Positions 1 to 64,000 of a DNA stretch of 64,000 nt are shown here, piece by piece; positions within the stretch are counted from its first letter, which is position 1; each line of letters opens with the position of its first letter. Made by a program: the position numbers and the translations under genes. The stretch spans positions 1 through 64,000 of the forward strand of contig NZ_FNQE01000017.1 of assembly GCF_900107485.1 (NCBI RefSeq), written 5' to 3'. Origin of the DNA: Proteiniborus ethanoligenes (GTDB taxonomy: Bacteria; Bacillota; Clostridia; Tissierellales; Proteiniboraceae). A model generated the notes under the pieces. It saw only the letters and a program-made list of their open reading frames with translations, was not told the DNA's origin and made no database searches.

Positions 1-164
1 ATGCCTTTTATCTGTTGGTAATTTGATATCCTTAATAGATTTTATCTAATTCCTGTGGATAATTCTCAATTTCCATTCTGCAACTATCTATTTTTTTAAA
101 ATAATATTACTAAATAGCCATAAGCTATTTAAAAACCTTATACAAAATATAAACTATGACTTAT

Positions 165-194
165 TTGACAGTCTTATTCTCTAACTGTTATCAT
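165..194 (+). promoter_or_regulatory. Promoter of the DUF188 gene
   Basis: A perfect -35 box TTGACA at 165-170 and a -10 box TATCAT at 189-194 are separated by 18 bases. They sit about 40 bases before the coding start at 236. The remaining 5' part of the window (1-164) is AT-rich and shows no gene that I can support. Confidence 0.6.
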
Positions 195-235
195 ATTACT
201 TAATAAATACAAAACTAGACATAGTGAGGTTTGCC

Positions 236-676
236 ATGAGAGTATTAGTTGATGCTGATGCATGTCCTGTTAAGGAAATTATAGTAGAAGTCTGTAAAGA
301 TTACAATGTTGAAGTAATAATGTTTGCTGATACTAGTCATTTAATAAATCTAGAATGCACAGTAATTACCCTTGATAAGGGTTGTGATTCTGTAGATATT
401 GCAATAGCTAATTCTTGCAACAAAAATGATATTGTTGTTACTCAAGACTATGGTGTTGCTTCTATGGTTTTAGGTGCTGGATGCTATGCTATAAATCAAA
501 ACGGGCTTATATATAACAAAGAAAATATTGATAGACTTATGTTTGAAAGATTCTTGTCTCAAAAATCAAGACGTGCCGGCTTAAAAGGCTCAAAACATAG
601 AAAGAGAACTAAAGAAAACAACAATGCTTTTAAAAGCTCTTTTATTAAGCTATTAAATATAGCTAAAGAACAATAA
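236..676 (+). CDS. DUF188 / YaiI-YqxD family protein (UPF0178)
   Basis: A 146-residue protein of the DUF188 family, which has a PIN-like nuclease fold but no settled function. The family signature VDADACP lies at residues 5-11, and a basic segment KSRRAGLKGSKHRKRT near the C-terminus suggests nucleic acid contact. A longer reading from a GTG at 224 exists. I prefer ATG 236, because GTGAGG at 224-229 then serves as the ribosome binding site at normal spacing and the protein begins MRVLVDADACP, as is usual for the family. It stands alone on the plus strand with its own promoter, converging on the prenyltransferase gene. The family call is firm; the biochemical role is unknown. Confidence 0.9.
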   Translation: MRVLVDADACPVKEIIVEVCKDYNVEVIMFADTSHLINLECTVITLDKGCDSVDIAIANSCNKNDIVVTQDYGVASMVLGAGCYAINQNGLIYNKENIDRLMFERFLSQKSRRAGLKGSKHRKRTKENNNAFKSSFIKLLNIAKEQ

Positions 677-694
677 GTTTTTTATAGTCTCATA

Positions 695-729
695 AAGAAT
701 GTAGAAGCATAGGTCCTCACTGCATTCTT
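695..729. terminator. Shared terminator-like hairpin between convergent genes
   Basis: AAGAATGTAG (695-704) pairs with CTGCATTCTT (720-729) over ten positions including one G-U. It lies between the converging DUF188 and prenyltransferase genes. There is no clean T-run directly after the stem on either strand, so the call is tentative. Confidence 0.45.
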
Positions 730-1685
730 CATGATATATTTTTAATAACAGCTCCAATACCTATTGTAATGACTTGTACAATATTTAATAGTACAAAATT
801 TTTCACAGCTAAAATAAAAGTGTCTTTTTTAGTCTGCAAATGAGCAAACCTTTTAATATTTTTATTTACTAGTATTAAAGTAAGTAGTGAAATAGCAGTT
901 ATACTAGGTACTATTCTCAGTATTAATAGAAGAATAATATCTAAATATGCAATACAATATAGGGCTTTAAATAGTTTAAGTGCTTTCTCTTTGCCAATAA
1001 ATATTGGTAAAGTATATCTTTTATTCTCTATATCATCTTCCATATCACAAATGTTATTAGCAAGCATAATATTCCCAATTCCCACAATAGGAGGAACACA
1101 TAATAAGAATATATATATTATTTCTTTAACATTTATTCCAAAATTTAAAACTTCATTAGAGTAGGAATAGAAAATAATATTTTTGTCAAACACATGAATA
1201 TAGATTGAGATAAACACTATTATAAATCCCATAAAAATCCCTGAAAATATTTCACCTAATGGTAGCCTCGATATTGGTATAGGTCCATATGAATACAGTA
1301 CTGATGCAATAAAGGATACAATGCCTAACAATAGAATAATAAAATTTGTATTTAAATACAGTAACACCCCAAAGACTATAGCAGCTAAAAATAATACCCC
1401 TATAGTAGCTATAACTATGCTTTCTTTTAAATTATATTTCACTATGGCATTATGAGTTTCATAATTATAGCCATGCTTTTTTATTGCTTTTCTATAATCC
1501 ACATAGTTATTTATTGCAGTAGTACCCATATCCACACATAGTAAGGATATAAACATTATACTAAAATTCTTAAAATTAAAGCTTTCAAATCTATACAGTG
1601 TATATGCTGTTCCTAAAAAAAATGGAATCATGCTGGCTACTTTTGTTTGGATTTCTACTAGTTTAAGAAAGCTTGATATGGTCAT
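729..1685 (-). CDS. UbiA-family prenyltransferase (MenA-like)
   Basis: A polytopic membrane protein of 318 residues from the UbiA superfamily, which transfers polyprenyl chains to aromatic acceptors using Mg-diphosphate. The first Asp-rich motif appears as NNYVDYR (about residues 59-65, a variant of NDxxD) and the second as NNICDMEDD (about 208-216). Hydrophobic segments fill the rest. ATG 1685 is chosen over a longer reading from 1712 because AGGAGG lies just before it at good spacing. Resemblance is closest to 1,4-dihydroxy-2-naphthoate prenyltransferases, but no other menaquinone genes are nearby, so the acceptor is uncertain. It follows the UPF0173 gene by 70 bases and could share its transcript. 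Confidence 0.82.
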   Translation of the reverse strand: MTISSFLKLVEIQTKVASMIPFFLGTAYTLYRFESFNFKNFSIMFISLLCVDMGTTAINNYVDYRKAIKKHGYNYETHNAIVKYNLKESIVIATIGVLFLAAIVFGVLLYLNTNFIILLLGIVSFIASVLYSYGPIPISRLPLGEIFSGIFMGFIIVFISIYIHVFDKNIIFYSYSNEVLNFGINVKEIIYIFLLCVPPIVGIGNIMLANNICDMEDDIENKRYTLPIFIGKEKALKLFKALYCIAYLDIILLLILRIVPSITAISLLTLILVNKNIKRFAHLQTKKDTFILAVKNFVLLNIVQVITIGIGAVIKNIS

Positions 1686-1755
1686 GTTTTTCCTCCTAAT
1701 TTGTATAAGCAAAATATTAATATTTGCTAAATCTATTATGCCTATTTTATAATAA

Positions 1756-2433
1756 CTATAATTCTATTCCATCTCCAAAGGATAATGCTCTTACCTCTGT
1801 ATCCTTTACCTTGTTTTTAAAAGATAATGGATCAGCTTTTATAACAGGGAATGTATCATAATGCATAGGTATGACAATCTTAGGCTTAATAAACTCAACT
1901 GCCTTCACTGCATCCTCTATATCCATTGTGTAATTCCCACCGATTGGAAGGAACGCAAGGTCTATTTTTTCATCCTCTAACAGCTTCATGTCCATGGTAA
2001 GCCCAGTATCACCAGCATGATATATTTTTCTCCCCTCAGCTTGAATTAAAAAACCACATGGATTGCCTCCATAAATTATGTCTGTCCCATCAAATATGCC
2101 TGAGCCATGTAAGGCTGGGGTCATTTTAACTATACCAAAATCTAATTCTACTCTGCCACCAATATGCATAGTATGAATATTCAAATTATGCCTTTCTAAA
2201 TAATTTCCTATTTCGAAATTACATATTATTTTAGAGCCCCACTTCTTCCCTATTTCTACAGTATCTCCTAAGTGGTCACCATGCCCATGGGTTACAAAAA
2301 TATGAGTAATACCTTCTAAGTCATCTAATTTAAGTGGACAATTTGGATTACCTGTAATAAATGGATCAATTATTCCTTTTATTTTTTGACCTTCTAGTAA
2401 AACCACAGAATGACTAAGATATTTAATTATCAT
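1756..2433 (-). CDS. Metal-dependent hydrolase, UPF0173 family
   Basis: A cytoplasmic metallo-beta-lactamase-fold hydrolase of 225 residues, the usual size for the UPF0173 (YtkL-like) family. The zinc-binding motif THGHGDH is at residues 48-54. Further ligands are AGDTG (about 140-144) and PMHYDTFP in the C-terminal third. The start ATG 2433 is preceded by AAAGGGTGG. The natural substrate of this family is not established. It lies upstream of the prenyltransferase in the same direction. Confidence 0.88.
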
Positions 2434-2561
2434 TAAACCACCCTTTCAATTTTATAGAATATGTATAGTACCATTATATTGTATTTAAACTCAGACTTTC
2501 AAGTATAGAGGTAAAGTTCTTTTTAATAAAAAATAATAAGGTTGAACTTTATACTCCTTAT

Positions 2562-2600
2562 AAAAAAAAGAGTAGCTAGTACAATTCTTACTTGCTACCC
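2562..2600 (-). terminator. Terminator of the pduL-deoC operon
   Basis: GTAGCTAGTA (2572-2581) can pair with TACTTGCTAC (2589-2598) with one mismatch and a seven-base loop. On the minus strand the stem is followed closely by a run of T (2562-2569). It directly follows deoC. Confidence 0.75.
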
Positions 2601-2607
2601 TACAGCT

Positions 2608-3279
2608 TTAATAGCTGCCGTCTGCTGCTTTTATTCCTTCAACAATCTCTACTGAAGAACTAGCACCTATTCTAGTTGCTCCTGCTTCTATCATTTCCTT
2701 TGCCTTTTCAGAATCCCTAATACCTCCTGAAGCTTTTACGCCAATTTGAGGTCCTACTGATTCTCTCATAAGTATAATGTCTTCCTTTGTAGCTCCACCT
2801 GTGTTAAAGCCAGTGGATGTTTTTACATAATCAGCTCCTGCTTCCACAGCTAATTTGCAAGCTATTTCTTTTTCTTCATCTGTAAGTAAACAGGTTTCAA
2901 TAATAACCTTTACTAATGCCCTACCTTTTGCAGCTTCTACTACTGCCTTTATGTCTTCCCTTACTATATCGTATTCTTTATCCTTTAATGCCCCTACGTT
3001 AATTACCATATCTAGCTCATCTGCGCCATTTTCTATGGCATTTTTTGCTTCAAATGCCTTTACTTCTTTATTAGTGCTACCTAGCGGAAAGCCTATTACT
3101 GAAGTAACCTTTACACCAGAGCCTTCTAATTGGCTTTTAACGAAATTCACATAGTAGGGATTGACACAAACTGAAGCAAATTTATACTCTCTTGCTTCTT
3201 CACAAACCTTTTTCACCATTTCCTTAGTGATTTCAGGTTTCAAAATAGTATGGTCTATCATTGAAGCTAAATTATTCAT
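2608..3279 (-). CDS. deoC: Deoxyribose-phosphate aldolase
   Basis: DeoC splits 2-deoxyribose-5-phosphate into glyceraldehyde-3-phosphate and acetaldehyde in the cytoplasm. It is a class I aldolase barrel of 223 residues, the usual length. The Schiff-base lysine is in VKTSTGF (K153), a second conserved lysine is in GVKASGG (K182) and the proton-relay aspartate is in DELDMVIN (about D90). It ends an apparent two-gene operon after pduL (13-base gap) and is followed by a terminator. The partner is telling: the acetaldehyde released can be oxidised to acetyl-CoA elsewhere and then turned to acetyl phosphate by PduL. No deoxyribokinase or phosphopentomutase gene is in the window. Confidence 0.96.
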
Positions 3280-3292
3280 TTATTTACCTCCA

Positions 3293-3865
3293 CTATTTTA
3301 TTAGCTCTACCATATCGCCGTTTTTCACTCCTGCTGCATTTCCTTCGTCTACATCAACATGCATTTCTAAAGCATACTCTGGGTGAACCCTCACTAATAC
3401 ATTTTCAAATATTAAACCTCTTTCTCCTCCAACTCTAACTTTTACTCTGTCCTTATCATTAACACCAAAATCTTCAGCATCAGCAGTATGCATGTGTATA
3501 TGCCTAGCAGCTGCAATAATTCCTTCTGTAATCTGTACTTCTCCTTTTGGTCCTACAAGCTTAGCGCCAGGGCTTCCTGCTAAATCTCCAGAATCTCTTA
3601 CTGGTGGAACCACCCCTAATGTAAAACCGTCAGCTAGTGAAACCTCTATTTGTGTGTTTTTTCTTGCTGGTCCTAAAACCCTAACACCCTTTAATGTGTT
3701 TTTAGGTCCTACTACATCAATTTTTTCTTCGCAAGCATATTGACCAGGCTGAGATAAATCCTTGGTTTTATTAAGTTCATGTCCTTCTCCGAAAAGTATT
3801 TTTATGTGCTCTTCGCTAAGATGAACATGTCTGTTTGATAGTGCTATTGGAAGTGTGTTTTTCAT
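3293..3865 (-). CDS. pduL: Phosphate propanoyltransferase (PduL-type phosphotransacylase)
   Basis: PduL exchanges CoA for phosphate on acetyl or propionyl groups, an alternative to Pta. The 190-residue protein starts with the family signature SNRHVHLS (residues 10-17) and carries a second histidine cluster AARHIHMHTADAEDFGV (about 119-135); these histidines form the zinc site in characterised members. There is no N-terminal extension of the kind that targets PduL to microcompartments, so a free cytoplasmic role is likely. ATG 3865 follows AGGAGGAATAGGTT. It is the first gene of a pduL-deoC pair, which suggests use in acetaldehyde disposal from deoxyribose. Confidence 0.94.
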   Translation of the reverse strand: MKNTLPIALSNRHVHLSEEHIKILFGEGHELNKTKDLSQPGQYACEEKIDVVGPKNTLKGVRVLGPARKNTQIEVSLADGFTLGVVPPVRDSGDLAGSPGAKLVGPKGEVQITEGIIAAARHIHMHTADAEDFGVNDKDRVKVRVGGERGLIFENVLVRVHPEYALEMHVDVDEGNAAGVKNGDMVELIK

Positions 3866-3970
3866 AACCTATTCCTCCTCATTAGATATTTATTATTAGT
3901 TTAGTTGTTAAAACTTCCTACAAAGTAAATTATAATTCTTTTGGCAATAAAAATCAAATACCCTTGAGGC

Positions 3971-4543
3971 TTATAAAACTAGCTCTTTTCCCTTTTCAAA
4001 TGCTATTTCCAAAATATCTTGCCGCTCCCAAACTGGTATTTCATCAGTGTTTGAGGAGAATAAATTGTATTTATATTCAGTGTTTATTGCTTTAAAAAAT
4101 AAATCCATTACAGGAATGCAAGCATCAAAATGCTCTTTTCTTTCTGGTGCTCCCCCTACGCTAATAAACATTCCAACTCTTTTTTTATTCCTGTCTATAG
4201 AAGGATTTTTTAGAACATATTTGCTGGACCAGTAGACTTGGCATCTATCTATCATTATTTTAGTTAAACTGCTTACTGTATTAAAATATAATGGTGAAGC
4301 AATAATGATTATATCGCTATGATTAAAATCGTCATATATATCTGTCATATCATCTTTAATAAAGCACTTCCCTGTTTTTTCACACACTGCACAGGCTTTA
4401 CAGAGGGACATATCCATGTCGTTTAAGTATACTTTTTTTATTTCTACTCTATTTGTCCTCACACCTTCTAAGACAGCATCTAATAATCTGTCTGTGTTTT
4501 TGTTTTTTCTCTGACTCCCCATAATTGCTAAAACCTTTTTCAT
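3971..4543 (-). CDS. Flavodoxin-fold iron-sulfur flavoprotein (NADPH-dependent FMN reductase family)
   Basis: A 190-residue protein of the FMN-reductase/iron-sulfur flavoprotein type. The N-terminus MKKVLAIMGSQRKNKNT is the FMN phosphate loop, and Cys48, Cys51, Cys54 and Cys60 (pattern CxxCxxCx5C) match the compact cluster motif of archaeal and clostridial iron-sulfur flavoproteins, which bind a 4Fe-4S centre. It probably shuttles electrons; its partner is not evident. It lies just downstream of folT but is separated from it by a strong hairpin, so it is likely its own unit, with AGGAGG before ATG 4543. Confidence 0.82.
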   Translation of the reverse strand: MKKVLAIMGSQRKNKNTDRLLDAVLEGVRTNRVEIKKVYLNDMDMSLCKACAVCEKTGKCFIKDDMTDIYDDFNHSDIIIIASPLYFNTVSSLTKIMIDRCQVYWSSKYVLKNPSIDRNKKRVGMFISVGGAPERKEHFDACIPVMDLFFKAINTEYKYNLFSSNTDEIPVWERQDILEIAFEKGKELVL

Positions 4544-4567
4544 AAAAACCTCCTTAATTATAATTAA

Positions 4568-4590
4568 GGCTACTAGATTAACTAGTAGCC
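4568..4590 (-). terminator. Hairpin after folT
   Basis: GGCTACTAG (4568-4576) and CTAGTAGCC (4582-4590) are perfect inverted copies with a five-base loop. On the minus strand it directly follows the folT stop codon; the T-rich tail is weak (TTAATTATAATTAA). Confidence 0.6.
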
Positions 4591-4596
4591 CTATGA

Positions 4597-5370
4597 TTAA
4601 CTTACTTTAACATGTTTGAAAGCTTTTGATATTGTATATATTATAGTTGTATGAAGCGGAATAACTATTAATCCAGCTAATATCCTTCCTGGTAATAATA
4701 TTAGAAAGCCTTTTTCATATAGCATTGATAGCCATAATGTATTTAGGCCTAGGGATATTATTATATATGGAACTGTTACTATAAATGCTATTTTATCTAT
4801 AGAGATAATTTCACCCTTACTGTTTTCTTTTCTAGACATAATAATTGGTATTGCAATAAATGATGCTACTAAAAGAACATAAAGCATGGCATATATCATA
4901 GGCATAGGCTTATCATACATATAGTAAGTCCCATTTTTCATAGCTAGTACCTTACTGTCAAATAATACAAGCACAATACCTACAGCTATTGAGGTAAGTA
5001 CAACTCCATTAATAATATTGTAGTTTATTTTAAACTTATTTTTTCTTATAAGCGAAAATAAAACTCCTGGTATAACTCCCCATAATATACTGCTTAACGT
5101 AAACCCTGGGAAAAATGCTGAGCCTTGCAAATTAATCATTACTCCAATTAAGTCGGCTATTACCCCGCTAAGCCCTCCCACTAAAGGTCCAAATAAGATT
5201 CCTGAAATAATAAGTGGAACTTCTCCAATGCCAAATCTTAATGTAGGAAGCCCTGCTAAAGGTATCATAAAAGAAAAAACTCTTGTAAGTACTATACTGA
5301 TTGCTGTAAGAAGACTTGCTCCAACTAGTGATCTTGTATCAATTTTCTTTTTGTTATTCATTTTCTTCAC
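4597..5370 (-). CDS. folT: Folate-specific ECF transporter substrate-binding subunit
   Basis: A membrane protein of 257 residues with the pattern of ECF S-components: a hydrophobic first helix (about 13-32), then GLPTLRFGIGEVPLIISGILFG-type sequence and further helices to the C-terminus. S-components capture a vitamin and use a shared EcfA/A'/T energising module, whose genes are not in this window. Folate is assigned mainly from the tetrahydrofolate riboswitch immediately upstream, which fits the FolT subfamily, and secondarily from sequence resemblance. The ribosome binding site AGAAGGAGGTG can be masked by the riboswitch platform. The protein is longer than many S-components because of a loop plus extra helices at about residues 115-200. 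Confidence 0.85.
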   Translation of the reverse strand: MKKMNNKKKIDTRSLVGASLLTAISIVLTRVFSFMIPLAGLPTLRFGIGEVPLIISGILFGPLVGGLSGVIADLIGVMINLQGSAFFPGFTLSSILWGVIPGVLFSLIRKNKFKINYNIINGVVLTSIAVGIVLVLFDSKVLAMKNGTYYMYDKPMPMIYAMLYVLLVASFIAIPIIMSRKENSKGEIISIDKIAFIVTVPYIIISLGLNTLWLSMLYEKGFLILLPGRILAGLIVIPLHTTIIYTISKAFKHVKVS

Positions 5371-5373
5371 CTC

Positions 5374-5430
5374 CTTCTCTTTTAGTGACAGTTATCTGCC
5401 ACATTAAAGAGAAGTCAGGCTCCCTAATGT
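5374..5430 (-). promoter_or_regulatory. Riboswitch expression platform with mutually exclusive hairpins
   Basis: Two exclusive folds are visible on the minus strand. Sequestor: bases 5406-5414 pair perfectly with 5374-5382, nine pairs that run into the ribosome binding site of folT, capping an inner stem TGGCAG/CTGTCA. Antisequestor: 5420-5430 pair with 5401-5411, and the pairing extends through 5431-5435 with 5396-5400 for sixteen pairs in all. Because 5431-5435 is also the 3' strand of the aptamer closing stem P1, ligand binding should break the antisequestor and hide the ribosome binding site. This predicts translation repressed by folate. Confidence 0.75.
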
Positions 5431-5534
5431 AACAGCGGACGCGGTAAAGTATCGCAGACTTATACATAAATAAATCTTTCGTTTAAAGGCAACTTCCCAT
5501 CCTTTAACACTTGACGTGCTTTACCTACTCTGTC
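5431..5534 (-). ncRNA. Tetrahydrofolate (THF, folT-type) riboswitch aptamer
   Basis: The minus strand reads with the class I THF layout. P1 is GACAG/CTGTT at the ends. P2 is GGTAAAG pairing with CTTTACC. The conserved internal pieces GGATGGGAAGTTGCC and ACGAAAG are present, and the 3' signature GCGTCCGCTGT corresponds to the GCAUCCGCU core of the family. It sits directly upstream of folT, the classic target. The match was made by eye from the known consensus; a covariance-model search would settle it. Confidence 0.85.
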
Positions 5535-5586
5535 AATTAACATAATCATTTTACACTAATCTATCTATTTTGTATATGTAAAAATG

Positions 5587-6558
5587 CTACAATATTTTTT
5601 CTTCATGCTTCTCTTCATTTAACTTAAATAAGTCGCTTATCAATTTAATTATTGATATTAATGCTATAGTAAAAATAATATACCCAACTATCATATAGTA
5701 ACCCTTATAAGGAGTAAAGTTTCCAAATACAATCATAGATGTACCTAGAAAAATATACTTAATTATTTTGCTCTTCGATAAAACTATATCTTTATAGCTT
5801 TTAAAATGTATTTTATTATCGGATATTTCATCAAAAATTAACTTTTTAATTTCTACATCTGAAGGATATAAATTCGCTTTTCTAATAATCTCTATTAGCT
5901 CTTCAATGTCTATTAGCTGAATATGAACATGCTTCTTTAGCTTTTCTGACAAGACTCTTGCTTCTTGAGTAAAGGATGAAGTGGTAATTATCACTCCTTT
6001 TTTTATGTCTTCTCTTCTTAGTCCTATAAAAAAGTCTCTAATAATATCTACCCCAACTTTATAATCATTATCATATTGGAAACATTTAATTCCTATTTTT
6101 GTTCCAGATAGATTACCTACCATATCTATGCCTCTTCGCTCTAATTTCATTATGTTTTCTAGTCCGTATTTATCTAAAATATCCATTATATGCTCTGTGT
6201 AATCGTTAGGAGAATGGTTTAATAGCTCTTTAAATGTTTTTTTTAATACTACTTGTCGATTTACTATCTGTATTTTTCTCTTTAGTTTTGATTTGTTTAT
6301 TCTATATACTACAAAATTATACAATGTAAATATCTGTATTGAAATTAGCAATGTAAATAAGAAGCTTTTACTTATGAAGAAAAAAAAGATAATTAAGCTG
6401 CTAAGAAAAAACACTTTAAATATAATTCTATCTAAAATCATTGCAAAATAGGTTTTTCCTTTTCCAGTCTTTTCATAATAATATCTTTTAAGCCTTATAT
6501 TATTTATTTTTTTGACTGTTATCTTTTTTATCTTATCATTTGTTACATTTATATCCAT
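5587..6558 (-). CDS. Membrane protein with Mrr-like restriction endonuclease domain
   Basis: A 323-residue protein with two N-terminal membrane helices (about 45-85), a central domain (about 105-230) and two C-terminal helices (about 268-312). The central part follows the Mrr catalytic pattern: LERRGIDMVGN supplies the acidic residue (D145), and IGIKCFQY supplies the catalytic lysine (K158). The usual Gln/Glu two residues before the lysine is replaced by Gly, so cleavage activity is uncertain. Later helices (VDIIRDFFIGLRREDIKKGVIITTS) match the family. ATG 6558 with AGGGAG is preferred over GTG 6567. It follows DedA and DUF1461 genes in the same direction. Its role is unknown; DNA surveillance at the membrane is only a guess. 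Confidence 0.68.
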   Translation of the reverse strand: MDINVTNDKIKKITVKKINNIRLKRYYYEKTGKGKTYFAMILDRIIFKVFFLSSLIIFFFFISKSFLFTLLISIQIFTLYNFVVYRINKSKLKRKIQIVNRQVVLKKTFKELLNHSPNDYTEHIMDILDKYGLENIMKLERRGIDMVGNLSGTKIGIKCFQYDNDYKVGVDIIRDFFIGLRREDIKKGVIITTSSFTQEARVLSEKLKKHVHIQLIDIEELIEIIRKANLYPSDVEIKKLIFDEISDNKIHFKSYKDIVLSKSKIIKYIFLGTSMIVFGNFTPYKGYYMIVGYIIFTIALISIIKLISDLFKLNEEKHEEKIL

Positions 6559-6628
6559 GCTATTCACTCCCTTCAGAATAGATTATCTCCAATCTAAGAG
6601 AAAAAATAACACAATTTGTTAAAAGAAC

Positions 6629-7306
6629 TTATTTTTTAATTATAGTATTTCTTCTGTCTAAAAATATGCCTATAGTTAGAACTAAAGCCAGTTCTACGAC
6701 AAAAAATAATAAAATCCTATAAGCTATGCTACTGAAAAAATCAAGTGGCAGCATTTGTATTAGGATATCTGTCTTTGGATCTAAAAGCCATAAATCATTA
6801 GTAAAAAAAATTTCATGAAAATGTGTAAAGTATTTATTAAAATCTATATACATTAGCAAACCTAATATTCCCATTAAAACTGCAGGCCATATTGAGGTTA
6901 TTATTAAAGCTTTACCTATTGCTTTTCTATTAAATATTATTAAGCCTACAATAGAAATAATAAATATAACCATCATAGTATTTCTTATTATATATCCTTT
7001 ATTAAATAACTCCTTTACATCTACCATATGCAATATTTCTCTTTCTTCAAATACCTGCTCCCTCTCTCCATTAACTTCTGTAAATATAATTAAATTTTCT
7101 CTTTTACCTTTTAAATAATCAAGCATTTCACTTGTTACATCCATTAGATTATCCATACTAATTCCTGTTTCTTCTGGGATGTTATGCTCTTTATACTTAT
7201 CTTCATAAAATTTCATATCAAAAGTGGCTATTTCTACATCAGTCATTAATAATATCATTGGTAGTGATATTGAAAGAAATAGGATAAATAATATAGTTTT
7301 TTTCAT
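6629..7306 (-). CDS. DUF1461 / TIGR01906 family integral membrane protein
   Basis: A 225-residue membrane protein with an N-terminal helix, a hydrophilic segment outside (about 25-105, with the family-like segment EEREILHMVDVKELF) and three further helices. This is the pattern of the TIGR01906/DUF1461 family, whose function is not known. Start choice: the reading opens at ATG 7321 inside the stop of the upstream gene, but GAGGGAG then lies within the gene. ATG 7306 has GAGGGAG at normal spacing, so I use it. It is tightly linked to the DedA gene before it. Confidence 0.72.
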   Translation of the reverse strand: MKKTILFILFLSISLPMILLMTDVEIATFDMKFYEDKYKEHNIPEETGISMDNLMDVTSEMLDYLKGKRENLIIFTEVNGEREQVFEEREILHMVDVKELFNKGYIIRNTMMVIFIISIVGLIIFNRKAIGKALIITSIWPAVLMGILGLLMYIDFNKYFTHFHEIFFTNDLWLLDPKTDILIQMLPLDFFSSIAYRILLFFVVELALVLTIGIFLDRRNTIIKK

Positions 7307-7321
7307 TTTCATCTCCCTCAT

Positions 7322-7942
7322 TTAATCAAATAGTCTTTTCTTTAATTGAAGCATAATAAAATAAATTATTAAAGAAATAATACCTATAATAATAATGTAT
7401 CTGTTATACTCATTCATCTTTTTAAATATAAGCTGCCAATTTTCGCCAAGTTTTTTGCCTAAAATTATAAGAGTGAAATTATGTAAAAAAGAAATTGTAA
7501 CTATTGATATATATGCAAATCTGCGTTTTACTCTAAACACACCTGCTGATAGTACGGTTAGGGAGAAAATTCCTGGAATAAATTTGCTTAGTATAATAGT
7601 CCATGCTCCTAGTTTTTTAAATATCTTGTTTAACTTTTCTATTTTATTTGTAGGAAATAGAAAAGTTATAATTTTAGAATGTAATATCCTCTCTTGCTTT
7701 TTTCTACCAATGTTGTATAGAAATATTGAAGAAGATGATGTGGCTACTACTGCATTAGTTACAACTAAAAATATATTTAAATGAGCAATCTCTGACAAAT
7801 AGCCTTCTAATATCAGTACCATGTCCCCAGGATAAGGTGGGAATAGGACTTGCAGAGATTGGGAAACAAAGAAAAACAAATAGGACAATAATACATTTTC
7901 ATTAACTATATTTTTTGCAAAGCTAATAATTAATTGCTCCAT
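7322..7942 (-). CDS. DedA family membrane protein
   Basis: A 206-residue polytopic protein of the DedA/VTT superfamily, members of which flip phospholipids or undecaprenyl phosphate across the membrane. The family loop appears near residues 30-42 (FPPYPGDMVLIL) and the reentrant-loop motif as SKFIPGIFSLTVLSAG (about 117-132), including the conserved Arg/Lys and Pro-Gly. ATG 7942 with AAGAGGTG is preferred to an upstream GTG at 7954. It heads a likely three-gene operon with the DUF1461 and Mrr-like genes, the latter two being of unknown function. Confidence 0.85.
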   Translation of the reverse strand: MEQLIISFAKNIVNENVLLSYLFFFVSQSLQVLFPPYPGDMVLILEGYLSEIAHLNIFLVVTNAVVATSSSSIFLYNIGRKKQERILHSKIITFLFPTNKIEKLNKIFKKLGAWTIILSKFIPGIFSLTVLSAGVFRVKRRFAYISIVTISFLHNFTLIILGKKLGENWQLIFKKMNEYNRYIIIIGIISLIIYFIMLQLKKRLFD

Positions 7943-8064
7943 TAATATATACACCTCTTATTAATTGTTTACCCTATAAATATTATATTCCTTCAAAATA
8001 TAATAGTATAAAAAAAACTGAATAAAATCAATCAATAATACGACTATTTTTATTCTTTATATAA

Positions 8065-8088
8065 AAAAACCCGATGATTCGGGTTTTT
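8065..8088. terminator. Terminator hairpin at the end of the 57-residue gene
   Basis: AAAAACCCGA (8065-8074) and TCGGGTTTTT (8079-8088) form a perfect ten-pair stem with a four-base loop. On the minus strand it overlaps the stop codon of the small gene at 8087-8260 and ends in a T-run. Confidence 0.8.
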
Positions 8089-8260
8089 ATGACATAGCTC
8101 TTTCAAGTTTATCGAGATGTTGAATTGGGAACATCCTTAATAGTTCTTTAAATTGCTCTACTGTAAGACCTTGTGTTGTAGTGTAAATATCTATTTTTTC
8201 TTCTACACTTGCATCTCTAAATCTTTTTTTTACTTCTTCAAAATTCACACCATCTGGCAT
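8087..8260 (-). CDS. Small uncharacterised protein, 57 residues
   Basis: A short gene in an otherwise empty stretch between the DedA gene and the next plus-strand gene. It opens at ATG 8260 behind AAAGGAG at good spacing, reads MPDGVNFEEVKKRF and ends with a TAA that overlaps a strong terminator. The product is hydrophilic, with alternating charged and hydrophobic residues compatible with two or three helices (about 6-16, 19-27 and 34-55). I do not recognise a family. The combination of ribosome binding site, intact reading and abutting terminator argues that it is real rather than chance. Confidence 0.65.
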   Translation of the reverse strand: MPDGVNFEEVKKRFRDASVEEKIDIYTTTQGLTVEQFKELLRMFPIQHLDKLERAMS

Positions 8261-8448
8261 ATAATTACTCCTTTCTTATCTTATCGGTTTGAAAAGTTGA
8301 ACTCATTAATAGTATGAATTATTATATTGTAAATTATTCTAAAAACTATATTCCCCTATAGTTCTTGTTCTATATGAATGAGCCTAATATGCACATTATT
8401 ATTAAAATATCATATTATATAACGAGCATATTATAAGGAGGTATTTTA

Positions 8449-8652
8449 ATGAGAAGAAGGATGATAAAAACAGATGAAAATCTACCTATTCCTGCGGTAG
8501 ATATATTTGAAGAAATAGAATTTGTTGAAAGTATAGAAGATAAAGATGATATAGAAAATAAGAAGAAAGAGTTAAATTATGAAGCAGTTGGGCTTTCAAA
8601 TTGGATATTTTTAATTATCATACTGATAATATTCTTACTTAGCTTAGTTTAG
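8449..8652 (+). CDS. Small single-pass membrane protein, unknown
   Basis: A 67-residue protein on the plus strand with AAGGAGG at the right distance before ATG 8449. It begins with five basic residues in the first eight, continues with an acidic helix-like segment (about 20-45) and ends in one strongly hydrophobic helix (about 50-67), so it is probably tail-anchored. It stands alone and is closed by a hairpin shared with the convergent kinase-like gene. No family is recognised. Confidence 0.7.
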   Translation: MRRRMIKTDENLPIPAVDIFEEIEFVESIEDKDDIENKKKELNYEAVGLSNWIFLIIILIIFLLSLV

Positions 8653-8681
8653 TATAAATATAAACCATAGTAAATTATCAA

Positions 8682-8705
8682 AAAAAGTGGGCTTCCCCAC
8701 TTTTT
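8682..8705. terminator. Bidirectional terminator
   Basis: AAAAAGTGGG and CCCACTTTTT form a stem with a CTTC loop, A-run before and T-run after. It lies between the plus-strand 67-residue gene and the convergent kinase-like gene. Confidence 0.85.
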
Positions 8706-9641
8706 CTATTGCATATCATCTAGTCTTTCTAATAATTTTATTCCTTGAAGGTAATATTCTGGTGCCGTATAATATGCCCAGCTACAGATAAATAGTCCTT
8801 TGTTAAGCAAATAATATTTCATTTTATATTCTAATACATCCTCTTTAATTTTCAAATACTCTTTGTATCTTTTCATAAAAGGTTCCTTTAACCATGGTTC
8901 TTCCAAAAATACTGTATGATATAAATCTGTAAAATCTATATCAGGGTCATCAGGATAACAATGTTCAAAATCAATAATTCCAGAAATTTTCCACCCTTCT
9001 TTTTCTCTATTAATAAGCATATTCCTAGCTGAAAAATCATGGTGGCAAAGTCTAGGAACATCTCTTGGCTTAATGTCATCATAGTATTTAATCAGCTTTT
9101 CATATGAATGCATTATTAATTCCTTATGAGGGATATCTTGTCTAATAATATTCTCAATAATAATCTTATCACTATTTTTTCTATACTCCATAAAATCTTT
9201 ATGATTGAGTATAAAGGTTCCATATTCTTGCCAAGCACCATAATAATCATATTTATAAGCGCTGTGTATCCTGCCTAGTATTTCTCCCATCTGCTGCATT
9301 ATATAGACCTTATTCTCATTAGAAAGCTCCTTCCATACATTCCCAAGAATTATACCTTCTATGTTGCTCATAAGCAGCCATTCTATTTCTGAAAAAACCT
9401 TTCCGCTTATTAATAATTTGGGACATTTTATCTTATCTCTTAAAAGTTTTAGACCTGTCAATTCGTTGCAAAATCTAAAGGCTTTACCATATATTTTTAA
9501 AATATAGCTGTTTTCTTTTTCATCTTTAATTAAGTAAACCAAGTGTCTGCCTAAGTTGTGATGTCCTACTTCTGTGACAGTATATTTGCAGTCTATATAT
9601 TTAGCTATTATCTCTGTAATATCATCTGAATATATGAACAT
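8706..9641 (-). CDS. Aminoglycoside phosphotransferase (APH)-fold kinase-like protein
   Basis: A 311-residue protein of the APH/choline kinase fold. Visible elements are the ATP lysine in YILKIYG (about K49), the catalytic loop HHDFSARN (H201, D202, N207) and the metal-binding aspartate in IIDFEHCYPDD (about D224). Relatives phosphorylate aminoglycosides, sugars, choline or homoserine, and some are spore-coat proteins of the CotS type, so the substrate cannot be named. ATG 9641 follows GGAGG at normal spacing and is preferred to an upstream ATG at 9671. It follows the MltG-like gene by 43 bases and may be cotranscribed with it. Confidence 0.82.
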   Translation of the reverse strand: MFIYSDDITEIIAKYIDCKYTVTEVGHHNLGRHLVYLIKDEKENSYILKIYGKAFRFCNELTGLKLLRDKIKCPKLLISGKVFSEIEWLLMSNIEGIILGNVWKELSNENKVYIMQQMGEILGRIHSAYKYDYYGAWQEYGTFILNHKDFMEYRKNSDKIIIENIIRQDIPHKELIMHSYEKLIKYYDDIKPRDVPRLCHHDFSARNMLINREKEGWKISGIIDFEHCYPDDPDIDFTDLYHTVFLEEPWLKEPFMKRYKEYLKIKEDVLEYKMKYYLLNKGLFICSWAYYTAPEYYLQGIKLLERLDDMQ

Positions 9642-9684
9642 GCTTATTCCTCCAATATAGAGCATTAGCATAAGACATAACAGT

Positions 9685-10200
9685 CTATCTACGGGTCAGT
9701 GCTTTTATTAGTAAATCATATTCCATGTTCTTATTTAACTGAAAAGTACCATAATTAAATTTTTTTTGTACATTTCTTTCTATAGCTAAATTTGTAAATA
9801 CTTCTTTGTCATTAATTATTCCAGCTTCAAATAATTTGTTGATTATCTCTTCGCTATTTTGACCTTTACTAATTACAAACTTTATAGTTTCATTTTCCTC
9901 TGCTACAGCTTCAGCATTTGTATCATTGTCATTTAAGTCTTCTTCTATTATTGTTTCTAATTTTTCATCTATTATTTTTTCTTCATCATCTTCATTATTT
10001 TTTTCAACACTATCTTGAGATTGAGAAATTGCTTCTTTTAAAGAGACCATACCCAATTCTCTTGCCTTTTCTATTACTTGTTCATCTGTGTATGAGGTGT
10101 ATTTAATTTTAGGATAAGCTATGTTTAATAAACTAGCAATTACAAAACCTATTCCTATGCCTAATAATAAAAATAGCTTATTGGTTTTATTTCTATTCAT
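9685..10200 (-). CDS. Membrane-anchored protein with an MltG/YceG-like N-terminal domain
   Basis: A 171-residue protein with a single N-terminal membrane helix (about 8-26), an acidic low-complexity linker (about 65-105) and a C-terminal globular part (about 107-171). The last part, with FVISKGQNSEEIINKLFEAG and YGTFQLNKNMEYDLLIKAL, resembles the LysM-like domain that precedes the catalytic domain in the lytic transglycosylase MltG. The catalytic domain itself is missing, so enzymatic activity is not expected. It may bind the cell wall or an MltG partner. The similarity is moderate and was judged by eye. Confidence 0.6.
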   Translation of the reverse strand: MNRNKTNKLFLLLGIGIGFVIASLLNIAYPKIKYTSYTDEQVIEKARELGMVSLKEAISQSQDSVEKNNEDDEEKIIDEKLETIIEEDLNDNDTNAEAVAEENETIKFVISKGQNSEEIINKLFEAGIINDKEVFTNLAIERNVQKKFNYGTFQLNKNMEYDLLIKALTRR

Positions 10201-10278
10201 ATTTTATCACCTTTATCATAATTCTATGTCTCTCTATATAATAGCATGAAAAAAAACAAATGTATATTCCTTTAGATT

Positions 10279-11292
10279 TTATAATAAAAAAATATTAGAT
10301 GTGACGCAATTATCAATCATCTCTTCAGGCCATACTGAGGCTTGTACTTCACCTATATGTGCTTTCTGAAGGAAAAACATACAAATTCTTGATTGTCCTA
10401 TTCCACCGCCAATTGTATAGGGTAGTTTTTCATTTAGCAGCATATTATGATAATCTAAGCTTAATCTTTCTTCACAGTTTGTTTTTCTTATTTGTTCTAG
10501 TAAGGCTTCCTTGTCAACTCTAATTCCCATTGACGATAATTCAATCTCCTGCTCTAAAATAGGGTTCCAAAATATTATATCTCCATTTAATCGCCAATCA
10601 TCATAGTCTGGCGCCCTCCCATCATGCTTCTTTCCTGAATCTAAAACGTCTCCTATTTTCATAAGAAATACTGCTTTTTTCTCTTTGGCTATAGAATGCT
10701 CTCTTTCTTTAGGAGTTAAATTAGGATACATGTCTTCTAGTTCTTGAGTAGTTATAAATGCTATTTCTTCAGGCAATATTCTTTCTAATTGAGGATAAAT
10801 ATTAGCTATATACTTTTCCACATTCAAAAAAACCTTATATATTTTTTTAACTATTTCCTTTAAATATTTTTCAGTCCTTTGCTCTTTCTGGATTACTATT
10901 TCCCAATCCCATTGATCTACATATAAAGAATGAATATTGTCTAAATCCTCATCTGGTCTTATAGCATTCATATCAGTATATAATCCTTCTCCTGCCTTAA
11001 ATCCGTATTTTCCTAAAGCCATCCTCTTCCATTTAGCAAGAGATTGTACAATTTCAAGCTTAGAATAATTATCGTATTTCATACCAAAAGACACTGGCTT
11101 CTCCATTCCACTTAAATTATCATTTAGTCCTGTTTCAGGCTTAACAAACAAGGGTGCTGATACCCTAATTAAATTTAACTCTTTTGCAAGCTCAGTTTCA
11201 AATTTGTCCTTAATTATTTTAATTGCTACTTCTGTTTGGATAACATTTAGGCTAGGTTTATAATCTTCTGGAACTATTAATCCTTTTATCAT
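10279..11292 (-). CDS. asnA: Aspartate--ammonia ligase (asparagine synthetase A)
   Basis: AsnA makes asparagine from aspartate, ammonia and ATP; it is related to class II aminoacyl-tRNA synthetases. The 337-residue product has the expected family segments: FVKPETGLNDNLSG near residue 50, PVSFGMKYD near 70, KWKRMALGKYGF near 90 and the C-terminal GGGIGQSRICMFFLQ (about 294-308). ATG 11292 with GGGAGG is preferred to an upstream reading from 11319. It is preceded by an asparagine-type T-box leader and a consensus promoter, so expression should rise when tRNA-Asn is uncharged. Confidence 0.97.
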   Translation of the reverse strand: MIKGLIVPEDYKPSLNVIQTEVAIKIIKDKFETELAKELNLIRVSAPLFVKPETGLNDNLSGMEKPVSFGMKYDNYSKLEIVQSLAKWKRMALGKYGFKAGEGLYTDMNAIRPDEDLDNIHSLYVDQWDWEIVIQKEQRTEKYLKEIVKKIYKVFLNVEKYIANIYPQLERILPEEIAFITTQELEDMYPNLTPKEREHSIAKEKKAVFLMKIGDVLDSGKKHDGRAPDYDDWRLNGDIIFWNPILEQEIELSSMGIRVDKEALLEQIRKTNCEERLSLDYHNMLLNEKLPYTIGGGIGQSRICMFFLQKAHIGEVQASVWPEEMIDNCVTSNIFLL

Positions 11293-11340
11293 AAGACTTC
11301 CTCCCTTGGGTATAAACATATACTTTTAGTATTAATTCAT

Positions 11341-11382
11341 AAAAACAAAAAGCCCTTCGTCCTAAAAACAAGGACGAAAGGC
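11341..11382 (-). terminator. T-box regulated terminator of asnA
   Basis: GCCCTTCGTCCT (11352-11363) pairs with AGGACGAAAGGC (11370-11381), followed on the minus strand by a T-rich tail. This is the terminator half of the T-box switch. Confidence 0.9.
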
Positions 11383-11636
11383 ATATGCTTCCGTGGTACC
11401 ACCTTAATTAGCTAATAATAAGCTCACTCTATCAGTACGGAATCTCTTCGATACTGTCCAATGCATAACGGTTTGGTACCGTCTAAGCCTACTTTCCATA
11501 GTGATTTCGGTTAGAGACTCATAGATGTTCTTCAAATAAAGTACTGTATCGGACTCTCACCATCGCCGACTCTCTTTGACATTTACCTTACTCTACTCTT
11601 CTAATCATAGTCTTTTAATTTTTCGATTTAACACTT
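11383..11636 (-). ncRNA. T-box leader of asnA, asparagine-specific
   Basis: The minus strand shows the T-box landmarks in order: AGAGAGTCGGCGATGGTGAGAG in the stem I entrance, the distal stem I segment CATCTATGAG, a candidate specifier codon AAC at 11510-11512 and the antiterminator T-box AAGGTGGTACCACGG at 11391-11405, before the terminator. The AAC placement was judged by analogy with tyrS-type leaders and fits asparagine, the product of asnA. The antiterminator competes with the downstream terminator stem, so uncharged tRNA-Asn should permit readthrough. Confidence 0.9.
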
Positions 11637-11642
11637 TAACAT

Positions 11643-11671
11643 ATTATAAGTCTATTACATCTCATTGTCAA
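11643..11671 (-). promoter_or_regulatory. Consensus promoter of the asnA leader
   Basis: TTGACA (11666-11671) and TATAAT (11643-11648) on the minus strand with exactly 17 bases between them, predicting a transcript start near 11636, directly ahead of the T-box. Confidence 0.85.
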
Positions 11672-11733
11672 CAATTTTTTAATAAAAGATTCTACCTTTT
11701 TCTAATGCTTTGATTTCCTATTTAATAATTAAA

Positions 11734-12897
11734 TTATAAAATATTGATTAATATAAGAATGTAATGTGCAGATACACCAGCTACTATTCCTCCAATAGTA
11801 TGACTTATTATTGCTTTTGAAATAAGTTTTCTGTGTCCTAAGGCATCTAGCATAGCAACATGTGTGCTTAGAAAGCCGCTCCAGCACATACCCATCGCTG
11901 TAAATACAGCTATTTCATTTGAGCCTATAATCCCGTTCTTTAAAAAATTTGGAATCAGGCTAAGGGCTGCTCCTACTGCTCCAAGTGCAGTAATAGGAAA
12001 AGCTATTGCTTCTGGTCTTTCAAATCCAAACAAAAGCTTTGATAAGGGAGAAATAAGTTCTCCTATTTTAGGTAATAGTTCAACTCCCTCAAAGGCTAGA
12101 CCTTGATATCCTAGAGAAGGGTCTGAAGGTCCAAAGGTTAATATCATTATTATGGTGCATATGACTAATACTCCTGGTATAATACTAAGCCCTATATCTA
12201 CTCCTAGCTTACCACCCTCTAGAAAAGCAGTAAGAAATCGTTCAAAAAAGCTTCCTTCTGATTTTTCAATTAAGTCATCTGATAAATCCTTGTCTTTTTT
12301 GTTCTTTTCTATATAGTCTTTATCAATCCCCATGGCTTTTCTGGTTCTATATGCCATGATTCTAACACTTACTATACTACCAACAATAGCACCTGCATTT
12401 CCGACTATAGCCTCTTTAAAATAACCCAATCCTATCATAAAGGTTGTCACTATTAATCCCATACCAAAGGCTGTTCCAAGATTGCAAAGACAGGGTGTTT
12501 CATACTCTTCAAAATAGCTAATATACTCTTCATCTTTTGCTAATGAAATAATAGCAGGATTATCTGAAAGATAAGTAGTTATTATTCCAAGAGATGCTAC
12601 TCCAGGCAGATTATATAACGGTCTCATAAGAGGTAAAAATACTTTGTTTAATAACTTTACTACTCCAAATTCTGTAGCTAGTTTGCCAAATGCTCCTGCT
12701 AATACAGCTATAGCCATTATGTAAAGCACTGTATCTATAAGGAGCTGATAAGCTGTAGCCATAATCGTAGAAAACATATTGCTTATTCCCATCTTAATCC
12801 CTATATATCCAAAGAATATGGAAATGATAGCAAGAAAAGCAATTGTGTCTAAATAAGGAATAACTTTCTTATCTTTATTGACCGCAATATTTTGCAT
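11734..12897 (-). CDS. Nucleoside-recognition/gate domain membrane protein (CD0519/CD1768-like)
   Basis: A polytopic membrane protein of 387 residues with about nine hydrophobic segments. Two stretches have the character of gate (nucleoside recognition) domains: about residues 50-110, and the C-terminal half with GFERPEAIAFPITALGAVG followed by a helix-rich end. A conserved-looking loop TYLSDNPAIISLAKDEEY lies near residue 110. The substrate is unknown; relatives are found mostly in clostridia. ATG 12897 with GAGGAG is preferred over a reading from 12930. It is a single gene between asnA and the amino acid ABC genes. Confidence 0.7.
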   Translation of the reverse strand: MQNIAVNKDKKVIPYLDTIAFLAIISIFFGYIGIKMGISNMFSTIMATAYQLLIDTVLYIMAIAVLAGAFGKLATEFGVVKLLNKVFLPLMRPLYNLPGVASLGIITTYLSDNPAIISLAKDEEYISYFEEYETPCLCNLGTAFGMGLIVTTFMIGLGYFKEAIVGNAGAIVGSIVSVRIMAYRTRKAMGIDKDYIEKNKKDKDLSDDLIEKSEGSFFERFLTAFLEGGKLGVDIGLSIIPGVLVICTIIMILTFGPSDPSLGYQGLAFEGVELLPKIGELISPLSKLLFGFERPEAIAFPITALGAVGAALSLIPNFLKNGIIGSNEIAVFTAMGMCWSGFLSTHVAMLDALGHRKLISKAIISHTIGGIVAGVSAHYILILINIL

Positions 12898-13047
12898 TTT
12901 TTCACTCCTCAGGACAATATATTTAGTCACATAACATTATAACTAATTATGTTTCAAAAAGGCAATGAAAAAATGTTATATTATTATTTAAGTTTATTTA
13001 ATAATCTCTTAAAGAGTTAAATTCTTTAATTGTTCTTTATTCCTAAT

Positions 13048-13773
13048 CTAAATTAACAATTTTGAAAGAAAATCTTTTGTTCTTTTGTTTTTAGGTAGGC
13101 TAAATATTTCTTCTGCTGTTCCTTCTTCAATGATATTACCTTCGTCCATAAATATAATTCTATCAGCTACTTCTTTTGCAAAGGCCATTTCATGAGTTAC
13201 GACTACCATCGTCATACCTTCTTTGGCTAATGATTTCATCACTTCTAATACTTCTCCAACCATTTCTGGGTCTAAAGCAGATGTTGGTTCATCAAACAGC
13301 ATTACATCAGGGGACATAGCTAGCGCCCTCGCTATGGCTATTCTTTGTTTTTGTCCTCCGGAGAGATTTTGAGGATAAGCATTTATCTTATCTTCAAGTC
13401 CAATTTTTCTTAAAAGATCTAATGCAATGTTTTTTGCTTCTTCCTTAGATACTCCCTTTACTTTTATAGGGCTTATTGTAATATTATCTAGAACGTTTAA
13501 ATGAGGAAATAAATTAAACTGCTGAAAAACCATTCCCATTTTCTGTCTTTGTAAATCAATGTTATTATTTTTACTCCTTATAGACATACCTTCAAAGATT
13601 ATTTCACCATCAGTAGGCTCTTCAAGTAGATTAAGGCATCTTAATAAAGTACTTTTTCCTGAACCACTTGGTCCTATAATAACTACTACTTCACCTTTTT
13701 TTATTTCTATATTCACATTATTTAATACCTTTAAATCACCAAATTGCTTAAATAAACCACTAACCTTAATCAC
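13048..13773 (-). CDS. Polar amino acid ABC transporter, ATP-binding subunit (GlnQ/ArtM-like)
   Basis: A 241-residue ABC ATPase. Walker A is GPSGSGKST (34-42), the Q-loop is [10 protein letters not shown], the signature is LSGGQKQR (about 137-144) and Walker B is [14 protein letters not shown], with the switch histidine in VVTHEM. This arrangement is typical of the polar amino acid (PAAT) importers. It starts at GTG 13773 behind AAAGGAGG and overlaps the end of the permease gene by eight bases, so the two are translationally coupled. It is the last gene of a binding protein - permease - ATPase operon. Confidence 0.94.
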
Positions 13774-14410
13774 TTGTTTTTAGCCTCCTTTCAGTATGAC
13801 CTATTAACTTTGATAATGAAAATGTTAGTACAAAATATAGTAATGCAGCTACTATAAGTGGCTCAAAAGGCTTAAATGTATTTCCTCTTATAGTTTCAGC
13901 ATTGTACATTAACTCAGGTACACCAATAACTGATACTATAGAGGACTCTTTAATGATGGTAATGAACTCATTCCCTAATACTGGGAGTATATTTTTAAAA
14001 GCTTGTGGTAGGATAATATGTTTCATAGCCTTAGTATGATTCATACCTAAAGATCTGGCTGCTTCCATTTGTCCCTTATCTACTGCTTCAATACCAGCTC
14101 TAATTATTTCAGCTACATAAGCACCACTATTTAGTGATAATGCTACTATACCTGCTGGTATAGCCGTCAAGTTTATAGGTAAGCCATAATATATAATAAA
14201 AAGCTGAACCATAATGGGTGTTCCCCTCATAAACTCTATATAAGCAGATGATATTACTTTAAATATTTTAATCCTTGACTGCTTCAACAATGCTAACATT
14301 GTCCCTAATACTACTCCAAACAACACAGAAAAAGCTGCTATGATAACAGTATTTTTAACACCTACTATAAAAAACATATAATACTTATTTACAAAGCTAA
14401 AATCTAACAA
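13766..14410 (-). CDS. Polar amino acid ABC transporter permease
   Basis: A 214-residue inner-membrane permease of the HisM/GlnP family with about five helices. The EAA loop that docks on the ATPase appears as [28 protein letters not shown] (about 130-157, quoted here as the family motif), preceded by [13 protein letters not shown]. Start is TTG 14410 after AGGAGG. The gene lies between the binding protein and the ATPase. A single permease gene implies a homodimeric channel. Confidence 0.93.
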
Positions 14411-14433
14411 TTCCGTACCTCCTAATTATGCAA

Positions 14434-15270
14434 CTATTCATTGTCCATCATATCATTTGCTTCAATTACAAACTGGTCTATTTTGTTCTCGTTTATAAGT
14501 CTTTCAATGGTTTTATTTATAGCTTCTAATAATTCCTCATTTCCTTTATTAACAGCTACTGCAGAGCCACCATCCTCATCTTTGAATACTATATTAGTCA
14601 TATAAAGCTCATCGTTTTTTCTAACATATGCAGCGCCTACAGGTTCTTCAACTAATACAGCATCAACCTTACCTGTTTTAAGCTCGAGCATTAAATTTGT
14701 TACTTTACCAAGGGCTTTTATTTGTGGAGTTTCTATTTGTTCTTTTGCAATGTCTTCTTGTATGGCGCCTCTTTGCACTCCTATTAATTTACCTTTAAAA
14801 TCATTTACTCCTGCATATTTATCAATATCTTTTTTGTTAATAATAAGTGTATGCTCAGCATTATAATATATAGTTGAAAAGTCTACCTCTAGCATCCTTT
14901 CTGCATCTGGTGTCATACCTGCCAATACAAAGTCAACCTTATTTGTTTTTAAGTCCGCCAGTAAACCTCCAAACTCCATGTCTTTTATTTCTAATTCTAC
15001 CCCTAAGTCCTTCGCTATTTCTTCAGCTATAGCAATATCAAATCCAACTATTTTGTCTTTTCCATTAACCTCCATATGAAACTCATAAGGTGGATAGTCT
15101 GCACTTGTACCTAAGATTATTTTTCCTGATGCTTTTATTTTTTCTAGTGTTCCCTGATTTTCTTCTGCTTTTACATTGTCCATATTTTTCTGGCCACACC
15201 CAGTAAAAATAGTAGCTGTTAAAATCATAATTAAACCTAGTATAATAATATTCTTTGTTTTTTTTGTCAT
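14434..15270 (-). CDS. Amino acid ABC transporter substrate-binding lipoprotein
   Basis: A 278-residue extracellular binding protein with a lipoprotein signal: hydrophobic 8-21 and lipobox IFTGC with Cys25. The mature part is a family 3 solute-binding protein with GTSADYPPYEF (about 54-64), IVGFDIAIAEEIAKDLG, FVLAGMTPDAER and GVQRGAIQED, the usual order for PAAT proteins. The ligand cannot be read with certainty; two ArgR-like boxes in the promoter make arginine or a related basic amino acid a reasonable guess. ATG 15270 follows AGGAGG. Confidence 0.92.
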   Translation of the reverse strand: MTKKTKNIIILGLIMILTATIFTGCGQKNMDNVKAEENQGTLEKIKASGKIILGTSADYPPYEFHMEVNGKDKIVGFDIAIAEEIAKDLGVELEIKDMEFGGLLADLKTNKVDFVLAGMTPDAERMLEVDFSTIYYNAEHTLIINKKDIDKYAGVNDFKGKLIGVQRGAIQEDIAKEQIETPQIKALGKVTNLMLELKTGKVDAVLVEEPVGAAYVRKNDELYMTNIVFKDEDGGSAVAVNKGNEELLEAINKTIERLINENKIDQFVIEANDMMDNE

Positions 15271-15468
15271 GTGAATTCCTCCTGTGTTTTCAATTTATTT
15301 TATAATTATAATTTATTTTGTATATATTTGCAATAGTTATTTTAAAATATTTTTATCTTTTTTTGGTTTTATTACAAAATGTATAAATCACCCTAGATGT
15401 ATACATTTGTATTATGCAGGGAAAACATTTTCATTTTGGATGCTTTATAATTATTTTTTAAATCAAAA

Positions 15469-15512
15469 TGAATATTATTTGCATATTGTATATTTATTCA
15501 TCGTTAATTCAA
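15469..15512 (-). promoter_or_regulatory. Promoter of the amino acid ABC operon with two ArgR-like boxes
   Basis: On the minus strand -35 TTGAAT (15507-15512) and -10 TACAAT (15485-15490) are 16 bases apart. Two sites resembling the ARG box (TGAATAWWWATTCA) overlap it: TGTATATTTATTCA at 15487-15500 (13 of 14) and a weaker TGAATATTATTTGCA at 15469-15483, three bases apart. Tandem boxes with this spacing are typical for ArgR hexamers. The rest of 15271-15468 is AT-rich and shows nothing else clear. Confidence 0.5.
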
Positions 15513-15530
15513 AAAAAATTAATTTAAGTA

Positions 15531-15560
15531 AAAAAAAAGCCGCTCTGGCGAGGGCTAATT
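15531..15560 (-). terminator. Terminator after the DUF3006 gene
   Basis: On the minus strand AGCCCTC and GAGCGGCT pair around a GCCA loop with one bulged C, followed by a run of nine T. It overlaps the DUF3006 stop codon. Confidence 0.75.
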
Positions 15561-15767
15561 AAATAATTCATCAAATAATTCATCTATTCTCTTTTTTCTT
15601 TCTAAGGTTTCATCTTTGTCTATATATATCCTTTCTCCATCAATAATAATAACTGTTCCTTCCTCTGCTTCTCTAGGCAATAGCTCTTTAGGAATGTTTT
15701 GCATAGTATTATCCTCTAATTCTACAACTGCAAAGTTTTCTTCGAATCTATCTATTATTCCTTTCAT
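15555..15767 (-). CDS. DUF3006 domain protein
   Basis: A 70-residue protein of DUF3006, starting MKGIIDRFEENFAVVELED with the conserved IPKELLPREAEEGTVI segment and an acidic/basic C-terminal helix. Members are often encoded next to ComEC-like metallo-hydrolases, as here. ATG 15767 is preferred to GTG 15776, because GAGGTG, which contains the stop codon of the upstream hydrolase gene, then acts as the ribosome binding site; this implies coupled translation. The function of the family is unknown. Confidence 0.88.
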   Translation of the reverse strand: MKGIIDRFEENFAVVELEDNTMQNIPKELLPREAEEGTVIIIDGERIYIDKDETLERKKRIDELFDELFN

Positions 15768-15772
15768 CCTTT

Positions 15773-16849
15773 TCACCTCTTATTTTCTACACAGATTTTA
15801 TGAGGCTCATATCCTGCTTTTTCCGCTTCTTCTGTTGAGCTAAAAATAATTCTATTTTCATCTTTAGGTAGGCTGCTGCAATTTATAGAGTGAAATACTT
15901 TTGTGTTTTTATTTCCTATATAACTTTCTTCATTTTGAACAGTCTTTTCTTTTGTGATGCTTTTTTCGGTGCTTACTCCATTTACTATAAGGCTCTCACC
16001 ATCTGTTTCAATGACAATAGTTCCCAGCTCATCTGTTCTTAATATTTTTGCTCTTGTCTTTTCTAATCTTTCTAGTGTTTCCTTATGGGGATGCCCATAA
16101 TCATTGCCTTTTTCTACAGATATTACTGCGTATTGAGGATTAACTCTATTTAAAAACTCCTCTGTGGTTGATGTTCTACCACCGTGATGACCTATTTTCA
16201 ATATATCTGCCGATATATCATATCCTTTATCTATCATTTCATTTTCAGATACTTTCTCTGCATCTCCCGTAAAAAGAAAAGAAGTATTTTTGTATTCTAA
16301 TTTTGTAACTATAGAGTATTCATTTGTCTCACTATACTCTGAGGAATTTGGAGCAATAATGCTATAGCTTAGCTGCCCTTCCTTTATAATATCTATTCCA
16401 CCTTTTCCTTCTATAGGCTTTATGCCCTTGTTTTTTATTTCTGTTAATAGGCTTTCAAATATTTTTGTATTAGCAGATTTTTTAGGCATGTATATATTTC
16501 CTATGTCAAAATTTTTAATAATCTCTGGGAGACCTCCTATATGATCTTCGTGAGGGTGAGTTGCTATAAGATAATCTATTTTTGATATTCCTAATCTCTT
16601 TAAATAATTTACTACCAGGTTTGAGTCTGCTCTATTTCCTCCGTCTATTAGTGATACTGTATTATTAGGTAGCTGTATAAGTATACTATCTGCTTGCCCT
16701 ACATCTATAAAATGAACTGTTAGATTTCCATTATTATCTATAGCATTAGTGCTTTCGTTTGGTTTTATATTATTAAAAACAATGATAATTGCTAATATTG
16801 CAACTAATATTAATATAATATATTTTAATTTGCTTGATTTCAAATACAT
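15773..16849 (-). CDS. ComEC/Rec2-like metallo-beta-lactamase hydrolase, membrane-anchored
   Basis: A 358-residue protein with one N-terminal membrane helix (about 8-27) and an exported metallo-beta-lactamase domain of the type found at the end of ComEC. HFIDVGQADSIL is at about 46-57, the metal motif ATHPHEDHIGG includes H98, H100, D102 and H103, and the second half has KIGHHGGRTST and YGHPHKET. The C-terminal 40 residues (VFHSINCSSL ... GYEPHKICVENKR) resemble the small Cys-containing tail seen in nuclease and Ada-like proteins. A role in extracellular DNA hydrolysis is possible but unproven. It is coupled to the DUF3006 gene. Confidence 0.85.
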   Translation of the reverse strand: MYLKSSKLKYIILILVAILAIIIVFNNIKPNESTNAIDNNGNLTVHFIDVGQADSILIQLPNNTVSLIDGGNRADSNLVVNYLKRLGISKIDYLIATHPHEDHIGGLPEIIKNFDIGNIYMPKKSANTKIFESLLTEIKNKGIKPIEGKGGIDIIKEGQLSYSIIAPNSSEYSETNEYSIVTKLEYKNTSFLFTGDAEKVSENEMIDKGYDISADILKIGHHGGRTSTTEEFLNRVNPQYAVISVEKGNDYGHPHKETLERLEKTRAKILRTDELGTIVIETDGESLIVNGVSTEKSITKEKTVQNEESYIGNKNTKVFHSINCSSLPKDENRIIFSSTEEAEKAGYEPHKICVENKR

Positions 16850-16862
16850 CGCCCTTTCATAT

Positions 16863-17387
16863 TTATTTTTTTGTTCGAGTCCTAATTTTAGTCCTGTAAA
16901 AATATATACATATACTAAAAGAATAATCGTAAATTATAAAAGCTAATTGTATTAAGATAAATAATATCCAAGCTGGAAGCTTAAACATTATATCTCCTAG
17001 TAAAACTTTGCTAAATATAGTATATTCAATATAAATAGACAGATTGAATAAGAATAGCTTTATAAGTATTTCTATTAATAACATGTTTATTCTTTCTATT
17101 ATGGATTTTATTATTGCATAATATCCAAAGAAAATTATGTATGGTAATACTATTGTCTTATTTGGAATCATTATAAAGCTCAATAAAGCTGAAGAAATAT
17201 ATACTAAAATAGCAAATTTAGTATTGATTTCTATAACTATTGAAGCAAGAAAAAAAGTGCTCAAGGCAAAAAAGAACAGCCTATTTGTAGGCAGTATTGA
17301 TGACATGTACAGTGATAGTGTTGATAAAAGAGTCACAATACCTCCTATAGCAACTCTCTTTGATTCTCTATTATACATTTTTACCAT
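16863..17387 (-). CDS. Uncharacterised six-helix membrane protein
   Basis: A 174-residue protein that is almost wholly hydrophobic, with about six predicted helices and short basic ends (RTKIRTRTKK). ATG 17387 is chosen because AGGGGG precedes it; a longer reading from 17441 would overlap the upstream J-protein gene by 38 bases without a ribosome binding site. It sits 16 bases after the J-protein gene and just before the ComEC-like hydrolase, so it belongs to the same operon. I do not recognise the family; a small transporter or an assembly factor are both possible. Confidence 0.65.
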   Translation of the reverse strand: MVKMYNRESKRVAIGGIVTLLSTLSLYMSSILPTNRLFFFALSTFFLASIVIEINTKFAILVYISSALLSFIMIPNKTIVLPYIIFFGYYAIIKSIIERINMLLIEILIKLFLFNLSIYIEYTIFSKVLLGDIMFKLPAWILFILIQLAFIIYDYSFSICIYFYRTKIRTRTKK

Positions 17388-17403
17388 AATAGATTTCCCC
17401 CTA

Positions 17404-18018
17404 CTATATGCAGCGTACCAAATCTCCCCCCAGGCATTCACATAAGCAATCGCTACATATTAAGCATTGACATATTTCACAGAATGACGGGTCTCTTCTA
17501 TATCCTCTATTATTCCCTACATTTCTGTAAGCATTTGCTCTGGAAGCTAGGTTGCTTAAGGCTGCCCTATATTCAGTATTAGTAGGGTCTAAATTTACTG
17601 CTAATTGAATATGCTGATAAGCCATATCATACCAGCCACGTCGCAAGAAAATTATTCCTTTTAAAAAGTTCCATTCAGCATTTCTATTTGTAATACCTTC
17701 TAGAATCTGGTCTGCTTGATTAATATGTCCTCTTTCTATATAGGCTCTAACCTGGGCATAAATACTAGAACTACTATTATTATATTGTTGATTGCCCCAA
17801 TTATTACTTTTTTGTCCTCCAGTGTAATTACCTTTGTTTTTTATGAGAAAATCATATGCCTCATTAATCTCTTTAAGCTTTTCTTCTGCTAAGTCTGATA
17901 ACGGATTGTTGGCATATTGGTCTGGATGATATTTTCTCACTAAGCGTTTATATGCAGCCTTTATCTCTTCTTCACTAGCTCCTTCTCCAATTTCTAAAAC
18001 TTCATATGGATTTCTCAT
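17404..18018 (-). CDS. J-domain protein with TPR region and cysteine-rich tail
   Basis: A 204-residue co-chaperone-like protein. The J domain occupies residues 1-65 with the HPD motif at 31-33, which stimulates DnaK ATPase in known members. A TPR-like region follows (about 88-165, for example [22 protein letters not shown]). The last 28 residues are strikingly rich in cysteine: seven Cys within 16 residues ([16 protein letters not shown]) plus one near the end, suggesting metal or cluster binding. It lacks the DnaJ zinc finger and Gly/Phe region. It overlaps the DUF5685 gene by 17 bases and has GGAGG before ATG 18018. Its client is unknown. Confidence 0.82.
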
Positions 18019-18886
18019 GAAAACATCCTCCTTTTTTTAGTATAGCTTCCATCCTATCTCTAGAGCCCATATATACTATGTTTTCGATAATACCTCTATT
18101 TTTTCTTATATCTAGAACCTCTATACCCTTACCTATACTCTCTAATGACATTATCAAGGAAAATTCTATAGATTCTAATATTCTTTTTTTAAAATCACCT
18201 ATTTCTTCATCTTTACCGTATTTGTATTGAAGCAATATTGGATTATAGCTATTATTTATTATATCTGACTCTAGGTCATCAAAGGCATCTAAAATATATA
18301 TCCATCTCCCCAAATTATATCCTATCCATTTAAGAGATCTTTCGATTTTCTTATTTTCTATATAATCTGGCACTGATATTTCTTCCATCAATTTCCCAAA
18401 TATATCTGCTATTTCATCAACTTTATTGCATTTGCTTTTTTCTAACATGATGAGTTTGTTTAAATACTCTCTTATAGACTCTGCCTTTCTCCCAAAGGTT
18501 TTATTTGCTTTACTAAGTGGAGATAAATAAGGAATAGTCCCTATTAAAGATTTAATAGCACCTTCATCCTTCCAGTCATCTTGCAATTTATGATATGTAA
18601 GTATAATGCTCATGTTTGAAGCATAGAGAAGTGCTCTATTTGTATTAACAATATATTTCTTTTTAAAAGGATTGGCAATGCAGCCTTCTCTAGTTATCTT
18701 TTCTTTATTCTCATCTATTGATGACAATACTAATGCTAAGAAAGTTAAATCATAGTTTAAACCGAGTCTTACTATTTGATTAAATTTTTTGCCAAGCGTT
18801 TTGCAAAGACCGCAGTAATAGGCTTTAAACATATCATATTCTCTTACTTTTAATTCGCTTTTATATGGGATTATATATCCAAACAA
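18002..18886 (-). CDS. DUF5685 family protein
   Basis: A 294-residue mostly helical protein of DUF5685. It opens with the family pattern [18 protein letters not shown] and a CxxC pair at C25 and C28 ([13 protein letters not shown]); further Cys at about 69 and a D-rich helix DAFDDLESD lie downstream. It starts at TTG 18886 behind GAGTG. It heads the operon DUF5685 - J-protein - membrane protein - ComEC-like hydrolase - DUF3006. Function is unknown; the CxxC pair and the Cys-rich J-protein next door suggest metal or thiol chemistry. Confidence 0.78.
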
Positions 18887-18982
18887 TAATTTTCACTCTT
18901 TCACAGTTAGTTAAAGTACATATTTCTATTTTAAGTTAAAGATAAATATATATCAATACAATTTGGAATTCTAGTCTTCAAA

Positions 18983-19062
18983 AAACAATAGATCCTTCGA
19001 TACTACTTAGGATGAAATTAAAATATCACCCTAAGAAAAACCTAGTTACGAAGGATCCTTGA
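18983..19062. repeat. Palindromic GATCCTTCG-type repeat element
   Basis: Two inverted copies of a short unit face each other. The plus-strand copy begins GATCCTTCG at 18991 and runs through CTTAGGATGA; the inverted copy ends CGAAGGATC at 19049-19057, with TCACCCTAAG as its inner part. The whole can fold as one long interrupted stem. Units of the GATCCTTCG...CTCAGGATGA kind occur scattered in many Firmicutes genomes. It lies between the DUF4015 and DUF5685 genes and may act as the terminator of the former. Confidence 0.6.
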
Positions 19063-19074
19063 ATAATTGACTAT

Positions 19075-20892
19075 TTAGTTAGAAGACTCCTCTTCAGCAT
19101 GGGTTAGTTTAATTTCAGGTCTTTTAACCTTCCATATACTGTTTTCTTTTACAAGCTTCCATATATGGTCTTCATTTATAGCTTTTAATTCTTTTTCTTC
19201 AGTCTTTGAACTGTATTCGTAGGATACTTTAATCTCTGCATTATTATCATCAATTAAGCTGTATTCCTTTACTTCAAACTTTATTAGCTTTAAGTTTAAT
19301 GCTTCAACAATATTTTTGAACTCTTCATAGCTATAAGGTCTATCTTTTACTGGTGTTAATAGGTACATCTTAGAATATACCTTGTTTTTCTCAGAATTTA
19401 GATAGTCTTTTAGAACACTATCAGGTGTTCTACCTATTAAATCTTTCTCCTTATCTTGTCTTTTATCTGGAGTAACTATATTATTTTCTGCTTCTAAAGG
19501 AAAATATGCTAATGGATCATAGGTATTACTTGCATTCCAAACTAGGTATTCATTTATTCCAAGCTCTTTCCCAGCTATTATTTGCTCTCTTATTTCCTTC
19601 GGATTGTACTTAATATGGCCTTTAATCCACGGAGCTGTAAAACCTTGTATCCAAGGTCTAATTATTGGAGGATTCTCTAAAGAAGCATTTCTCTCAATAG
19701 CTTCTTTGAGTGCCCCAGATAATACTCCATAAGGTTCTTGATCTGGTACAGCATATCCGTACCAACCTGGGCCATAGTGGCTTGGATATATCATAGGGCA
19801 CATGTAATCAATACTTTTAGCCATCTTTCTCCAAGTTTGTCCAATGTCTTCAGGCCTATCATCCCAAGATTTTGTTATTACTCCAAAAACATCTGCCGCA
19901 AGATTAACTTTATATGGCTCTAATTCTTTTTTTGCATATTCAAGAAAATCTTCTACGGCCTCATCCTTAGCTCTTCCTTCTCTACCAGGAAACTCAGTTA
20001 TAGGATTATATGACTTTGCATTGTCTGGGAAACGTATATAGTCAAATTGAATTTCTTTAAATCCGTTCAATACTGCTTCTTTAGCAATAGCTATATTGTA
20101 ATCCCAAACAAATTTATCAAATGGGTTTACCCAAGCTACACCCTTATTATCTCTCCAAACACCGCCTGCTTTTAACTGTATAGCATGGTCTGTTCTATGA
20201 CTAGCAAAATTTTTATCTTTAAAAGTTACTATCCTAGCTATAGGGTAAATATCATACTCCTTTAACAAGTCCATAAGAGCTTTAATATCTTTTATTCTAG
20301 CACTTTTATTGGCTTCTACCTCTTCAACTATTTGTATTTCACTTTTATATGTCATTAGTCCATCATCGTCTTTAACATCAATTACTAATGAATTTATTTC
20401 AGTAGCTACTGCAATTCCAAGTATTTTTTCAAATTTATTAAGCTTATCTACTTTACCCTTTAGTTCACTAATTTTAGTGCTATCATTATTATTAAGAGCC
20501 TTTGAATATTCTGCATATATTTCTACATTGGCTTTGTCTACAGTCATACCTGCCACATTTCCTGTTACAAATAGTCCCTTTGCCTCTGTTTTTTCAATTT
20601 CCCTTTCATCCTCTAAGGGTAGCAAGGGTACATAAAACTTTCCTAGTTCTTGTTTTCTTTGTTCCTCTAAAGCTTTTCTTTCTTCAATCTTTTTTTCAAG
20701 CTCTATTTTTCTTATTTCTTCTTCAGATAGTTGATTGCTGCCTTCATCTTGTTTATTTTTATCCACATCTGTAGTATCTGCTTGTACAACTTTGTCACCT
20801 ATAGGATTCTTTCCTCCTTGGCAGCCTGTAATTAATAATGATAACGTTAATACAGTTACAATCATAATTGAAACAATTGGATATTTTTTCAT
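19075..20892 (-). CDS. Lipoprotein with DUF4015 putative glycoside hydrolase domain
   Basis: A 605-residue exported lipoprotein (hydrophobic 5-22, lipobox LLITGC with Cys24). A charged coiled-coil segment follows (about 48-90), then the DUF4015 barrel (about 110-440) with LFVTGNVAGM, the family motif EIQFDYIRFPDN and ADVFGVITKSWDD; the Asp of FDYIRFPD is the likely active-site acid. The last 120 residues are a separate domain of mixed strands. It probably cuts or binds a cell-surface or environmental polysaccharide; the substrate is not known. It is monocistronic. The putative ribosome binding site GGAGG is rather far (12 bases) from ATG 20892. Confidence 0.82.
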   Translation of the reverse strand: MKKYPIVSIMIVTVLTLSLLITGCQGGKNPIGDKVVQADTTDVDKNKQDEGSNQLSEEEIRKIELEKKIEERKALEEQRKQELGKFYVPLLPLEDEREIEKTEAKGLFVTGNVAGMTVDKANVEIYAEYSKALNNNDSTKISELKGKVDKLNKFEKILGIAVATEINSLVIDVKDDDGLMTYKSEIQIVEEVEANKSARIKDIKALMDLLKEYDIYPIARIVTFKDKNFASHRTDHAIQLKAGGVWRDNKGVAWVNPFDKFVWDYNIAIAKEAVLNGFKEIQFDYIRFPDNAKSYNPITEFPGREGRAKDEAVEDFLEYAKKELEPYKVNLAADVFGVITKSWDDRPEDIGQTWRKMAKSIDYMCPMIYPSHYGPGWYGYAVPDQEPYGVLSGALKEAIERNASLENPPIIRPWIQGFTAPWIKGHIKYNPKEIREQIIAGKELGINEYLVWNASNTYDPLAYFPLEAENNIVTPDKRQDKEKDLIGRTPDSVLKDYLNSEKNKVYSKMYLLTPVKDRPYSYEEFKNIVEALNLKLIKFEVKEYSLIDDNNAEIKVSYEYSSKTEEKELKAINEDHIWKLVKENSIWKVKRPEIKLTHAEEESSN

Positions 20893-21016
20893 AAGTTAGT
20901 ACGACCTCCGCTATAATATTTTATTGTCTATTATATTCAACTATTAATCATATAATATTTATTTTACCTTATCTTTCTTATATAAGCTATTACAACACTA
21001 TTACATTTGCTTAATT

Positions 21017-21475
21017 TTATCTTCTATATTCTGCCATGCCCTTATTAGCTAATGCGTCTGCAAGCTCATTAAGCTCTACACCACTATGCCCCTTTACCTT
21101 TATAAATTTAACACTCTGAAATTCATTGACTAAATCAATCAATCTAACCCATAAGTCCTTGTTTTCAACAGGCTCTTTTTTAGAATTTAGCCATCCGTTT
21201 TTCTGCCACTTCTCATACCATTTTTGATTAAAGCAATTACATAAATATGCTGAATCTGTATATATCTCAATAGGTATGTCCTTCTTTTTAAGAGCCTCTA
21301 GAGCTTTGATGCACGCCTTAAGCTCCATTCTATTGTTGGTAGTGTTCACTTCTCCACCGTAGATTTCCTTTTTATTATCCTTATATATAAGCACCGCTCC
21401 ATATCCACCAATATTTTCATCATGTTGATTCCCAGAACAAGCACCATCTGTATAAATGATTATTTTATTATCCAT
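21017..21475 (-). CDS. rnhA: Ribonuclease H (RNase HI)
   Basis: A 152-residue RNase HI that removes RNA from RNA-DNA hybrids. All four catalytic acids are visible: Asp in IYTDGACSGN, Glu in NNRMELKA, Asp in IYTDSAYL and Asp in NELADALAN. The basic handle KWYEKWQKNGW is present, so the enzyme is of the E. coli type. ATG 21475 with GGGGT is preferred over TTG 21490. It lies 22 bases after the YdbC-type gene and may be cotranscribed with it. Confidence 0.95.
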   Translation of the reverse strand: MDNKIIIYTDGACSGNQHDENIGGYGAVLIYKDNKKEIYGGEVNTTNNRMELKACIKALEALKKKDIPIEIYTDSAYLCNCFNQKWYEKWQKNGWLNSKKEPVENKDLWVRLIDLVNEFQSVKFIKVKGHSGVELNELADALANKGMAEYRR

Positions 21476-21496
21476 TCTACCCCATCCCAATATTAA

Positions 21497-21718
21497 TTAT
21501 AGTTTGATTTTATTTAGAGTATCCCTCAAGCTAATCAATTCATCTTTAGTTAAGGTTATTCCCTTCCCCATTTTTTCTTTATTAGGTGACCAATCTCTTA
21601 AATCGTATTTAGCTTCTCTATCATTCCAGCTTATTAAATTAAGCTCTTTTGTCCAACCTTTTGCTGATTCTGATATTACGGATATCTCCTCAACAATGTT
21701 AAATTTAATCTCTCCCAT
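21497..21718 (-). CDS. YdbC/PC4-like single-stranded nucleic acid-binding protein
   Basis: A 73-residue protein that matches the YdbC branch of the PC4/p15 fold: beta-rich, with WTKELNLISWNDREAKYDLRDW (residues 22-43; the shared motif is DLRDWSP) and a C-terminal helix LTKDELISLRDTLNKI. Such proteins bind single-stranded DNA or RNA as dimers. Gene pairing with RNase H fits a role around R-loops or single-stranded nucleic acid, which is my inference. GGAGG precedes ATG 21718. Confidence 0.82.
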   Translation of the reverse strand: MGEIKFNIVEEISVISESAKGWTKELNLISWNDREAKYDLRDWSPNKEKMGKGITLTKDELISLRDTLNKIKL

Positions 21719-21749
21719 AACCCGTTCCTCCTTACAATAATAATTTTAT

Positions 21750-21779
21750 TTGTCCATTTATGTTTTATTATACTATAAT
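21750..21779 (+). promoter_or_regulatory. Candidate promoter of the 159-residue protein gene
   Basis: TTGTCC (21750-21755) and TATAAT (21774-21779) are 18 bases apart on the plus strand, about 90 bases before the coding start at 21868. Confidence 0.45.
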
Positions 21780-21867
21780 AATTGATATAATGTATTAGAA
21801 TTATTTCATTATACATAAAGTAAAATATGTTAATAGCATATTTAAAAATCTATAGAGGTGTGAGAAT

Positions 21868-22347
21868 ATGAAAAAAGTTAATTCAATTAATAAAAAAGCT
21901 ATTATTATTTTTCCAATAATACTTGCATTGGTCTTAACCTCATTGGGACCTCTAGCTTTATTAGACAGAAGTAACAAAAATGAAGCGCCAGAATCCCAGC
22001 CTGAAAATGTAAACATTGAAGATTTAGTCTATGACGAAACTGCCCTTAAAATAATAGATATCCATAAAAATCCTGAAAATTATAATGAAAAACTAGAAAC
22101 CTTAGAGGTTCAGTTTTTCGAGTTTGAAGATGGGTATTCTGTTGGTATAGAATATTTTTTTGAAGGTGGGGATTCTCTGCTGTTTGATTTGCCCGCAGAT
22201 TTTAATAATGCTAATCTTCCAGATGATATACAAAACTTTGATTGGATTGAGGTAACTGGTAAAATAAAACTAATAAAAGAAGCACATGATGACCATTTTC
22301 ATCCAATCCCAATTATATATATTTCAGAGGTTAAAGCCTTAAAATAA
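21868..22347 (+). CDS. Uncharacterised membrane-anchored protein with an OB-like C-terminal domain
   Basis: A 159-residue protein with one N-terminal hydrophobic helix (about 11-32), an acidic linker and a globular domain (about 60-159). The domain has the look of small OB-like modules seen at the end of TIGR03943/DUF1980 proteins (KIIDIHKNPENYNEKLETLEV near its start, DWIEVTGKI and PIIYISEVKAL at its end), with a histidine cluster HDDHFHP that might hold a metal. The resemblance is moderate. GAGGTG lies before ATG 21868. It is a single plus-strand gene. Confidence 0.6.
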   Translation: MKKVNSINKKAIIIFPIILALVLTSLGPLALLDRSNKNEAPESQPENVNIEDLVYDETALKIIDIHKNPENYNEKLETLEVQFFEFEDGYSVGIEYFFEGGDSLLFDLPADFNNANLPDDIQNFDWIEVTGKIKLIKEAHDDHFHPIPIIYISEVKALK

Positions 22348-22390
22348 ATCATGTAATCATTTGTTTTATTTTGACTAAACTTATATTAAA

Positions 22391-22424
22391 GCAAAAAACC
22401 GAAGTAATCCAACGGTTTTTTTGC
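22391..22424. terminator. Bidirectional terminator
   Basis: GCAAAAAACCG and CGGTTTTTTTGC flank an eleven-base loop. It separates the plus-strand 159-residue gene from the convergent methyltransferase gene. Confidence 0.8.
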
Positions 22425-22442
22425 TAACTATTTCTTATTATT

Positions 22443-23624
22443 TTATAGCTTACTCTTAAGATGTTTCTTTAGCTTTTCTCCCAAGGACTCTTCTATATAA
22501 ATCTCTTCTAGCCCCCAAAATTTTTTAAAATCTAGATATTGAGCTATGGCTTCTTTATTTGGATTGTTAGTTTTTATTCCCCTAATAAGTATATTTTTAG
22601 GTGTATGCTCCATATCAATAAATTCTAATAGCTGTGTAGAATACCCTAATATCTCTAATACATTTGCCCTGATACTATCTGTTATTAGTGAAGAAAGCTT
22701 CTCTTTTATTATTCCATGCTTCTCCATTGGTATCATAATAGGATTGTGTATAAGTTTAAATATCTCATGCTGACAGCATGGTACTGAAAGTATTGCTTGT
22801 GCATCCCAGTTCACAGCCTTAACTATAGCAGCATCAGTAGCCGTATCACAGGCGTGAAGAGTAACTACCATATCTACTTTTTCAAAGCCCTGATAATCTT
22901 TAATATCACCATGTATAAACTTTAATCTATTATAATCAAGATCTTCAGCTACTCTATTACAAAAATCTATTACATCTTGCTTTAAATCCAATCCTACTAT
23001 ATTTACATCTAAGCCTAATATATCTATTAAGTAATGATATAATGCAAAAGTCAAGTAGGATTTCCCGCATCCAAAGTCAACAATATTAAGAGTTTTTTCT
23101 GTTTTAATCTTTGGAATAATATCTGCAACCATTTCTAAAAATCTATTGATTTGTCTAAATTTATCATATTTTTTTGAAAAGACCTTTCCTTTTTCGTTCA
23201 TTACACCAAGTCTTATAAGAAAATCACATTTATCCCCTTCATCAATAATATATGTTTTCTTTCTATTATGGCTAAGATCTATACTCTCCCTCGTAGGCTT
23301 CTTTTTTAAAATAGTCTCTTTTCCTTTTTTACTGATTAAGATTTGATAATCTGCCTCTATGGTGAATATCATGCCCTGTTTAAAATATTCATCCAATAAT
23401 TTTACTATTTCTTCTATGGCTTCTAAATTATCTAAGTTTTTATGAATAACCTTGCTATTGTATTCATAAGTAAATTGAAGCTTTTTATCTTCTTTTATCA
23501 TTACTGGTTTTATATTTACCTTATTAAATAAAGCCTCATTTTTCTTTTTTGTATTACTAAGGACTCCATAAATAAGCCTTTCTTTTATTATTATATCTTC
23601 AAGTAATAAAGCTATATTTTCCAC
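22443..23624 (-). CDS. SAM-dependent methyltransferase (Methyltransf_32-like, probable RNA target)
   Basis: A 393-residue protein. The N-terminal 150 residues have no recognised motif, and a class I Rossmann methyltransferase follows: motif I VDFGCGKSYLTFAL (about 184-197), acidic motif NIVGLDLK, VVTLHACDTATDAAI (about 257-271) and SVPCCQHE (about 282-289). The DTATD and PCCQHE pieces are typical of the Methyltransf_32/GSTCD-like group, several members of which modify RNA. It starts at GTG 23624 after GGGAG. It ends an operon rtcB - cca - DUF1294 - this gene, which supports an RNA substrate. Confidence 0.75.
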   Translation of the reverse strand: MENIALLLEDIIIKERLIYGVLSNTKKKNEALFNKVNIKPVMIKEDKKLQFTYEYNSKVIHKNLDNLEAIEEIVKLLDEYFKQGMIFTIEADYQILISKKGKETILKKKPTRESIDLSHNRKKTYIIDEGDKCDFLIRLGVMNEKGKVFSKKYDKFRQINRFLEMVADIIPKIKTEKTLNIVDFGCGKSYLTFALYHYLIDILGLDVNIVGLDLKQDVIDFCNRVAEDLDYNRLKFIHGDIKDYQGFEKVDMVVTLHACDTATDAAIVKAVNWDAQAILSVPCCQHEIFKLIHNPIMIPMEKHGIIKEKLSSLITDSIRANVLEILGYSTQLLEFIDMEHTPKNILIRGIKTNNPNKEAIAQYLDFKKFWGLEEIYIEESLGEKLKKHLKSKL

Positions 23625-23650
23625 TATAATCTCTCCCTAAGCTTCATCAA

Positions 23651-23962
23651 TTATTTGTTTAAATATACTCCTATTATTGTAATCATTATCCTGTTTAATA
23701 TGTAAATAGCAGGAACTCCAATATAAAACTTTTTCTTTTTAGTTTTATGGTTAAAAAACACCATCCCTATTAGTACGCCTATGGCTCCTCCAAGGAATGA
23801 TAAGACTATTAATGTAGCCTCTCTAACTCTCCAATCACCTTTTTTAGCCTTTGATTTATCCAGTCCTACAACTACAAAGGAAATTAAGCTTATTACAATT
23901 ATATAAACCGTAAAAGCTATTTCTATTTCTGAAAAATTACTTAAAAAGTCAGATGCTATCAT
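23651..23962 (-). CDS. DUF1294 small membrane protein
   Basis: A 103-residue protein of DUF1294 with three predicted helices. The family signature VVGLDKSKAKKGDWRVREATL (first 20 residues from about 31; key residues D, K, RVRE) and GGAIGVLIGMVFFNHKTKK are clear. It overlaps the end of the cca gene by 14 bases, implying coupled translation, and precedes the methyltransferase by 26 bases. The function of the family is unknown; some larger relatives are fused to a cold-shock domain, hinting at a link with RNA. Confidence 0.85.
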   Translation of the reverse strand: MIASDFLSNFSEIEIAFTVYIIVISLISFVVVGLDKSKAKKGDWRVREATLIVLSFLGGAIGVLIGMVFFNHKTKKKKFYIGVPAIYILNRIMITIIGVYLNK

Positions 23963-25316
23963 TATTTGTCTCCTCCCTTATTTCTAATATTTTCTCTTTT
24001 GCAAGTTTTATTAGATTTTCTTCATTGTTCCCCTCTGGGTTTTCTAGTACAAGCTCTAAAAGATAATAAAGTATGTCCCCTATTTCTTTGCCTTGGGATA
24101 TACCTAGGCTCATAATATGGTATCCATTAATAGCTAAATCCTTTACAGTCATAGGCTCTTTTTGATTGATTACCCTTTCACATTCAGCCCTTAAAAATTC
24201 TATTTTTGAAAAATCATGGGGAGGCGTAGAGCCTTTTATATCTGCAATTTGCAGCTTAAATAATCTATCTAGGTTCTCTATGCCAACCTTGTTTATAAAT
24301 TTTTTGATGCTCTTTTCCCTTAAAAAATCATATCTTGACATGTGTTCTGTAACAAGAAGCTTTACTATAAATATTGTCTTGTTATCAAACTTTAATCTTT
24401 CCAAAATAGCTTCTGCCATTTCGGCACTCTTTTTATGATGTCCATAAAAATGTCCCTTACCATTTTCATCTATTGAAAAGCATTGTGGCTTTCCAATGTC
24501 ATGAAGTAAAGCAGCAAGTCTTAATACTATGTCCTGGTCTATATTATCTAGGACTTCCATTATATGATTAAAAACATCTTTATCATGATTAGGATTTTTT
24601 TGTTCAAAGCCAACACTCTCTATTAATTCTGGTATTATATAATCCATTAGCCCAAGTGATATTAGCTCTCTTATTCCATCAGATGGTTTGTCAGTTAAAA
24701 GTATCTTTAATAGTTCCTCTCTTATTCTTTCCTTACTTATGTTATTAAGAAGGCTTTTATTGTTGGTCATGGCTAATGCTGTGTCTTTATCAATATTAAA
24801 CTGGAGTTGGGCAGAAAATCTCACTCCTCGAATAATTCGCAGTGCATCCTCGTTAAAACGTTCATTTGGATTACCTACACTTCTTACTAGTTTATTGTTT
24901 AAATCCTGTATTCCATGAAAGCAATCAATAAGTCCATCTTCTTCATTATAAGCAAGTGCATTTATTGTAAAGTCTCTTCGTTTTAGATCCTCATATATAT
25001 TATTTGTAAACTCTACTTCACCAGGTCTCCTATTATCAATATAATCTTTATCCTTTCTAAAGGTTGTGATTTCAAAGCTCTTATGGTTTACTATTAGAGT
25101 CAGAGTCCCATGCTTTATACCTGTTGGTATTATGGTGTGCTTATTGAAAATTTTCGTCATATCCTCTGGCTTTGCATCAGTGCATATATCCCAATCACTA
25201 GGTTTTTTACCTAGTAGTATATCTCTAACACAGCCACCTACTATATACCCTGAAAATCCATTGCTCTTCAGTTCATCAAATATTATATTTATTTCATTTG
25301 GAAGTATCCACTTCAT
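23949..25316 (-). CDS. cca: CCA tRNA nucleotidyltransferase
   Basis: A 455-residue class II CCA-adding enzyme, which builds or repairs the CCA end of tRNA from CTP and ATP without a template. The head has GGCVRD (27-32) and the metal-binding pair DWD (D41, D43). The neck carries RRDFTINALAY and RIIRGVRFSAQ, and the amino acid template for base choice is expected near EDALRIIR. The C-terminal half contains an HD domain with LLHDIGKP (about 265-272). It is the second gene of the rtcB operon (32-base gap). GGTGG precedes ATG 25316. Confidence 0.96.
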   Translation of the reverse strand: MKWILPNEINIIFDELKSNGFSGYIVGGCVRDILLGKKPSDWDICTDAKPEDMTKIFNKHTIIPTGIKHGTLTLIVNHKSFEITTFRKDKDYIDNRRPGEVEFTNNIYEDLKRRDFTINALAYNEEDGLIDCFHGIQDLNNKLVRSVGNPNERFNEDALRIIRGVRFSAQLQFNIDKDTALAMTNNKSLLNNISKERIREELLKILLTDKPSDGIRELISLGLMDYIIPELIESVGFEQKNPNHDKDVFNHIMEVLDNIDQDIVLRLAALLHDIGKPQCFSIDENGKGHFYGHHKKSAEMAEAILERLKFDNKTIFIVKLLVTEHMSRYDFLREKSIKKFINKVGIENLDRLFKLQIADIKGSTPPHDFSKIEFLRAECERVINQKEPMTVKDLAINGYHIMSLGISQGKEIGDILYYLLELVLENPEGNNEENLIKLAKEKILEIREETNNDSI

Positions 25317-25348
25317 GTACTATCCACCAGCTTTTCTCTAATTTAACT

Positions 25349-26554
25349 TTATCCTTTTATAACGCATAAGGTTCTTAGCTTTTTTATTGGCTTTATTAAA
25401 TCAAGCTCTTGTTGAATAACAAATTCTATATCCTTATATGCCCATCTGCTTTCATCGCTTACATCAGATTTTTTATTTTTACCTAGTATTATTCCTAGTT
25501 CCTTTAAATCTAGCATAGTTTTTTCTACTGAAAATTCTTTTAGGGCTTGTGCCCTTGACATTTTTCTTCCTGCTCCATGGGAGCAGCTATTGAAGGACTC
25601 TGGATTCCCCAAACCTTCAACTATATACGAATAGCTACCCATAGCTCCAGGTATAATTCCAAGCCTTCCACCTTCTGCAGAAATTGCACCTTTTCTATGG
25701 ACCCACACTTCTTTTCCATAATGCTTTTCTAGTGAAGCATAATTATGATGAGCATTAACTTCATTGGTAAATTCAATGTGTGGCAATTGCCTATATAATT
25801 TGTCCTTAACCACGTTCATCATTTTTTCTCTATTTTCTAAAGCAAAGTCCAGAGCTAATTTCATCCACTCTATATATTCCATACCTTCTACAGAATCAGT
25901 GGGAAGATAAGCTAAATCAAACTCTACAGGCACCTTAAAATTCCACTTCTTATTAAGCTCCTTTGCCAAGCCATTGTAATAATGGGCTATTTTATATCCA
26001 AAATTTCTACTTCCTGAGTGGACCATTATAGAGATAAATCCTTTTTCATCCTCTTGTATTTCAATGAAATGATTTCCTCCTCCTAAAGTCCCTATTTGAA
26101 AATATCCTCTCTCTATTTCCTCATACAATTCTTTGTTTTGTCTAAAGAAGCTACCTTTTTCTGCTTCTCTTAATACTCTACTAGCTTGTTTGTTTTTATG
26201 ATGCTTAAAACCAGTAGGCACATCTCTCATAATTTGTCCTACTAAGTTTTTATACTCTGTTTCCGTCAGCTCAGATTTATGTATATTTGTATCTATAAAG
26301 GCCATACCACAGCCTATGTCTACTCCAACCCCATTAGGTATCACTACTCCTTCACAGGCAATCACTCCCCCTATGGGCATTCCAAATCCTGAGTGTGTAT
26401 CAGGCATCAACGCTACCCATTTATGTATGAATGGTAGATTTGAAAGGTTTATAGCTTGTCTTAAGCATTCACTATCTAAGTCATCTATACTATCTAGCCA
26501 AACTTTAATAGGCTTTAATTGTTTTTCCTCATTAAATAAAATAAACACTATCAT
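25349..26554 (-). CDS. rtcB: RtcB-type RNA-splicing ligase
   Basis: RtcB seals RNA with 2',3'-cyclic phosphate and 5'-OH ends using GTP and manganese. The 401-residue product has the metal cysteine in VDIGCGMAF, ligands in HSGSRNFGYKIAHYYN and EVNAHHNYASLEKHYG, and the guanylated histidine in SCSHGAGRKMSR. ATG 26554 is only three bases from GGGGAG, so GTG 26548 with six-base spacing may be the true start; the difference is two residues. It heads an operon with cca, DUF1294 and a methyltransferase. No archease or RNA cyclase gene is seen beside it. Confidence 0.93.
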   Translation of the reverse strand: MIVFILFNEEKQLKPIKVWLDSIDDLDSECLRQAINLSNLPFIHKWVALMPDTHSGFGMPIGGVIACEGVVIPNGVGVDIGCGMAFIDTNIHKSELTETEYKNLVGQIMRDVPTGFKHHKNKQASRVLREAEKGSFFRQNKELYEEIERGYFQIGTLGGGNHFIEIQEDEKGFISIMVHSGSRNFGYKIAHYYNGLAKELNKKWNFKVPVEFDLAYLPTDSVEGMEYIEWMKLALDFALENREKMMNVVKDKLYRQLPHIEFTNEVNAHHNYASLEKHYGKEVWVHRKGAISAEGGRLGIIPGAMGSYSYIVEGLGNPESFNSCSHGAGRKMSRAQALKEFSVEKTMLDLKELGIILGKNKKSDVSDESRWAYKDIEFVIQQELDLIKPIKKLRTLCVIKG

Positions 26555-26721
26555 CTCCCCTTTTTAAAAAGCATTATCCATTTTTTATTTTATACTAATT
26601 ATCCTTTATGTCAAACTAAAACTATTAGCTGATATATATAAGAATATTTACGATTTTTATATAATTTAATGTTCTACTTATTTTGTTTACTATGTCATAC
26701 TATTCTAAATAAATGAGTATT

Positions 26722-26765
26722 AAAAAGGCTTCCTTGATTTTAATGCGACCATAGAAACCCTTTTT
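26722..26765 (-). terminator. Weak terminator after wecF
   Basis: On the minus strand AAAAGGGTTTC can pair with GGAAGCCTTTT in nine of eleven positions, followed by a T/A-rich tail. It overlaps the end of the wecF homologue. The rest of 26555-26721 is AT-rich and shows nothing clear beyond the presumed rtcB promoter. Confidence 0.5.
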
Positions 26766-27996
26766 ATTGTTCAAAAACTTTACTCATATATTCCTTCACT
26801 TTCTTATCACCAAAAAATTCTTTAATAGCTTCTTTGTTAACTTTTTTACAGTCTTCTGAAATTGCAAACATTTCTTTTAAAGAGGATATATTTATCTCGC
26901 TAATAGAAAAAACTTTTACTCCTATTTCCTGCAAATATGAATAATAGGTAACCTCTTCATTCATATATACTTTTTTCCCTAGATAAAGTAATAGGTTAAT
27001 ATTTCCCATGCCTTGCTGTCTCTTATGGTTCATAATTCCTATATCCACTTGATTTAAAATGGCTATATACTCCTCTGGCTTCAAAAATGCTTTTAATGGA
27101 ATAAATTGTTCTCCTAAAAGCTCCTTTCCTTTTAAAATTAATTCTTCGATGTACTTTCTTTTTCCATATGACAAAGGAACAACTACACAAAACTCTTTTG
27201 AATCTATATCTTTTAATTTGTATAAAATGTCTAAATGATTATTTGTTTCATAGCCTGAGTTGCCTAGTAATATTACATATTTATAATCTTTCTTAAAATC
27301 ATATTGGCTATTACTTATATTTTCTTCACATTCTTTATCATAGGTGGTAAAATCAATCGGATTAGGATATGCAAACGGAATATACTTTGCATTTGTATCG
27401 TAATTTGATTTAACCAAATTATAATCTCCCTTAGCAGTAGCTAAAATATATGATATTTTTTTTATTACCCTAAGCCTTTGTTTGTAGTTTTTTCTAGGTT
27501 TTTTAGCTTTTCTTGATATTTCTTCTACATTTTTTAAGTTTTTTTCTACTAAAAACTCTTTAGTTGATTCTCCATATAAATCTATATCTATATAATTATA
27601 TAAATCTGCTCCCCATATAATCCAGTAGAATTTGTTTTTTCCCTCACATCTATCGATAATTTTCACAAAATCATCTTTCAAAAAATGTATAAATACTTTC
27701 TTGCTCATATCAGATAAATTCTTTATATCTTTTAAGTCCAATCTCTTTACATTATCATAATTTTGGGGATCAATATATTTTAATTTTTCTGTTTCCCTTA
27801 AAGCAAAAACATGTTTGTTTTTATCAAAATTCATATTGACAAATTCAATAAGTCTTCTAGAGTAAAAATTATCGACTATTATGTGTAGATTTTTAATGTG
27901 TTTGCTGTTGTTTTTTTCCTTATTTGATTTGTTATTATTACTATTTTGTTTTCTCAATTTATTAGATTTGTACTTTTTATTTATATTATTATTCAT
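26764..27996 (-). CDS. wecF: TDP-Fuc4NAc:lipid II transferase family glycosyltransferase (WecF, GT56)
   Basis: A 410-residue protein with the landmarks of glycosyltransferase family 56, which adds 4-acetamido-4,6-dideoxygalactose (Fuc4NAc) to lipid II in enterobacterial common antigen synthesis. Seen are LHIIVDNFYSRRLIEFV near residue 37, YWIIWGADLYNY near 125, VILLGNSGYETNNHLDIL near 245 and VDIGIMNHKRQQGMGNINLLLYLGKK (about 325-350), the most typical stretch. The first 36 residues are Asn/Lys-rich and probably disordered. It follows the interrupted wecE. In this Gram-positive setting the acceptor is unknown and is likely another polyprenyl-linked saccharide. Confidence 0.85.
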   Translation of the reverse strand: MNNNINKKYKSNKLRKQNSNNNKSNKEKNNSKHIKNLHIIVDNFYSRRLIEFVNMNFDKNKHVFALRETEKLKYIDPQNYDNVKRLDLKDIKNLSDMSKKVFIHFLKDDFVKIIDRCEGKNKFYWIIWGADLYNYIDIDLYGESTKEFLVEKNLKNVEEISRKAKKPRKNYKQRLRVIKKISYILATAKGDYNLVKSNYDTNAKYIPFAYPNPIDFTTYDKECEENISNSQYDFKKDYKYVILLGNSGYETNNHLDILYKLKDIDSKEFCVVVPLSYGKRKYIEELILKGKELLGEQFIPLKAFLKPEEYIAILNQVDIGIMNHKRQQGMGNINLLLYLGKKVYMNEEVTYYSYLQEIGVKVFSISEINISSLKEMFAISEDCKKVNKEAIKEFFGDKKVKEYMSKVFEQ

Positions 27997-28040
27997 TCTC
28001 TACGCCTCACATAAATTTTCTATTTGATTTTATTGCTTTC

Positions 28041-29177
28041 CTAAATTAACACTTTATAAACTGAATCAACAATATACTCTAACTCTTTTTCATTTAATCC
28101 AATATACAGAGGTAATCTAAGTAATCTTCTGCTTATATCTTCTGTTATTGGCAGATCCCCCTCTTTATAGCCAAGCTTTATTCCCATAGGTGAAGTATGC
28201 AAAGGTACATAATGGGAAGCTGTACCTATTCCTTTTTCATTTAACTTATTCATTAAATATACTTTTTCTTTTTCTGAATTTAATATTATAAAAAACATAT
28301 GATAATTGCTTTCACAATCTTTTGGAATTATCTGTCGTTTCAAAATCTCCATATTTTCTAAATCAGCTAGATTATTATAATAGTAATCAAAAATATATTT
28401 CCTACTATTTTTTATTTCTTCTACTCTTTCGAGCTGACCATATAATAAGGCTGCCAATATATCTGAAAGCAAATAGCTTGAGCCTACATCAATCCAAGTA
28501 TATTTATCAACCTCTCCACGAATAAATCGGCTTCTATCTGTACCTTTTTCTCTTATTATCTCTGCTCTTTTCATCAACTCTTCATCTTTATTTATTAATA
28601 AAGCCCCTCCTTCTCCACATGTATAGTTTTTAGTTTCATGAAAGCTATAGGTTCCTATATCTCCAAAGGTTCCTAAATATTTACCTTGATACTTAGCATT
28701 TACTCCTTGGGCTGCATCTTCCACTACTTTTAAACCATATTTTTGTGATATTTCTAAGACTTCATTCATATTACATGATATCCCGCCTTAGTGTACGATA
28801 AAAATAGCCTTAGTTCTAGAGCTTATCTTTTGTTCTATATTCATTGGATTTATGTTTAAAGTACTTTCTTCTATATCTACAAATACCGGCTTAGCACCTC
28901 TCAATACAACAGCATTAGCAGTGGATACAAATGTATATGATGGAAGAATAACCTCATCTCCATCCTTTAGGTTTAATAAAATAGCAGCCATATCTAATGC
29001 TGAACTGCAAGATGTAGTTAATAATACCTTATTGATACTAAAAAGGCTCTCCATTAGCTGACAGACTTTCTTAGAATAATATCCATCTCCAGAAATTTTT
29101 CCTTTTTCTAAGATGTCTACTATATACTTTTTTTCTTTTTCTGTAATAAAAGGCTTGTTAAAAGGGATGCTTGGCAT
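28041..29177 (-). pseudogene. wecE: dTDP-4-amino-4,6-dideoxygalactose transaminase, split by an in-frame TAA
   Basis: WecE is a PLP enzyme that aminates dTDP-4-keto-6-deoxyglucose to give the precursor of Fuc4NAc. The whole protein is present in one frame, about 378 codons counting the stop, against 376 in E. coli, but a TAA at 28788-28790 interrupts it. The sequence reads KAIFIVH, stop, GGISCNMNEV, where the family has VPVHYAGV; so a tyrosine codon TAT or TAC has become TAA by one base. Both halves otherwise look intact: SCSSALDMAAILL and YTFVSTANAVVLRGA before, VVEDAAQG and the PLP lysine in SFHETKNYT after. The start is ATG 29177, or ATG 29189. It may be a real recent loss or a base-calling error. 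Confidence 0.85.
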
Positions 29178-29307
29178 ATTTACTATCATTCCTTTCCCTG
29201 TGATTAAGTAGCACAATAATATATATAGTTAATCTATTCATCTTATGAGATTATGTTCATATCAAAACATCCATAAAAATTACCTCAATTTAAGCAAAAA
29301 ATATAAC

Positions 29308-29343
29308 AGGGACATAAATTATTAAAAAATAATTCATATCCCT
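29308..29343 (-). terminator. Terminator of the aro operon
   Basis: A 16-pair stem (29308-29323 with 29328-29343, four-base loop). The two positions that mismatch on the plus strand are G-U pairs on the minus strand, which supports a minus-strand RNA structure. It is followed by TTATATTTTTT. It separates aroQ from wecE. Confidence 0.8.
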
Positions 29344-29396
29344 TTCATATGTATTTGAATATTTGTTTTTTACATCAAATATACATTCTTTCTAAA

Positions 29397-29828
29397 CTAT
29401 TTTTCTAGATACTCCTTCAGTCCCATCATAGCCATAGTGTATCCATATACCCCAAACCCTGTTATTTGTCCTATACAAGCAGGAGCTATTACTGATTTTC
29501 TTCTGTATTCTTCTCTATTATAAATATTGCTTATATGGACTTCTATCGTAGGTATGCTTACTGCTTTTAGTGCATCATATATAGCTATACTATAATGGGT
29601 ATAAGCGCCAGGATTAATTATTATACCATCATATTCACCTAGAGCATTTTGAATATAGTTGATTATTTCTCCTTCTACATTGCTATGAACTATGTCTATG
29701 TCTAAAGAAAATTCTTTTGCACTGTTTTCAATTTCTTTACAGAGTTTATCATATGTCGTACTTCCATATATGTCCTTTTCTCTAATCCCTAATAAGTTAA
29801 TATTAGGTCCGTTAACAATGAGTATTTT
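29397..29828 (-). CDS. aroQ: 3-dehydroquinate dehydratase, type II
   Basis: Type II dehydroquinase (143 residues) makes 3-dehydroshikimate, the third step of the shikimate route. It starts ILIVNGPNINLLGIRE, has the active-site Arg and Tyr in the lid (REKDIYGSTTYD, Tyr about 24), and the later segments GIIINPGAYTHYSIAI, EVHISNIYNREEYR and the catalytic histidine in VHISN. TTG 29828, with AGGAG at nine bases, is preferred over ATG 29840, which overlaps that ribosome binding site. It is the last gene of aroB-aroA-aroC-chorismate mutase-aroK-aroQ. Confidence 0.95.
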   Translation of the reverse strand, partial: KILIVNGPNINLLGIREKDIYGSTTYDKLCKEIENSAKEFSLDIDIVHSNVEGEIINYIQNALGEYDGIIINPGAYTHYSIAIYDALKAVSIPTIEVHISNIYNREEYRRKSVIAPACIGQITGFGVYGYTMAMMGLKEYLEK

Positions 29829-29910
29829 CAATAAAATCATCTCCTATAGATTTTTTATATCATATTATTTATTAGTACACACAGAAAACAAAATAACATG
29901 ACTGGAGTAT

Positions 29911-30411
29911 TTATTTTATTATAGATATAATGTCCTTAACTATTTTGTCTATACTTTTATTATTTATTATTTCATAATCACAGTATTTTTTATATAATTG
30001 AATTCTTTCCTCATAAATCTTATATAAATTTTCTTTATTATCTTTAAGTAAAGGCCTAGTTCCAATATCTATATCTGAAATAATATCTTCTAAAGGCCTA
30101 TTTATAAAAATTATTATCCCATTACTCTTTAAAAACCTTATATTTTCTATATTTTTAACAATCCCTCCACCTGTAGCTATGACACATGGAATATTTTCAT
30201 TAATTTTCTTTACTGCCTCATGTTCCAAATATCTAAAAGCATCTTCTCCATTTTGAAAAATTTGCTGAACACTCATTCCTTCAGCTTCTTCTATGTATTT
30301 ATCACTATCGTAAAAGTCGATGCAGAGCTTATCAGCCAATTGTCTTCCTATAGTTGTTTTTCCACTGCCTGGCATTCCTATTAAGACTATATTTTTAAAA
30401 TAACTATCCAA
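29911..30411 (-). CDS. aroK: Shikimate kinase
   Basis: A 166-residue kinase that phosphorylates shikimate at O3. The P-loop is GMPGSGKTT (12-20), the shikimate-binding Asp is in YDSDKYIE (about D34-D36), FRYLEHEAV supplies the substrate-binding Arg and ATGGGIV (about 80-86) closes the site; the lid carries RPLL. It lies fifth in the shikimate operon, between chorismate mutase and aroQ. The length is as expected for the family. Confidence 0.95.
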   Translation of the reverse strand: MDSYFKNIVLIGMPGSGKTTIGRQLADKLCIDFYDSDKYIEEAEGMSVQQIFQNGEDAFRYLEHEAVKKINENIPCVIATGGGIVKNIENIRFLKSNGIIIFINRPLEDIISDIDIGTRPLLKDNKENLYKIYEERIQLYKKYCDYEIINNKSIDKIVKDIISIIK

Positions 30412-30460
30412 GACTTGCCTCCTTAAAACTATTCTAATTCTATTTAAGTGATATTATAAA

Positions 30461-30739
30461 CTATTTTTCTCTTTTCATTTCCTTTTCTTGAACTATCCTA
30501 CTAATTTTAAATATGTTTCTATAGAAAAGCTCTAGCTCTTGACTCAGACCATTGTCATTGAGCTTCTCAATATTTTCCCTTATTATTTCATCTTCTCTGA
30601 CAGGGTCATATATGGGTATATTATTATTCTTTTTATATTCTGCAACCCTTTTAGAAATATTCATTCTTTTTTCAAAGAGCAGCGTAAGCTCATTATCTAT
30701 TTTATTTATTTCGTCTCTAAATCTAATCAGTTCATCCAA
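30461..30739 (-). CDS. Chorismate mutase, AroQ class
   Basis: A 92-residue all-helical chorismate mutase turning chorismate to prephenate for Phe and Tyr. The signature DELIRFRDEINKIDNEL is at the N-terminus, followed by FEKRMNISKRVAEYKKNNNIPIYDPVREDEI, with the usual Arg, Lys and Glu active-site residues. TTG 30739 is chosen because GGAGG, which forms part of an upstream ATGGAGG at 30754, is then correctly spaced. The start overlaps the end of aroC, implying coupling. It is a stand-alone domain without prephenate dehydratase. Confidence 0.9.
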   Translation of the reverse strand: MDELIRFRDEINKIDNELTLLFEKRMNISKRVAEYKKNNNIPIYDPVREDEIIRENIEKLNDNGLSQELELFYRNIFKISRIVQEKEMKREK

Positions 30740-31829
30740 TAAAATTACCTCCATGTTCCATTATTAAATCTAATACTGCCAACCCACTTACAGCCTCTAC
30801 TACAGGTACTGCTCTAGGAATTATACAGGGGTCATGTCTGCCATCTATTTTAATTTCTACGTTTTCCATAGCTTTTATGTTTACAGTTTTTTGCTTAAGT
30901 CCTATAGAAGGAGTTGGTTTTATACCTACCCTAAAAATTACAGGCATTCCATTAGTAATTCCCCCTAAAATCCCTCCGTTATTATTTGTGTATGTTTTTA
31001 TCTCTTCATTTTGGATATAGTACTGATCGTTAGCTTGGGAACCTTTTAGCTTTGTAATTTCAAATCCTCTACCAAATTCTACGCCCTTAACCCCAGGAAT
31101 AGAAAACAACAAATGTGATAGCTTGCTTTCTACTGAATCAAAGAACGGGTCCCCTATTCCAGCTTTAAGATTTAAAATTGCAGCTTCAATAGTTCCTCCT
31201 ATAGAATCCTGTTCTGACTTAACTTCTTGGATTAATTCTATCATTTTTCTTCCTTTTTCTTCATTAATAACCGGAAACTCTTTTGTGTTTATTTTATTTA
31301 TAGTATTAATATCAACTTGTGCTAAATCAAAATAATCATCTTGCACATGACCTATACTCAAAATATGGCTTCCAATTACAATATTATTTTTCATTAAAAT
31401 CTGCTTTGCAATAGCTCCTGCAAATACTAACGGTGCTGTAAGTCTACCTGAAAAATGTCCCCCTCCTCTATAGTCACTAAAGCCTTTGTATTTCATATAA
31501 CCAGTATAGTCAGCATGTCCAGGCCTTAAAAGCTCTCTTATTTTGTCATAGTCCTGAGATTTCTTATCTTCATTGGGGATGATAACACATAATGGTGTTC
31601 CAGTTGTGTTTTTGTTAAAATAGCCACTAATTATTTCAAAAGAATCACTTTCTTTTCTTTTTGTAGATATATTATCCCTACCAGGTAGTCTTCTTTTCAT
31701 CTCTTTATCTATTAGCTCAAAATCTAGTTCAAGCCCAGCAGGCAGTCCGTTGATAACTATACCTATTCCTTTTCCATGAGATTCTCCAAAAATTGATAGC
31801 TTTAGGTTTTTACCCCATATTCCACTCAT
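30732..31829 (-). CDS. aroC: Chorismate synthase
   Basis: A 365-residue enzyme that removes phosphate from EPSP with reduced FMN as cofactor. Family signatures are GESHGKGIGIVINGLPAG (16-33), RPGHADYTGYMKYKGFSDYRGGGHFSGRLTAP (about 104-135; key GHADYTGY and RGGGHFSGR) and the C-terminal GRHDPCIIPRAVPVVE. The start is ATG 31829 after AGGAGG, within the last codons of aroA (20-base overlap). It is third in the operon. Confidence 0.97.
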   Translation of the reverse strand: MSGIWGKNLKLSIFGESHGKGIGIVINGLPAGLELDFELIDKEMKRRLPGRDNISTKRKESDSFEIISGYFNKNTTGTPLCVIIPNEDKKSQDYDKIRELLRPGHADYTGYMKYKGFSDYRGGGHFSGRLTAPLVFAGAIAKQILMKNNIVIGSHILSIGHVQDDYFDLAQVDINTINKINTKEFPVINEEKGRKMIELIQEVKSEQDSIGGTIEAAILNLKAGIGDPFFDSVESKLSHLLFSIPGVKGVEFGRGFEITKLKGSQANDQYYIQNEEIKTYTNNNGGILGGITNGMPVIFRVGIKPTPSIGLKQKTVNIKAMENVEIKIDGRHDPCIIPRAVPVVEAVSGLAVLDLIMEHGGNFIG

Positions 31830-33108
31830 TTATAATTCCTCCTAAGCTCATAAAATCCTGCCAAAATCCTGGATAGGATTTGTTCACAACATGGCTATTT
31901 TTTATTATCAATGGCTCTTTACATTTGGTTGAAGCAATTGCTAGAGCCATGGCAATTCTATGGTCATTCCAGCTATCTACAATTCCTCCAGATAAGCTTT
32001 TCACTCCATTTATTATAAGTCCCTCATTAGTTTCTACTATATCTGCACCTATTCTGTTCAATTCTTTTGATATAGCCATTAATCTGTCTGATTCTTTTAT
32101 CCTAACTCTTTGTGCATTTATAATTTCTGTTCTACCTTTACTCAATGCTCCAAGAACAGCTAGTACGGGTACTAAGTCAGGCCATTGGGAAGCATCTATT
32201 ACTATTCCATTAGTTTGGGAATTCTTCACTATAATGTCCTCACTCTTTTTAATAATATTGGCTCCCATTCTATTCACTATATCTAATATCTCCTTGTCTC
32301 CTTGAAGGGAGTTGATATTTAGACCCTTTAATACTATATCCTCATTCAGTATTCCTGCCACTATCCAAAATGCTGCCTGAGAAAAATCTCCTTCTACTAT
32401 ATAGTCTAATGGCTTATATTTCTGATTTCCTGGAACATAAAACCTATAGTAGTTATCATTTATTATTTTAATAGAATATTTATTTAGTATATCTATTGTC
32501 AAATCAATATATCCCTTAGATTCAAGCTCTGTTGTTATCTCTATAACCGAATCCTCGTATAATAGGGGCAATGCAAACATTAACCCCGTAATAAATTGAG
32601 AGCTGATATTCCCTTCTAATTCAAAGGTCCCTGGCTTAAGCTTTCCTTCTATAGTAAGCGGGAGCTTGCCAGCGATATTTGAGTATTTAATTTCTTGCTT
32701 ATCAAATATATTATAATAAGAGGTTAAAGGTCTCTCTACAAGCTTTCCTTTACCTTCAAGTTTGAACCTTTCTCCCACTACACAAGCCAAAGGTATTAAG
32801 AACCTTAATGTAGAGCCGGATTCCTTGCAATGGATCGTCTCTGCTCTCTTTGTCAATTCTCCTTTGCCTTCTACAGTTATATAGCTTCTGTTAGTGTTAG
32901 GGTCGGTAGCTATATCCACTACTTCCATACCAAAAGACTTCATTCCTTCTAGAGTAGCTATAATATCATCTGAAAATATAATATTTTCCATTTTACTCCT
33001 TCCTTTAGCTAATGCTGCACATATAATAGCTCTATGACTTAAGCTTTTTGACGGCGGAATATTTATATTGCCTTTAAGAATTGAAGGCCTTATTTGAATA
33101 TGACTCAT
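31810..33108 (-). CDS. aroA: 3-phosphoshikimate 1-carboxyvinyltransferase (EPSP synthase)
   Basis: A 432-residue EPSP synthase joining PEP to shikimate-3-phosphate. The N-terminus has PPSKSLSHRAIICAALAKG (about 17-35) with the substrate-binding Lys, Ser and Arg. GSTLRFLIPLACV (about 97-109) follows; this site has Ser-Gly-Ser-Thr rather than the usual G-N-A/S-G-T, so glyphosate sensitivity class cannot be told by eye. RIKESDRL and SWNDHRIAMALA mark the C-terminal domain. It is second in the operon, after aroB (23-base gap), and overlaps aroC. Confidence 0.96.
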   Translation of the reverse strand: MSHIQIRPSILKGNINIPPSKSLSHRAIICAALAKGRSKMENIIFSDDIIATLEGMKSFGMEVVDIATDPNTNRSYITVEGKGELTKRAETIHCKESGSTLRFLIPLACVVGERFKLEGKGKLVERPLTSYYNIFDKQEIKYSNIAGKLPLTIEGKLKPGTFELEGNISSQFITGLMFALPLLYEDSVIEITTELESKGYIDLTIDILNKYSIKIINDNYYRFYVPGNQKYKPLDYIVEGDFSQAAFWIVAGILNEDIVLKGLNINSLQGDKEILDIVNRMGANIIKKSEDIIVKNSQTNGIVIDASQWPDLVPVLAVLGALSKGRTEIINAQRVRIKESDRLMAISKELNRIGADIVETNEGLIINGVKSLSGGIVDSWNDHRIAMALAIASTKCKEPLIIKNSHVVNKSYPGFWQDFMSLGGIINEWNMG

Positions 33109-33131
33109 GCTCTACTGCTCCCTTCTAAAAT

Positions 33132-34202
33132 CTATAAATGACTGACAAATTCACCTATATCTTCTTTATTTATTTTATTAATAAATCCAGCTCCAATCTC
33201 CTTAAGTAGTACTATATTTAAAATATCTTCTTCTCCTTTTTTATCTAAGGCTATGGATTCTAAAAGCCTGCTATTATCTATTTCACCTATTTCAAATGGT
33301 AAATTATATTGCACCAAAATCCTTTTAATCAGGCTAGAGGTTCCTTTCTTAGTTATACCCATCTCTTCACTTTGTCTAGTAATACAATACATTCCAATGG
33401 CTACAGCCTCACCATGAGTAAAAGTTTCATAGTTAAAAAACTTTTCAATAGCGTGACCTATAGTATGCCCAAAGTTTAACAGCATTCTCTCACCAGATTC
33501 TCTCTCATCCTTTTCTACTATTTCTTTTTTTATGCTACAGCAGCTATATATTATCTCTTCAATATTTTCATATAGCTTTTCTTTACTCTCTATTGATAAT
33601 AACTTTTCATACATTGTTTTATCTCTTATACAGGCATATTTTATAACCTCTGCCATTCCATCATATAAATATCTATTAGGCAATGTATTTAATAAATCTG
33701 GATCAATAAATACAGACTCAGGGTGATAAAAATTTCCTACTAGATTTTTCCCCCTCGGAAGATTTATTCCAACCTTACCCCCTACACTGCTATCTATTTG
33801 TGCCAATAATGATGTAGGAACTTGAATATATCTAATACCTCTTAAGAAGGTGGAGGCTGCAAATCCTGCTAAATCACCCACTACTCCACCTCCAAAGGCT
33901 ACAATTAAATCCTTTCTATTTATTCCAATATCTAATAACTGATTATAAACATGGCTCAAAACTTGGATAGATTTGCTACCCTCTCCTGGATTTACTAAAA
34001 TAGTATGAATTTGAAACCCATATGCACTAAGGCTCTCAATAATCCTATCTCCATATATACCTTTAATATTGTGATCCGTAATTATTGCAATTTTTTTGTT
34101 CTTATATATTCTTCCTATTTCAAAGTCAAGACTATTAATAATGCCCCTTTTTATTAAAATCGGATAGTCTTTTTGAGCTAAATTTACTTTAATTTTGTAC
34201 AC
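33132..34202 (-). CDS. aroB: 3-dehydroquinate synthase
   Basis: A 356-residue NAD- and zinc-dependent cyclase making 3-dehydroquinate. Seen are the nucleotide loop GGGVVGDLAGFAASTFLRG (about 104-122), VPTSLLAQIDSSVGGKVGINLPRGKN (about 128-153, key QIDSSVGGK and the Lys/Asn pair) and the zinc ligand region FGHTIGHAIEK (about 244-254). It starts at GTG 34202 after GAGGTG. It is the first gene of the shikimate operon; no aroF (DAHP synthase) or aroE is in the cluster, so these must be elsewhere. Confidence 0.97.
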   Translation of the reverse strand: MYKIKVNLAQKDYPILIKRGIINSLDFEIGRIYKNKKIAIITDHNIKGIYGDRIIESLSAYGFQIHTILVNPGEGSKSIQVLSHVYNQLLDIGINRKDLIVAFGGGVVGDLAGFAASTFLRGIRYIQVPTSLLAQIDSSVGGKVGINLPRGKNLVGNFYHPESVFIDPDLLNTLPNRYLYDGMAEVIKYACIRDKTMYEKLLSIESKEKLYENIEEIIYSCCSIKKEIVEKDERESGERMLLNFGHTIGHAIEKFFNYETFTHGEAVAIGMYCITRQSEEMGITKKGTSSLIKRILVQYNLPFEIGEIDNSRLLESIALDKKGEEDILNIVLLKEIGAGFINKINKEDIGEFVSHL

Positions 34203-34407
34203 CTTAAGTCACCTCTATTTAACCTTTGTATAATATTTATTATCCTATATTTTCTATTTAAAATCTACTAATTTCATTAAGGCATATATACCTATATCAT
34301 TACATACTAAAAGATTGAGTACAATCCTATCATTTTTTAAGCTTGCATAAGCTTTTAAAAATAAATGACTTGATAAAAACTTTCAAAGGCTAATAAATCA
34401 AAAAAGC
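34203..34407 (-). other. Upstream region of the aro operon
   Basis: About 200 AT-rich bases without a supported gene. It must contain the aroB promoter, but no pair of -35 and -10 boxes is convincing enough to name. Only the ribosome binding site GAGGTG at the aroB end is clear. Confidence 0.4.
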
Positions 34408-34445
34408 ACTCCGTCCTTATGAGAAAGGACGAAATGCTTAACAGT
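34408..34445 (-). terminator. Terminator hairpin, possibly a T-box remnant, between DUF362 and aroB
   Basis: AGCACTCCGTCCTT (about 34408-34421) pairs with AAGGACGAAATGCT (about 34426-34440) and on the minus strand runs into TTTTTT. Just before it on the minus strand are a small hairpin GATAGC-AAT-GCTGTC and the segment TAGCACCATGAAC, an order reminiscent of stem III, T-box and terminator of a T-box leader. The GGTGG core is missing and there is no room for stem I, so it may simply end the DUF362 transcript. Confidence 0.6.
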
Positions 34446-34523
34446 TCATGGTGCTATTTATTTTAGACAGCATTGCTATCTCTATAATTAAAACTAATAG
34501 TCAGTAATACTTTCAAAAAATCC

Positions 34524-35678
34524 TTATAGCTTTGATATTAGCTTCATGATTAAAGGTCTATGAATAATAACCGCCTTTTTAGGACAAAGCTCCTGACAAC
34601 AGTAGCATCTTATACATCCGTCAAGATTCACTATAGGCCTATTGTTTACCATTTCAATAACTTTTGCTGGACAATTATCTGCACAGTCTCTACAGCCTAT
34701 ACAATCTTTATGAATGAATACTGGCTTAGGCTGTAAAAGTTTATTTGATATAGCTCTTATAAAAGAAGGTTTATTATCTTTAATAAAGTGAACACTTCGA
34801 ATACCCGGTGCTTTAAAATCATAAACCTTAAAATTATTTATATCTTCACCAACAAGCTCTATATCCTCTAAATTACCCTTAATCATATTTCTCTCTACAC
34901 ATCTTAATATAGTAGGTACCTTTAATGGAGGTATATTAACTATAGTAGTAGCCACAACATCTAAATGATAAGGTGAAGTGGAGGCTAATACTACGCCTAT
35001 ATCTCTGGGCTCTCCAGCTGATGGGCCTGCTCCTTCCATACCTACTATTCCATCCATAAATGATAGTATGGGGTTTCCTGCTAAACAAATATCTACTAAT
35101 GCCTCTGAGAAATCTTTTATCTCAGGCATTTTAAAATGGTATTCCGCCTTTAGTATTCCTGGAATAATTCCAAACATGTTTTTTACTGCTCCAGTAAATA
35201 GCATCATCCCGTGAGTTTTGAGTTTAGAAACAGAAATAACCTTATCAACCTTAGTTATCATTTCTACTACTTCCATACTCTTTAATATCTTACCTTTTTC
35301 ATTCTTAACTTCTACAGAGTTTGTATTGTAGTTTAATTCTGCTCCTACTTCATCAGCTATTTCCTGAATACCACAGTACTTATATATTCCTTTTAGTATT
35401 CTTTCATTAAAAGGTCCTCCTGGACTATCTCCTATAACTACCCTCGTACCATATTCTATTAAAATCTCTGCTAAAGCTTTTACAAATATAGGATGTGTTG
35501 TTGTAGCTTCTTCTGGTTTTTTCTTCATCAGAAGGTTTAACTTTAAAAGTACAGTTTCACCTTTATTTATGTACTTCTCAATACCCCCAAGATTATTAAA
35601 GCTCTTTTCAATAGATTCTTTTACTTTAATATAATCATAATTTTTGCATTCAGTTAATGATACTATTTCTTTTTTCAC
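34524..35678 (-). CDS. DUF362 protein with C-terminal two-cluster ferredoxin domain
   Basis: A 384-residue protein. Residues about 1-300 are DUF362, with KLNLLMKKKPEEATTTHP, VVIGDSPGGP and SKLKTHGMMLFTGAVKNMFG. The C-terminal 65 residues are a bacterial ferredoxin with CIGCRDCADNCPAK and CIRCYCCQELCPKK, together binding two 4Fe-4S clusters. Such proteins are common in anaerobes and are thought to take part in redox steps, but no reaction is proven. It lies between the feo operon and the aro operon, with its own terminator, and is not obviously coupled to either. Confidence 0.85.
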   Translation of the reverse strand: MKKEIVSLTECKNYDYIKVKESIEKSFNNLGGIEKYINKGETVLLKLNLLMKKKPEEATTTHPIFVKALAEILIEYGTRVVIGDSPGGPFNERILKGIYKYCGIQEIADEVGAELNYNTNSVEVKNEKGKILKSMEVVEMITKVDKVISVSKLKTHGMMLFTGAVKNMFGIIPGILKAEYHFKMPEIKDFSEALVDICLAGNPILSFMDGIVGMEGAGPSAGEPRDIGVVLASTSPYHLDVVATTIVNIPPLKVPTILRCVERNMIKGNLEDIELVGEDINNFKVYDFKAPGIRSVHFIKDNKPSFIRAISNKLLQPKPVFIHKDCIGCRDCADNCPAKVIEMVNNRPIVNLDGCIRCYCCQELCPKKAVIIHRPLIMKLISKL

Positions 35679-35731
35679 TCAGTCCCACCCTCCTATATTT
35701 GCAATAATTAGATCTGTACGTCTAAAAATTA

Positions 35732-35770
35732 TAACAGGGATTGTAAATACTGTCAATTCAAACCCTGTTA
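35732..35770 (-). terminator. Terminator of the feo operon
   Basis: TAACAGGGATTG and CAAACCCTGTTA pair at eleven of twelve positions; on the minus strand the stem is followed by TATAATTTTT. It lies after the FeoC-like gene. Confidence 0.75.
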
Positions 35771-35835
35771 TATAGTGAGACTTAGCTATAAGATTTAAAT
35801 ACACTTATATAGATAACAATAATCCATCTAATCTT

Positions 35836-36093
35836 TTAAATAGAAGATAATAGCTTTCTTCCCTTTTCTGTAATAGTTATGGTATTTACCGGACTTGTTG
35901 CACATGCGATAGTACATCCGCTGCATCCACCACTGCAAATAGGGTTATCCTCTTCACTAGCCACATATTTCATTCTCTTTAGTTGATCAAGTACTTGCTC
36001 AATCATTGCTTCACTAGTATTTAATTTAATAGCCAATGTTTTTTTTGAAAAAGTCGACATTTGGCTTAATTCCTTTAATACATCTAATATCAT
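35836..36093 (-). CDS. feoC: FeoC-like regulatory protein
   Basis: An 85-residue winged-helix protein of the FeoC type with an N-terminal helix-turn-helix (VLKELSQMSTFSKKTLAIKLNTSEAMIEQVLDQL, about 4-37; key TSEAMIEQVL) and a cysteine loop ICSGGCSGCTIACA (about 54-67) that could hold an iron-sulfur cluster. FeoC proteins bind the cytoplasmic part of FeoB or control its stability. It is the last gene of the feo operon, 52 bases after feoB. Confidence 0.82.
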   Translation of the reverse strand: MILDVLKELSQMSTFSKKTLAIKLNTSEAMIEQVLDQLKRMKYVASEEDNPICSGGCSGCTIACATSPVNTITITEKGRKLLSSI

Positions 36094-36145
36094 ATAATCC
36101 TCTCCTAAATATTAACAAGCTACAATTACCAGATCCTTGTATCTG

Positions 36146-38158
36146 TTAGCTTAGCCCCAACAATCTGCCAGCTTGGAACACAATTACAGACAATATCCAA
36201 CCTATGGCAAAAGTATAAACTACAGCAAATAAAGCCCATCTTTTTGAATTTGTTTCCCTTTTGATAGTACCAATTACGGCTGCACAAGGAGTATATAAAA
36301 GGGTCATAATCATAAATGAAACCGCACTTAAAGGAGTAAAAGCACCTTGTATAGCGGTAATAAGCTGTGTTCCCTCTTCAACTCCTGCATATACCATGCC
36401 CAATGTAGCCACAACAGCTTCTTTTGCAACAATACCTGCAAATAACCCTACCGATGCCTGCCATGTGCCAAATCCTGCAGGTTTAAATATAGGTGCAATA
36501 ATATTGCCTATTTTCCCAAGTATACTAGCCTCACTATAGGGTTCAACACCATAAGGTAAAACAGATAGAACCCAAAGAGCTGTAACAACAACAAATATTA
36601 CTGTTCCTGCCCTCTTCAAGAAAGAGCCTACTTTATCCCACATGTTTAGCAATGTTCCTTTGATTGTAGGCATTCTATATGGTGGGAGTTCCATAATGAA
36701 ATAAGAGGATTCACCCTTAAATAAGGTCTTGCTAAATACCTTGCCCATTAACAATGCAATTAAAAAGCCTAGTACATATATAGAAAATAAAACTATACCT
36801 CCATGTTTAGGGAAAAAGGCTGCTATAAATACTAAGTATATAGGTAATCTTGCTCCACAGGATATAAACGGATTGATTAGCATGGCTATCATTCTGTCTT
36901 TTTTACTATCTAAGGTTCTTGTAGCCATTATTCCCGGTACATTACAACCTACTCCTACTAACATAGATATAAAAGTCTTTCCATGAAGACCTAAGGATCT
37001 CATTATTCTATCCATAACATATGCCGCTCTCGCCATATACCCACTATCTTCTAATAGTCCAAGGAATAGATACAAAACCAAAATCAATGGTATAAATTCT
37101 AAAACTGCTCCAATACCACCAATAATACCTTCACTTACAAAAGAAATTAACATTTCAGGTGCATTAATACTTATAAGAAATTCTCCTGCTTTTTCTCCAA
37201 TAAATTCAATTCCACTAGCTACAACTCCTCCAAGAAGATCTTGCCCTATAACAAAAGTTAATTGATAAATAATTAGCATTATTAAAGCAAATATTGGAAG
37301 CCCTAACCATTTATGAGTTAAAACCTTATCTATCTTATCAGATCTAGTCGTAACTTCTACTTCAGGCTTCTTTACACTTCTACTAACTATATGCCCTATG
37401 AACTCATATCTTTTATCTACTATTACGAGCTCAGGCTCAATAGAATCATGGGCATCATCTGTATTATCATTAAGTATATCAAATATATGAGAGCTGTTAT
37501 TTTCTTTTATCATTTCATGTATATAGCTGTCTCCTTCAAGTAGTTTTAGAGCAAGCCATTTTGAAGGATATTCATTGTTTATAGAAGAGCTTTCTATAAC
37601 TTCCTTTAACTTATCAATTTGCTCGTCTATATTTTTACCATAACTTATTGGTGTTTCAGTTTTTTTATCCAAATTTATTATTTGGATAGCCTTTTCAATT
37701 AATTTATCAATACCATTATTTTTAGAAGCTACAGTTGCTATAACAGGAATGCCTAATTCTTTTGATAATTTTTCAATATCAACAATTATGTTTTTCCCCT
37801 TAGCTTCATCCATCATGTTTAAAGCAATAACAACCTTAGTGCCCATTTCTAATAATTGAGTAGTTAAGTACAAATTTCTTTCAATATTAGTTGCATCCAC
37901 TACATTTATTACTACATCAGGATTATCCTTCATAATAAAATCTCTTGCAACTACTTCGTCTTCAGAATAAGCCCCTAAGCTGTATGTTCCAGGCAAATCA
38001 ATTATTTTGTATCTTTTGTCATTAATTTTAAGAGTGCCTTCCTTCTTCTCCACTGTAACACCCGGCCAATTGCCTACATGCTGGTTAGCTCCAGTAAGAG
38101 CGTTAAAAATTGTAGTTTTCCCACTATTGGGATTACCAACTAAAGCTATAGTACTCAA
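36146..38158 (-). CDS. feoB: Ferrous iron transport protein B
   Basis: A 670-residue iron(II) permease with an N-terminal GTPase domain and a membrane part. G1 is GNPNSGKTT (8-16), the switch segment is VGNWPGVTVEKKEG, G3 is DLPGTYSL (about 54-61), and G4 appears as LNMMDEAK. From about residue 280 there are about ten helices, including two gate-like repeats with the cysteine-bearing segments VGVGCNVPGIMATR and SCGARLPIY that line the path, and LLYTPCAAVIGTIKRE near the end. Two FeoA genes precede it. A second Fur box lies directly upstream. Confidence 0.97.
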   Translation of the reverse strand: MSTIALVGNPNSGKTTIFNALTGANQHVGNWPGVTVEKKEGTLKINDKRYKIIDLPGTYSLGAYSEDEVVARDFIMKDNPDVVINVVDATNIERNLYLTTQLLEMGTKVVIALNMMDEAKGKNIIVDIEKLSKELGIPVIATVASKNNGIDKLIEKAIQIINLDKKTETPISYGKNIDEQIDKLKEVIESSSINNEYPSKWLALKLLEGDSYIHEMIKENNSSHIFDILNDNTDDAHDSIEPELVIVDKRYEFIGHIVSRSVKKPEVEVTTRSDKIDKVLTHKWLGLPIFALIMLIIYQLTFVIGQDLLGGVVASGIEFIGEKAGEFLISINAPEMLISFVSEGIIGGIGAVLEFIPLILVLYLFLGLLEDSGYMARAAYVMDRIMRSLGLHGKTFISMLVGVGCNVPGIMATRTLDSKKDRMIAMLINPFISCGARLPIYLVFIAAFFPKHGGIVLFSIYVLGFLIALLMGKVFSKTLFKGESSYFIMELPPYRMPTIKGTLLNMWDKVGSFLKRAGTVIFVVVTALWVLSVLPYGVEPYSEASILGKIGNIIAPIFKPAGFGTWQASVGLFAGIVAKEAVVATLGMVYAGVEEGTQLITAIQGAFTPLSAVSFMIMTLLYTPCAAVIGTIKRETNSKRWALFAVVYTFAIGWILSVIVFQAGRLLGLS

Positions 38159-38176
38159 ATAATCTCCTCCCTTGCG

Positions 38177-38195
38177 TTAATAATAATCATTCTCA
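38177..38195 (-). promoter_or_regulatory. Second Fur box, between feoA and feoB
   Basis: On the minus strand TGAGAATGATTATTA matches the 7-1-7 Fur consensus TGATAATNATTATCA at 13 of 15 positions, just before feoB. It suggests separate control of a promoter for feoB within the operon. Confidence 0.6.
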
Positions 38196-38221
38196 ATAGC
38201 TAGTCAAAAAAATTTAATGAC

Positions 38222-38449
38222 TCAATTAGCCCTTATCATTATTTTTTGAGCCAGTCCCCTTCCAAGAGCAATCTTACTGCCTGCTAAAGAAACTATAATA
38301 GGACCTATGTCATTTTTTATAACTTTTACTTCTGAACCTGTGTTGAAACCCATTTCATAAAGTCTTTTAGAGACTTTTTCGCCTCCCGCAATATTATCAA
38401 CCATACCAATTTCACCTTCCATAAAAAAACTTAAAGGTCTACTTGTCAT
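38222..38449 (-). CDS. feoA: FeoA family protein (second copy)
   Basis: A 75-residue SH3-like FeoA protein with RLYEMGFNTGSEVKVIKNDIGPIIVSLAGSKIALGRGLAQKIMI as its core (the key segments are LYEMGFNTGSEV and ALGRGLAQKI). FeoA assists FeoB, probably by touching its GTPase domain. It follows the first feoA by 21 bases and differs clearly from it in sequence, so the two are not recent duplicates. Confidence 0.93.
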   Translation of the reverse strand: MTSRPLSFFMEGEIGMVDNIAGGEKVSKRLYEMGFNTGSEVKVIKNDIGPIIVSLAGSKIALGRGLAQKIMIRAN

Positions 38450-38470
38450 AAAAATATCCTCCTATCTAAA

Positions 38471-38692
38471 CTATTCTACAATTATGCTAACAGCTTCATT
38501 TTTTCTCAATGAAAGCTTATACCCTCTTACTAGAATTTCCATAGGATCACCTAAAGGAGCCTTGCCTGTAATCTCTAACTTGACTCCAGGTACTATACCC
38601 ATCTCTAGAAGCCTTTTTCTAATTTGCACTTCTTTTGATATTTCTTTAACTTTTACCTTTGAACCTACAGGAAACTTATCTAAACTATTCAT
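38471..38692 (-). CDS. feoA: FeoA family protein (first copy)
   Basis: A 73-residue FeoA protein and first gene of the feo operon. The fold markers are PVGSKVKVKEI, RKRLLEMGIVPGVKLEI and GDPMEILVRGYKLSLRKNEA. Its promoter carries a Fur box. Two feoA genes before one feoB is common in clostridia. A ribosome binding site GGAGGGG precedes ATG 38692. Confidence 0.94.
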   Translation of the reverse strand: MNSLDKFPVGSKVKVKEISKEVQIRKRLLEMGIVPGVKLEITGKAPLGDPMEILVRGYKLSLRKNEAVSIIVE

Positions 38693-38711
38693 AGAACCCC
38701 TCCAATCGTAA

Positions 38712-38760
38712 TGATAATCGTTATCAATAACATGGTATAATATAATCTTATAAATGTCAA
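38712..38760 (-). promoter_or_regulatory. feo promoter with Fur box
   Basis: TTGACA (38755-38760) is the -35 box on the minus strand, followed by an AT-rich -10 around TATTATACC. Downstream, 38712-38726 reads TGATAATCGTTATCA, matching the 7-1-7 Fur box at 14 of 15 positions. Iron-bound Fur should block transcription. Confidence 0.85.
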
Positions 38761-38836
38761 TGTTTTATTCTTATACTTCATAATAATTAAATTATGCAGC
38801 TAGTCTGATTGCATTAATTTTTCAAACATAATATAT

Positions 38837-38880
38837 AAAAGAAGCTTCTGTAAAGCCATAAGGCTTCCATAGCTCCTTTT
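38837..38880 (-). terminator. Terminator-like structure after the DegV gene
   Basis: AAAAGGAGC and GCTTCTTTT (minus strand, one G-U) enclose an inner AAGCC-TTAT-GGCTT hairpin. The outer stem ends in T-rich sequence, downstream of the DegV gene. Confidence 0.55.
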
Positions 38881-38930
38881 ATCTGGGGGGAAAAATAAGT
38901 GTTAAGTATGTTTATATCACTACTTTCATA

Positions 38931-39758
38931 TTACCAACTAGCACATAGACCAATAGCTTTAGGACCAATATGAGATCCTATAACAGGACCTAATTCATCT
39001 ATTGTAATAATTGCATTTGTAAATTTCTTTTCTAATTGTGCTTTATAAGCCTCAGCTTCCTTTATATTCTGCACATGTGCAATTGAGATTATCTTTACAT
39101 TTTCAGGAACCATAGATATTATTGCTTCCATAGCTCTCTTTTTTCCTCTTTCCTTTCCTATAGGTTCTAATTTACCATTTATTAATCCAATTACAGGCTT
39201 AATATTGAGTAATGTTCCTATAAAAGCAGTAGCATTAGATAGTCTTCCGCCACGCTTCAAATACTCTAATGTATCTACAGTAAGGTTTATGCTCATGTTT
39301 TTTATTTGGATTAGTATCTCTTTTTCTATTTCGGCTCTTCTAAATCCCTGTTCTACTAGTAAGACCGCCTTCTCTACAAGAAGCTTTAAGTTACCTGCAG
39401 ATGTCTTTGAATCAATTACTGTTATTTTATCTGTTTCAAGCATATCAGCACCCAGTCTAGCACTATTATATGTACCGCTTAGTTCTGATGAAATGGTTAA
39501 AACAATTATTTCATCTCCGGTTTCAAAAGCCTTTTTATATGCTTCAATAAAGTCACCTGTTGAAGGCTGTGATGTAGTTGGAAACTCTTTTGTGTTTACT
39601 AATTTTTCATAAAACTCATTAAATTCCCCAGGAAATCCTTCTTTATTTATCTCTCCACAAAAATTTACTGAAAGAGGAACTATTTCAACTCTATTTTTAT
39701 TAGCATATTCTTTAGTTACATATGCTGTGCTATCTGTAATAATCTTGATCCTACTCAT
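38931..39758 (-). CDS. DegV family fatty acid-binding protein
   Basis: A 275-residue DegV protein, a two-domain family whose studied members present fatty acids to the fatty acid kinase FakA. Landmarks are KIITDSTAYVTKEY at the start, FPTTSQPSTGDFIEAYKKA (about 58-76), LTISSELSGTYNSARLGADML (about 81-101) and DTLEYLKRGGRLSNATAFIGTLLNIKP (about 157-183; key LKRGGRLS). No kinase gene is nearby. It is monocistronic, with GGAGG before ATG 39758. Confidence 0.93.
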   Translation of the reverse strand: MSRIKIITDSTAYVTKEYANKNRVEIVPLSVNFCGEINKEGFPGEFNEFYEKLVNTKEFPTTSQPSTGDFIEAYKKAFETGDEIIVLTISSELSGTYNSARLGADMLETDKITVIDSKTSAGNLKLLVEKAVLLVEQGFRRAEIEKEILIQIKNMSINLTVDTLEYLKRGGRLSNATAFIGTLLNIKPVIGLINGKLEPIGKERGKKRAMEAIISMVPENVKIISIAHVQNIKEAEAYKAQLEKKFTNAIITIDELGPVIGSHIGPKAIGLCASW

Positions 39759-39909
39759 CTGTATTCCTCCTAATAATAGTATAAGTTTATAGTACCAGAT
39801 ACTAATATCTAGTGCAAGCTTTATTTATGAACAAAATCAACTATAAAATCGTGTTTTCATTTTCTTTATGATATAATGTAGAAAAATAAGTACAAAAGGA
39901 GGAATCTTA

Positions 39910-41055
39910 TTGAAAAGGTTTATTATTATAATCCTGTTAATATTCTTAGTCAATTCTTCTTTTAGTTTTTCTGAAGATGAATATAATGATTTAGAAGAGA
40001 ATTTTTTCTATGCCAGAGGTGAAGTTATTGAGGTAATATCAGATGTAGAAGGCATAGATTATAATGATATTAATAGTTTGAATATAGATACTCAAATTTT
40101 GAAAATAAGGATTACTAGCGGTAAATATAAAGGGCAAGAATTCATCATTGAAAATCATGTCAGTGGTAACCCAGTATTTGATATTATAGTCAAAAATGGC
40201 GATAAGGTTTTATTAGATATTGAAGAGGATTCAGAAGGAATACCTTCTATATATATAACAGATTTTATAAGAGATACATATTTAGGAGTTCTCTTATTAA
40301 TTTTTGCAGGATTGCTAATTGTTATTGGAAAAATCAAAGGTATTAAATCTATTATTTCTCTTGCTATAACTGGTACTGTTATATTGAAATTTATGCTGCC
40401 TATGATACTTAAAGGATTTAATCCTATTTGGGTAGCTATATTATCTGCTACAATAATCACTTCTATATCATTTGTTATAATAGCCGGAATTAATTTTAAA
40501 TCATTTTCAGCTATTATAGGTACTGTTGGGGGTGTTGTTTTTGCAGGCTTTATTGCTTATACTATTGGTTCCTTAGTTAAATTAACTGGACTGCATAGCG
40601 AGGAGGCAAATATGCTTATGTTTATTCCTCAGCAAATTAGCTTTAACTTCCAAGGACTTTTGTTTTCCGGAATAATTATTGGTACCTTAGGTGCGGTAAT
40701 GGATGTAGCTATGTCAATATCCTCTGCAATGTATGAAATGAAGGCACTTAATCCTGAGATTTCTTCTAATAAATTAATAGTCTCTGGTTTAAACATTGGC
40801 AAGGATGTTATGGGTACTATGTCAAATACCTTGATTCTAGCGTATACAGGAAGCTCTGTCCCTTTAATGCTTCTTTTTATGGCATATGAAACTTCAATTA
40901 TAAAAATAATAAATTTAGATATGATAGCTACAGAAATCGTGAGAGCTCTCTCAGGTAGTATTGGATTAATTATAGCCATCCCTATAACTGCAATGGCTAC
41001 AGGCTTAATTTTAAAATATGAGCATATTTTTCCTAAATCTCAAAAACCTAATTAG
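39910..41055 (+). CDS. YibE/F family membrane protein
   Basis: A 381-residue membrane protein with an N-terminal signal-like helix (4-19), an outside domain (about 20-120) and then eight or so helices, as in the YibE/F family. Characteristic are the run LLIFAGLLIVIGKIKGIKSIISLA and GALGAVMDVAMSISSA-type sequence near 258-275 (here GTLGAVMDVAMSISSAMYEM). The family is linked only loosely to transport. It starts at TTG 39910 behind AAAGGAGG. It is a single plus-strand gene ending at a shared terminator. Confidence 0.85.
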   Translation: MKRFIIIILLIFLVNSSFSFSEDEYNDLEENFFYARGEVIEVISDVEGIDYNDINSLNIDTQILKIRITSGKYKGQEFIIENHVSGNPVFDIIVKNGDKVLLDIEEDSEGIPSIYITDFIRDTYLGVLLLIFAGLLIVIGKIKGIKSIISLAITGTVILKFMLPMILKGFNPIWVAILSATIITSISFVIIAGINFKSFSAIIGTVGGVVFAGFIAYTIGSLVKLTGLHSEEANMLMFIPQQISFNFQGLLFSGIIIGTLGAVMDVAMSISSAMYEMKALNPEISSNKLIVSGLNIGKDVMGTMSNTLILAYTGSSVPLMLLFMAYETSIIKIINLDMIATEIVRALSGSIGLIIAIPITAMATGLILKYEHIFPKSQKPN

Positions 41056-41067
41056 TGTAAATAAAAT

Positions 41068-41101
41068 AAAAGCAGATAGTATTTTTATGCTATCTGCTTT
41101 T
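41068..41101. terminator. Bidirectional terminator
   Basis: AAAAGCAGATAG and CTATCTGCTTTT form a perfect twelve-pair stem between the convergent YibE/F and oxidoreductase genes. Confidence 0.88.
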
Positions 41102-41119
41102 ACTATATAAAAACTTTTG

Positions 41120-42313
41120 TTATAACTTTTCGATTATTTCTTTACAGCTTAAGCCTTCTTTAATAAGGTCTGATATGTCCATGTTGCCATTTACTGCTTT
41201 TTTCACACTATTCATCTTTGAAATGTCTCCAAGAAGAATTCCACCTACTAGCTTATTGTCTGCTACAAATAGCCTAAAATGATTTTCTCCTTCATCATGC
41301 TTCAATACTTCAGTATAATCCTTAACATTTCCTATGGAGAACAAAGAAATATCACCTATGGATAATGTAGTAAATGGTTCTGGTATCTTATATTCTTTAT
41401 TCTCGCCAGTCATGTTGGCACCTGCTATTTTACCCTGTTCTGTAGCTGCTGTCCAAAGCCCTAGCACTATGCCGTTTACCTCAGCAATATCCCCTGCTGC
41501 ATATACATCTTCTATATTAGTTTTTAAATAACTATCTACTTTTACACCTTTGTCAAATTCTATTGATGTTTCTCTTACTAAATCTATATTTGGTCTAATA
41601 CCTGCAGAGAACAATATAGCATCTGTTTTAATTTGTCCCCCATCTTTAAATTTAAGACCTTCAGCCTTAACCTCTCCTAATATTTCTTCAGCTGCAGTAT
41701 CAAAATAAAGCTTTAATCCACTATCACTTAGCTTCTTGCTAACTATATCAGCCATTTCTTTGTCTAGCTGTCTTGGAAGAAGATAAGGGAAAAACTCAAC
41801 TACATTCACTTTTTTTCCTAATTGCTTAATGGCCCATGCAGCCTCTAGCCCTAGTAGTCCTCCTCCTATTACAGTTATATCTTCACATTTTTCAAAATAA
41901 TTTTTGATATACTTTAAATCTTTTAATGTTCTTAGTGCAAACACACCTTCTTTAAACTTTCCTGTTATTGGCGGCACAAAAGGCTTACTTCCATTTGCTA
42001 ATAATAGTTTATCATATGTAACTATTTTTCCGTCATCTAGCTTAATTTGCTTTTTGTCTGTATCAATGTTTTCCACTATTTTTTCTAAAATAACTTCAAT
42101 ATTATTTTTCCTATACCAATCCTCTTTGTAAATTAAAAGCTCCTTGTCCTCGAAGGTTTTGCTTATGTAATGTGAAAGCTTAAGCCTATAATAAGTTAAA
42201 TACTCTTCAGAAGAAATTATAGTTATACTTCCATTTTTGTCTAAGTTTCTTATTTCTTTTGCAGCCGATAAACCTGCCATACCGTTTCCTATGATAACAT
42301 ATTTCAGTGTCAT
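41120..42313 (-). CDS. NAD(P)/FAD-dependent oxidoreductase (rubredoxin/NADH reductase-like)
   Basis: A 397-residue flavoprotein of the pyridine nucleotide-disulphide oxidoreductase class without the redox disulphide. The FAD loop is GNGMAGLSAA (8-17), the NAD loop is VIGGGLLGLEAAW (about 147-159) and the second FAD motif is VYAAGDIAEVNG (about 271-282). It lacks a Cys pair after the first motif, which points to the NADH:rubredoxin or nitrite reductase-like group. A C-terminal domain with a BFD-like helical tail (NSVKKAVNGNMDISDLIKEG) fits rubredoxin reductases. The partner carrier is not in the window. Confidence 0.85.
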   Translation of the reverse strand: MTLKYVIIGNGMAGLSAAKEIRNLDKNGSITIISSEEYLTYYRLKLSHYISKTFEDKELLIYKEDWYRKNNIEVILEKIVENIDTDKKQIKLDDGKIVTYDKLLLANGSKPFVPPITGKFKEGVFALRTLKDLKYIKNYFEKCEDITVIGGGLLGLEAAWAIKQLGKKVNVVEFFPYLLPRQLDKEMADIVSKKLSDSGLKLYFDTAAEEILGEVKAEGLKFKDGGQIKTDAILFSAGIRPNIDLVRETSIEFDKGVKVDSYLKTNIEDVYAAGDIAEVNGIVLGLWTAATEQGKIAGANMTGENKEYKIPEPFTTLSIGDISLFSIGNVKDYTEVLKHDEGENHFRLFVADNKLVGGILLGDISKMNSVKKAVNGNMDISDLIKEGLSCKEIIEKL

Positions 42314-42404
42314 AAAACCCCTCCTAGTATTTTTCTTTAACTTTAATCTCTTAATTTATTTATTACCCCTTTGTCAATTTTTTAATCAGTTATAATTCCA
42401 TAAT

Positions 42405-42428
42405 AAAACCACGGTTGCCCGTGGTTTT
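42405..42428 (-). terminator. Terminator of the pot operon
   Basis: AAAACCACGG and CCGTGGTTTT form a perfect ten-pair stem with a four-base loop overlapping the potD stop codon; on the minus strand T-rich sequence follows. Confidence 0.85.
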
Positions 42429-43470
42429 AGCTTTTTACATCAGTCCATATTCTATCATATTCTTTTATAAATTCTCCTGGGTCTAGGAAGACCTCGCAGT
42501 TGTTTATTACATCGTCACTTGGATATGCCACTTCATTGTTTATTTCATCAGGCTCAAGTAGTTTCATAGTTTCTGCATTTGCAGTAGAATAACCTATATA
42601 CCTTGTGTTTTTTAATGCAACATCTGGTCTAGACATATAATTAATAAACATCTCTGCTTCTTTTTTATTGTTGCTAGTTTTAGGTATTACCATATTATCA
42701 AACCAATAGTTGCTTCCTTCCTTTGGCACTACATATCTTAAATCTTCGTTTTCTTCCATCATATATACAGCATCTCCAGACCAAACTACTGCTAAAGCAG
42801 CTTCTTCACCTATCATCATGTCTTTTACTTCATCGCCTACATATGCCAATAATAAAGGTTTTTGATTTATTAGCTCTTCCTTTGCTTCTTCCAGTTCTTG
42901 AAGGTTTCTGGAGTTCATTGAATAGCCTAGTTTCTTTAATGCTACAGCTATAGAATCTCTTTGGCTATCAAGCATCAAAATTTGTCCTTTATACTTGCTA
43001 TCCCATAGAATATCCCAGCTGTCTACAGGCTCTTGAACTATTTTTTGATTATATAATATTCCTACAGTTCCCCACATATAAGGAACAGAGTATTCGTTAT
43101 TAGGGTCAAAGTCTAGATTTTTAAATCTATCATCTATGTTCTCATAATTAGGAATATTAGCCATATCTAGCTTTAATAACAAGTCTTCTTTTATCATTTT
43201 TTCAATCATGTAATCAGAAGGGAAAACAACATCATAGTCTGTTCCACCTGATTTGATTTTTACGTACATTTCTTCATTTGTAGCAAAGTCTTCATAGTTT
43301 ACTTTAATATTAAATTCTTTTTCAAAATCCTCTATTACTGTTTCATCTATATAGTCTCCCCAGTTGTAAACATTAAGTACAATTTTGTCTTCTTTACTAC
43401 AACCTGAGCTAACTAAAACCATTGTTAATATCACAATGGATAATAATACTAATCTTAAGGTTTTTTTCAA
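42427..43470 (-). CDS. potD: Spermidine/putrescine ABC transporter substrate-binding lipoprotein
   Basis: A 347-residue polyamine-binding protein with a lipoprotein signal (hydrophobic 7-21, lipobox VSSGC with Cys24). The mature part begins LNVYNWGDYIDETVIEDFEKE, the hallmark of the family, and has YDVVFPSDYMIEKM, VPYMWGTVGILYN and IPKTSNNKKEAEMFINYMSRP. Whether putrescine or spermidine is preferred cannot be judged. It is the last gene of the pot operon and overlaps potC by four bases. Confidence 0.95.
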   Translation of the reverse strand: MKKTLRLVLLSIVILTMVLVSSGCSKEDKIVLNVYNWGDYIDETVIEDFEKEFNIKVNYEDFATNEEMYVKIKSGGTDYDVVFPSDYMIEKMIKEDLLLKLDMANIPNYENIDDRFKNLDFDPNNEYSVPYMWGTVGILYNQKIVQEPVDSWDILWDSKYKGQILMLDSQRDSIAVALKKLGYSMNSRNLQELEEAKEELINQKPLLLAYVGDEVKDMMIGEEAALAVVWSGDAVYMMEENEDLRYVVPKEGSNYWFDNMVIPKTSNNKKEAEMFINYMSRPDVALKNTRYIGYSTANAETMKLLEPDEINNEVAYPSDDVINNCEVFLDPGEFIKEYDRIWTDVKS

Positions 43471-44258
43471 GCTACATCATCCTTTCCTTTAATTTCTAAT
43501 GAAGTTCTTCTATTTATTGCAATAAGAAGAATTAATACACTTAAAAACATAAGAGTTGAAAGAGCATTTATCTTAGGGTTAATTCCTCTTCTTGCCATTG
43601 AAAATATTGTAATAGATAAATTTGATACTCCTGAGCCAGTAGTGAAAAAGCTTATAACAAAATCATCTATTGACATTGTAAATGCAATTAATGCACCAGA
43701 TATAATTCCAGGCATTATTTCAGGCAATATCACCTTTCGGAAGGCATAGAAAGGTGTGGCGCCTAAATCCATTGCTGCCTCTGCTAAGTGTTTGTTTAAT
43801 TGCTTTAACTTAGGAAGCACTGATAATACTACATATGGAATATTAAAAGTAATATGTGCAAGCAGCATTGTTACTAATCCTAATTGCTTTCCAACAAATA
43901 CAAACAGGGACATCAAGGCTACTCCTGTTACTATATCAGGATTTAGCACTGGAATATAATTTAAATTCAACATAATCTTTTTCTTTAAATGTCCCATATT
44001 GTGTATCCCAATGGCTGCTAGAGTACCAATTACTGTTGCTATTCCTGATGAAAGGAAAGCTACTAATATGGTATAGTATAAAGATTTCATTATTTGTTTA
44101 TCCTTAAATAGTTCAATATACCATTTAAAAGTAAAGCCATCCCAGTTTCCTCTTGATTTAGAGTTGTTGAAAGAATATACTATGAGAACTATTATTGGGG
44201 CATATAGGAACAAATATAGCAAAAATGCATAGAATCTTTTTATCCACTTTTCTACCAT
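43467..44258 (-). CDS. potC: Spermidine/putrescine ABC transporter permease PotC
   Basis: A 263-residue inner-membrane permease with six helices. It has FNNSKSRGNWDGFTFKWY near residue 31, typical of PotC, and the ATPase docking loop EAAMDLGATPFYAFRKVILPEIMPGI (key EAAMDLGAT ... ILPEIMPGI, about 161-186). It overlaps potB by seven bases and potD by four, so the operon is tightly coupled. Confidence 0.95.
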   Translation of the reverse strand: MVEKWIKRFYAFLLYLFLYAPIIVLIVYSFNNSKSRGNWDGFTFKWYIELFKDKQIMKSLYYTILVAFLSSGIATVIGTLAAIGIHNMGHLKKKIMLNLNYIPVLNPDIVTGVALMSLFVFVGKQLGLVTMLLAHITFNIPYVVLSVLPKLKQLNKHLAEAAMDLGATPFYAFRKVILPEIMPGIISGALIAFTMSIDDFVISFFTTGSGVSNLSITIFSMARRGINPKINALSTLMFLSVLILLIAINRRTSLEIKGKDDVA

Positions 44259-45085
44259 ATTCTGCCCCCTTCCTTGTCCTTATCAAATCTTTCCATGAAG
44301 GCCATGGCTATAAGAATCATTATCATCATAATAATAGATATAGCAGAGCCAAAGTGCCAATCATATACTGTTAAAAATTGTTGCTCTATTAAGTTACCTA
44401 TAAGCATATAACGATTTCCACCTAAAAGTCTTGATATGACAAATGTGCTTACTGCTGGCATAAATACCATAGTAATACCTGATACTACCCCTGGTATACT
44501 TAGGGGAAAAATTATCTTTTTAAAAACTGTTACTCTATCTGAGCCTAAATCCTCTGCTGCTTCTATAATACTCTTATCAATTTTGCTAAGAACAGTATAT
44601 ATTGGAAGCACCATAAATGGTAAAAAGTTATATACCATTCCTAGGACAACTGCTCCATTGTTATATAGTAAATTTAAAGTTGGTAAATTTAGAAATTCTA
44701 ATAATCTATTTATAAGTCCTTGTTTTCCCAAAAGTGTCATCCAAGCATAGGTCCTTAAAAGAAAATTCATCCACATAGGAACTATAAATAAAAGCACTAA
44801 AAAATTTCTTTTCTTTTCTTCAATACTGGCTAATATCATGGCCATAGGATATCCTAATATGAAACATATAATTGTAGATATTAATGCCAATCCTGCCGAA
44901 CGACCTAGTACATTTATATAATTGGGTTGCAAAAATCTCTTGAAATTATCTAAGGTAAATTTCATTTCTTTAATATTTTGTACATTTCCTTCTGTAAGGC
45001 TAAACAATAAAACTAATAGAAGAGGCAATACAGTGAACAATATTATCCACACTACAAATGGGAAGGAGGCAACATTTTTTTTCAT
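44252..45085 (-). CDS. potB: Spermidine/putrescine ABC transporter permease PotB
   Basis: A 277-residue permease with six helices. Typical PotB segments are the loop [27 protein letters not shown] (about 104-130; key [11 protein letters not shown]) and the docking loop [27 protein letters not shown] (about 175-201). It forms the channel with PotC, lies between potA and potC and overlaps potA by four bases. Confidence 0.95.
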
Positions 45086-46131
45086 TCTTGAATCACCTTT
45101 TTCATAATATGAATACTTTCAGGTTCAAACACCATGCCTATTTGTGAGCCAACGGGTTCCATTACTGTACTATGTATCATCCATTCTCTCTCCCTTTCCT
45201 TCACTAGCATTTCATAGTGAACACCTTTAAATGTAACGGATGTTACCATTCCAGTAAGCATGCCCTCTTCTTCAGGTACAACCTTTATATCTTCAGGTCT
45301 TATAACTATATCCACTAATGTATTTTCCCCAAAGCCTTTATCTACACATACAAATTTTGTATCTGCAAACTCAACTAACAAATCCCTTATCATAGTGCCT
45401 TCGATTATATTACTCTCTCCAATAAAATCAGCAACAAATGCATTTTTCGGTTCATTATATATATCTTCTGGTGTGCCAATTTGCTGAATTCTTCCTTTAT
45501 CCATAACTATTATAGTATCAGACATAGTTAATGCTTCTTCTTGATCGTGAGTTACATATATGAAAGTAATTCCAACTCTTTTTTGCATGTTCTTTAATTC
45601 AATTTGCATTTCTTTTCTTAGTTTTAAATCTAATGCTCCTAATGGTTCATCTAATAATAAAACCTTAGGTTCATTCACTAGTGCTCTTGCAATTGCTATT
45701 CTCTGCTGCTGGCCTCCACTCAATGAGTCGATGTCCCTTTTTTCAAATCCACTCAAGTTCACTAATTTTAAAATCCTCTTTACTCTTTCTTTTATTTCGC
45801 TATTAGGAACCTTTTTAATCCTAAGTCCAAAGGCTATATTTTCATAGACATTCATATGAGGAAATAAAGCATATTTTTGGAATACAGTATTAATTTGTCT
45901 CTTAAATGGTGGAAGGTCATTAATCCTTTTTCCTTCAAAAATAATATTCCCATTCGTTGGTTGTTCAAAACCCCCTATTATTCTTAAGGTAGTTGTTTTA
46001 CCACAACCGCTGGGTCCAAGTAGCGTTAAAAATTCATTTTTTCTGATGTAAAGATTGATATTCTTTAATACCTCTAGGTCATCATATTCTTTTGATATGT
46101 TTTTTAAGTCTATTATTATGTTATTCTCCAT
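45082..46131 (-). CDS. potA: Spermidine/putrescine ABC transporter ATP-binding protein
   Basis: A 349-residue ABC ATPase. Walker A is GPSGCGKTT (39-47), the Q-loop is [11 protein letters not shown], the signature is LSGGQQQR (about 136-143) and Walker B is [12 protein letters not shown]; the switch His is in [10 protein letters not shown]. The C-terminal 110 residues are the regulatory OB-type domain (TOBE) of the PotA/MalK class. It is the first transporter gene, 21 bases after the HTH-cupin regulator. Confidence 0.95.
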
Positions 46132-46152
46132 TTTTTTATTCCCCCTAGCTTG

Positions 46153-46692
46153 TTAAAAACTTGGTGGCGTACTCACCCAAAGTATCTTAGCTTTAGTCTT
46201 GCCTATATTTTTTATAAAATGATTAGCATGAGGTTTAAAATAAAAGCTTTCGCCTTTTTTAGCTTTATGCTTCTCATTCCCTATTTGGATAGATATAATA
46301 CCTGATAGAACGTACCCAAACTCTTCACCTTCATGGGGATAGTCTTCTTTTGAGCTACCTTCTGGCTCTAGCTCCAAAAGTATTGGCTCCATCTGATTTT
46401 TTTGAGCATTTGGTATCAGCCAATTTAAGGTATATTTATAATCTTCATTTTCCGTAACAAAAACATCATCTTTTACAAACACAATTTTTTCTTCTTCTAT
46501 TTCATTAAAAAAATCTCTTAAATTAGTCCCTAAGCCTTCCAAAATATCCATCAGTGTAGCTATAGATGGAGATGTCAAGTCTCTTTCCAGCTGAGAAATA
46601 AAACCTTTTGTTAGTTCACATCGATTAGCCAACTCCTCTTGTGTCAAAGAATTTTTGACTCTAAGTCGTCTAATCTTTTCACCTATTTTCAC
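46153..46692 (-). CDS. XRE-family regulator with C-terminal cupin domain (PuuR-like)
   Basis: A 179-residue transcription factor. The helix-turn-helix occupies residues 5-60 (KIRRLRVKNSLTQEELANRCELTKGFISQLERDLTSPSIATL in part; key LTQEELANR and ISQLER). A cupin barrel follows (about 105-175) with PHEGEEFGYVLSG and FYFKPHANHFIKN, which probably binds a small effector. As the first gene of the polyamine operon it most likely senses polyamines and represses potABCD. Palindromes TAAAC-n-GTTTA over its promoter are the likely operators. Confidence 0.9.
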   Translation of the reverse strand: MKIGEKIRRLRVKNSLTQEELANRCELTKGFISQLERDLTSPSIATLMDILEGLGTNLRDFFNEIEEEKIVFVKDDVFVTENEDYKYTLNWLIPNAQKNQMEPILLELEPEGSSKEDYPHEGEEFGYVLSGIISIQIGNEKHKAKKGESFYFKPHANHFIKNIGKTKAKILWVSTPPSF

Positions 46693-46725
46693 GGGAAATC
46701 CTCCTTGATTAAATTAGCTATTTAT

Positions 46726-46740
46726 TAAACTTTTTGTTTA
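46726..46740 (-). promoter_or_regulatory. Second candidate operator of the pot operon
   Basis: TAAAC-TTTTT-GTTTA, a 5-5-5 palindrome with the same half-sites as the promoter operator, 48 bases downstream of it (centre to centre) in the 5' untranslated region of the regulator gene. Confidence 0.5.
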
Positions 46741-46770
46741 TCATTACTAAACTATTTTGCCAACTAGTAT

Positions 46771-46800
46771 ATTATAAACAAAGTTTATTTAAAAAGTCAA
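46771..46800 (-). promoter_or_regulatory. Promoter of the pot operon with palindromic operator
   Basis: On the minus strand -35 TTGACT (46795-46800) and -10 TATAAT (46771-46776) are 18 bases apart. A palindrome TAAAC-AAA-GTTTA (46775-46787) covers the spacer and the start of the -10 box, so a bound protein would block RNA polymerase. Confidence 0.7.
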
Positions 46801-46861
46801 TAGAGTAAAAAAATATTTTTTTATGCTGAAACCCTTTAAGTGTGTGGCTTCTTTCAAAAAA

Positions 46862-46889
46862 CAAAAGAGCTTCTCAACAGAAGCCCTTC
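46862..46889 (-). terminator. Terminator of the zinc operon
   Basis: On the minus strand AAGGGCTTCT and AGAAGCTCTT pair around a GTTG-type loop and run into TTTTG. It overlaps the last codon of the Zur-type gene. Confidence 0.75.
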
Positions 46890-47328
46890 AAAAGTTTTTT
46901 TCTAATAAACATTCCTTGCAAAATCCGTAAATTTCAAATTTATGTGACTCTGGAAGAAATCCTTTCTTCTCAAATATTTCATTATCTATTTTTTCAAATG
47001 GGCAGGTGTTAATTACTTCAACTCTACCACATATTTTACATATCATGCTGTGAACATGTTCCTTTTCAAAAATAATTTGGTAGGAGCTTTTGCCATTTTC
47101 TAAACTAACTTTTTTTGCAATACCAGCATTTAGGAAAATTTCAAGATTCCTATAAATTGTTGAAAAATTAATATTTTTATCTACTTTAAGGACCTTTTCA
47201 AAAATTTCTGATGGTTCTAATAAATAATCCTTATTATCTACTAATACCTGTAGTATGATCTTTCTTTTTTCAGTTAATTTATATCCTTTTTCTTGAATAC
47301 ATTCATATAAGCTATATAGTTTGTTCAT
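46888..47328 (-). CDS. zur: Fur-family regulator, probably Zur
   Basis: A 146-residue Fur-family repressor with the winged helix in the first half (KLTEKRKIILQVLVDNKDYLLEPSEIFEKV; key TEKRKIIL and SEIFEKV) and the metal-binding half with EHVHSMICKICGRVE, which has both a His cluster and the CxxC pair, and a second CxxC at the end (FCKECL). ATG 47328 is preferred because GGAGGTG lies just before; a longer reading from 47343 would contain it. It ends the znu operon, overlapping znuB by 17 bases, so zinc sensing is the natural assignment. Confidence 0.85.
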   Translation of the reverse strand: MNKLYSLYECIQEKGYKLTEKRKIILQVLVDNKDYLLEPSEIFEKVLKVDKNINFSTIYRNLEIFLNAGIAKKVSLENGKSSYQIIFEKEHVHSMICKICGRVEVINTCPFEKIDNEIFEKKGFLPESHKFEIYGFCKECLLEKNF

Positions 47329-48175
47329 TATCTGCACCTCCATCTAAGGTGAAGGTTGTTTTCTTCTTCGTAAGTAGAATAGATAGCCTCTTATATATGA
47401 TTACAATAAATAAAATTATCAATGATACTATTACTATTGCACCACCAGGAGCTATATCTAAATAAAATGATGCAGATAGACCCATTGCTACAGAAATCAT
47501 ACCAAATAAATTAGTGTATATAAAAGCCTTCTTAAAGCTTTTAGCTATTTGAATACTAGTAGCTACTGGTACTGTCATCATTGATGATACTAACAAAATT
47601 CCTACTATTCTCATAGATAGGGTTATAGTAATAGCCACAAGCATAGAAAATATTAGGTTTAAAGTTTTTACAGGTATTCCTCTAAAATAAGCATCTCCTT
47701 CATCAAAGGTTATATAAAACAATGCTCTAAAAAACACTATTATAGTTGCAAAAATTATTACACCTAAAATAGTAACAACTATTAAATCCTTTTCCGTAAC
47801 TAAGGATATACTTCCAAACATATAATTCATAATTCCTATTGTTTTATTTTTCCCTATACTTATTAATAGGCTTGCAAAGCCTATGCCTGCTGCCATAACT
47901 ATGGCAAGAGATATTTCTGCGTACTCCTTATATTCCTTTCTCAGCTTTTCAACTAAAAATGACGCTGATAATGTGGTCAATATAGCTGCATATACTGGAT
48001 AAGTATTAGTTACCATTCCCAATGCCACACCAGCTAGTGCTGTATGAGAAAGTGTGTCTCCTACCATAGAAAACCTACGCAATACTAGAAATAATCCCAT
48101 ACTTGAACTTATTAAAGATATAATTAAGCCAATAAATAATGCTCTTTGCATAAAAGAATATGATAACATAGCCAT
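47312..48175 (-). CDS. znuB: Zinc/manganese ABC transporter permease
   Basis: A 287-residue metal permease with about eight helices, of the ABC-3 family. Typical are SSSMGLFLVLRRFSMVGDTLSHTALAGVALG (about 22-52; key MVGDTLSHTALAGV) and the C-terminal region VGILLVSSMMTVPVATSIQIA. It pairs with ZnuC. Start ATG 48175 is preceded by GAGGAGAG. Whether zinc or manganese is carried is judged from the His-rich ZnuA and the Zur-type gene next to it. Confidence 0.92.
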   Translation of the reverse strand: MAMLSYSFMQRALFIGLIISLISSSMGLFLVLRRFSMVGDTLSHTALAGVALGMVTNTYPVYAAILTTLSASFLVEKLRKEYKEYAEISLAIVMAAGIGFASLLISIGKNKTIGIMNYMFGSISLVTEKDLIVVTILGVIIFATIIVFFRALFYITFDEGDAYFRGIPVKTLNLIFSMLVAITITLSMRIVGILLVSSMMTVPVATSIQIAKSFKKAFIYTNLFGMISVAMGLSASFYLDIAPGGAIVIVSLIILFIVIIYKRLSILLTKKKTTFTLDGGADNEQTI

Positions 48176-48209
48176 GTTTTTTCTCTCCTCAATATAACCT
48201 TATATGTAT

Positions 48210-48893
48210 TTATATTTTAATATTATCTATTTTGATTTTTCTATTACCTAGATGAAATATTTTATTTGCTTTGTCCTTTAATATATCCATATCATGCAGA
48301 ACAATTACAATAGTAATTCCAAGAGTCTTATTTAACCTATCTATGATTTGGAAAAATATGTCCTGAGATTCTGCATCTATACCTATTAAAGGTTCGTCCA
48401 TAATAATTATTTCCGAGCTATTTGCAAGAAGTCTTGCCAAAAAAACTCTTTGCTGCTGTCCTCCAGAAAGGTTACCTATGAGGCTATCTTTAAAATCTTC
48501 CATATTAACAGCTTTTAATGCAGACAATGTAGAGTTTTTAATACTCCTGTTTAATATTTTCAATACTCCCATTTGTGAATATTGGCTACATCCTACTATC
48601 TCTTCTACTGTTGCTGGAAACCTAGTATTAAAATCCTTCACATTCTGAGGCAAGTATCCTACCCTATTCCAATCTTTAAAGCCCTCTATGTTATGTCCGA
48701 ATATCTCTACACTTCCCTTATTAGGCTTAAGTAACCCAAGGATTAGCTTTAGCAGTGTACTTTTAGCAGAGCCATTAGCCCCTATTATTCCTATATAATC
48801 TCCTCTTTCTATATCAAAGCTTACATTGTCAAGAACTAAGTTACTGTCATATCCAAAGCTTAAACTGTCTACACTTATTATTGCTTCTTTCAT
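48210..48893 (-). CDS. znuC: Zinc ABC transporter ATP-binding protein
   Basis: A 227-residue ABC ATPase. Walker A reads GANGSAKST (38-46), with Ala instead of the usual Gly before the Lys, a variant seen in several metal importers. The signature is LSGGQQQR (about 143-150) and Walker B is EIIIMDEPLIGID. The Q-loop is in YLPQNVKDF. It starts one base after the znuA stop codon, implying coupling, and precedes znuB by 34 bases. Confidence 0.93.
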   Translation of the reverse strand: MKEAIISVDSLSFGYDSNLVLDNVSFDIERGDYIGIIGANGSAKSTLLKLILGLLKPNKGSVEIFGHNIEGFKDWNRVGYLPQNVKDFNTRFPATVEEIVGCSQYSQMGVLKILNRSIKNSTLSALKAVNMEDFKDSLIGNLSGGQQQRVFLARLLANSSEIIIMDEPLIGIDAESQDIFFQIIDRLNKTLGITIVIVLHDMDILKDKANKIFHLGNRKIKIDNIKI

Positions 48894-48894
48894 A

Positions 48895-49848
48895 TTATTT
48901 CACCAGTGCCTTTTTTAGATTTTCTAGATTTTGCTCCATTAAAGTAATATAATCCTCTTTACTGTCCTGCTGTTCTTTAGTAAGTCCTCCAATAGGATTT
49001 AATTCAAGTATTTTTAAATTTCCTTCTTGAGCTAATAATTCCACGACTTTTGGACTAGCTAAGCTCTCTAAAAATATGAATTCGTAGCCCTCATCCTTTA
49101 TTATATCTAAAAGTCTAGCAATTGTTTTTGGACTAGGTTCTTCATGAGGAGTTATACCAGTAACGGAAACTTGCTTTAGTCCATATCGCTTTGTCATATA
49201 TCCAAAGGCTTGATGAGAGACCAATATAGTGTCTCTGTTTTTGTTACTAAGCTCCATTTGGTATTTTAAATCTAATTCTTTAAGCTTTAAAGAAAGTTCC
49301 TCATAATTCCTTTTATAAAAGTCTTCATTTTTATTATCTAATTTTGAGAATTCTATCATTATTTCATAAGCCATTCTCTCCATGTTAATAGGATCAAGCC
49401 ATATATGAGGATCATATAGCCCATGGTCATGGTTATGGTCTTCATCTTCATGATCATCATGCTCTTCTTCAAATACTTCTATAAGCTTTACATATTGACT
49501 TAAATTTAAAGTTTTAATACCTTTTCCATTTAAATTATGAGCTAGCTTTTCTGCCCAAGGCTCCATTCCCGCTCCATTAAATATGAAAATACTTCCATTT
49601 TCCACATCAGCCATTTCCTTCATTGAAGGTTCGTAGTCATGAGGCTCTGAACCATTTGGAATAATAACATTTAAATCAATTCTATCCCTTCCTATTTGTT
49701 CTGCTAAATAATATACAGGATAAAAGCTTGTATAAACCTTAAGTCCACTTTCATAGGTTCCATTGGGACTTTTCCCTGAACATCCACTCAACAATAAAGT
49801 TAACATCATTATAATAATGAGAGTTCCTTTAAATATATTTGTCTTCAT
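48895..49848 (-). CDS. znuA: Zinc ABC transporter substrate-binding lipoprotein
   Basis: A 317-residue cluster A-I metal-binding protein with a lipoprotein signal (Cys23 in LLSGC). The metal ligands appear as the His in GSEPHDYEPS, the His in YDPHIWLDP and the His in VSHQAFGYM. Between them is a short His/Asp/Glu loop EEHDDHEDEDHNHDHG (about 128-143), the feature that marks zinc rather than manganese binders. It is the first gene of the operon, with AGGAGG and a perfect palindrome upstream. Confidence 0.93.
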   Translation of the reverse strand: MKTNIFKGTLIIIMMLTLLLSGCSGKSPNGTYESGLKVYTSFYPVYYLAEQIGRDRIDLNVIIPNGSEPHDYEPSMKEMADVENGSIFIFNGAGMEPWAEKLAHNLNGKGIKTLNLSQYVKLIEVFEEEHDDHEDEDHNHDHGLYDPHIWLDPINMERMAYEIMIEFSKLDNKNEDFYKRNYEELSLKLKELDLKYQMELSNKNRDTILVSHQAFGYMTKRYGLKQVSVTGITPHEEPSPKTIARLLDIIKDEGYEFIFLESLASPKVVELLAQEGNLKILELNPIGGLTKEQQDSKEDYITLMEQNLENLKKALVK

Positions 49849-49864
49849 ATGTTTCCTCCTATCT

Positions 49865-49883
49865 AATGCAAATAGTTTGCATT
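49865..49883 (-). promoter_or_regulatory. Palindromic operator candidate for Zur
   Basis: AATGCAAA-TAG-TTTGCATT is a perfect 8-3-8 inverted repeat lying just upstream of the znuA ribosome binding site. Its position, and the Zur-type regulator at the end of the operon, make it the likely zinc operator. It differs from the known B. subtilis Zur box. Confidence 0.6.
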
Positions 49884-49967
49884 TGCTTTTGTAGATTATT
49901 ATTACCCCAGTAAAAATAATTATAACATTATTATGTATTTCATAGCGATTAATTTATAAATTTACAG

Positions 49968-49996
49968 AAAAAAAAGCGTAGAAATAATCTACACTT
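49968..49996 (-). terminator. Terminator of the lemA-TPM operon
   Basis: On the minus strand AAGTGTAGA and TCTACGCTT pair around a short loop with one mismatch, followed by a run of eight T. Confidence 0.8.
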
Positions 49997-50784
49997 TACC
50001 AACCGCCTCCAGCGCCACCACCTCCAGAGGAGCCACCACCTCCTCGGCTACCTCCTCCTCCTCGACCGCCACCTCTAAATCCTCCCCTACCTCCTCTAGT
50101 AGAAGAACGAAGTAGCATCATTGTGAGCATACCACCAAAGAACTTAAAATCAATTATTAGAAATACTATTATTCCTATAATCATTAGGATTGGTTTTACG
50201 CCATTCGAGCTAAAGCCATATTCTTCATTATATTCATAATTGTTTTGAAAATTTGAGCTTTGAAAATTATTTTCTATATTATACTCTTTAGCTACTTCAA
50301 ATAATATAGCATCAAACCCTTTTAGTATTCCTGTATTATAATCTTCCTCTTTAAAATAGGGAAATATATGTTTATCTCGTATTTCTCCTACCTTTCCATC
50401 GGGTAAGGCTCCTTCTAGTCCATATCCTATTTCTATCCATAACCTTTTTTCATTTGGAGCTATTAGCATTAGTATACCATTATTTTTTTCCTTATTACCG
50501 ATTCCCCATTTTCTAAAAAGTCTTACTGCTACTTCTTGTTCACTATTTCCATCTAGAGACTTTAATGAAGCTACTACTATTTGTGATCCAGTTTGACTAT
50601 AAAGCTGTTGGTTTATATTTATAATGTAATTCTCTAAATGATTGTCTATTATATTTGCTTCATCATAAACGTAAAATTCTTTACTTGGTTCAGGTAATTT
50701 AATTTCACTTCCATATGCAATTGGATTAAATAAAAGCATGGAAATTATCAACAAAAAACAAATACTAAATATGTTTTTTTTCAT
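49996..50784 (-). CDS. TPM domain protein with glycine-rich tail (YgcG-like)
   Basis: A 262-residue exported protein with a signal peptide (about 1-25), a TPM domain (about 38-165, with YDEANIIDNHL, FRKWGIGNKEKNNGILMLIAPNEKRLWIEIGYGLEGALPDG; key WGIGNKEKNNGIL and GYGLEGALPDG), one membrane helix (about 200-222) and a Gly/Arg/Ser-rich tail. TPM domains have been tied to photosystem II repair in plants; in bacteria the role is unclear. It follows a lemA gene by 13 bases, a pairing seen in many bacteria. Confidence 0.88.
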   Translation of the reverse strand: MKKNIFSICFLLIISMLLFNPIAYGSEIKLPEPSKEFYVYDEANIIDNHLENYIININQQLYSQTGSQIVVASLKSLDGNSEQEVAVRLFRKWGIGNKEKNNGILMLIAPNEKRLWIEIGYGLEGALPDGKVGEIRDKHIFPYFKEEDYNTGILKGFDAILFEVAKEYNIENNFQSSNFQNNYEYNEEYGFSSNGVKPILMIIGIIVFLIIDFKFFGGMLTMMLLRSSTRGGRGGFRGGGRGGGGSRGGGGSSGGGGAGGGW

Positions 50785-50797
50785 TTATTTCACCCTA

Positions 50798-51361
50798 CTA
50801 AAATTCAACTTTTGGCACTTCTTTATCTTGCTCATTAATTTCGAAATATTCTTTTTGCTCAAATCTAAAAATACCGGCCATAATATTTGTTGGAAAACTT
50901 CTTACCTTGCTATTAAATGTTTTTGCTGATTCATTATAGTCCATCCTTGATACTGCAATTCTGTTCTCAGTACCTGCTAATTCATCCTGCAATCTAATAA
51001 AATTTTCATTTGACTTTAGATCTGGATATGATTCTACAACTACATTGAGTCTGTCTAAGGCAGTTGTAAGCTGGGCATCTGCTTGTGCAAATTCTCCAGG
51101 CGTTCTAGCTGTTTCAAGCCTGCTTCTTGCTTCAGTTACTCCTAATAAAACATTTTCTTCTTGTGCTGCGAATCCCTTTACTGTACTTACTAAGTTAGGT
51201 ATTAAGTCTGCCCTTCTTTTTAACTGATTCTCAACTTGAGCCCATTTAGCATTTACTTCTTCATCTAATCTTACTAGACCATTGTAGCTACCTGCAATAC
51301 TAAAACCAAATGCTATTATTATTGCTAGAACAATAACTAGCACCATTAAACCTTTTTTCAT
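50798..51361 (-). CDS. lemA: LemA family protein
   Basis: A 187-residue membrane-anchored protein with one N-terminal helix (about 5-24) and a long helical hairpin outside. Family landmarks are YNGLVRLDEEVNAKWAQVENQLKRRADLIPNLVSTVKG (key WAQVENQLKRRADLIPNL, about 40-57) and YNESAKTFNSKVRSFPTNIMAG. It is first in a pair with the TPM gene. The function is not established; I infer that the two proteins act together at the membrane. Confidence 0.93.
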   Translation of the reverse strand: MKKGLMVLVIVLAIIIAFGFSIAGSYNGLVRLDEEVNAKWAQVENQLKRRADLIPNLVSTVKGFAAQEENVLLGVTEARSRLETARTPGEFAQADAQLTTALDRLNVVVESYPDLKSNENFIRLQDELAGTENRIAVSRMDYNESAKTFNSKVRSFPTNIMAGIFRFEQKEYFEINEQDKEVPKVEF

Positions 51362-51514
51362 AATTTCATCTCTCCTTCTATAAAATTCTCTGCTAATAAA
51401 TCCATCTATTATTCTTAAAGCTTCTATATAATTATGATACTACATTATTAATCTTTTTCCAAATCCATAAAACTATATTTTTTATTAGAATTTAGTTTTA
51501 AAATAATCTGTTGA

Positions 51515-52696
51515 TTATTCAGGTTTCACTTTATATACTATCATTTTTTCTATTGCTTTATCTATTAACTCTTCAATATTTAATACTTTCTCTGATTCTT
51601 CAATATCTTCTAATTTCGGCCTTGTCACAGGATGCTTTGGTAAAAAAACAGTACAGCAATCTTCAAATGGAAGAATTGAAGTTTCATATGTACCTATATC
51701 CTTTGATATCTCTGTAATGTCAACTTTGTCCATACCTATAAGAGGTCTTAATACAGGTATGTTAACTGAAGAATTAGTTACATTAATTCCTTTAATCGTT
51801 TGACTAGCTACTTGACCTAAGCTCTCTCCTGTAATCAATGCATCTATTTCTTCTTTTAATGCAATTTTTTCTGCGATTCTCATCATAAATCTTCTAGATA
51901 TAATAGTCATTTCATCTTCAGGGCATTTTGCATTAATCTCTTTTTGAATATCTAATATATTTACACTAAACAACTTAATTCTACCACAATATCTTGTAAG
52001 TATTTTTGCAAGTGTTTTAACCTTTTCTTCTGCCCTTTCACTCGTAAATGGATAGCTATGATAATGTACTGCACTTATCTCTACTCCTCTTTTAGCTATT
52101 AAAAAACCTGCTACAGGGCTGTCAATTCCTCCAGATAACAGTAATAGGCCTTTTCCATTTGTACCTACTGGTAATCCGCCATATGCTTTAATCTTGTCAG
52201 TATAAATATAACAATTGGTCCTAATATCTATATGCACATATGCATCTGGATTATGAACATCTACTGTGAAGCCTTCTGAGTTTTTTAATATATAAGCTCC
52301 TACTTCCCTAGCTAATTCTACTGAGTTAGGTTCAAACCTTTTATCTGCTCTATTTACATCAACCTTAAATGTTTTTATACCTTTTAGTTTTCTAGCTTCT
52401 TCTAGTGTTTCTAATGAGCTCTTCATAATCTCATCTATATCTTTTTCTATCCTATAACATGGGCTAATATTAACAATACCAAAAATTCTTCTCAGCTTTC
52501 TAATGGCTTCATCTATATAATCGTTTTCTATTTCAATATAAATTTTGCTTTGTTCTTTATAGACCTTGTTTTCTCCAATTTCATTTAATATATTTTTAAT
52601 GTTTCTTATTAGTCTGTTTTCAAAATAAAAACGATTTTTACCTTTTAAAGCAATTTCACCGAAGCTAACGCTTAACACTTTATTCAATAATCTCAC
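51515..52696 (-). CDS. thiI: tRNA 4-thiouridine synthase ThiI (short form)
   Basis: A 393-residue ThiI that activates U8 of tRNA with ATP for thiolation. It has a ferredoxin-like and THUMP region (about 55-165) and a PP-loop LLLSGGIDSPVAGFL (about 180-194). Residues CCTVFLPKHP (about 345) carry the cysteines typical of the family. It lacks the C-terminal rhodanese domain, as in B. subtilis, where the neighbouring desulfurase NifZ hands over sulfur. The same pair is seen here, with a four-base overlap to the cysteine desulfurase gene upstream. Confidence 0.95.
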   Translation of the reverse strand: MRLLNKVLSVSFGEIALKGKNRFYFENRLIRNIKNILNEIGENKVYKEQSKIYIEIENDYIDEAIRKLRRIFGIVNISPCYRIEKDIDEIMKSSLETLEEARKLKGIKTFKVDVNRADKRFEPNSVELAREVGAYILKNSEGFTVDVHNPDAYVHIDIRTNCYIYTDKIKAYGGLPVGTNGKGLLLLSGGIDSPVAGFLIAKRGVEISAVHYHSYPFTSERAEEKVKTLAKILTRYCGRIKLFSVNILDIQKEINAKCPEDEMTIISRRFMMRIAEKIALKEEIDALITGESLGQVASQTIKGINVTNSSVNIPVLRPLIGMDKVDITEISKDIGTYETSILPFEDCCTVFLPKHPVTRPKLEDIEESEKVLNIEELIDKAIEKMIVYKVKPE

Positions 52697-53850
52697 CTCA
52701 TAGTTATTTTTCTAATATCTATTACTGATTCCTTTAGTATTTCAATAGCATAGTCTATTTCCTCTATAGTATTATAATGTGAGAAGCTAAATCTAATTGC
52801 TCCTTCTATTTCAGCATCACTTAGTCCTATTGCTTCTAGGACATGACTCTTTTTCTTTCCATGAGAGGAGCAAGCAGATGCTGTAGACACATAAACCCCT
52901 TTATCCTCTAAGTAATGCAGCAATACCTCTCCCCTTACTCCAATAAATGAAATATTTAAAATATGAGGAGCACATCTGTCATCTTGTAAACTATTTATTT
53001 TAATACCTTCAATATTTGATTTCAAATTTGTTAGAAAATAATTCTTAACTTCTTTAATATGCTGTATCTCTTTGTCATATGTCTCTTTTAATATTTGAAT
53101 AGATTTACCAAACCCAACTATTCCAGGTACATTTTCTGTGCCAGACCTTAATCCGTTTTCTTGACTCCCTCCAAAAGATATAGGCTCAAGAGCTATGTCT
53201 TTCTTCACATACAGCCCCCCAACCCCCTTTGGTCCATGAACCTTGTGGCTGCTAAAGGAAAAAGTATCTACCTTCAGTTTTTTTACATCTGTTTCTATCT
53301 TTCCAAAAGCTTGTATCCCATCTACATGAAGATTTGTATCTTTATTCTTTTGCTTAACAATTTGGCTAATACTTTCTATAGGTAAAACAGTACCTATTTC
53401 ATTGTTTACCATCATTATAGATACTAGTATAGTATTTTCATTTATAATTTCCTTTAATTGTTCTAAATCTATCATGCCATGCGCATTTAAATCTAAATAA
53501 GTTATTTTTAATCCCTTATTTTCATAATGCTTTAGTACTTTTAGTACAGAAGAATGTTCAAATTTACTTGTTATTATATGATTGCCTCTTTTTATGTTTT
53601 TATTGATTAAGCCTTGTATTGCAATATTATTTGATTCAGTTCCACCAGATGTAAAGAATATCTCACTTTTATTGCATTTTAGAAAATCAGCAATATTTTT
53701 TCTAGAACTCTCTATTTTTCTTTCGGCTTCCAATCCCATTCTATGAAGTGATGATGGATTACCATATTCATATTTCATCATACTGATTACTTCATCAATC
53801 GCTTCGTCTCTTGGTCTTGTAGTAGAGCTATTATCTAAATATACCTTCAT
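52693..53850 (-). CDS. Cysteine desulfurase (NifS/NifZ-like)
   Basis: A 385-residue PLP enzyme releasing sulfur from cysteine as a persulfide. The N-terminus MKVYLDNSSTTRP, the PLP pocket FFTSGGTESNNIAI (about 67-80), the lysine in SFSSHKVHGPKG (about 200-211) and the catalytic cysteine in STASACSSHGKKK (about 323-335) are all present. Its coupling to thiI suggests that tRNA thiolation is the main task, as for B. subtilis NifZ; iron-sulfur assembly cannot be excluded. It is first in the pair. Confidence 0.95.
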   Translation of the reverse strand: MKVYLDNSSTTRPRDEAIDEVISMMKYEYGNPSSLHRMGLEAERKIESSRKNIADFLKCNKSEIFFTSGGTESNNIAIQGLINKNIKRGNHIITSKFEHSSVLKVLKHYENKGLKITYLDLNAHGMIDLEQLKEIINENTILVSIMMVNNEIGTVLPIESISQIVKQKNKDTNLHVDGIQAFGKIETDVKKLKVDTFSFSSHKVHGPKGVGGLYVKKDIALEPISFGGSQENGLRSGTENVPGIVGFGKSIQILKETYDKEIQHIKEVKNYFLTNLKSNIEGIKINSLQDDRCAPHILNISFIGVRGEVLLHYLEDKGVYVSTASACSSHGKKKSHVLEAIGLSDAEIEGAIRFSFSHYNTIEEIDYAIEILKESVIDIRKITMR

Positions 53851-54051
53851 TAAATCACCTCAAGTGTATTCCAAAATAAAAAACAAGCTTTTTATTCTAT
53901 ATTTAGTATTTTGTAAATTTTCAATAATTATATACCCCAGCTAATTTTGCTAATATGTTAGCTATACCTTACTATTATATATAAATATTGTAAAAGTTTA
54001 AAGTCTAGTTAACAAACTTATATAAATTTTAAATGTTTTTAATTAAAATTG

Positions 54052-54080
54052 TTGCAGAGTCTGTCGCATTTTGTTATAAT
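54052..54080 (+). promoter_or_regulatory. Near-consensus promoter of a structured RNA
   Basis: TTGCAG (54052-54057) and TATAAT (54075-54080) with exactly 17 bases between them, predicting a start near 54087, right at the first hairpin of the RNA upstream of the asparaginase. Confidence 0.8.
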
Positions 54081-54086
54081 TTGTTT

Positions 54087-54210
54087 GAGGCTACACCCCT
54101 GGTAGCCTTTATAAAGATCTCTATTCCCAATACCCCTTTTGAACGGTTTACTTTGCATCCTATTTCGAAGGTAGGAATGCACAAAAAAGACCCTAAGGGG
54201 TCTTTTTTGT
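54087..54210 (+). ncRNA. Unrecognised structured RNA or attenuator upstream of asparaginase
   Basis: Between a strong promoter and a strong terminator lie about 100 bases with no coding signal. The first element is GGCTAC-ACCCCTG-GTAGCC, a perfect six-pair hairpin (54089-54107) with a C-rich loop. A C-rich single-stranded part follows (CCCAATACCCC, 54126-54136). The second hairpin is TGCATCCTA/TAGGAATGCA (54154-54181) with one bulge. An intrinsic terminator ends it (54184-54208). ACCCCTT at 54132-54138 can pair with AAGGGGT at 54195-54201, in the 3' arm of the terminator, so an attenuator is possible. It matches no riboswitch that I know. Confidence 0.6.
54184..54208 (+). terminator. Intrinsic terminator before the asparaginase gene
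   Basis: AAAAAGACCC and GGGGTCTTTTT form a stem with a small loop and end in TTTTTT. It stands 110 bases before the asparaginase start, so it either ends an independent RNA or attenuates that gene. Confidence 0.9.
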
Positions 54211-54317
54211 ATTTATGCATAAATTGTTATTTTAAATTATTTTCATTTGTTTCCAATACTTTATTTTTTATGGTAGAATTATATTGGATTAAATTCGTTT
54301 CCATAGGAGGGCTAAAA

Positions 54318-55310
54318 GTGGGTAATAAGGTGGCAGTAATTTTTACAGGTGGTACAATTTCTATGAAGGTAGACCCAAGATTGAATGCTGCGATTCCTGG
54401 TCTAACTAGTGAAGAAATAATGGGGATGGTGACTAATATAGAGAAATTCACTGAAATTGAAAGGATAAATTTTGGTGAATATCCTGGTCCTCATATAGAT
54501 CCAGAAATGATGATGGAATTGTCAAAGCTTGTTAAAAACACTATCTCAAGAGATGATATAACAGGTGTAGTTGTCACTCACGGTACCGATACTCTTGAAG
54601 AAACAGCTTATCTTCTTGACCTGACAATAAAACCTAAAAAGCCAATTGTTATTGTTGGGGCTATGAGAAACTCTTCTGAGCTAGGATATGATGGACCAAG
54701 CAACTTATCAGCGGCAATTTGTACCGCTATCTCTAAAGAAGCCGTTAATAAAGGTGTTCTTGTTGTTATGAACAATGAGGTTAATGCTGCATCTGAAGTA
54801 ACTAAAACAAATACACTTTCTCTTGATACTTTTAAATCTCCTGAGTTTGGACCTTTGGGAATCGTAGATAATGATGAAGTTATATTTTATAGAGATATTA
54901 TAAATCATGACCATATTGAAACCGAAAACATTGAATCTAAGGTTGCGCTGCTAAAAAGTGTTGCAGGTATGGATTCTGACTTAATAGATTATTGTATAGG
55001 TGCTGGATATAAGGGTATTGTAGTAGAGGCCATGGGCCGTGGAAATGTTCCTATCGAAATGTATAAAGGTATCAAAAGAAGTATTGAAAAAAATATACCT
55101 GTAGTTATTGTGTCAAGATGTCCTACTGGCAGAGTTCTTGACACTTATGGTTATCCTGGTGGTGGTAAAAATTTAAGAAATATCGGGGCAATCTTTGGGA
55201 ATAATCTTCCAGGACAAAAAGCTCGTATAAAGCTTATGCTTCTTTTAAGCATATATAATGATATTCAAACTATTAAAGACATATTTGAAAAGGACATATA
55301 CACAAAATAG
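54318..55310 (+). CDS. ansA: L-asparaginase, cytoplasmic type
   Basis: A 330-residue asparaginase hydrolysing asparagine to aspartate and ammonia. The first threonine is in VIFTGGTISMK (about residues 8-18) and the second in VVTHGTDTLEETAYLL (about 81-96); the later GYKGIVVEAMGRGNVP and PVVIVSRCPTGRV are also typical. GTG 54318 after AGGAGGG is the start; the reading extends upstream to 54033 but crosses the RNA hairpins and terminator. There is no signal peptide, so it is intracellular. Its use here is the reverse of asnA. Confidence 0.95.
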   Translation: MGNKVAVIFTGGTISMKVDPRLNAAIPGLTSEEIMGMVTNIEKFTEIERINFGEYPGPHIDPEMMMELSKLVKNTISRDDITGVVVTHGTDTLEETAYLLDLTIKPKKPIVIVGAMRNSSELGYDGPSNLSAAICTAISKEAVNKGVLVVMNNEVNAASEVTKTNTLSLDTFKSPEFGPLGIVDNDEVIFYRDIINHDHIETENIESKVALLKSVAGMDSDLIDYCIGAGYKGIVVEAMGRGNVPIEMYKGIKRSIEKNIPVVIVSRCPTGRVLDTYGYPGGGKNLRNIGAIFGNNLPGQKARIKLMLLLSIYNDIQTIKDIFEKDIYTK

Positions 55311-55312
55311 AT

Positions 55313-55348
55313 AAAGAATCGGCTTGGTATAATTCAAGCCGATTCTTT
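55313..55348. terminator. Bidirectional terminator
   Basis: AAAGAATCGGCTT and AAGCCGATTCTTT form a perfect thirteen-pair stem between asparaginase and the convergent 450-residue gene. Confidence 0.92.
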
Positions 55349-56699
55349 ATCCTCTAGTAAAACCTCTGCCCCTTCTGTTTAAATACATTTCAACATGGGC
55401 TAAACGTTTATCTATGTCCTGTGCAAATTCTGATTGGTTCAATTGTTTTTCATCTTTTGTTTTATGCTCTGTTTTAATGTTTTGGATTTCATCTTTTATT
55501 GACAATAAATCATTTTCTATTTTAGTAATCTTTTCATTTAATTCCTTTATTTCTTTTTGAATATCATAAGAATCCTCCATTTTGTTCACTTCCTTCTCCC
55601 ATTTAATCTCTGTCTCAATCATGTTTTCATCCTCGTCTTTTTTTTTAAGCTGAGATTTTAGTGGAACTTCTAGTGCAGCTTTAATATCACCAAAGCCAAT
55701 AAATGAAATATCCTCTCCATACGTGCCAAATGTATAATTAAGTCTATAATCATTTAAAATAGATATATTATTAGTAAGAAATTTATATCTAGCAAAATTA
55801 TCTCTTTTCGAACTCTCCCATATATATGGAGGACTGAAGCTTAGTCCACTATCATTTGAAAAGCAGCTTAAGACACTATTGTATTCTATCCATGTAATCC
55901 ATAGGGTTTCCCTACTATATACAAAGTTTGGATACATACAATTTGCTGGATTTGATAAAACATGTTCATATTGCTTTACTAAATTTTCACCTGAAATATT
56001 GTATTTTTCATATTTCACCACAAAATTTCCTTCTATGAACTGACTATAGCATAAGTCTATTTCCTTGTTGTCATAGCTAATCATATCTAAATATATTTTC
56101 ATATTATTATCTGCAGTAATTTGTACTTTGTCTGACCATGTGCAGGTATGTATATCATATAAACTGATAAAAATTTGCTCATTATTATCTGCGATATCGT
56201 AATAGCTAATTATTAGCTTTCCATCTGTTTCAACTATTGATATTGGGTTTATTATCTCCCTTTTACGAATGTTAGAAACCACATGTGTCTTCCATATATC
56301 CCCTAATAAATAATGATGATATATTCTTAGTATCTCATTCTCTTCTTCAGATTCCACGCAATATATAATATGGGTTTGTTCATCTATCACTCTGATGTTT
56401 AAATTTATTAGTTTACCCTTAAATTCGTCTGCAAGTATATGTTTTTCATAACTTTCTTTATCTATTGAAATCAATATTACACTTTTATCTATCTTTTGGC
56501 ATATTAAATATACTATACCATTTTTAGATATAGCTGCATCATACTCATCTAAGCAGTCATCTATAATTAAGCTTACATTTGTTTTTCCGCTTAATTTATC
56601 ATAATAGGTCAGTTTAATTTTTTTTTCATATTTATATATTCTATATAGATTTTCATCTTTATCCATTAAAAGTATTTCATGTATGTTCATAAAACCCAT
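55347..56699 (-). CDS. Uncharacterised protein, beta-propeller-like with C-terminal coiled coil
   Basis: A 450-residue protein without signal peptide. Residues about 1-345 show repeated beta-rich units of about 45 residues with phrases such as GKLIISYYDIADNNEQIFISLYD, ETLWITWIEYNSVLSCFSNDSGLSFSPP (the last resembling sialidase-type repeats; key SNDSGLSFSPP), so a propeller is likely. Residues about 380-430 form a coiled coil (IKELNEKITKIENDLLSIKDEIQNIK in part), and the end is RGRGFTRG. It is divergent from the Cys-rich 316-residue gene. GGAGG precedes ATG 56699. No family recognised. Confidence 0.6.
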   Translation of the reverse strand: MGFMNIHEILLMDKDENLYRIYKYEKKIKLTYYDKLSGKTNVSLIIDDCLDEYDAAISKNGIVYLICQKIDKSVILISIDKESYEKHILADEFKGKLINLNIRVIDEQTHIIYCVESEEENEILRIYHHYLLGDIWKTHVVSNIRKREIINPISIVETDGKLIISYYDIADNNEQIFISLYDIHTCTWSDKVQITADNNMKIYLDMISYDNKEIDLCYSQFIEGNFVVKYEKYNISGENLVKQYEHVLSNPANCMYPNFVYSRETLWITWIEYNSVLSCFSNDSGLSFSPPYIWESSKRDNFARYKFLTNNISILNDYRLNYTFGTYGEDISFIGFGDIKAALEVPLKSQLKKKDEDENMIETEIKWEKEVNKMEDSYDIQKEIKELNEKITKIENDLLSIKDEIQNIKTEHKTKDEKQLNQSEFAQDIDKRLAHVEMYLNRRGRGFTRG

Positions 56700-56911
56700 A
56701 AGAATACCTCCATAGCATAAATAATATTCTGTAACCTCTCAAAGCTTTAATTCATAAAATATTATATAATTCATAATATTCCCTTTCATATAATTATATT
56801 TTTTTACTATTAAAAATATTACATTATAAGTCATGCATGTAACACAATTTTTGACAAGGAATATATTGGAATTAAGAAATACATTCATCTTTTAAAAAAG
56901 GAGGATTAGTT

Positions 56912-57862
56912 ATGTCTTGTGGCAATAAATCTGGACCGATAAACCTTAGCTTACCTGATAGATGTTGTAATGCTACTACTGGATGTGGTCCCTTTGATGG
57001 TAATCTTAAAAAAATTGTAACCGAACCTATATACGTCCAAAAGGTATATGATGCTAAGCTATTTAATCTTCAAGCAATAAGAACTGTTGCTAATCAAACA
57101 TTTTCTCCAGCCCTAGGCAGGGGAGCAAGAATTATAAGAGTACTAGATATTAGATGTAGAAAATTTTTCAATCCTGGCAATATCAATGACCCTGAAAATC
57201 TAGTAGCAAACCCTGATACTACCCTTTCAGGTGCAGAGTTTGTTGAGACAGCAAATGGAATTCCTGTGACTGCAATAGGACCTGATGGTTTTGCTAGTGA
57301 AAGATTAGTTTACACTGATACACATGATTGTGATGAGCTTGGTAAAGGAACACCTATATTTGGAACACAAAACATCAGAATAACAGGTAATGTAATAATA
57401 GAAATCGATGTTTTATTTACTGATGACTGTGATAAGGAATGTGTAGCTACATTAACTGCAAATGTGCCAGTAGGTACAGCAGAAAATCCACTTTTATTGA
57501 CAAATTTCTTTGAGCTATGTTTACCATCAGTATTTGAAGGGGCTTTTCTTCCAAGGTTTACAGAGTTTTGCAACATTGCTTGTGAAGTAAGGCTTGCAAC
57601 AAACAGCATAGCAAGAGATATTGTAGTTAATCCAACTACTGGTGTTGTTAGAATTAGCTTGCTAATAGCATTATGTGTAACATGCGAAAAGAAAATAATA
57701 GTACCTGTTCAGCTATGTGTTTTATCAACAGGTTTTCCTGTATTATCTGCTGAAGAATCACCAATCTGCTCTACTTTCCCAAGTCTCTTCCCTAGACAAA
57801 TTGATGGCAAAAAGCCTCGTCACTGTACAGCAGAAAGTGCTGAAGTAGAAAGCTTAGAATAA
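56912..57862 (+). CDS. Uncharacterised cysteine-rich protein, candidate spore-surface protein
   Basis: A 316-residue protein with about sixteen cysteines spread from end to end (SCGNKS, DRCCNATTGCG, DIRCRK, DDCDKEC, ELCLPS, EFCNIAC, ALCVTCEKK, CVLSTG, SPICS, RHCTA). It lacks a signal peptide and membrane helix. There is a strand-rich middle with short repeated phrases around TGNVIIEIDVLF and TGVVRISLLIALC. Cys-rich, signal-less proteins of this kind in spore formers are often coat or exosporium proteins, which is only an inference. AAAGGAGG precedes ATG 56912. It is divergent from the propeller-like gene and closed by a terminator. Confidence 0.65.
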   Translation: MSCGNKSGPINLSLPDRCCNATTGCGPFDGNLKKIVTEPIYVQKVYDAKLFNLQAIRTVANQTFSPALGRGARIIRVLDIRCRKFFNPGNINDPENLVANPDTTLSGAEFVETANGIPVTAIGPDGFASERLVYTDTHDCDELGKGTPIFGTQNIRITGNVIIEIDVLFTDDCDKECVATLTANVPVGTAENPLLLTNFFELCLPSVFEGAFLPRFTEFCNIACEVRLATNSIARDIVVNPTTGVVRISLLIALCVTCEKKIIVPVQLCVLSTGFPVLSAEESPICSTFPSLFPRQIDGKKPRHCTAESAEVESLE

Positions 57863-57879
57863 GAACAACAAACTAAATT

Positions 57880-57909
57880 AAAGCTCAAATCCTTAAGGAT
57901 TTGAGCTTT
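57880..57909. terminator. Bidirectional terminator
   Basis: AAAGCTCAAATCC and GGATTTGAGCTTT form a perfect thirteen-pair stem with a TTAA loop between the Cys-rich gene and the convergent HD-GYP gene. Confidence 0.9.
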
Positions 57910-57914
57910 AAAGG

Positions 57915-58958
57915 TTAATTAATCACATCTAATATATACTTGTCTTTTTCATTTAATAAATCTATAAATTTATCTTCTACTTTTACTATTGGTCTTGTAG
58001 GCACTTGCTTGTGAACATAAATAATTTCTCCAATTTCTCCAGTGTTAAGCTTTATAATATTTCCTACATAAAACTTAGATATATTGTTAGTAAATATTGT
58101 AGCAATCCTAGGATCTAGTACACCAAAGCTACTGCTTATTATATGTTCTGCTACTAAGAATGGAGACTGCTTGTCCTTATATATTCTTTTAGTAGTCATA
58201 GCATCAAAAATATCACATACAGCAACTATTTTTGCATATTCATGGATTTTCTCTGACTTTACTCCAAGGGGGTAGCCACTTCCGTCCTCCCTTTCATGGT
58301 GCTGTAATGCAGCGTAGGCAATGTTTTTACTAATTCCTATGGTTTCATCTAATATGCTATATCCAAAAATTGTATGTTTTTTTACTAATTCAAATTCGCT
58401 TTCAGTCAATTTACAAGGCTTGTACATTATATCATTAGAGATTTTTACTTTCCCTATATCATGAAACAAACCTGCAAGAGAGATTTGCTTTAGCTCTATA
58501 CTAGAATAGCCTAACCATTTGCCAATCATTACGGCTAACATACTAACATCAAGAGAATGCTGAAATGTGTAATCATTATCTTCTTCTATAAGCCTCAGCC
58601 TGCCTAGTATATTATTACTCTTTACAATCTCATCTATCATTTCATTTGCTATTTCACCTATTTCATTTACAACAATCTTTTTCCCAAATCTAGCATTACT
58701 TAATATATTTTTAGTTTTATCAGCAAAAGCATTGTAAGTATCTATAAATTTATCATCATCAATAATTAAGTAATTATCTTTTATACTTTGGCTTTCATAT
58801 ATGTCTACATACTCTACTCCTAAGTTTTTCAATGTTGTTAGGTTGTTACGATTTAATACTGTACCACTAGCTAATAATATTGCACCTGTTTTGGTATTCT
58901 CTACATCCTTGTTAAGTACCATGCCTGGTGTTACTTCCTTAACTTTTAAGAGCGACAT
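57915..58958 (-). CDS. HD-GYP domain phosphodiesterase-like protein
   Basis: A 347-residue protein. The N-terminal part (about 1-110) is a sensory-like region starting with a DUF3391-like MSLLKVKEVTPGMVLNKDV. The HD-GYP domain covers about 120-290: the HD pair is in LAGLFHDIGKVKIS (about 161-174), HTIFGYSILDET follows, and the GYP part is HHEREDGSGYPLGVKSEKIHEYAKIVAVCDIFDAMTTKR (key HHEREDGSGYP). The family degrades cyclic di-GMP or other cyclic dinucleotides. It is monocistronic, with AGGGGAG before ATG 58958. Confidence 0.93.
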   Translation of the reverse strand: MSLLKVKEVTPGMVLNKDVENTKTGAILLASGTVLNRNNLTTLKNLGVEYVDIYESQSIKDNYLIIDDDKFIDTYNAFADKTKNILSNARFGKKIVVNEIGEIANEMIDEIVKSNNILGRLRLIEEDNDYTFQHSLDVSMLAVMIGKWLGYSSIELKQISLAGLFHDIGKVKISNDIMYKPCKLTESEFELVKKHTIFGYSILDETIGISKNIAYAALQHHEREDGSGYPLGVKSEKIHEYAKIVAVCDIFDAMTTKRIYKDKQSPFLVAEHIISSSFGVLDPRIATIFTNNISKFYVGNIIKLNTGEIGEIIYVHKQVPTRPIVKVEDKFIDLLNEKDKYILDVIN

Positions 58959-59036
58959 ATATATCTCCCCTTTTCTGACTAAAATCTACTGTAATAGTTC
59001 TATATATATCAAAAAAAACCTTCTTTTTGCAAAAAA

Positions 59037-59489
59037 TTAGGACTTAAATAATGCTTTATTAATATATCTTGCAGTAAAAGAAGTTAATATTATTGCTGTT
59101 ATTATTCTAATACCTAATAATAGCCATCCATTTGCGCCCATTGCAACAAAAAGGAGTGTGTCTTCAAAAACAGAATGACAAGCTATTAAGAAAATTACTA
59201 TAAGATATAAATCTTTTTTGTTTAGGTTGCCTTCTTTAGCACTATTAATTATTACCCCTGCTCCATATGAAAGACCAAGAATCAAGCCTATCATAATTGG
59301 AAAGGTTGATTCCTCTGAAACTCCTAAAAGTCTTGCAACAGGCTTCATCCTGTTTGATAACTTCCTTAATATATTCAGGTCCTTTAATATCTGAATTATA
59401 ATCATTAATGGTATAACTATCTTTCCTATGTTAATAACAGAGCTAAGACTTCCAAAGGTTCCTTCTTTGAGTATATCTACTAAGTTCAT
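59037..59489 (-). CDS. SpmB-like nucleoside-recognition membrane protein
   Basis: A 150-residue gate-domain membrane protein with about four helices. SLSSVINIGKIVIPLMIIIQ at the start and GLILGLSYGAGVIINSAKEGNL (about 73-94) followed by CHSVFEDTLLFVAMGA (about 104-119) are typical of the SpmB/YjiG-type half. It follows the SpmA-like gene by 13 bases. Spore maturation proteins SpmA and SpmB help core dehydration in Bacillus; whether this pair serves sporulation or transport is not clear. Confidence 0.75.
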   Translation of the reverse strand: MNLVDILKEGTFGSLSSVINIGKIVIPLMIIIQILKDLNILRKLSNRMKPVARLLGVSEESTFPIMIGLILGLSYGAGVIINSAKEGNLNKKDLYLIVIFLIACHSVFEDTLLFVAMGANGWLLLGIRIITAIILTSFTARYINKALFKS

Positions 59490-59502
59490 TTTTAAGCCTC
59501 CA

Positions 59503-59982
59503 TTATAAGAGAATATTTAGCACAAGCCCAGAAATTATAGCGAGTGATAGCCTAATTATCAAAACCAATACTACACTTATACCTGTCTTTTTAGCTACAG
59601 CAGTTTCCATAAACAGGCTATGTGAAAAAGAAAGCATAACTGCTATAATTGTAATTTCTTTTGATGTCAGAGTAAGGCCTGCTATTGCACCTATAGCAGC
59701 GTATAAATTGACCGTATTCCCTAAAACTAACACTATTGCAGCCTCGCCTGGTAAACCTAATATATCCATAAAAGGTTTAAATAAATTTGATAGATACTCT
59801 AATAGCTGTGTATGCTTTAAAATTGTAACAGCAAAAAACACAGGAACAATTATTTTAGTTAGCTCCCAGGTAGTTGATAATCCACTAAAAAAACCTTTTT
59901 TAAGAGTAGATTTATAGTCCCATTTCTGTTTTTTCATATCTTTTTCGCTTAAAATATTATTATTACATATATTGTTGCTCAT
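59503..59982 (-). CDS. SpmA-like nucleoside-recognition membrane protein
   Basis: A 159-residue gate-domain membrane protein with the pattern STLKKGFFSGLSTTWELTKIIVPVFFAV (about 25-52; key GLSTTWELTKIIVP) and a second half ALVLGNTVNLYAAIGAIAGL-like (here VLVLGNTVNLYAAIGAIAGLT), ending in FSHSLFMETAVAKKTG. It heads a two-gene operon with the SpmB-like gene. The proteins probably form one membrane complex; the substrate is unknown. Confidence 0.75.
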   Translation of the reverse strand: MSNNICNNNILSEKDMKKQKWDYKSTLKKGFFSGLSTTWELTKIIVPVFFAVTILKHTQLLEYLSNLFKPFMDILGLPGEAAIVLVLGNTVNLYAAIGAIAGLTLTSKEITIIAVMLSFSHSLFMETAVAKKTGISVVLVLIIRLSLAIISGLVLNILL

Positions 59983-60050
59983 TTAGTCATCCCTTCTTCT
60001 GCAGTTAATAATAATATTATAGCACATCCATATTTTTTTCGTCATCATAC

Positions 60051-60081
60051 AAAAAAAACAGATACCTTTGGTATCCGTTTC
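60051..60081 (-). terminator. Terminator of the activase operon
   Basis: On the minus strand AAACGGATACC and GGTATCTGTTT pair around a short loop with one mismatch and are followed by a T-run. Confidence 0.8.
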
Positions 60082-61060
60082 AAGCTAGGTTTTTATTTGA
60101 TGATGCCAGTTGTCCAGTCCATTTTCCACATTTATCTCCATATCTAGCTATAATATATTCATTAGCAATTATTTCTATTACTTCGCACATATTTGAGCAA
60201 TCATTGCATTCAAAGCCTTTAACCCTGTATGGAGTTTCAGAAATACTCAAGCCTCTGAAACTAGTTTTACCCTTCACCTTTACTTCTTCCTTTGAAAGAA
60301 GAGCAACTCCAATAGCTCCCATAACATCAAAGTTCTCTGGTACTATAATTTCAGTATTAAGAGCATCTTCAAAAGCTTTTTTTATTCCTGCATTTGCTGC
60401 TACCCCACCTTGAAATACTACTGTATCTAAGATCTCCTTTCCCTTGCCAACATTGTTTAAATAATTTCTAACCAAGGCTTCACATAAGCCCCTTGCTATA
60501 TCTTCTTGATTATGTCCTAGCTGTTGTTTATGAATCATATCAGATTCAGCAAAAACTGCACATCTCCCAGCAATCCTAACAGGATTTTTAGATTTTAGTG
60601 CAAGCTTACCAAACTCTTCTATATGTATACCAAGCCTAGAAGCCTGTCTGTCTAAGAACGAGCCTGTACCTGCTGCACAAACGGTATTCATTGCAAAATC
60701 GTTTACAACTCCATCTCTTAATAAAATTATCTTAGAATCTTGTCCTCCTATTTCTAATATAGCTCTAACACTAGGAACATATTTTATTGAGGCAACAGCA
60801 TGAGATGTTATTTCGTTTTTTACTACATCTGCACCTAATATCATATTAGCTAAATATCTGCCACTACCTGTGGCTCCTACACCCTTTATTGTTAAATCTT
60901 CCATTTCATTTTTTATCTCTTTGAGTCCCTTTTGCAAAATCTCTATAGGTTTACCTTGTGTTCTTACATATTTTTTAAGCAAAATGTTTCCATCATCATC
61001 AATCAATACAATATTTGTGCTTACAGAGCCTACGTCAACCCCTAAATAACATTCCTTCAA
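60080..61060 (-). CDS. Acyl-CoA dehydratase activase (HgdC/BcrA-type ATPase)
   Basis: A 326-residue ATPase of the ASKHA fold. GVDVGSVSTN (7-16), GATGSGRYL and EIGGQDSKIILL are the nucleotide segments. Cys128 (TVCAAGTGSFLDRQASRLGI) and Cys167 (GRCAVFAESDMIH) match the two cysteines with which the HgdC dimer holds a bridging 4Fe-4S cluster. It also has a C-terminal extension with four Cys (ECNDCSNMC and DKCGKW) not found in short activases. It starts at TTG 61060 behind GGGAGG, inside the end of the preceding gene. It should feed electrons to an acyl-CoA dehydratase-like partner. Confidence 0.88.
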   Translation of the reverse strand: MKECYLGVDVGSVSTNIVLIDDDGNILLKKYVRTQGKPIEILQKGLKEIKNEMEDLTIKGVGATGSGRYLANMILGADVVKNEITSHAVASIKYVPSVRAILEIGGQDSKIILLRDGVVNDFAMNTVCAAGTGSFLDRQASRLGIHIEEFGKLALKSKNPVRIAGRCAVFAESDMIHKQQLGHNQEDIARGLCEALVRNYLNNVGKGKEILDTVVFQGGVAANAGIKKAFEDALNTEIIVPENFDVMGAIGVALLSKEEVKVKGKTSFRGLSISETPYRVKGFECNDCSNMCEVIEIIANEYIIARYGDKCGKWTGQLASSNKNLA

Positions 61061-62144
61061 TATCCTTTTCCTCCCTTCTTTTCTTCAATAGATCTACAAA
61101 GGCTTCCAGTCTAGTTAGATAGCCTGCCTCTCCTGTCATTTCATCTACTACTAATGTAAGTATAGGGATGTTGTAATCCTTTTGGATAGTAGGAAGAATA
61201 CTTTCTGCAACAATTTCAGGCATGCAGGTTAAAGGAAATATTTGTATTAATCCGTCAAAGTCTCTTTGTGCATATTGGATCGCACTGCCTATAGTCTCTC
61301 TTCCATGTCCCCCTACCAATGTGTTTAAATATGGCTTAGCAGCTCTCCATTTGCTTTTTTCCTCAGCTGACCCAAATGGAAAAGCAAAAATGTGATGTTT
61401 TGCCCAGTTGCTTGGAGTCAAAGATTTTTCTACCTCCACTCCTAAATGCCCAAGCTTTCTTTCAATGTATAAATTTACAAAGGGTTCAATAATTGTATAT
61501 ATTTCTCCTATTATGCCAATCTTAATGGGCCTTTTTTCATTTTCTAATTCTATATCATTTAACCTTAGCTTAGTTGTATTAATGAGATCTAATATGTTTT
61601 TTACTCCATGTGCATTCTCTATATTACTATAAAAATTTTCCATTATTGTATCTACTTTAAACTTATTTACTGCTATTGGACGCTTTTTATTTGCTAAGTC
61701 TGTTAATTCATCTGCACGACTTAATATTTCATAGGCTCTTTTTCCGCTTCTAATTATTTTATAGAGATTTGATGTATTCATAGCTTCAAATATTCTTTTT
61801 ATTAGAACCATTGGTTTCCCATCAGGAGGGTCAAATACTATAAGGTTCACATCATATCCTAAATCTTTTAAAATTTCTTTTTCCATGAGAGGATAGAAAC
61901 CAAATCTACATGGTCCACAGCTACCTGTAATTATTATAGTATCTGCTCCCTTTTCTATACTTTCAATATAATTACCAATATTTATTTTTAGAGGCAAACA
62001 TATTGTCTCTGGTGAATGCTTAGTTCCTAGCTCTAAAGTTTTTTTACTACATCTAGGTGCTAATATTACTTCATTTCCTAAATCCTCAAGTAATCCCTTT
62101 ACAGCAATATATGTATTACCCATGTGTGGAAATGTAATTTTCAT
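61035..62144 (-). CDS. Activase-associated protein, DUF2229/HgdB-like
   Basis: A 369-residue protein related to the C-terminal parts of large CoA-substrate activases (pfam DUF2229 and 2-hydroxyacyl-CoA dehydratase-like). Phrases are TFPHMGNTYIAVKGLLEDLG (4-23), PETICLPLKINIGNYIE, TGSCGPCRFGFYPLME (about 74-89, a CGPC pair), PLTCMPEIVAESILP and DEMTGEAGYLTRLEAFVD, the latter shared with the next gene. It overlaps the activase gene by 26 bases. Scattered cysteines suggest an iron-sulfur centre. The reaction is unknown. Confidence 0.75.
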   Translation of the reverse strand: MKITFPHMGNTYIAVKGLLEDLGNEVILAPRCSKKTLELGTKHSPETICLPLKINIGNYIESIEKGADTIIITGSCGPCRFGFYPLMEKEILKDLGYDVNLIVFDPPDGKPMVLIKRIFEAMNTSNLYKIIRSGKRAYEILSRADELTDLANKKRPIAVNKFKVDTIMENFYSNIENAHGVKNILDLINTTKLRLNDIELENEKRPIKIGIIGEIYTIIEPFVNLYIERKLGHLGVEVEKSLTPSNWAKHHIFAFPFGSAEEKSKWRAAKPYLNTLVGGHGRETIGSAIQYAQRDFDGLIQIFPLTCMPEIVAESILPTIQKDYNIPILTLVVDEMTGEAGYLTRLEAFVDLLKKRREEKDIEGMLFRG

Positions 62145-63114
62145 TTATCTTTCTCCTTTTAATCATGTCTACAAATGCTTCTATCCTAGTATTTATACCA
62201 GCTTCTCCTGTATGCTCATCAATTGTCAGCAAGGTAAAAGGAATACCAGATTTTCGTGCTTCTCTTTGGACTATATCAATTAATATTGAATCAATTCCAC
62301 AGCCAAATGCAGAAATATAAATAATTCCATCTATATTTTTTTCATGAATTGAGTAAAATGACGAACCTATAATTCTTCTACCAAAACTCCAAAACATTCT
62401 TTTAGATATAGTGGATGAATAGTAATTAGACTTATCCTTGTCTATCATTTCTGGAGTAATAATATTAATTCCCTTACTCCATAGCTTTTTTATAAGGCTC
62501 ATATTAGTATATTCATCATATAAATTATATGGATGTCCAACTAACATGAGCTTAAGCTCTTTGTTATTCGTAGTTGTTATAGCTTTAGTTGCACTATTGT
62601 AAATTTTAATAGCCTCAATTGGTATTACCCCTTTATTAATGAGTTTTTTGTAGTTTTGATAGTGGCTATAAGCTATATTATATGCCTTTTTTATTTTAAT
62701 AAGATTTGGACTAATATATTTCCCAGCTTCTACAACTGTTGAAACCATTTTGAAGTTTGATTTTTTCAAATCTACCTTTACGTCTATACAAATAGGCAGG
62801 TCATAAATTGAGTGCTTAATCATTTCAGGTAATCCTAAATATTTTGGACACCCATATTCTCTTTTATGAATACTGATTAGTTTAGGTATAAATATGTAAT
62901 CTACCTTGTCTTTTAATTCATTTACATGACCATGATATACCTTTACAGGAAGACAGGCTTCATCTACACAGCTTGACACGCCACTGTTTAAGATTGATTT
63001 GTTTGTTTTTGAAGAAACAACTACTTCAGCTCCAAGCTCATTAAAAAATTCTTTCCACAATGGATAATAATCATAGAAAAAAAGGCTTTGTGGAATCCCA
63101 ACTTTATAAGACAT
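62116..63114 (-). CDS. Activase-associated protein, DUF2229
   Basis: A 332-residue DUF2229 protein that begins MSYKVGIPQSLFFYDYYPLWKEFF and has CVDEACLPVKVYHGHVNELK (about 49-68) and GCPKYLGLPEMI, in the order usual for this domain. The C-terminal segment DEHTGEAGINTRIEAFVDMIKRRK parallels the next gene's DEMTGEAGYLTRLEAFVDLLKKRR, so the two proteins are homologous over part of their length. It heads the three-gene operon, overlapping the next gene by 29 bases. In many bacteria the three parts are fused in one polypeptide of over 1000 residues. Confidence 0.78.
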   Translation of the reverse strand: MSYKVGIPQSLFFYDYYPLWKEFFNELGAEVVVSSKTNKSILNSGVSSCVDEACLPVKVYHGHVNELKDKVDYIFIPKLISIHKREYGCPKYLGLPEMIKHSIYDLPICIDVKVDLKKSNFKMVSTVVEAGKYISPNLIKIKKAYNIAYSHYQNYKKLINKGVIPIEAIKIYNSATKAITTTNNKELKLMLVGHPYNLYDEYTNMSLIKKLWSKGINIITPEMIDKDKSNYYSSTISKRMFWSFGRRIIGSSFYSIHEKNIDGIIYISAFGCGIDSILIDIVQREARKSGIPFTLLTIDEHTGEAGINTRIEAFVDMIKRRKINENYISTHG

Positions 63115-63177
63115 GCTATCCCTCCAATCTCACTAATATATTATGGGCATAATGTCTTGTATTTATAACACAAAAGT

Positions 63178-63204
63178 AAAAAAACCCTTTAGTAAGGGTT
63201 TTTT
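63178..63204 (-). terminator. Terminator of the right-edge gene
   Basis: AAAAACCCTT and AAGGGTTTTT form a perfect stem with a TAGT loop between the TPR-like gene and the activase operon. Confidence 0.88.
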
Positions 63205-63218
63205 ATACAGAAACTTTT

Positions 63219-64000
63219 TTATAATGTGTTTTCTTTTAAGCTAAGTATTTCTTTTAAAGCTCCAATAAATTGTTCATCATAGTTTTTTTGATTTATGATA
63301 TAACCATCTAATTTTTTTACTTGTTCCCAGCCTTCTCTAAGAATATTTTCTGCTATGTCATATTCATTATAACTAGCTAAAACATAGCCTTGATTCATTA
63401 GCTGAATAGTTCTTATATTAGGCCTTAAGCTATTCATATCTTTATATAATTCCATTGCATCCTTTCCTTGGCCTTCTGCTAAATAAACTTTAGACCTCAT
63501 AAATACAGCATTGTTGTATACCTCTTCACTTGAAGATGTATTTTCCCAGAGCTCTAAGGCCTCTATGATTAATTCATTACTTTCTACTAGGCCTGAAAAT
63601 TCTTTAAAAATAATACTTGCCTCACTATTGGTAACTTGAGCACCATTTATATAGGCTTGGAAAATTTCGTTTGCTAACTTTACTTTATCATTATAAGCCC
63701 TACTTCCATTTTTAATAAGATAATAATTAGTTCCAATAATATTGCTATAATTATTATTCTTGAGCTCTTCCATGGTCTTCATTGGATTAGTATCATATAA
63801 ATGTCTTTCTTCAAAAGGGATTACTCCTGCTAGTGAAACATACTCCATAGTTTCTATAGCCCTTTTATAAAGCAAATCATCTTTACTAAGCTGAGTATTA
63901 AAATAATCTCCAAACAAAGGATAGTTAACTTTATCTGAGCTTTCGATCAATTTAATATCTTCAATATAAGATTTTTTCTGATATTCTACTTCAGAAAACA
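63219..64000 (-). CDS. TPR-like protein, 5' end cut by the window edge
   Basis: At least 260 residues on the minus strand; the frame stays open through the right edge of the window (the visible N-terminal part reads SEVEYQKKSYIEDIKL), so the true start is outside. The visible part is alpha-helical with repeating units of about 35 residues, such as NAVFMRSKVYLAEGQGKDAMELYKDM and MNQGYVLASYNEYDIAENILREGW, typical of tetratricopeptide repeats. Partner and function are unknown. It lies upstream of the activase operon behind its own terminator. Confidence 0.7.
   Translation of the reverse strand, partial: FSEVEYQKKSYIEDIKLIESSDKVNYPLFGDYFNTQLSKDDLLYKRAIETMEYVSLAGVIPFEERHLYDTNPMKTMEELKNNNYSNIIGTNYYLIKNGSRAYNDKVKLANEIFQAYINGAQVTNSEASIIFKEFSGLVESNELIIEALELWENTSSSEEVYNNAVFMRSKVYLAEGQGKDAMELYKDMNSLRPNIRTIQLMNQGYVLASYNEYDIAENILREGWEQVKKLDGYIINQKNYDEQFIGALKEILSLKENTL

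Follow-up and report, generated by a model that had tools for sequence, protein, structure and literature searches.

C-rich unpaired segments that face G-rich ribosome binding sites are a known device of the small RNAs (sRNAs) of Firmicutes; RoxS, for example, contains CCCCUUUGUU twice (PMC4409812). A second precedent concerns sporulation itself. SpoY of Clostridioides difficile originates from the 5'UTR of CDIF630_00827, is Hfq-associated, is expressed most highly in growing cells, pairs with the ribosome binding site of spo0A via a G-rich motif in this target and represses its translation (PMC10267692). The same source reports eight more sRNAs bound to spo0A in C. difficile, and this organism provides the only case of sRNA control of spo0A translation that we found in the literature (PMC10267692). 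Entry into sporulation in the clostridia considered here is poorly understood.

The DNA analysed here (in the following, the window) is a stretch of 64,000 nucleotides from Proteiniborus ethanoligenes. Positions 54052-54208 of its forward strand read as a complete free-standing RNA gene, consisting of a promoter, a hairpin, a C-rich single strand, a second hairpin and a terminator. The promoter is of the sigma-A type, with TTGCAG (54052-54057), a 17-base spacer and a TG-extended TATAAT (54075-54080), and from its position transcription is expected to start at about 54087. There, hairpin 1 begins (54087-54109), a perfect 8-pair stem in which GAGGCTAC (54087-54094) and GTAGCCTT (54102-54109) enclose the loop ACCCCTG. 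It is followed by a nearly invariant C-rich single strand (54117-54149; window letters ATCTCTATTCCCAATACCCCTTTTGAACGGTTT, AUCUCUAUUCCCAAUACCCCUUUUGAACGGUUU), identified in the family alignment, by hairpin 2 (54154-54181), placed by folding and the same alignment, and by an intrinsic terminator (54183-54208), in which an 11-pair stem, AAAAAAGACCC-TAAG-GGGTCTTTTTT, is joined to a T run. The folding energy of the RNA has a z-score of -3.97, and none of 200 shuffles folded equally well.

A simple consensus scanner reported neither the promoter nor the terminator of this RNA. Both were accepted despite this because of the comparative evidence across family loci: among 96 distinct loci, TTG is found 17 bases (once 18) from the -10 hexamer in 93, the -10 element is extended in 90, and the terminator is present in 90, its stem being kept across genomes with differing arm sequences (AGGCTCC.., AGACTCC.., AAAGCCCC..). 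Thus, the TTGCAG-17-TATAAT promoter, the perfect hairpin at the predicted start and the intrinsic terminator described in the earlier note are confirmed. Its two hairpins are confirmed as well, but the strand between them is more conserved than either. We lean towards an expressed, trans-acting, C-rich sRNA of about 120 bases, encoded as a free-standing unit from 54087 to about 54210.

Relatives of the RNA were detected by BLASTN in 31 of 60 genomes, a few of them as short terminator-only matches, and an exact search with a 29-base motif gave 30 named loci, nearly all in Tissierellia and clostridial relatives (Tissierella, Anaerosalibacter, Schnuerera, Soehngenia, Anaeromonas and MAGs). Two covariance models were used, one of the 5' core and later a broader one. 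The 5'-core model found the RNA in 95 of the 249 genomes of the window genome's order, with a few matches in other orders of the same class. The broader model found it in 259 of 394 genomes and 112 of 158 genera of a second order; in a phylum-wide sample of 398, its matches were limited to the window genome and a single member of the second order. The family comprises about 350 genomes in the searches made here, all these counts being non-independent since the genomes are related. Several genomes carry two to five copies, some of them in tandem. Tandem copies about 180-250 bases apart are seen at L353, L356, L359, L363-L366, L368, L370-L373, L375 and L376, where every copy has a separate 0A-box promoter and a separate terminator and the 3' parts have diverged.

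The invariant core reads GGUUAUCCCCCUGRUAACC, the family consensus of hairpin 1, followed by UAUUCCCAAUACCCCUUUU, and the most conserved section of the RNA is the single strand that separates the two hairpins. Covariation in both hairpins had been proposed as a check on the structure. In the case of hairpin 1 it was found, as five of the eight pairs of the helix are altered on both sides and four of five covariation measures lie beyond 500 of 500 shuffles, with sliding controls far lower; in the case of hairpin 2, the sequence is variable. Plasmid and phage collections gave no match to the RNA, and Rfam gave no family match at permissive or gathering score, in agreement with the failure of the earlier note to place it in a known family. 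The permissive Rfam matches to Atu_C8, SpF25 and Phe leader were discarded as chance matches on terminators. Elsewhere in the window, a T-box leader (11367-11617, reverse strand) and a THF riboswitch (5431-5534, reverse strand) score well above the Rfam gathering score. A literature search for the core sequence found no paper containing it, and nothing linking a Tissierella sRNA to Spo0A was found in the literature. That this is a real sRNA gene family is practically certain. It is widespread and without an Rfam model, and would be a new RNA family.

A feature overlooked by the earlier note lies within the promoter spacer. The Spo0A binding site, or 0A box, is TGTCGAA, and its core TGTCG is found at 54062-54066 of the forward strand, beginning 13 bases before the -10 hexamer. 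This place is fixed in the family: TGTCG is present in 99 of 140 distinct promoters, and in 93 of these 99 it begins exactly 13 bases before the -10, with the consensus TTGTCGAAT. This TGTCGAA-like Spo0A box in the promoter spacer is a new observation of the present analysis. A search of 80 genomes for spo0A with TIGR02875 showed the box to depend on the presence of Spo0A (39/40 vs 1/17, family f19 excluded). In detail, 39 of 40 sRNA promoters from Spo0A-bearing genomes outside f19 have TGTCG and the remaining one has TGTCA, and 16 of 17 from genomes without Spo0A lack TGTCG, the exception (G315/L087) keeping TTTTGTCGAATTTTG. The box was lost in at least five lineages (f3, f4, f16, f5, f20), three of them with boxed, Spo0A-bearing relatives in the same family. 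Additionally, the spo0A leader of organisms with a boxed sRNA carries TTTGTCGAATA.

In the main genus of f19, Spo0A is present, yet TGTCG is missing from the sRNA promoter and TGTCGAA from the spo0A leader, as though a rewiring had affected the entire circuit. The spo0A leaders of this genus (L255-L274) contain a conserved TTTTGCGTAT in place of the TGTCGAA of the relatives, possibly a Spo0A box in altered form. The Spo0A of the window genome has a DNA-binding domain almost identical to those of 1LQ1 and 1FC3, two solved chains. Altogether, the Spo0A box and its link to the presence of spo0A are well supported, binding to it is predicted, and it is very likely that Spo0A controls the sRNA. As the box is situated between two good promoter elements, this control is probably a repression.

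Because of this box, the start region of spo0A was examined. In the window genome, it reads AAATCGTTTACGGGGGGTATAACGAAATG, and by eye 19 of 20 positions pair with the single strand of the RNA. This pairing is not conserved in relatives (median percentile 0.29) and was consequently dropped as main evidence; spo0A therefore cannot explain the conservation of the strand. Most relatives have CAGGGGGGTAA as their spo0A binding site, a sequence complementary over 11 pairs to the loop of the hairpin, UUAUCCCCCUG. The window genome (G000:C1:183414, L214) differs from its sister genomes in the sRNA loop as well as in the spo0A binding site, and here the pairing appears to shift from the loop to the single strand.

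Genes were then ranked by the duplex energy of the better seed, with background genes drawn from genome stretches, and spo0A was placed 2nd of 418, 2nd of 235 and 2nd of 151 genes in three genomes, each from a different family. Compared with background genes, the duplex of the loop with spo0A has a median percentile of 2.2 in 42 genomes that do not belong to the main f19 genus; within this genus, the value is 10%. A binding site with six G is a feature of only 1-4% of genes, and one with five or more G of 7-11%. Outside the order, a run of at least five G is present at the spo0A binding site in 5 of 5 genomes with the sRNA vs about 6 of 24 without it (p = 0.004, not corrected for relatedness), and where genomes of the class have no sRNA, the site of spo0A is mostly an ordinary one of the GGAGG type. 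The poly-G site is also retained in members of the order without the RNA (f10, G038) and may be an older trait of spo0A.

The RNA is thus complementary to the spo0A ribosome binding site, and we regard the prediction that spo0A mRNA is a direct target as an even call. The RNA must have other targets, because it survives in genomes without Spo0A, and as the invariant single strand is kept in those genomes, it must also serve something else. Searches for long complementarity and for AAGGGGTAT next to a start codon showed no excess over reversed controls, so that no target besides spo0A is named.

From the RNA unit, its conservation, the covariation of the helix, the 0A box with its link to spo0A and the complementarity, all of them seen in the sequence, we infer expression, a direction of Spo0A control, a block of translation and spo0A as a real target, which together suggest the following mechanism. 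Firstly, the strong vegetative promoter would drive the sRNA during growth, and Spo0A~P would most likely shut it off at the onset of sporulation via the box between -35 and -10. Secondly, both C-rich sections of the RNA, the hairpin 1 loop (UUAUCCCCCUG) and the invariant single strand (AUUCCCAAUACCCCUUUU), would serve as seeds that base-pair with G-rich ribosome binding sites, blocking translation; where Spo0A is present, spo0A mRNA itself (binding site CAGGGGGGUAA) would be one likely target. The result would be a double-negative loop, in which the sRNA keeps spo0A translation low in growth and Spo0A~P silences the sRNA. A trans-acting, C-rich, Spo0A-repressed sRNA that pairs with G-rich sites, likely including that of spo0A, is the best overall explanation and one we favour modestly. 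The complete loop, an ancient sRNA of two clostridial orders toggling with Spo0A, is proposed tentatively and is somewhat doubtful. If true, the sporulation decision would gain a general level of post-transcriptional control and a bistable switch across two orders. Such a toggle would sharpen this decision in organisms that, to our knowledge, lack the Bacillus phosphorelay.

The same box and seeds could also belong to a Spo0A-controlled C-rich sRNA of central metabolism, comparable to RoxS or FsrA in the way it works, that does not target spo0A and for which the poly-G site of spo0A is a coincidence of G-rich binding sites in these organisms. This would agree with the persistence of the RNA without Spo0A, with an invariant single strand that is unmatched to spo0A in relatives and with the share of genes that have five or more G in their binding site. 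However, in three genomes from three families hardly any gene is predicted to be a better partner than spo0A, and its match with the loop is seen again in most families, so that we consider this reading unlikely, although worth keeping in mind. Spo0A could also activate the RNA, which would then reinforce or time spo0A or other genes in stationary phase. The box is tightly placed, and Spo0A is able to activate promoters with boxes near -35. Here, however, it is located in a spacer flanked by good hexamers, the -10 being extended, where a bound protein is expected to block the polymerase, and no activator is needed; activation is accordingly judged improbable. Even less probable is that the RNA titrates an RNA-binding protein via its C-rich invariant strand, without base-pairing. 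The near-total conservation of the 33-base single strand, together with the lack of excess of long complementary sites, would fit this, but C-rich unpaired segments against G-rich sites are a known device of Firmicutes sRNAs (PMC4409812).

The genomic context bears on a last proposal. Outside the RNA unit, the adjacent divergent gene encodes a nifS/iscS-like cysteine desulfurase (52693-53850, reverse strand), whose synteny extends to much of the family, and the asparaginase gene ansA (54318-55310, forward strand) lies downstream, where it is often, not always, present. In most loci nifS is upstream of the RNA, and in most Tissierellales loci ansA is downstream. At L007/L049, L009 and L048, the RNA is followed by a convergent gene without ansA, and in other families there are other neighbours and unrelated locations for the RNA copies. 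In several families (L083, L124, L117), a conserved upstream gene of about 200 aa, which we take to be possibly of the lactate utilisation (LUD) type, stands between nifS and the RNA. In the small f20 genomes (L085, L088-L092), an RNase H-like gene, presumably YprB-type, directly follows the RNA. As SpoY is 5'UTR-derived, a possible link is of interest. That the RNA is an attenuator or leader of ansA, working through the pairing of ACCCCTT with the terminator arm AAGGGGT as the earlier note had alternatively suggested, is hardly credible and was rejected: although ansA is 3' of the RNA in most Tissierellales loci, the position is not conserved, the RNA being kept without ansA, with convergent downstream genes, in other contexts and in tandem copies, and the antiterminator pairing is not kept either, since the terminator arms vary freely and the C-rich strand is invariant.

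The preferred reading, a trans-acting sRNA whose C-rich parts would face G-rich ribosome binding sites, had been the other suggestion of the earlier note, and it gains support from family conservation, context independence, paralogous copies and the complementarity to the spo0A binding site. Comparison with known sRNAs shows several likenesses. In the case of FsrA and CsfG of B. subtilis (PMC4409812), these are C-rich regions in unpaired segments, CsfG being also sporulation-linked; the window RNA differs in having no Rfam match to any such family. In the case of RsaE/RoxS (RF01820; Staphylococcus, Bacillus), they extend to a length of about 100 bases, an own promoter under a response regulator (in the window RNA very likely Spo0A), an intrinsic terminator, unpaired C-rich stretches that can face Shine-Dalgarno sequences (twice CCCCUUUGUU in RoxS vs AUACCCCUUUU in the window RNA) and a predicted multi-target design against ribosome binding sites. 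The differences are a box of the Spo0A type, compared with the ResD/SrrA control of RsaE/RoxS, other taxa and other synteny. The RF01820 model gave no match in the window, even at E 10, and none in 21 genomes of the order, with a positive B. subtilis control, and RsaE membership was rejected on this basis.

SpoY, compared by description, is the closest functional precedent. Like SpoY, the window RNA is complementary to the spo0A ribosome binding site, repression being a prediction in its case. Unlike SpoY, which is 5'UTR-derived and has no Spo0A box in the accessible parts of its description, it is free-standing and has such a box (PMC10267692). If present in C. difficile, the window RNA family could be among the eight further sRNAs bound to spo0A that the same source reports. 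Overall, the best reading is that the window RNA would work like RsaE/RoxS and SpoY, yet is not an RsaE by model.
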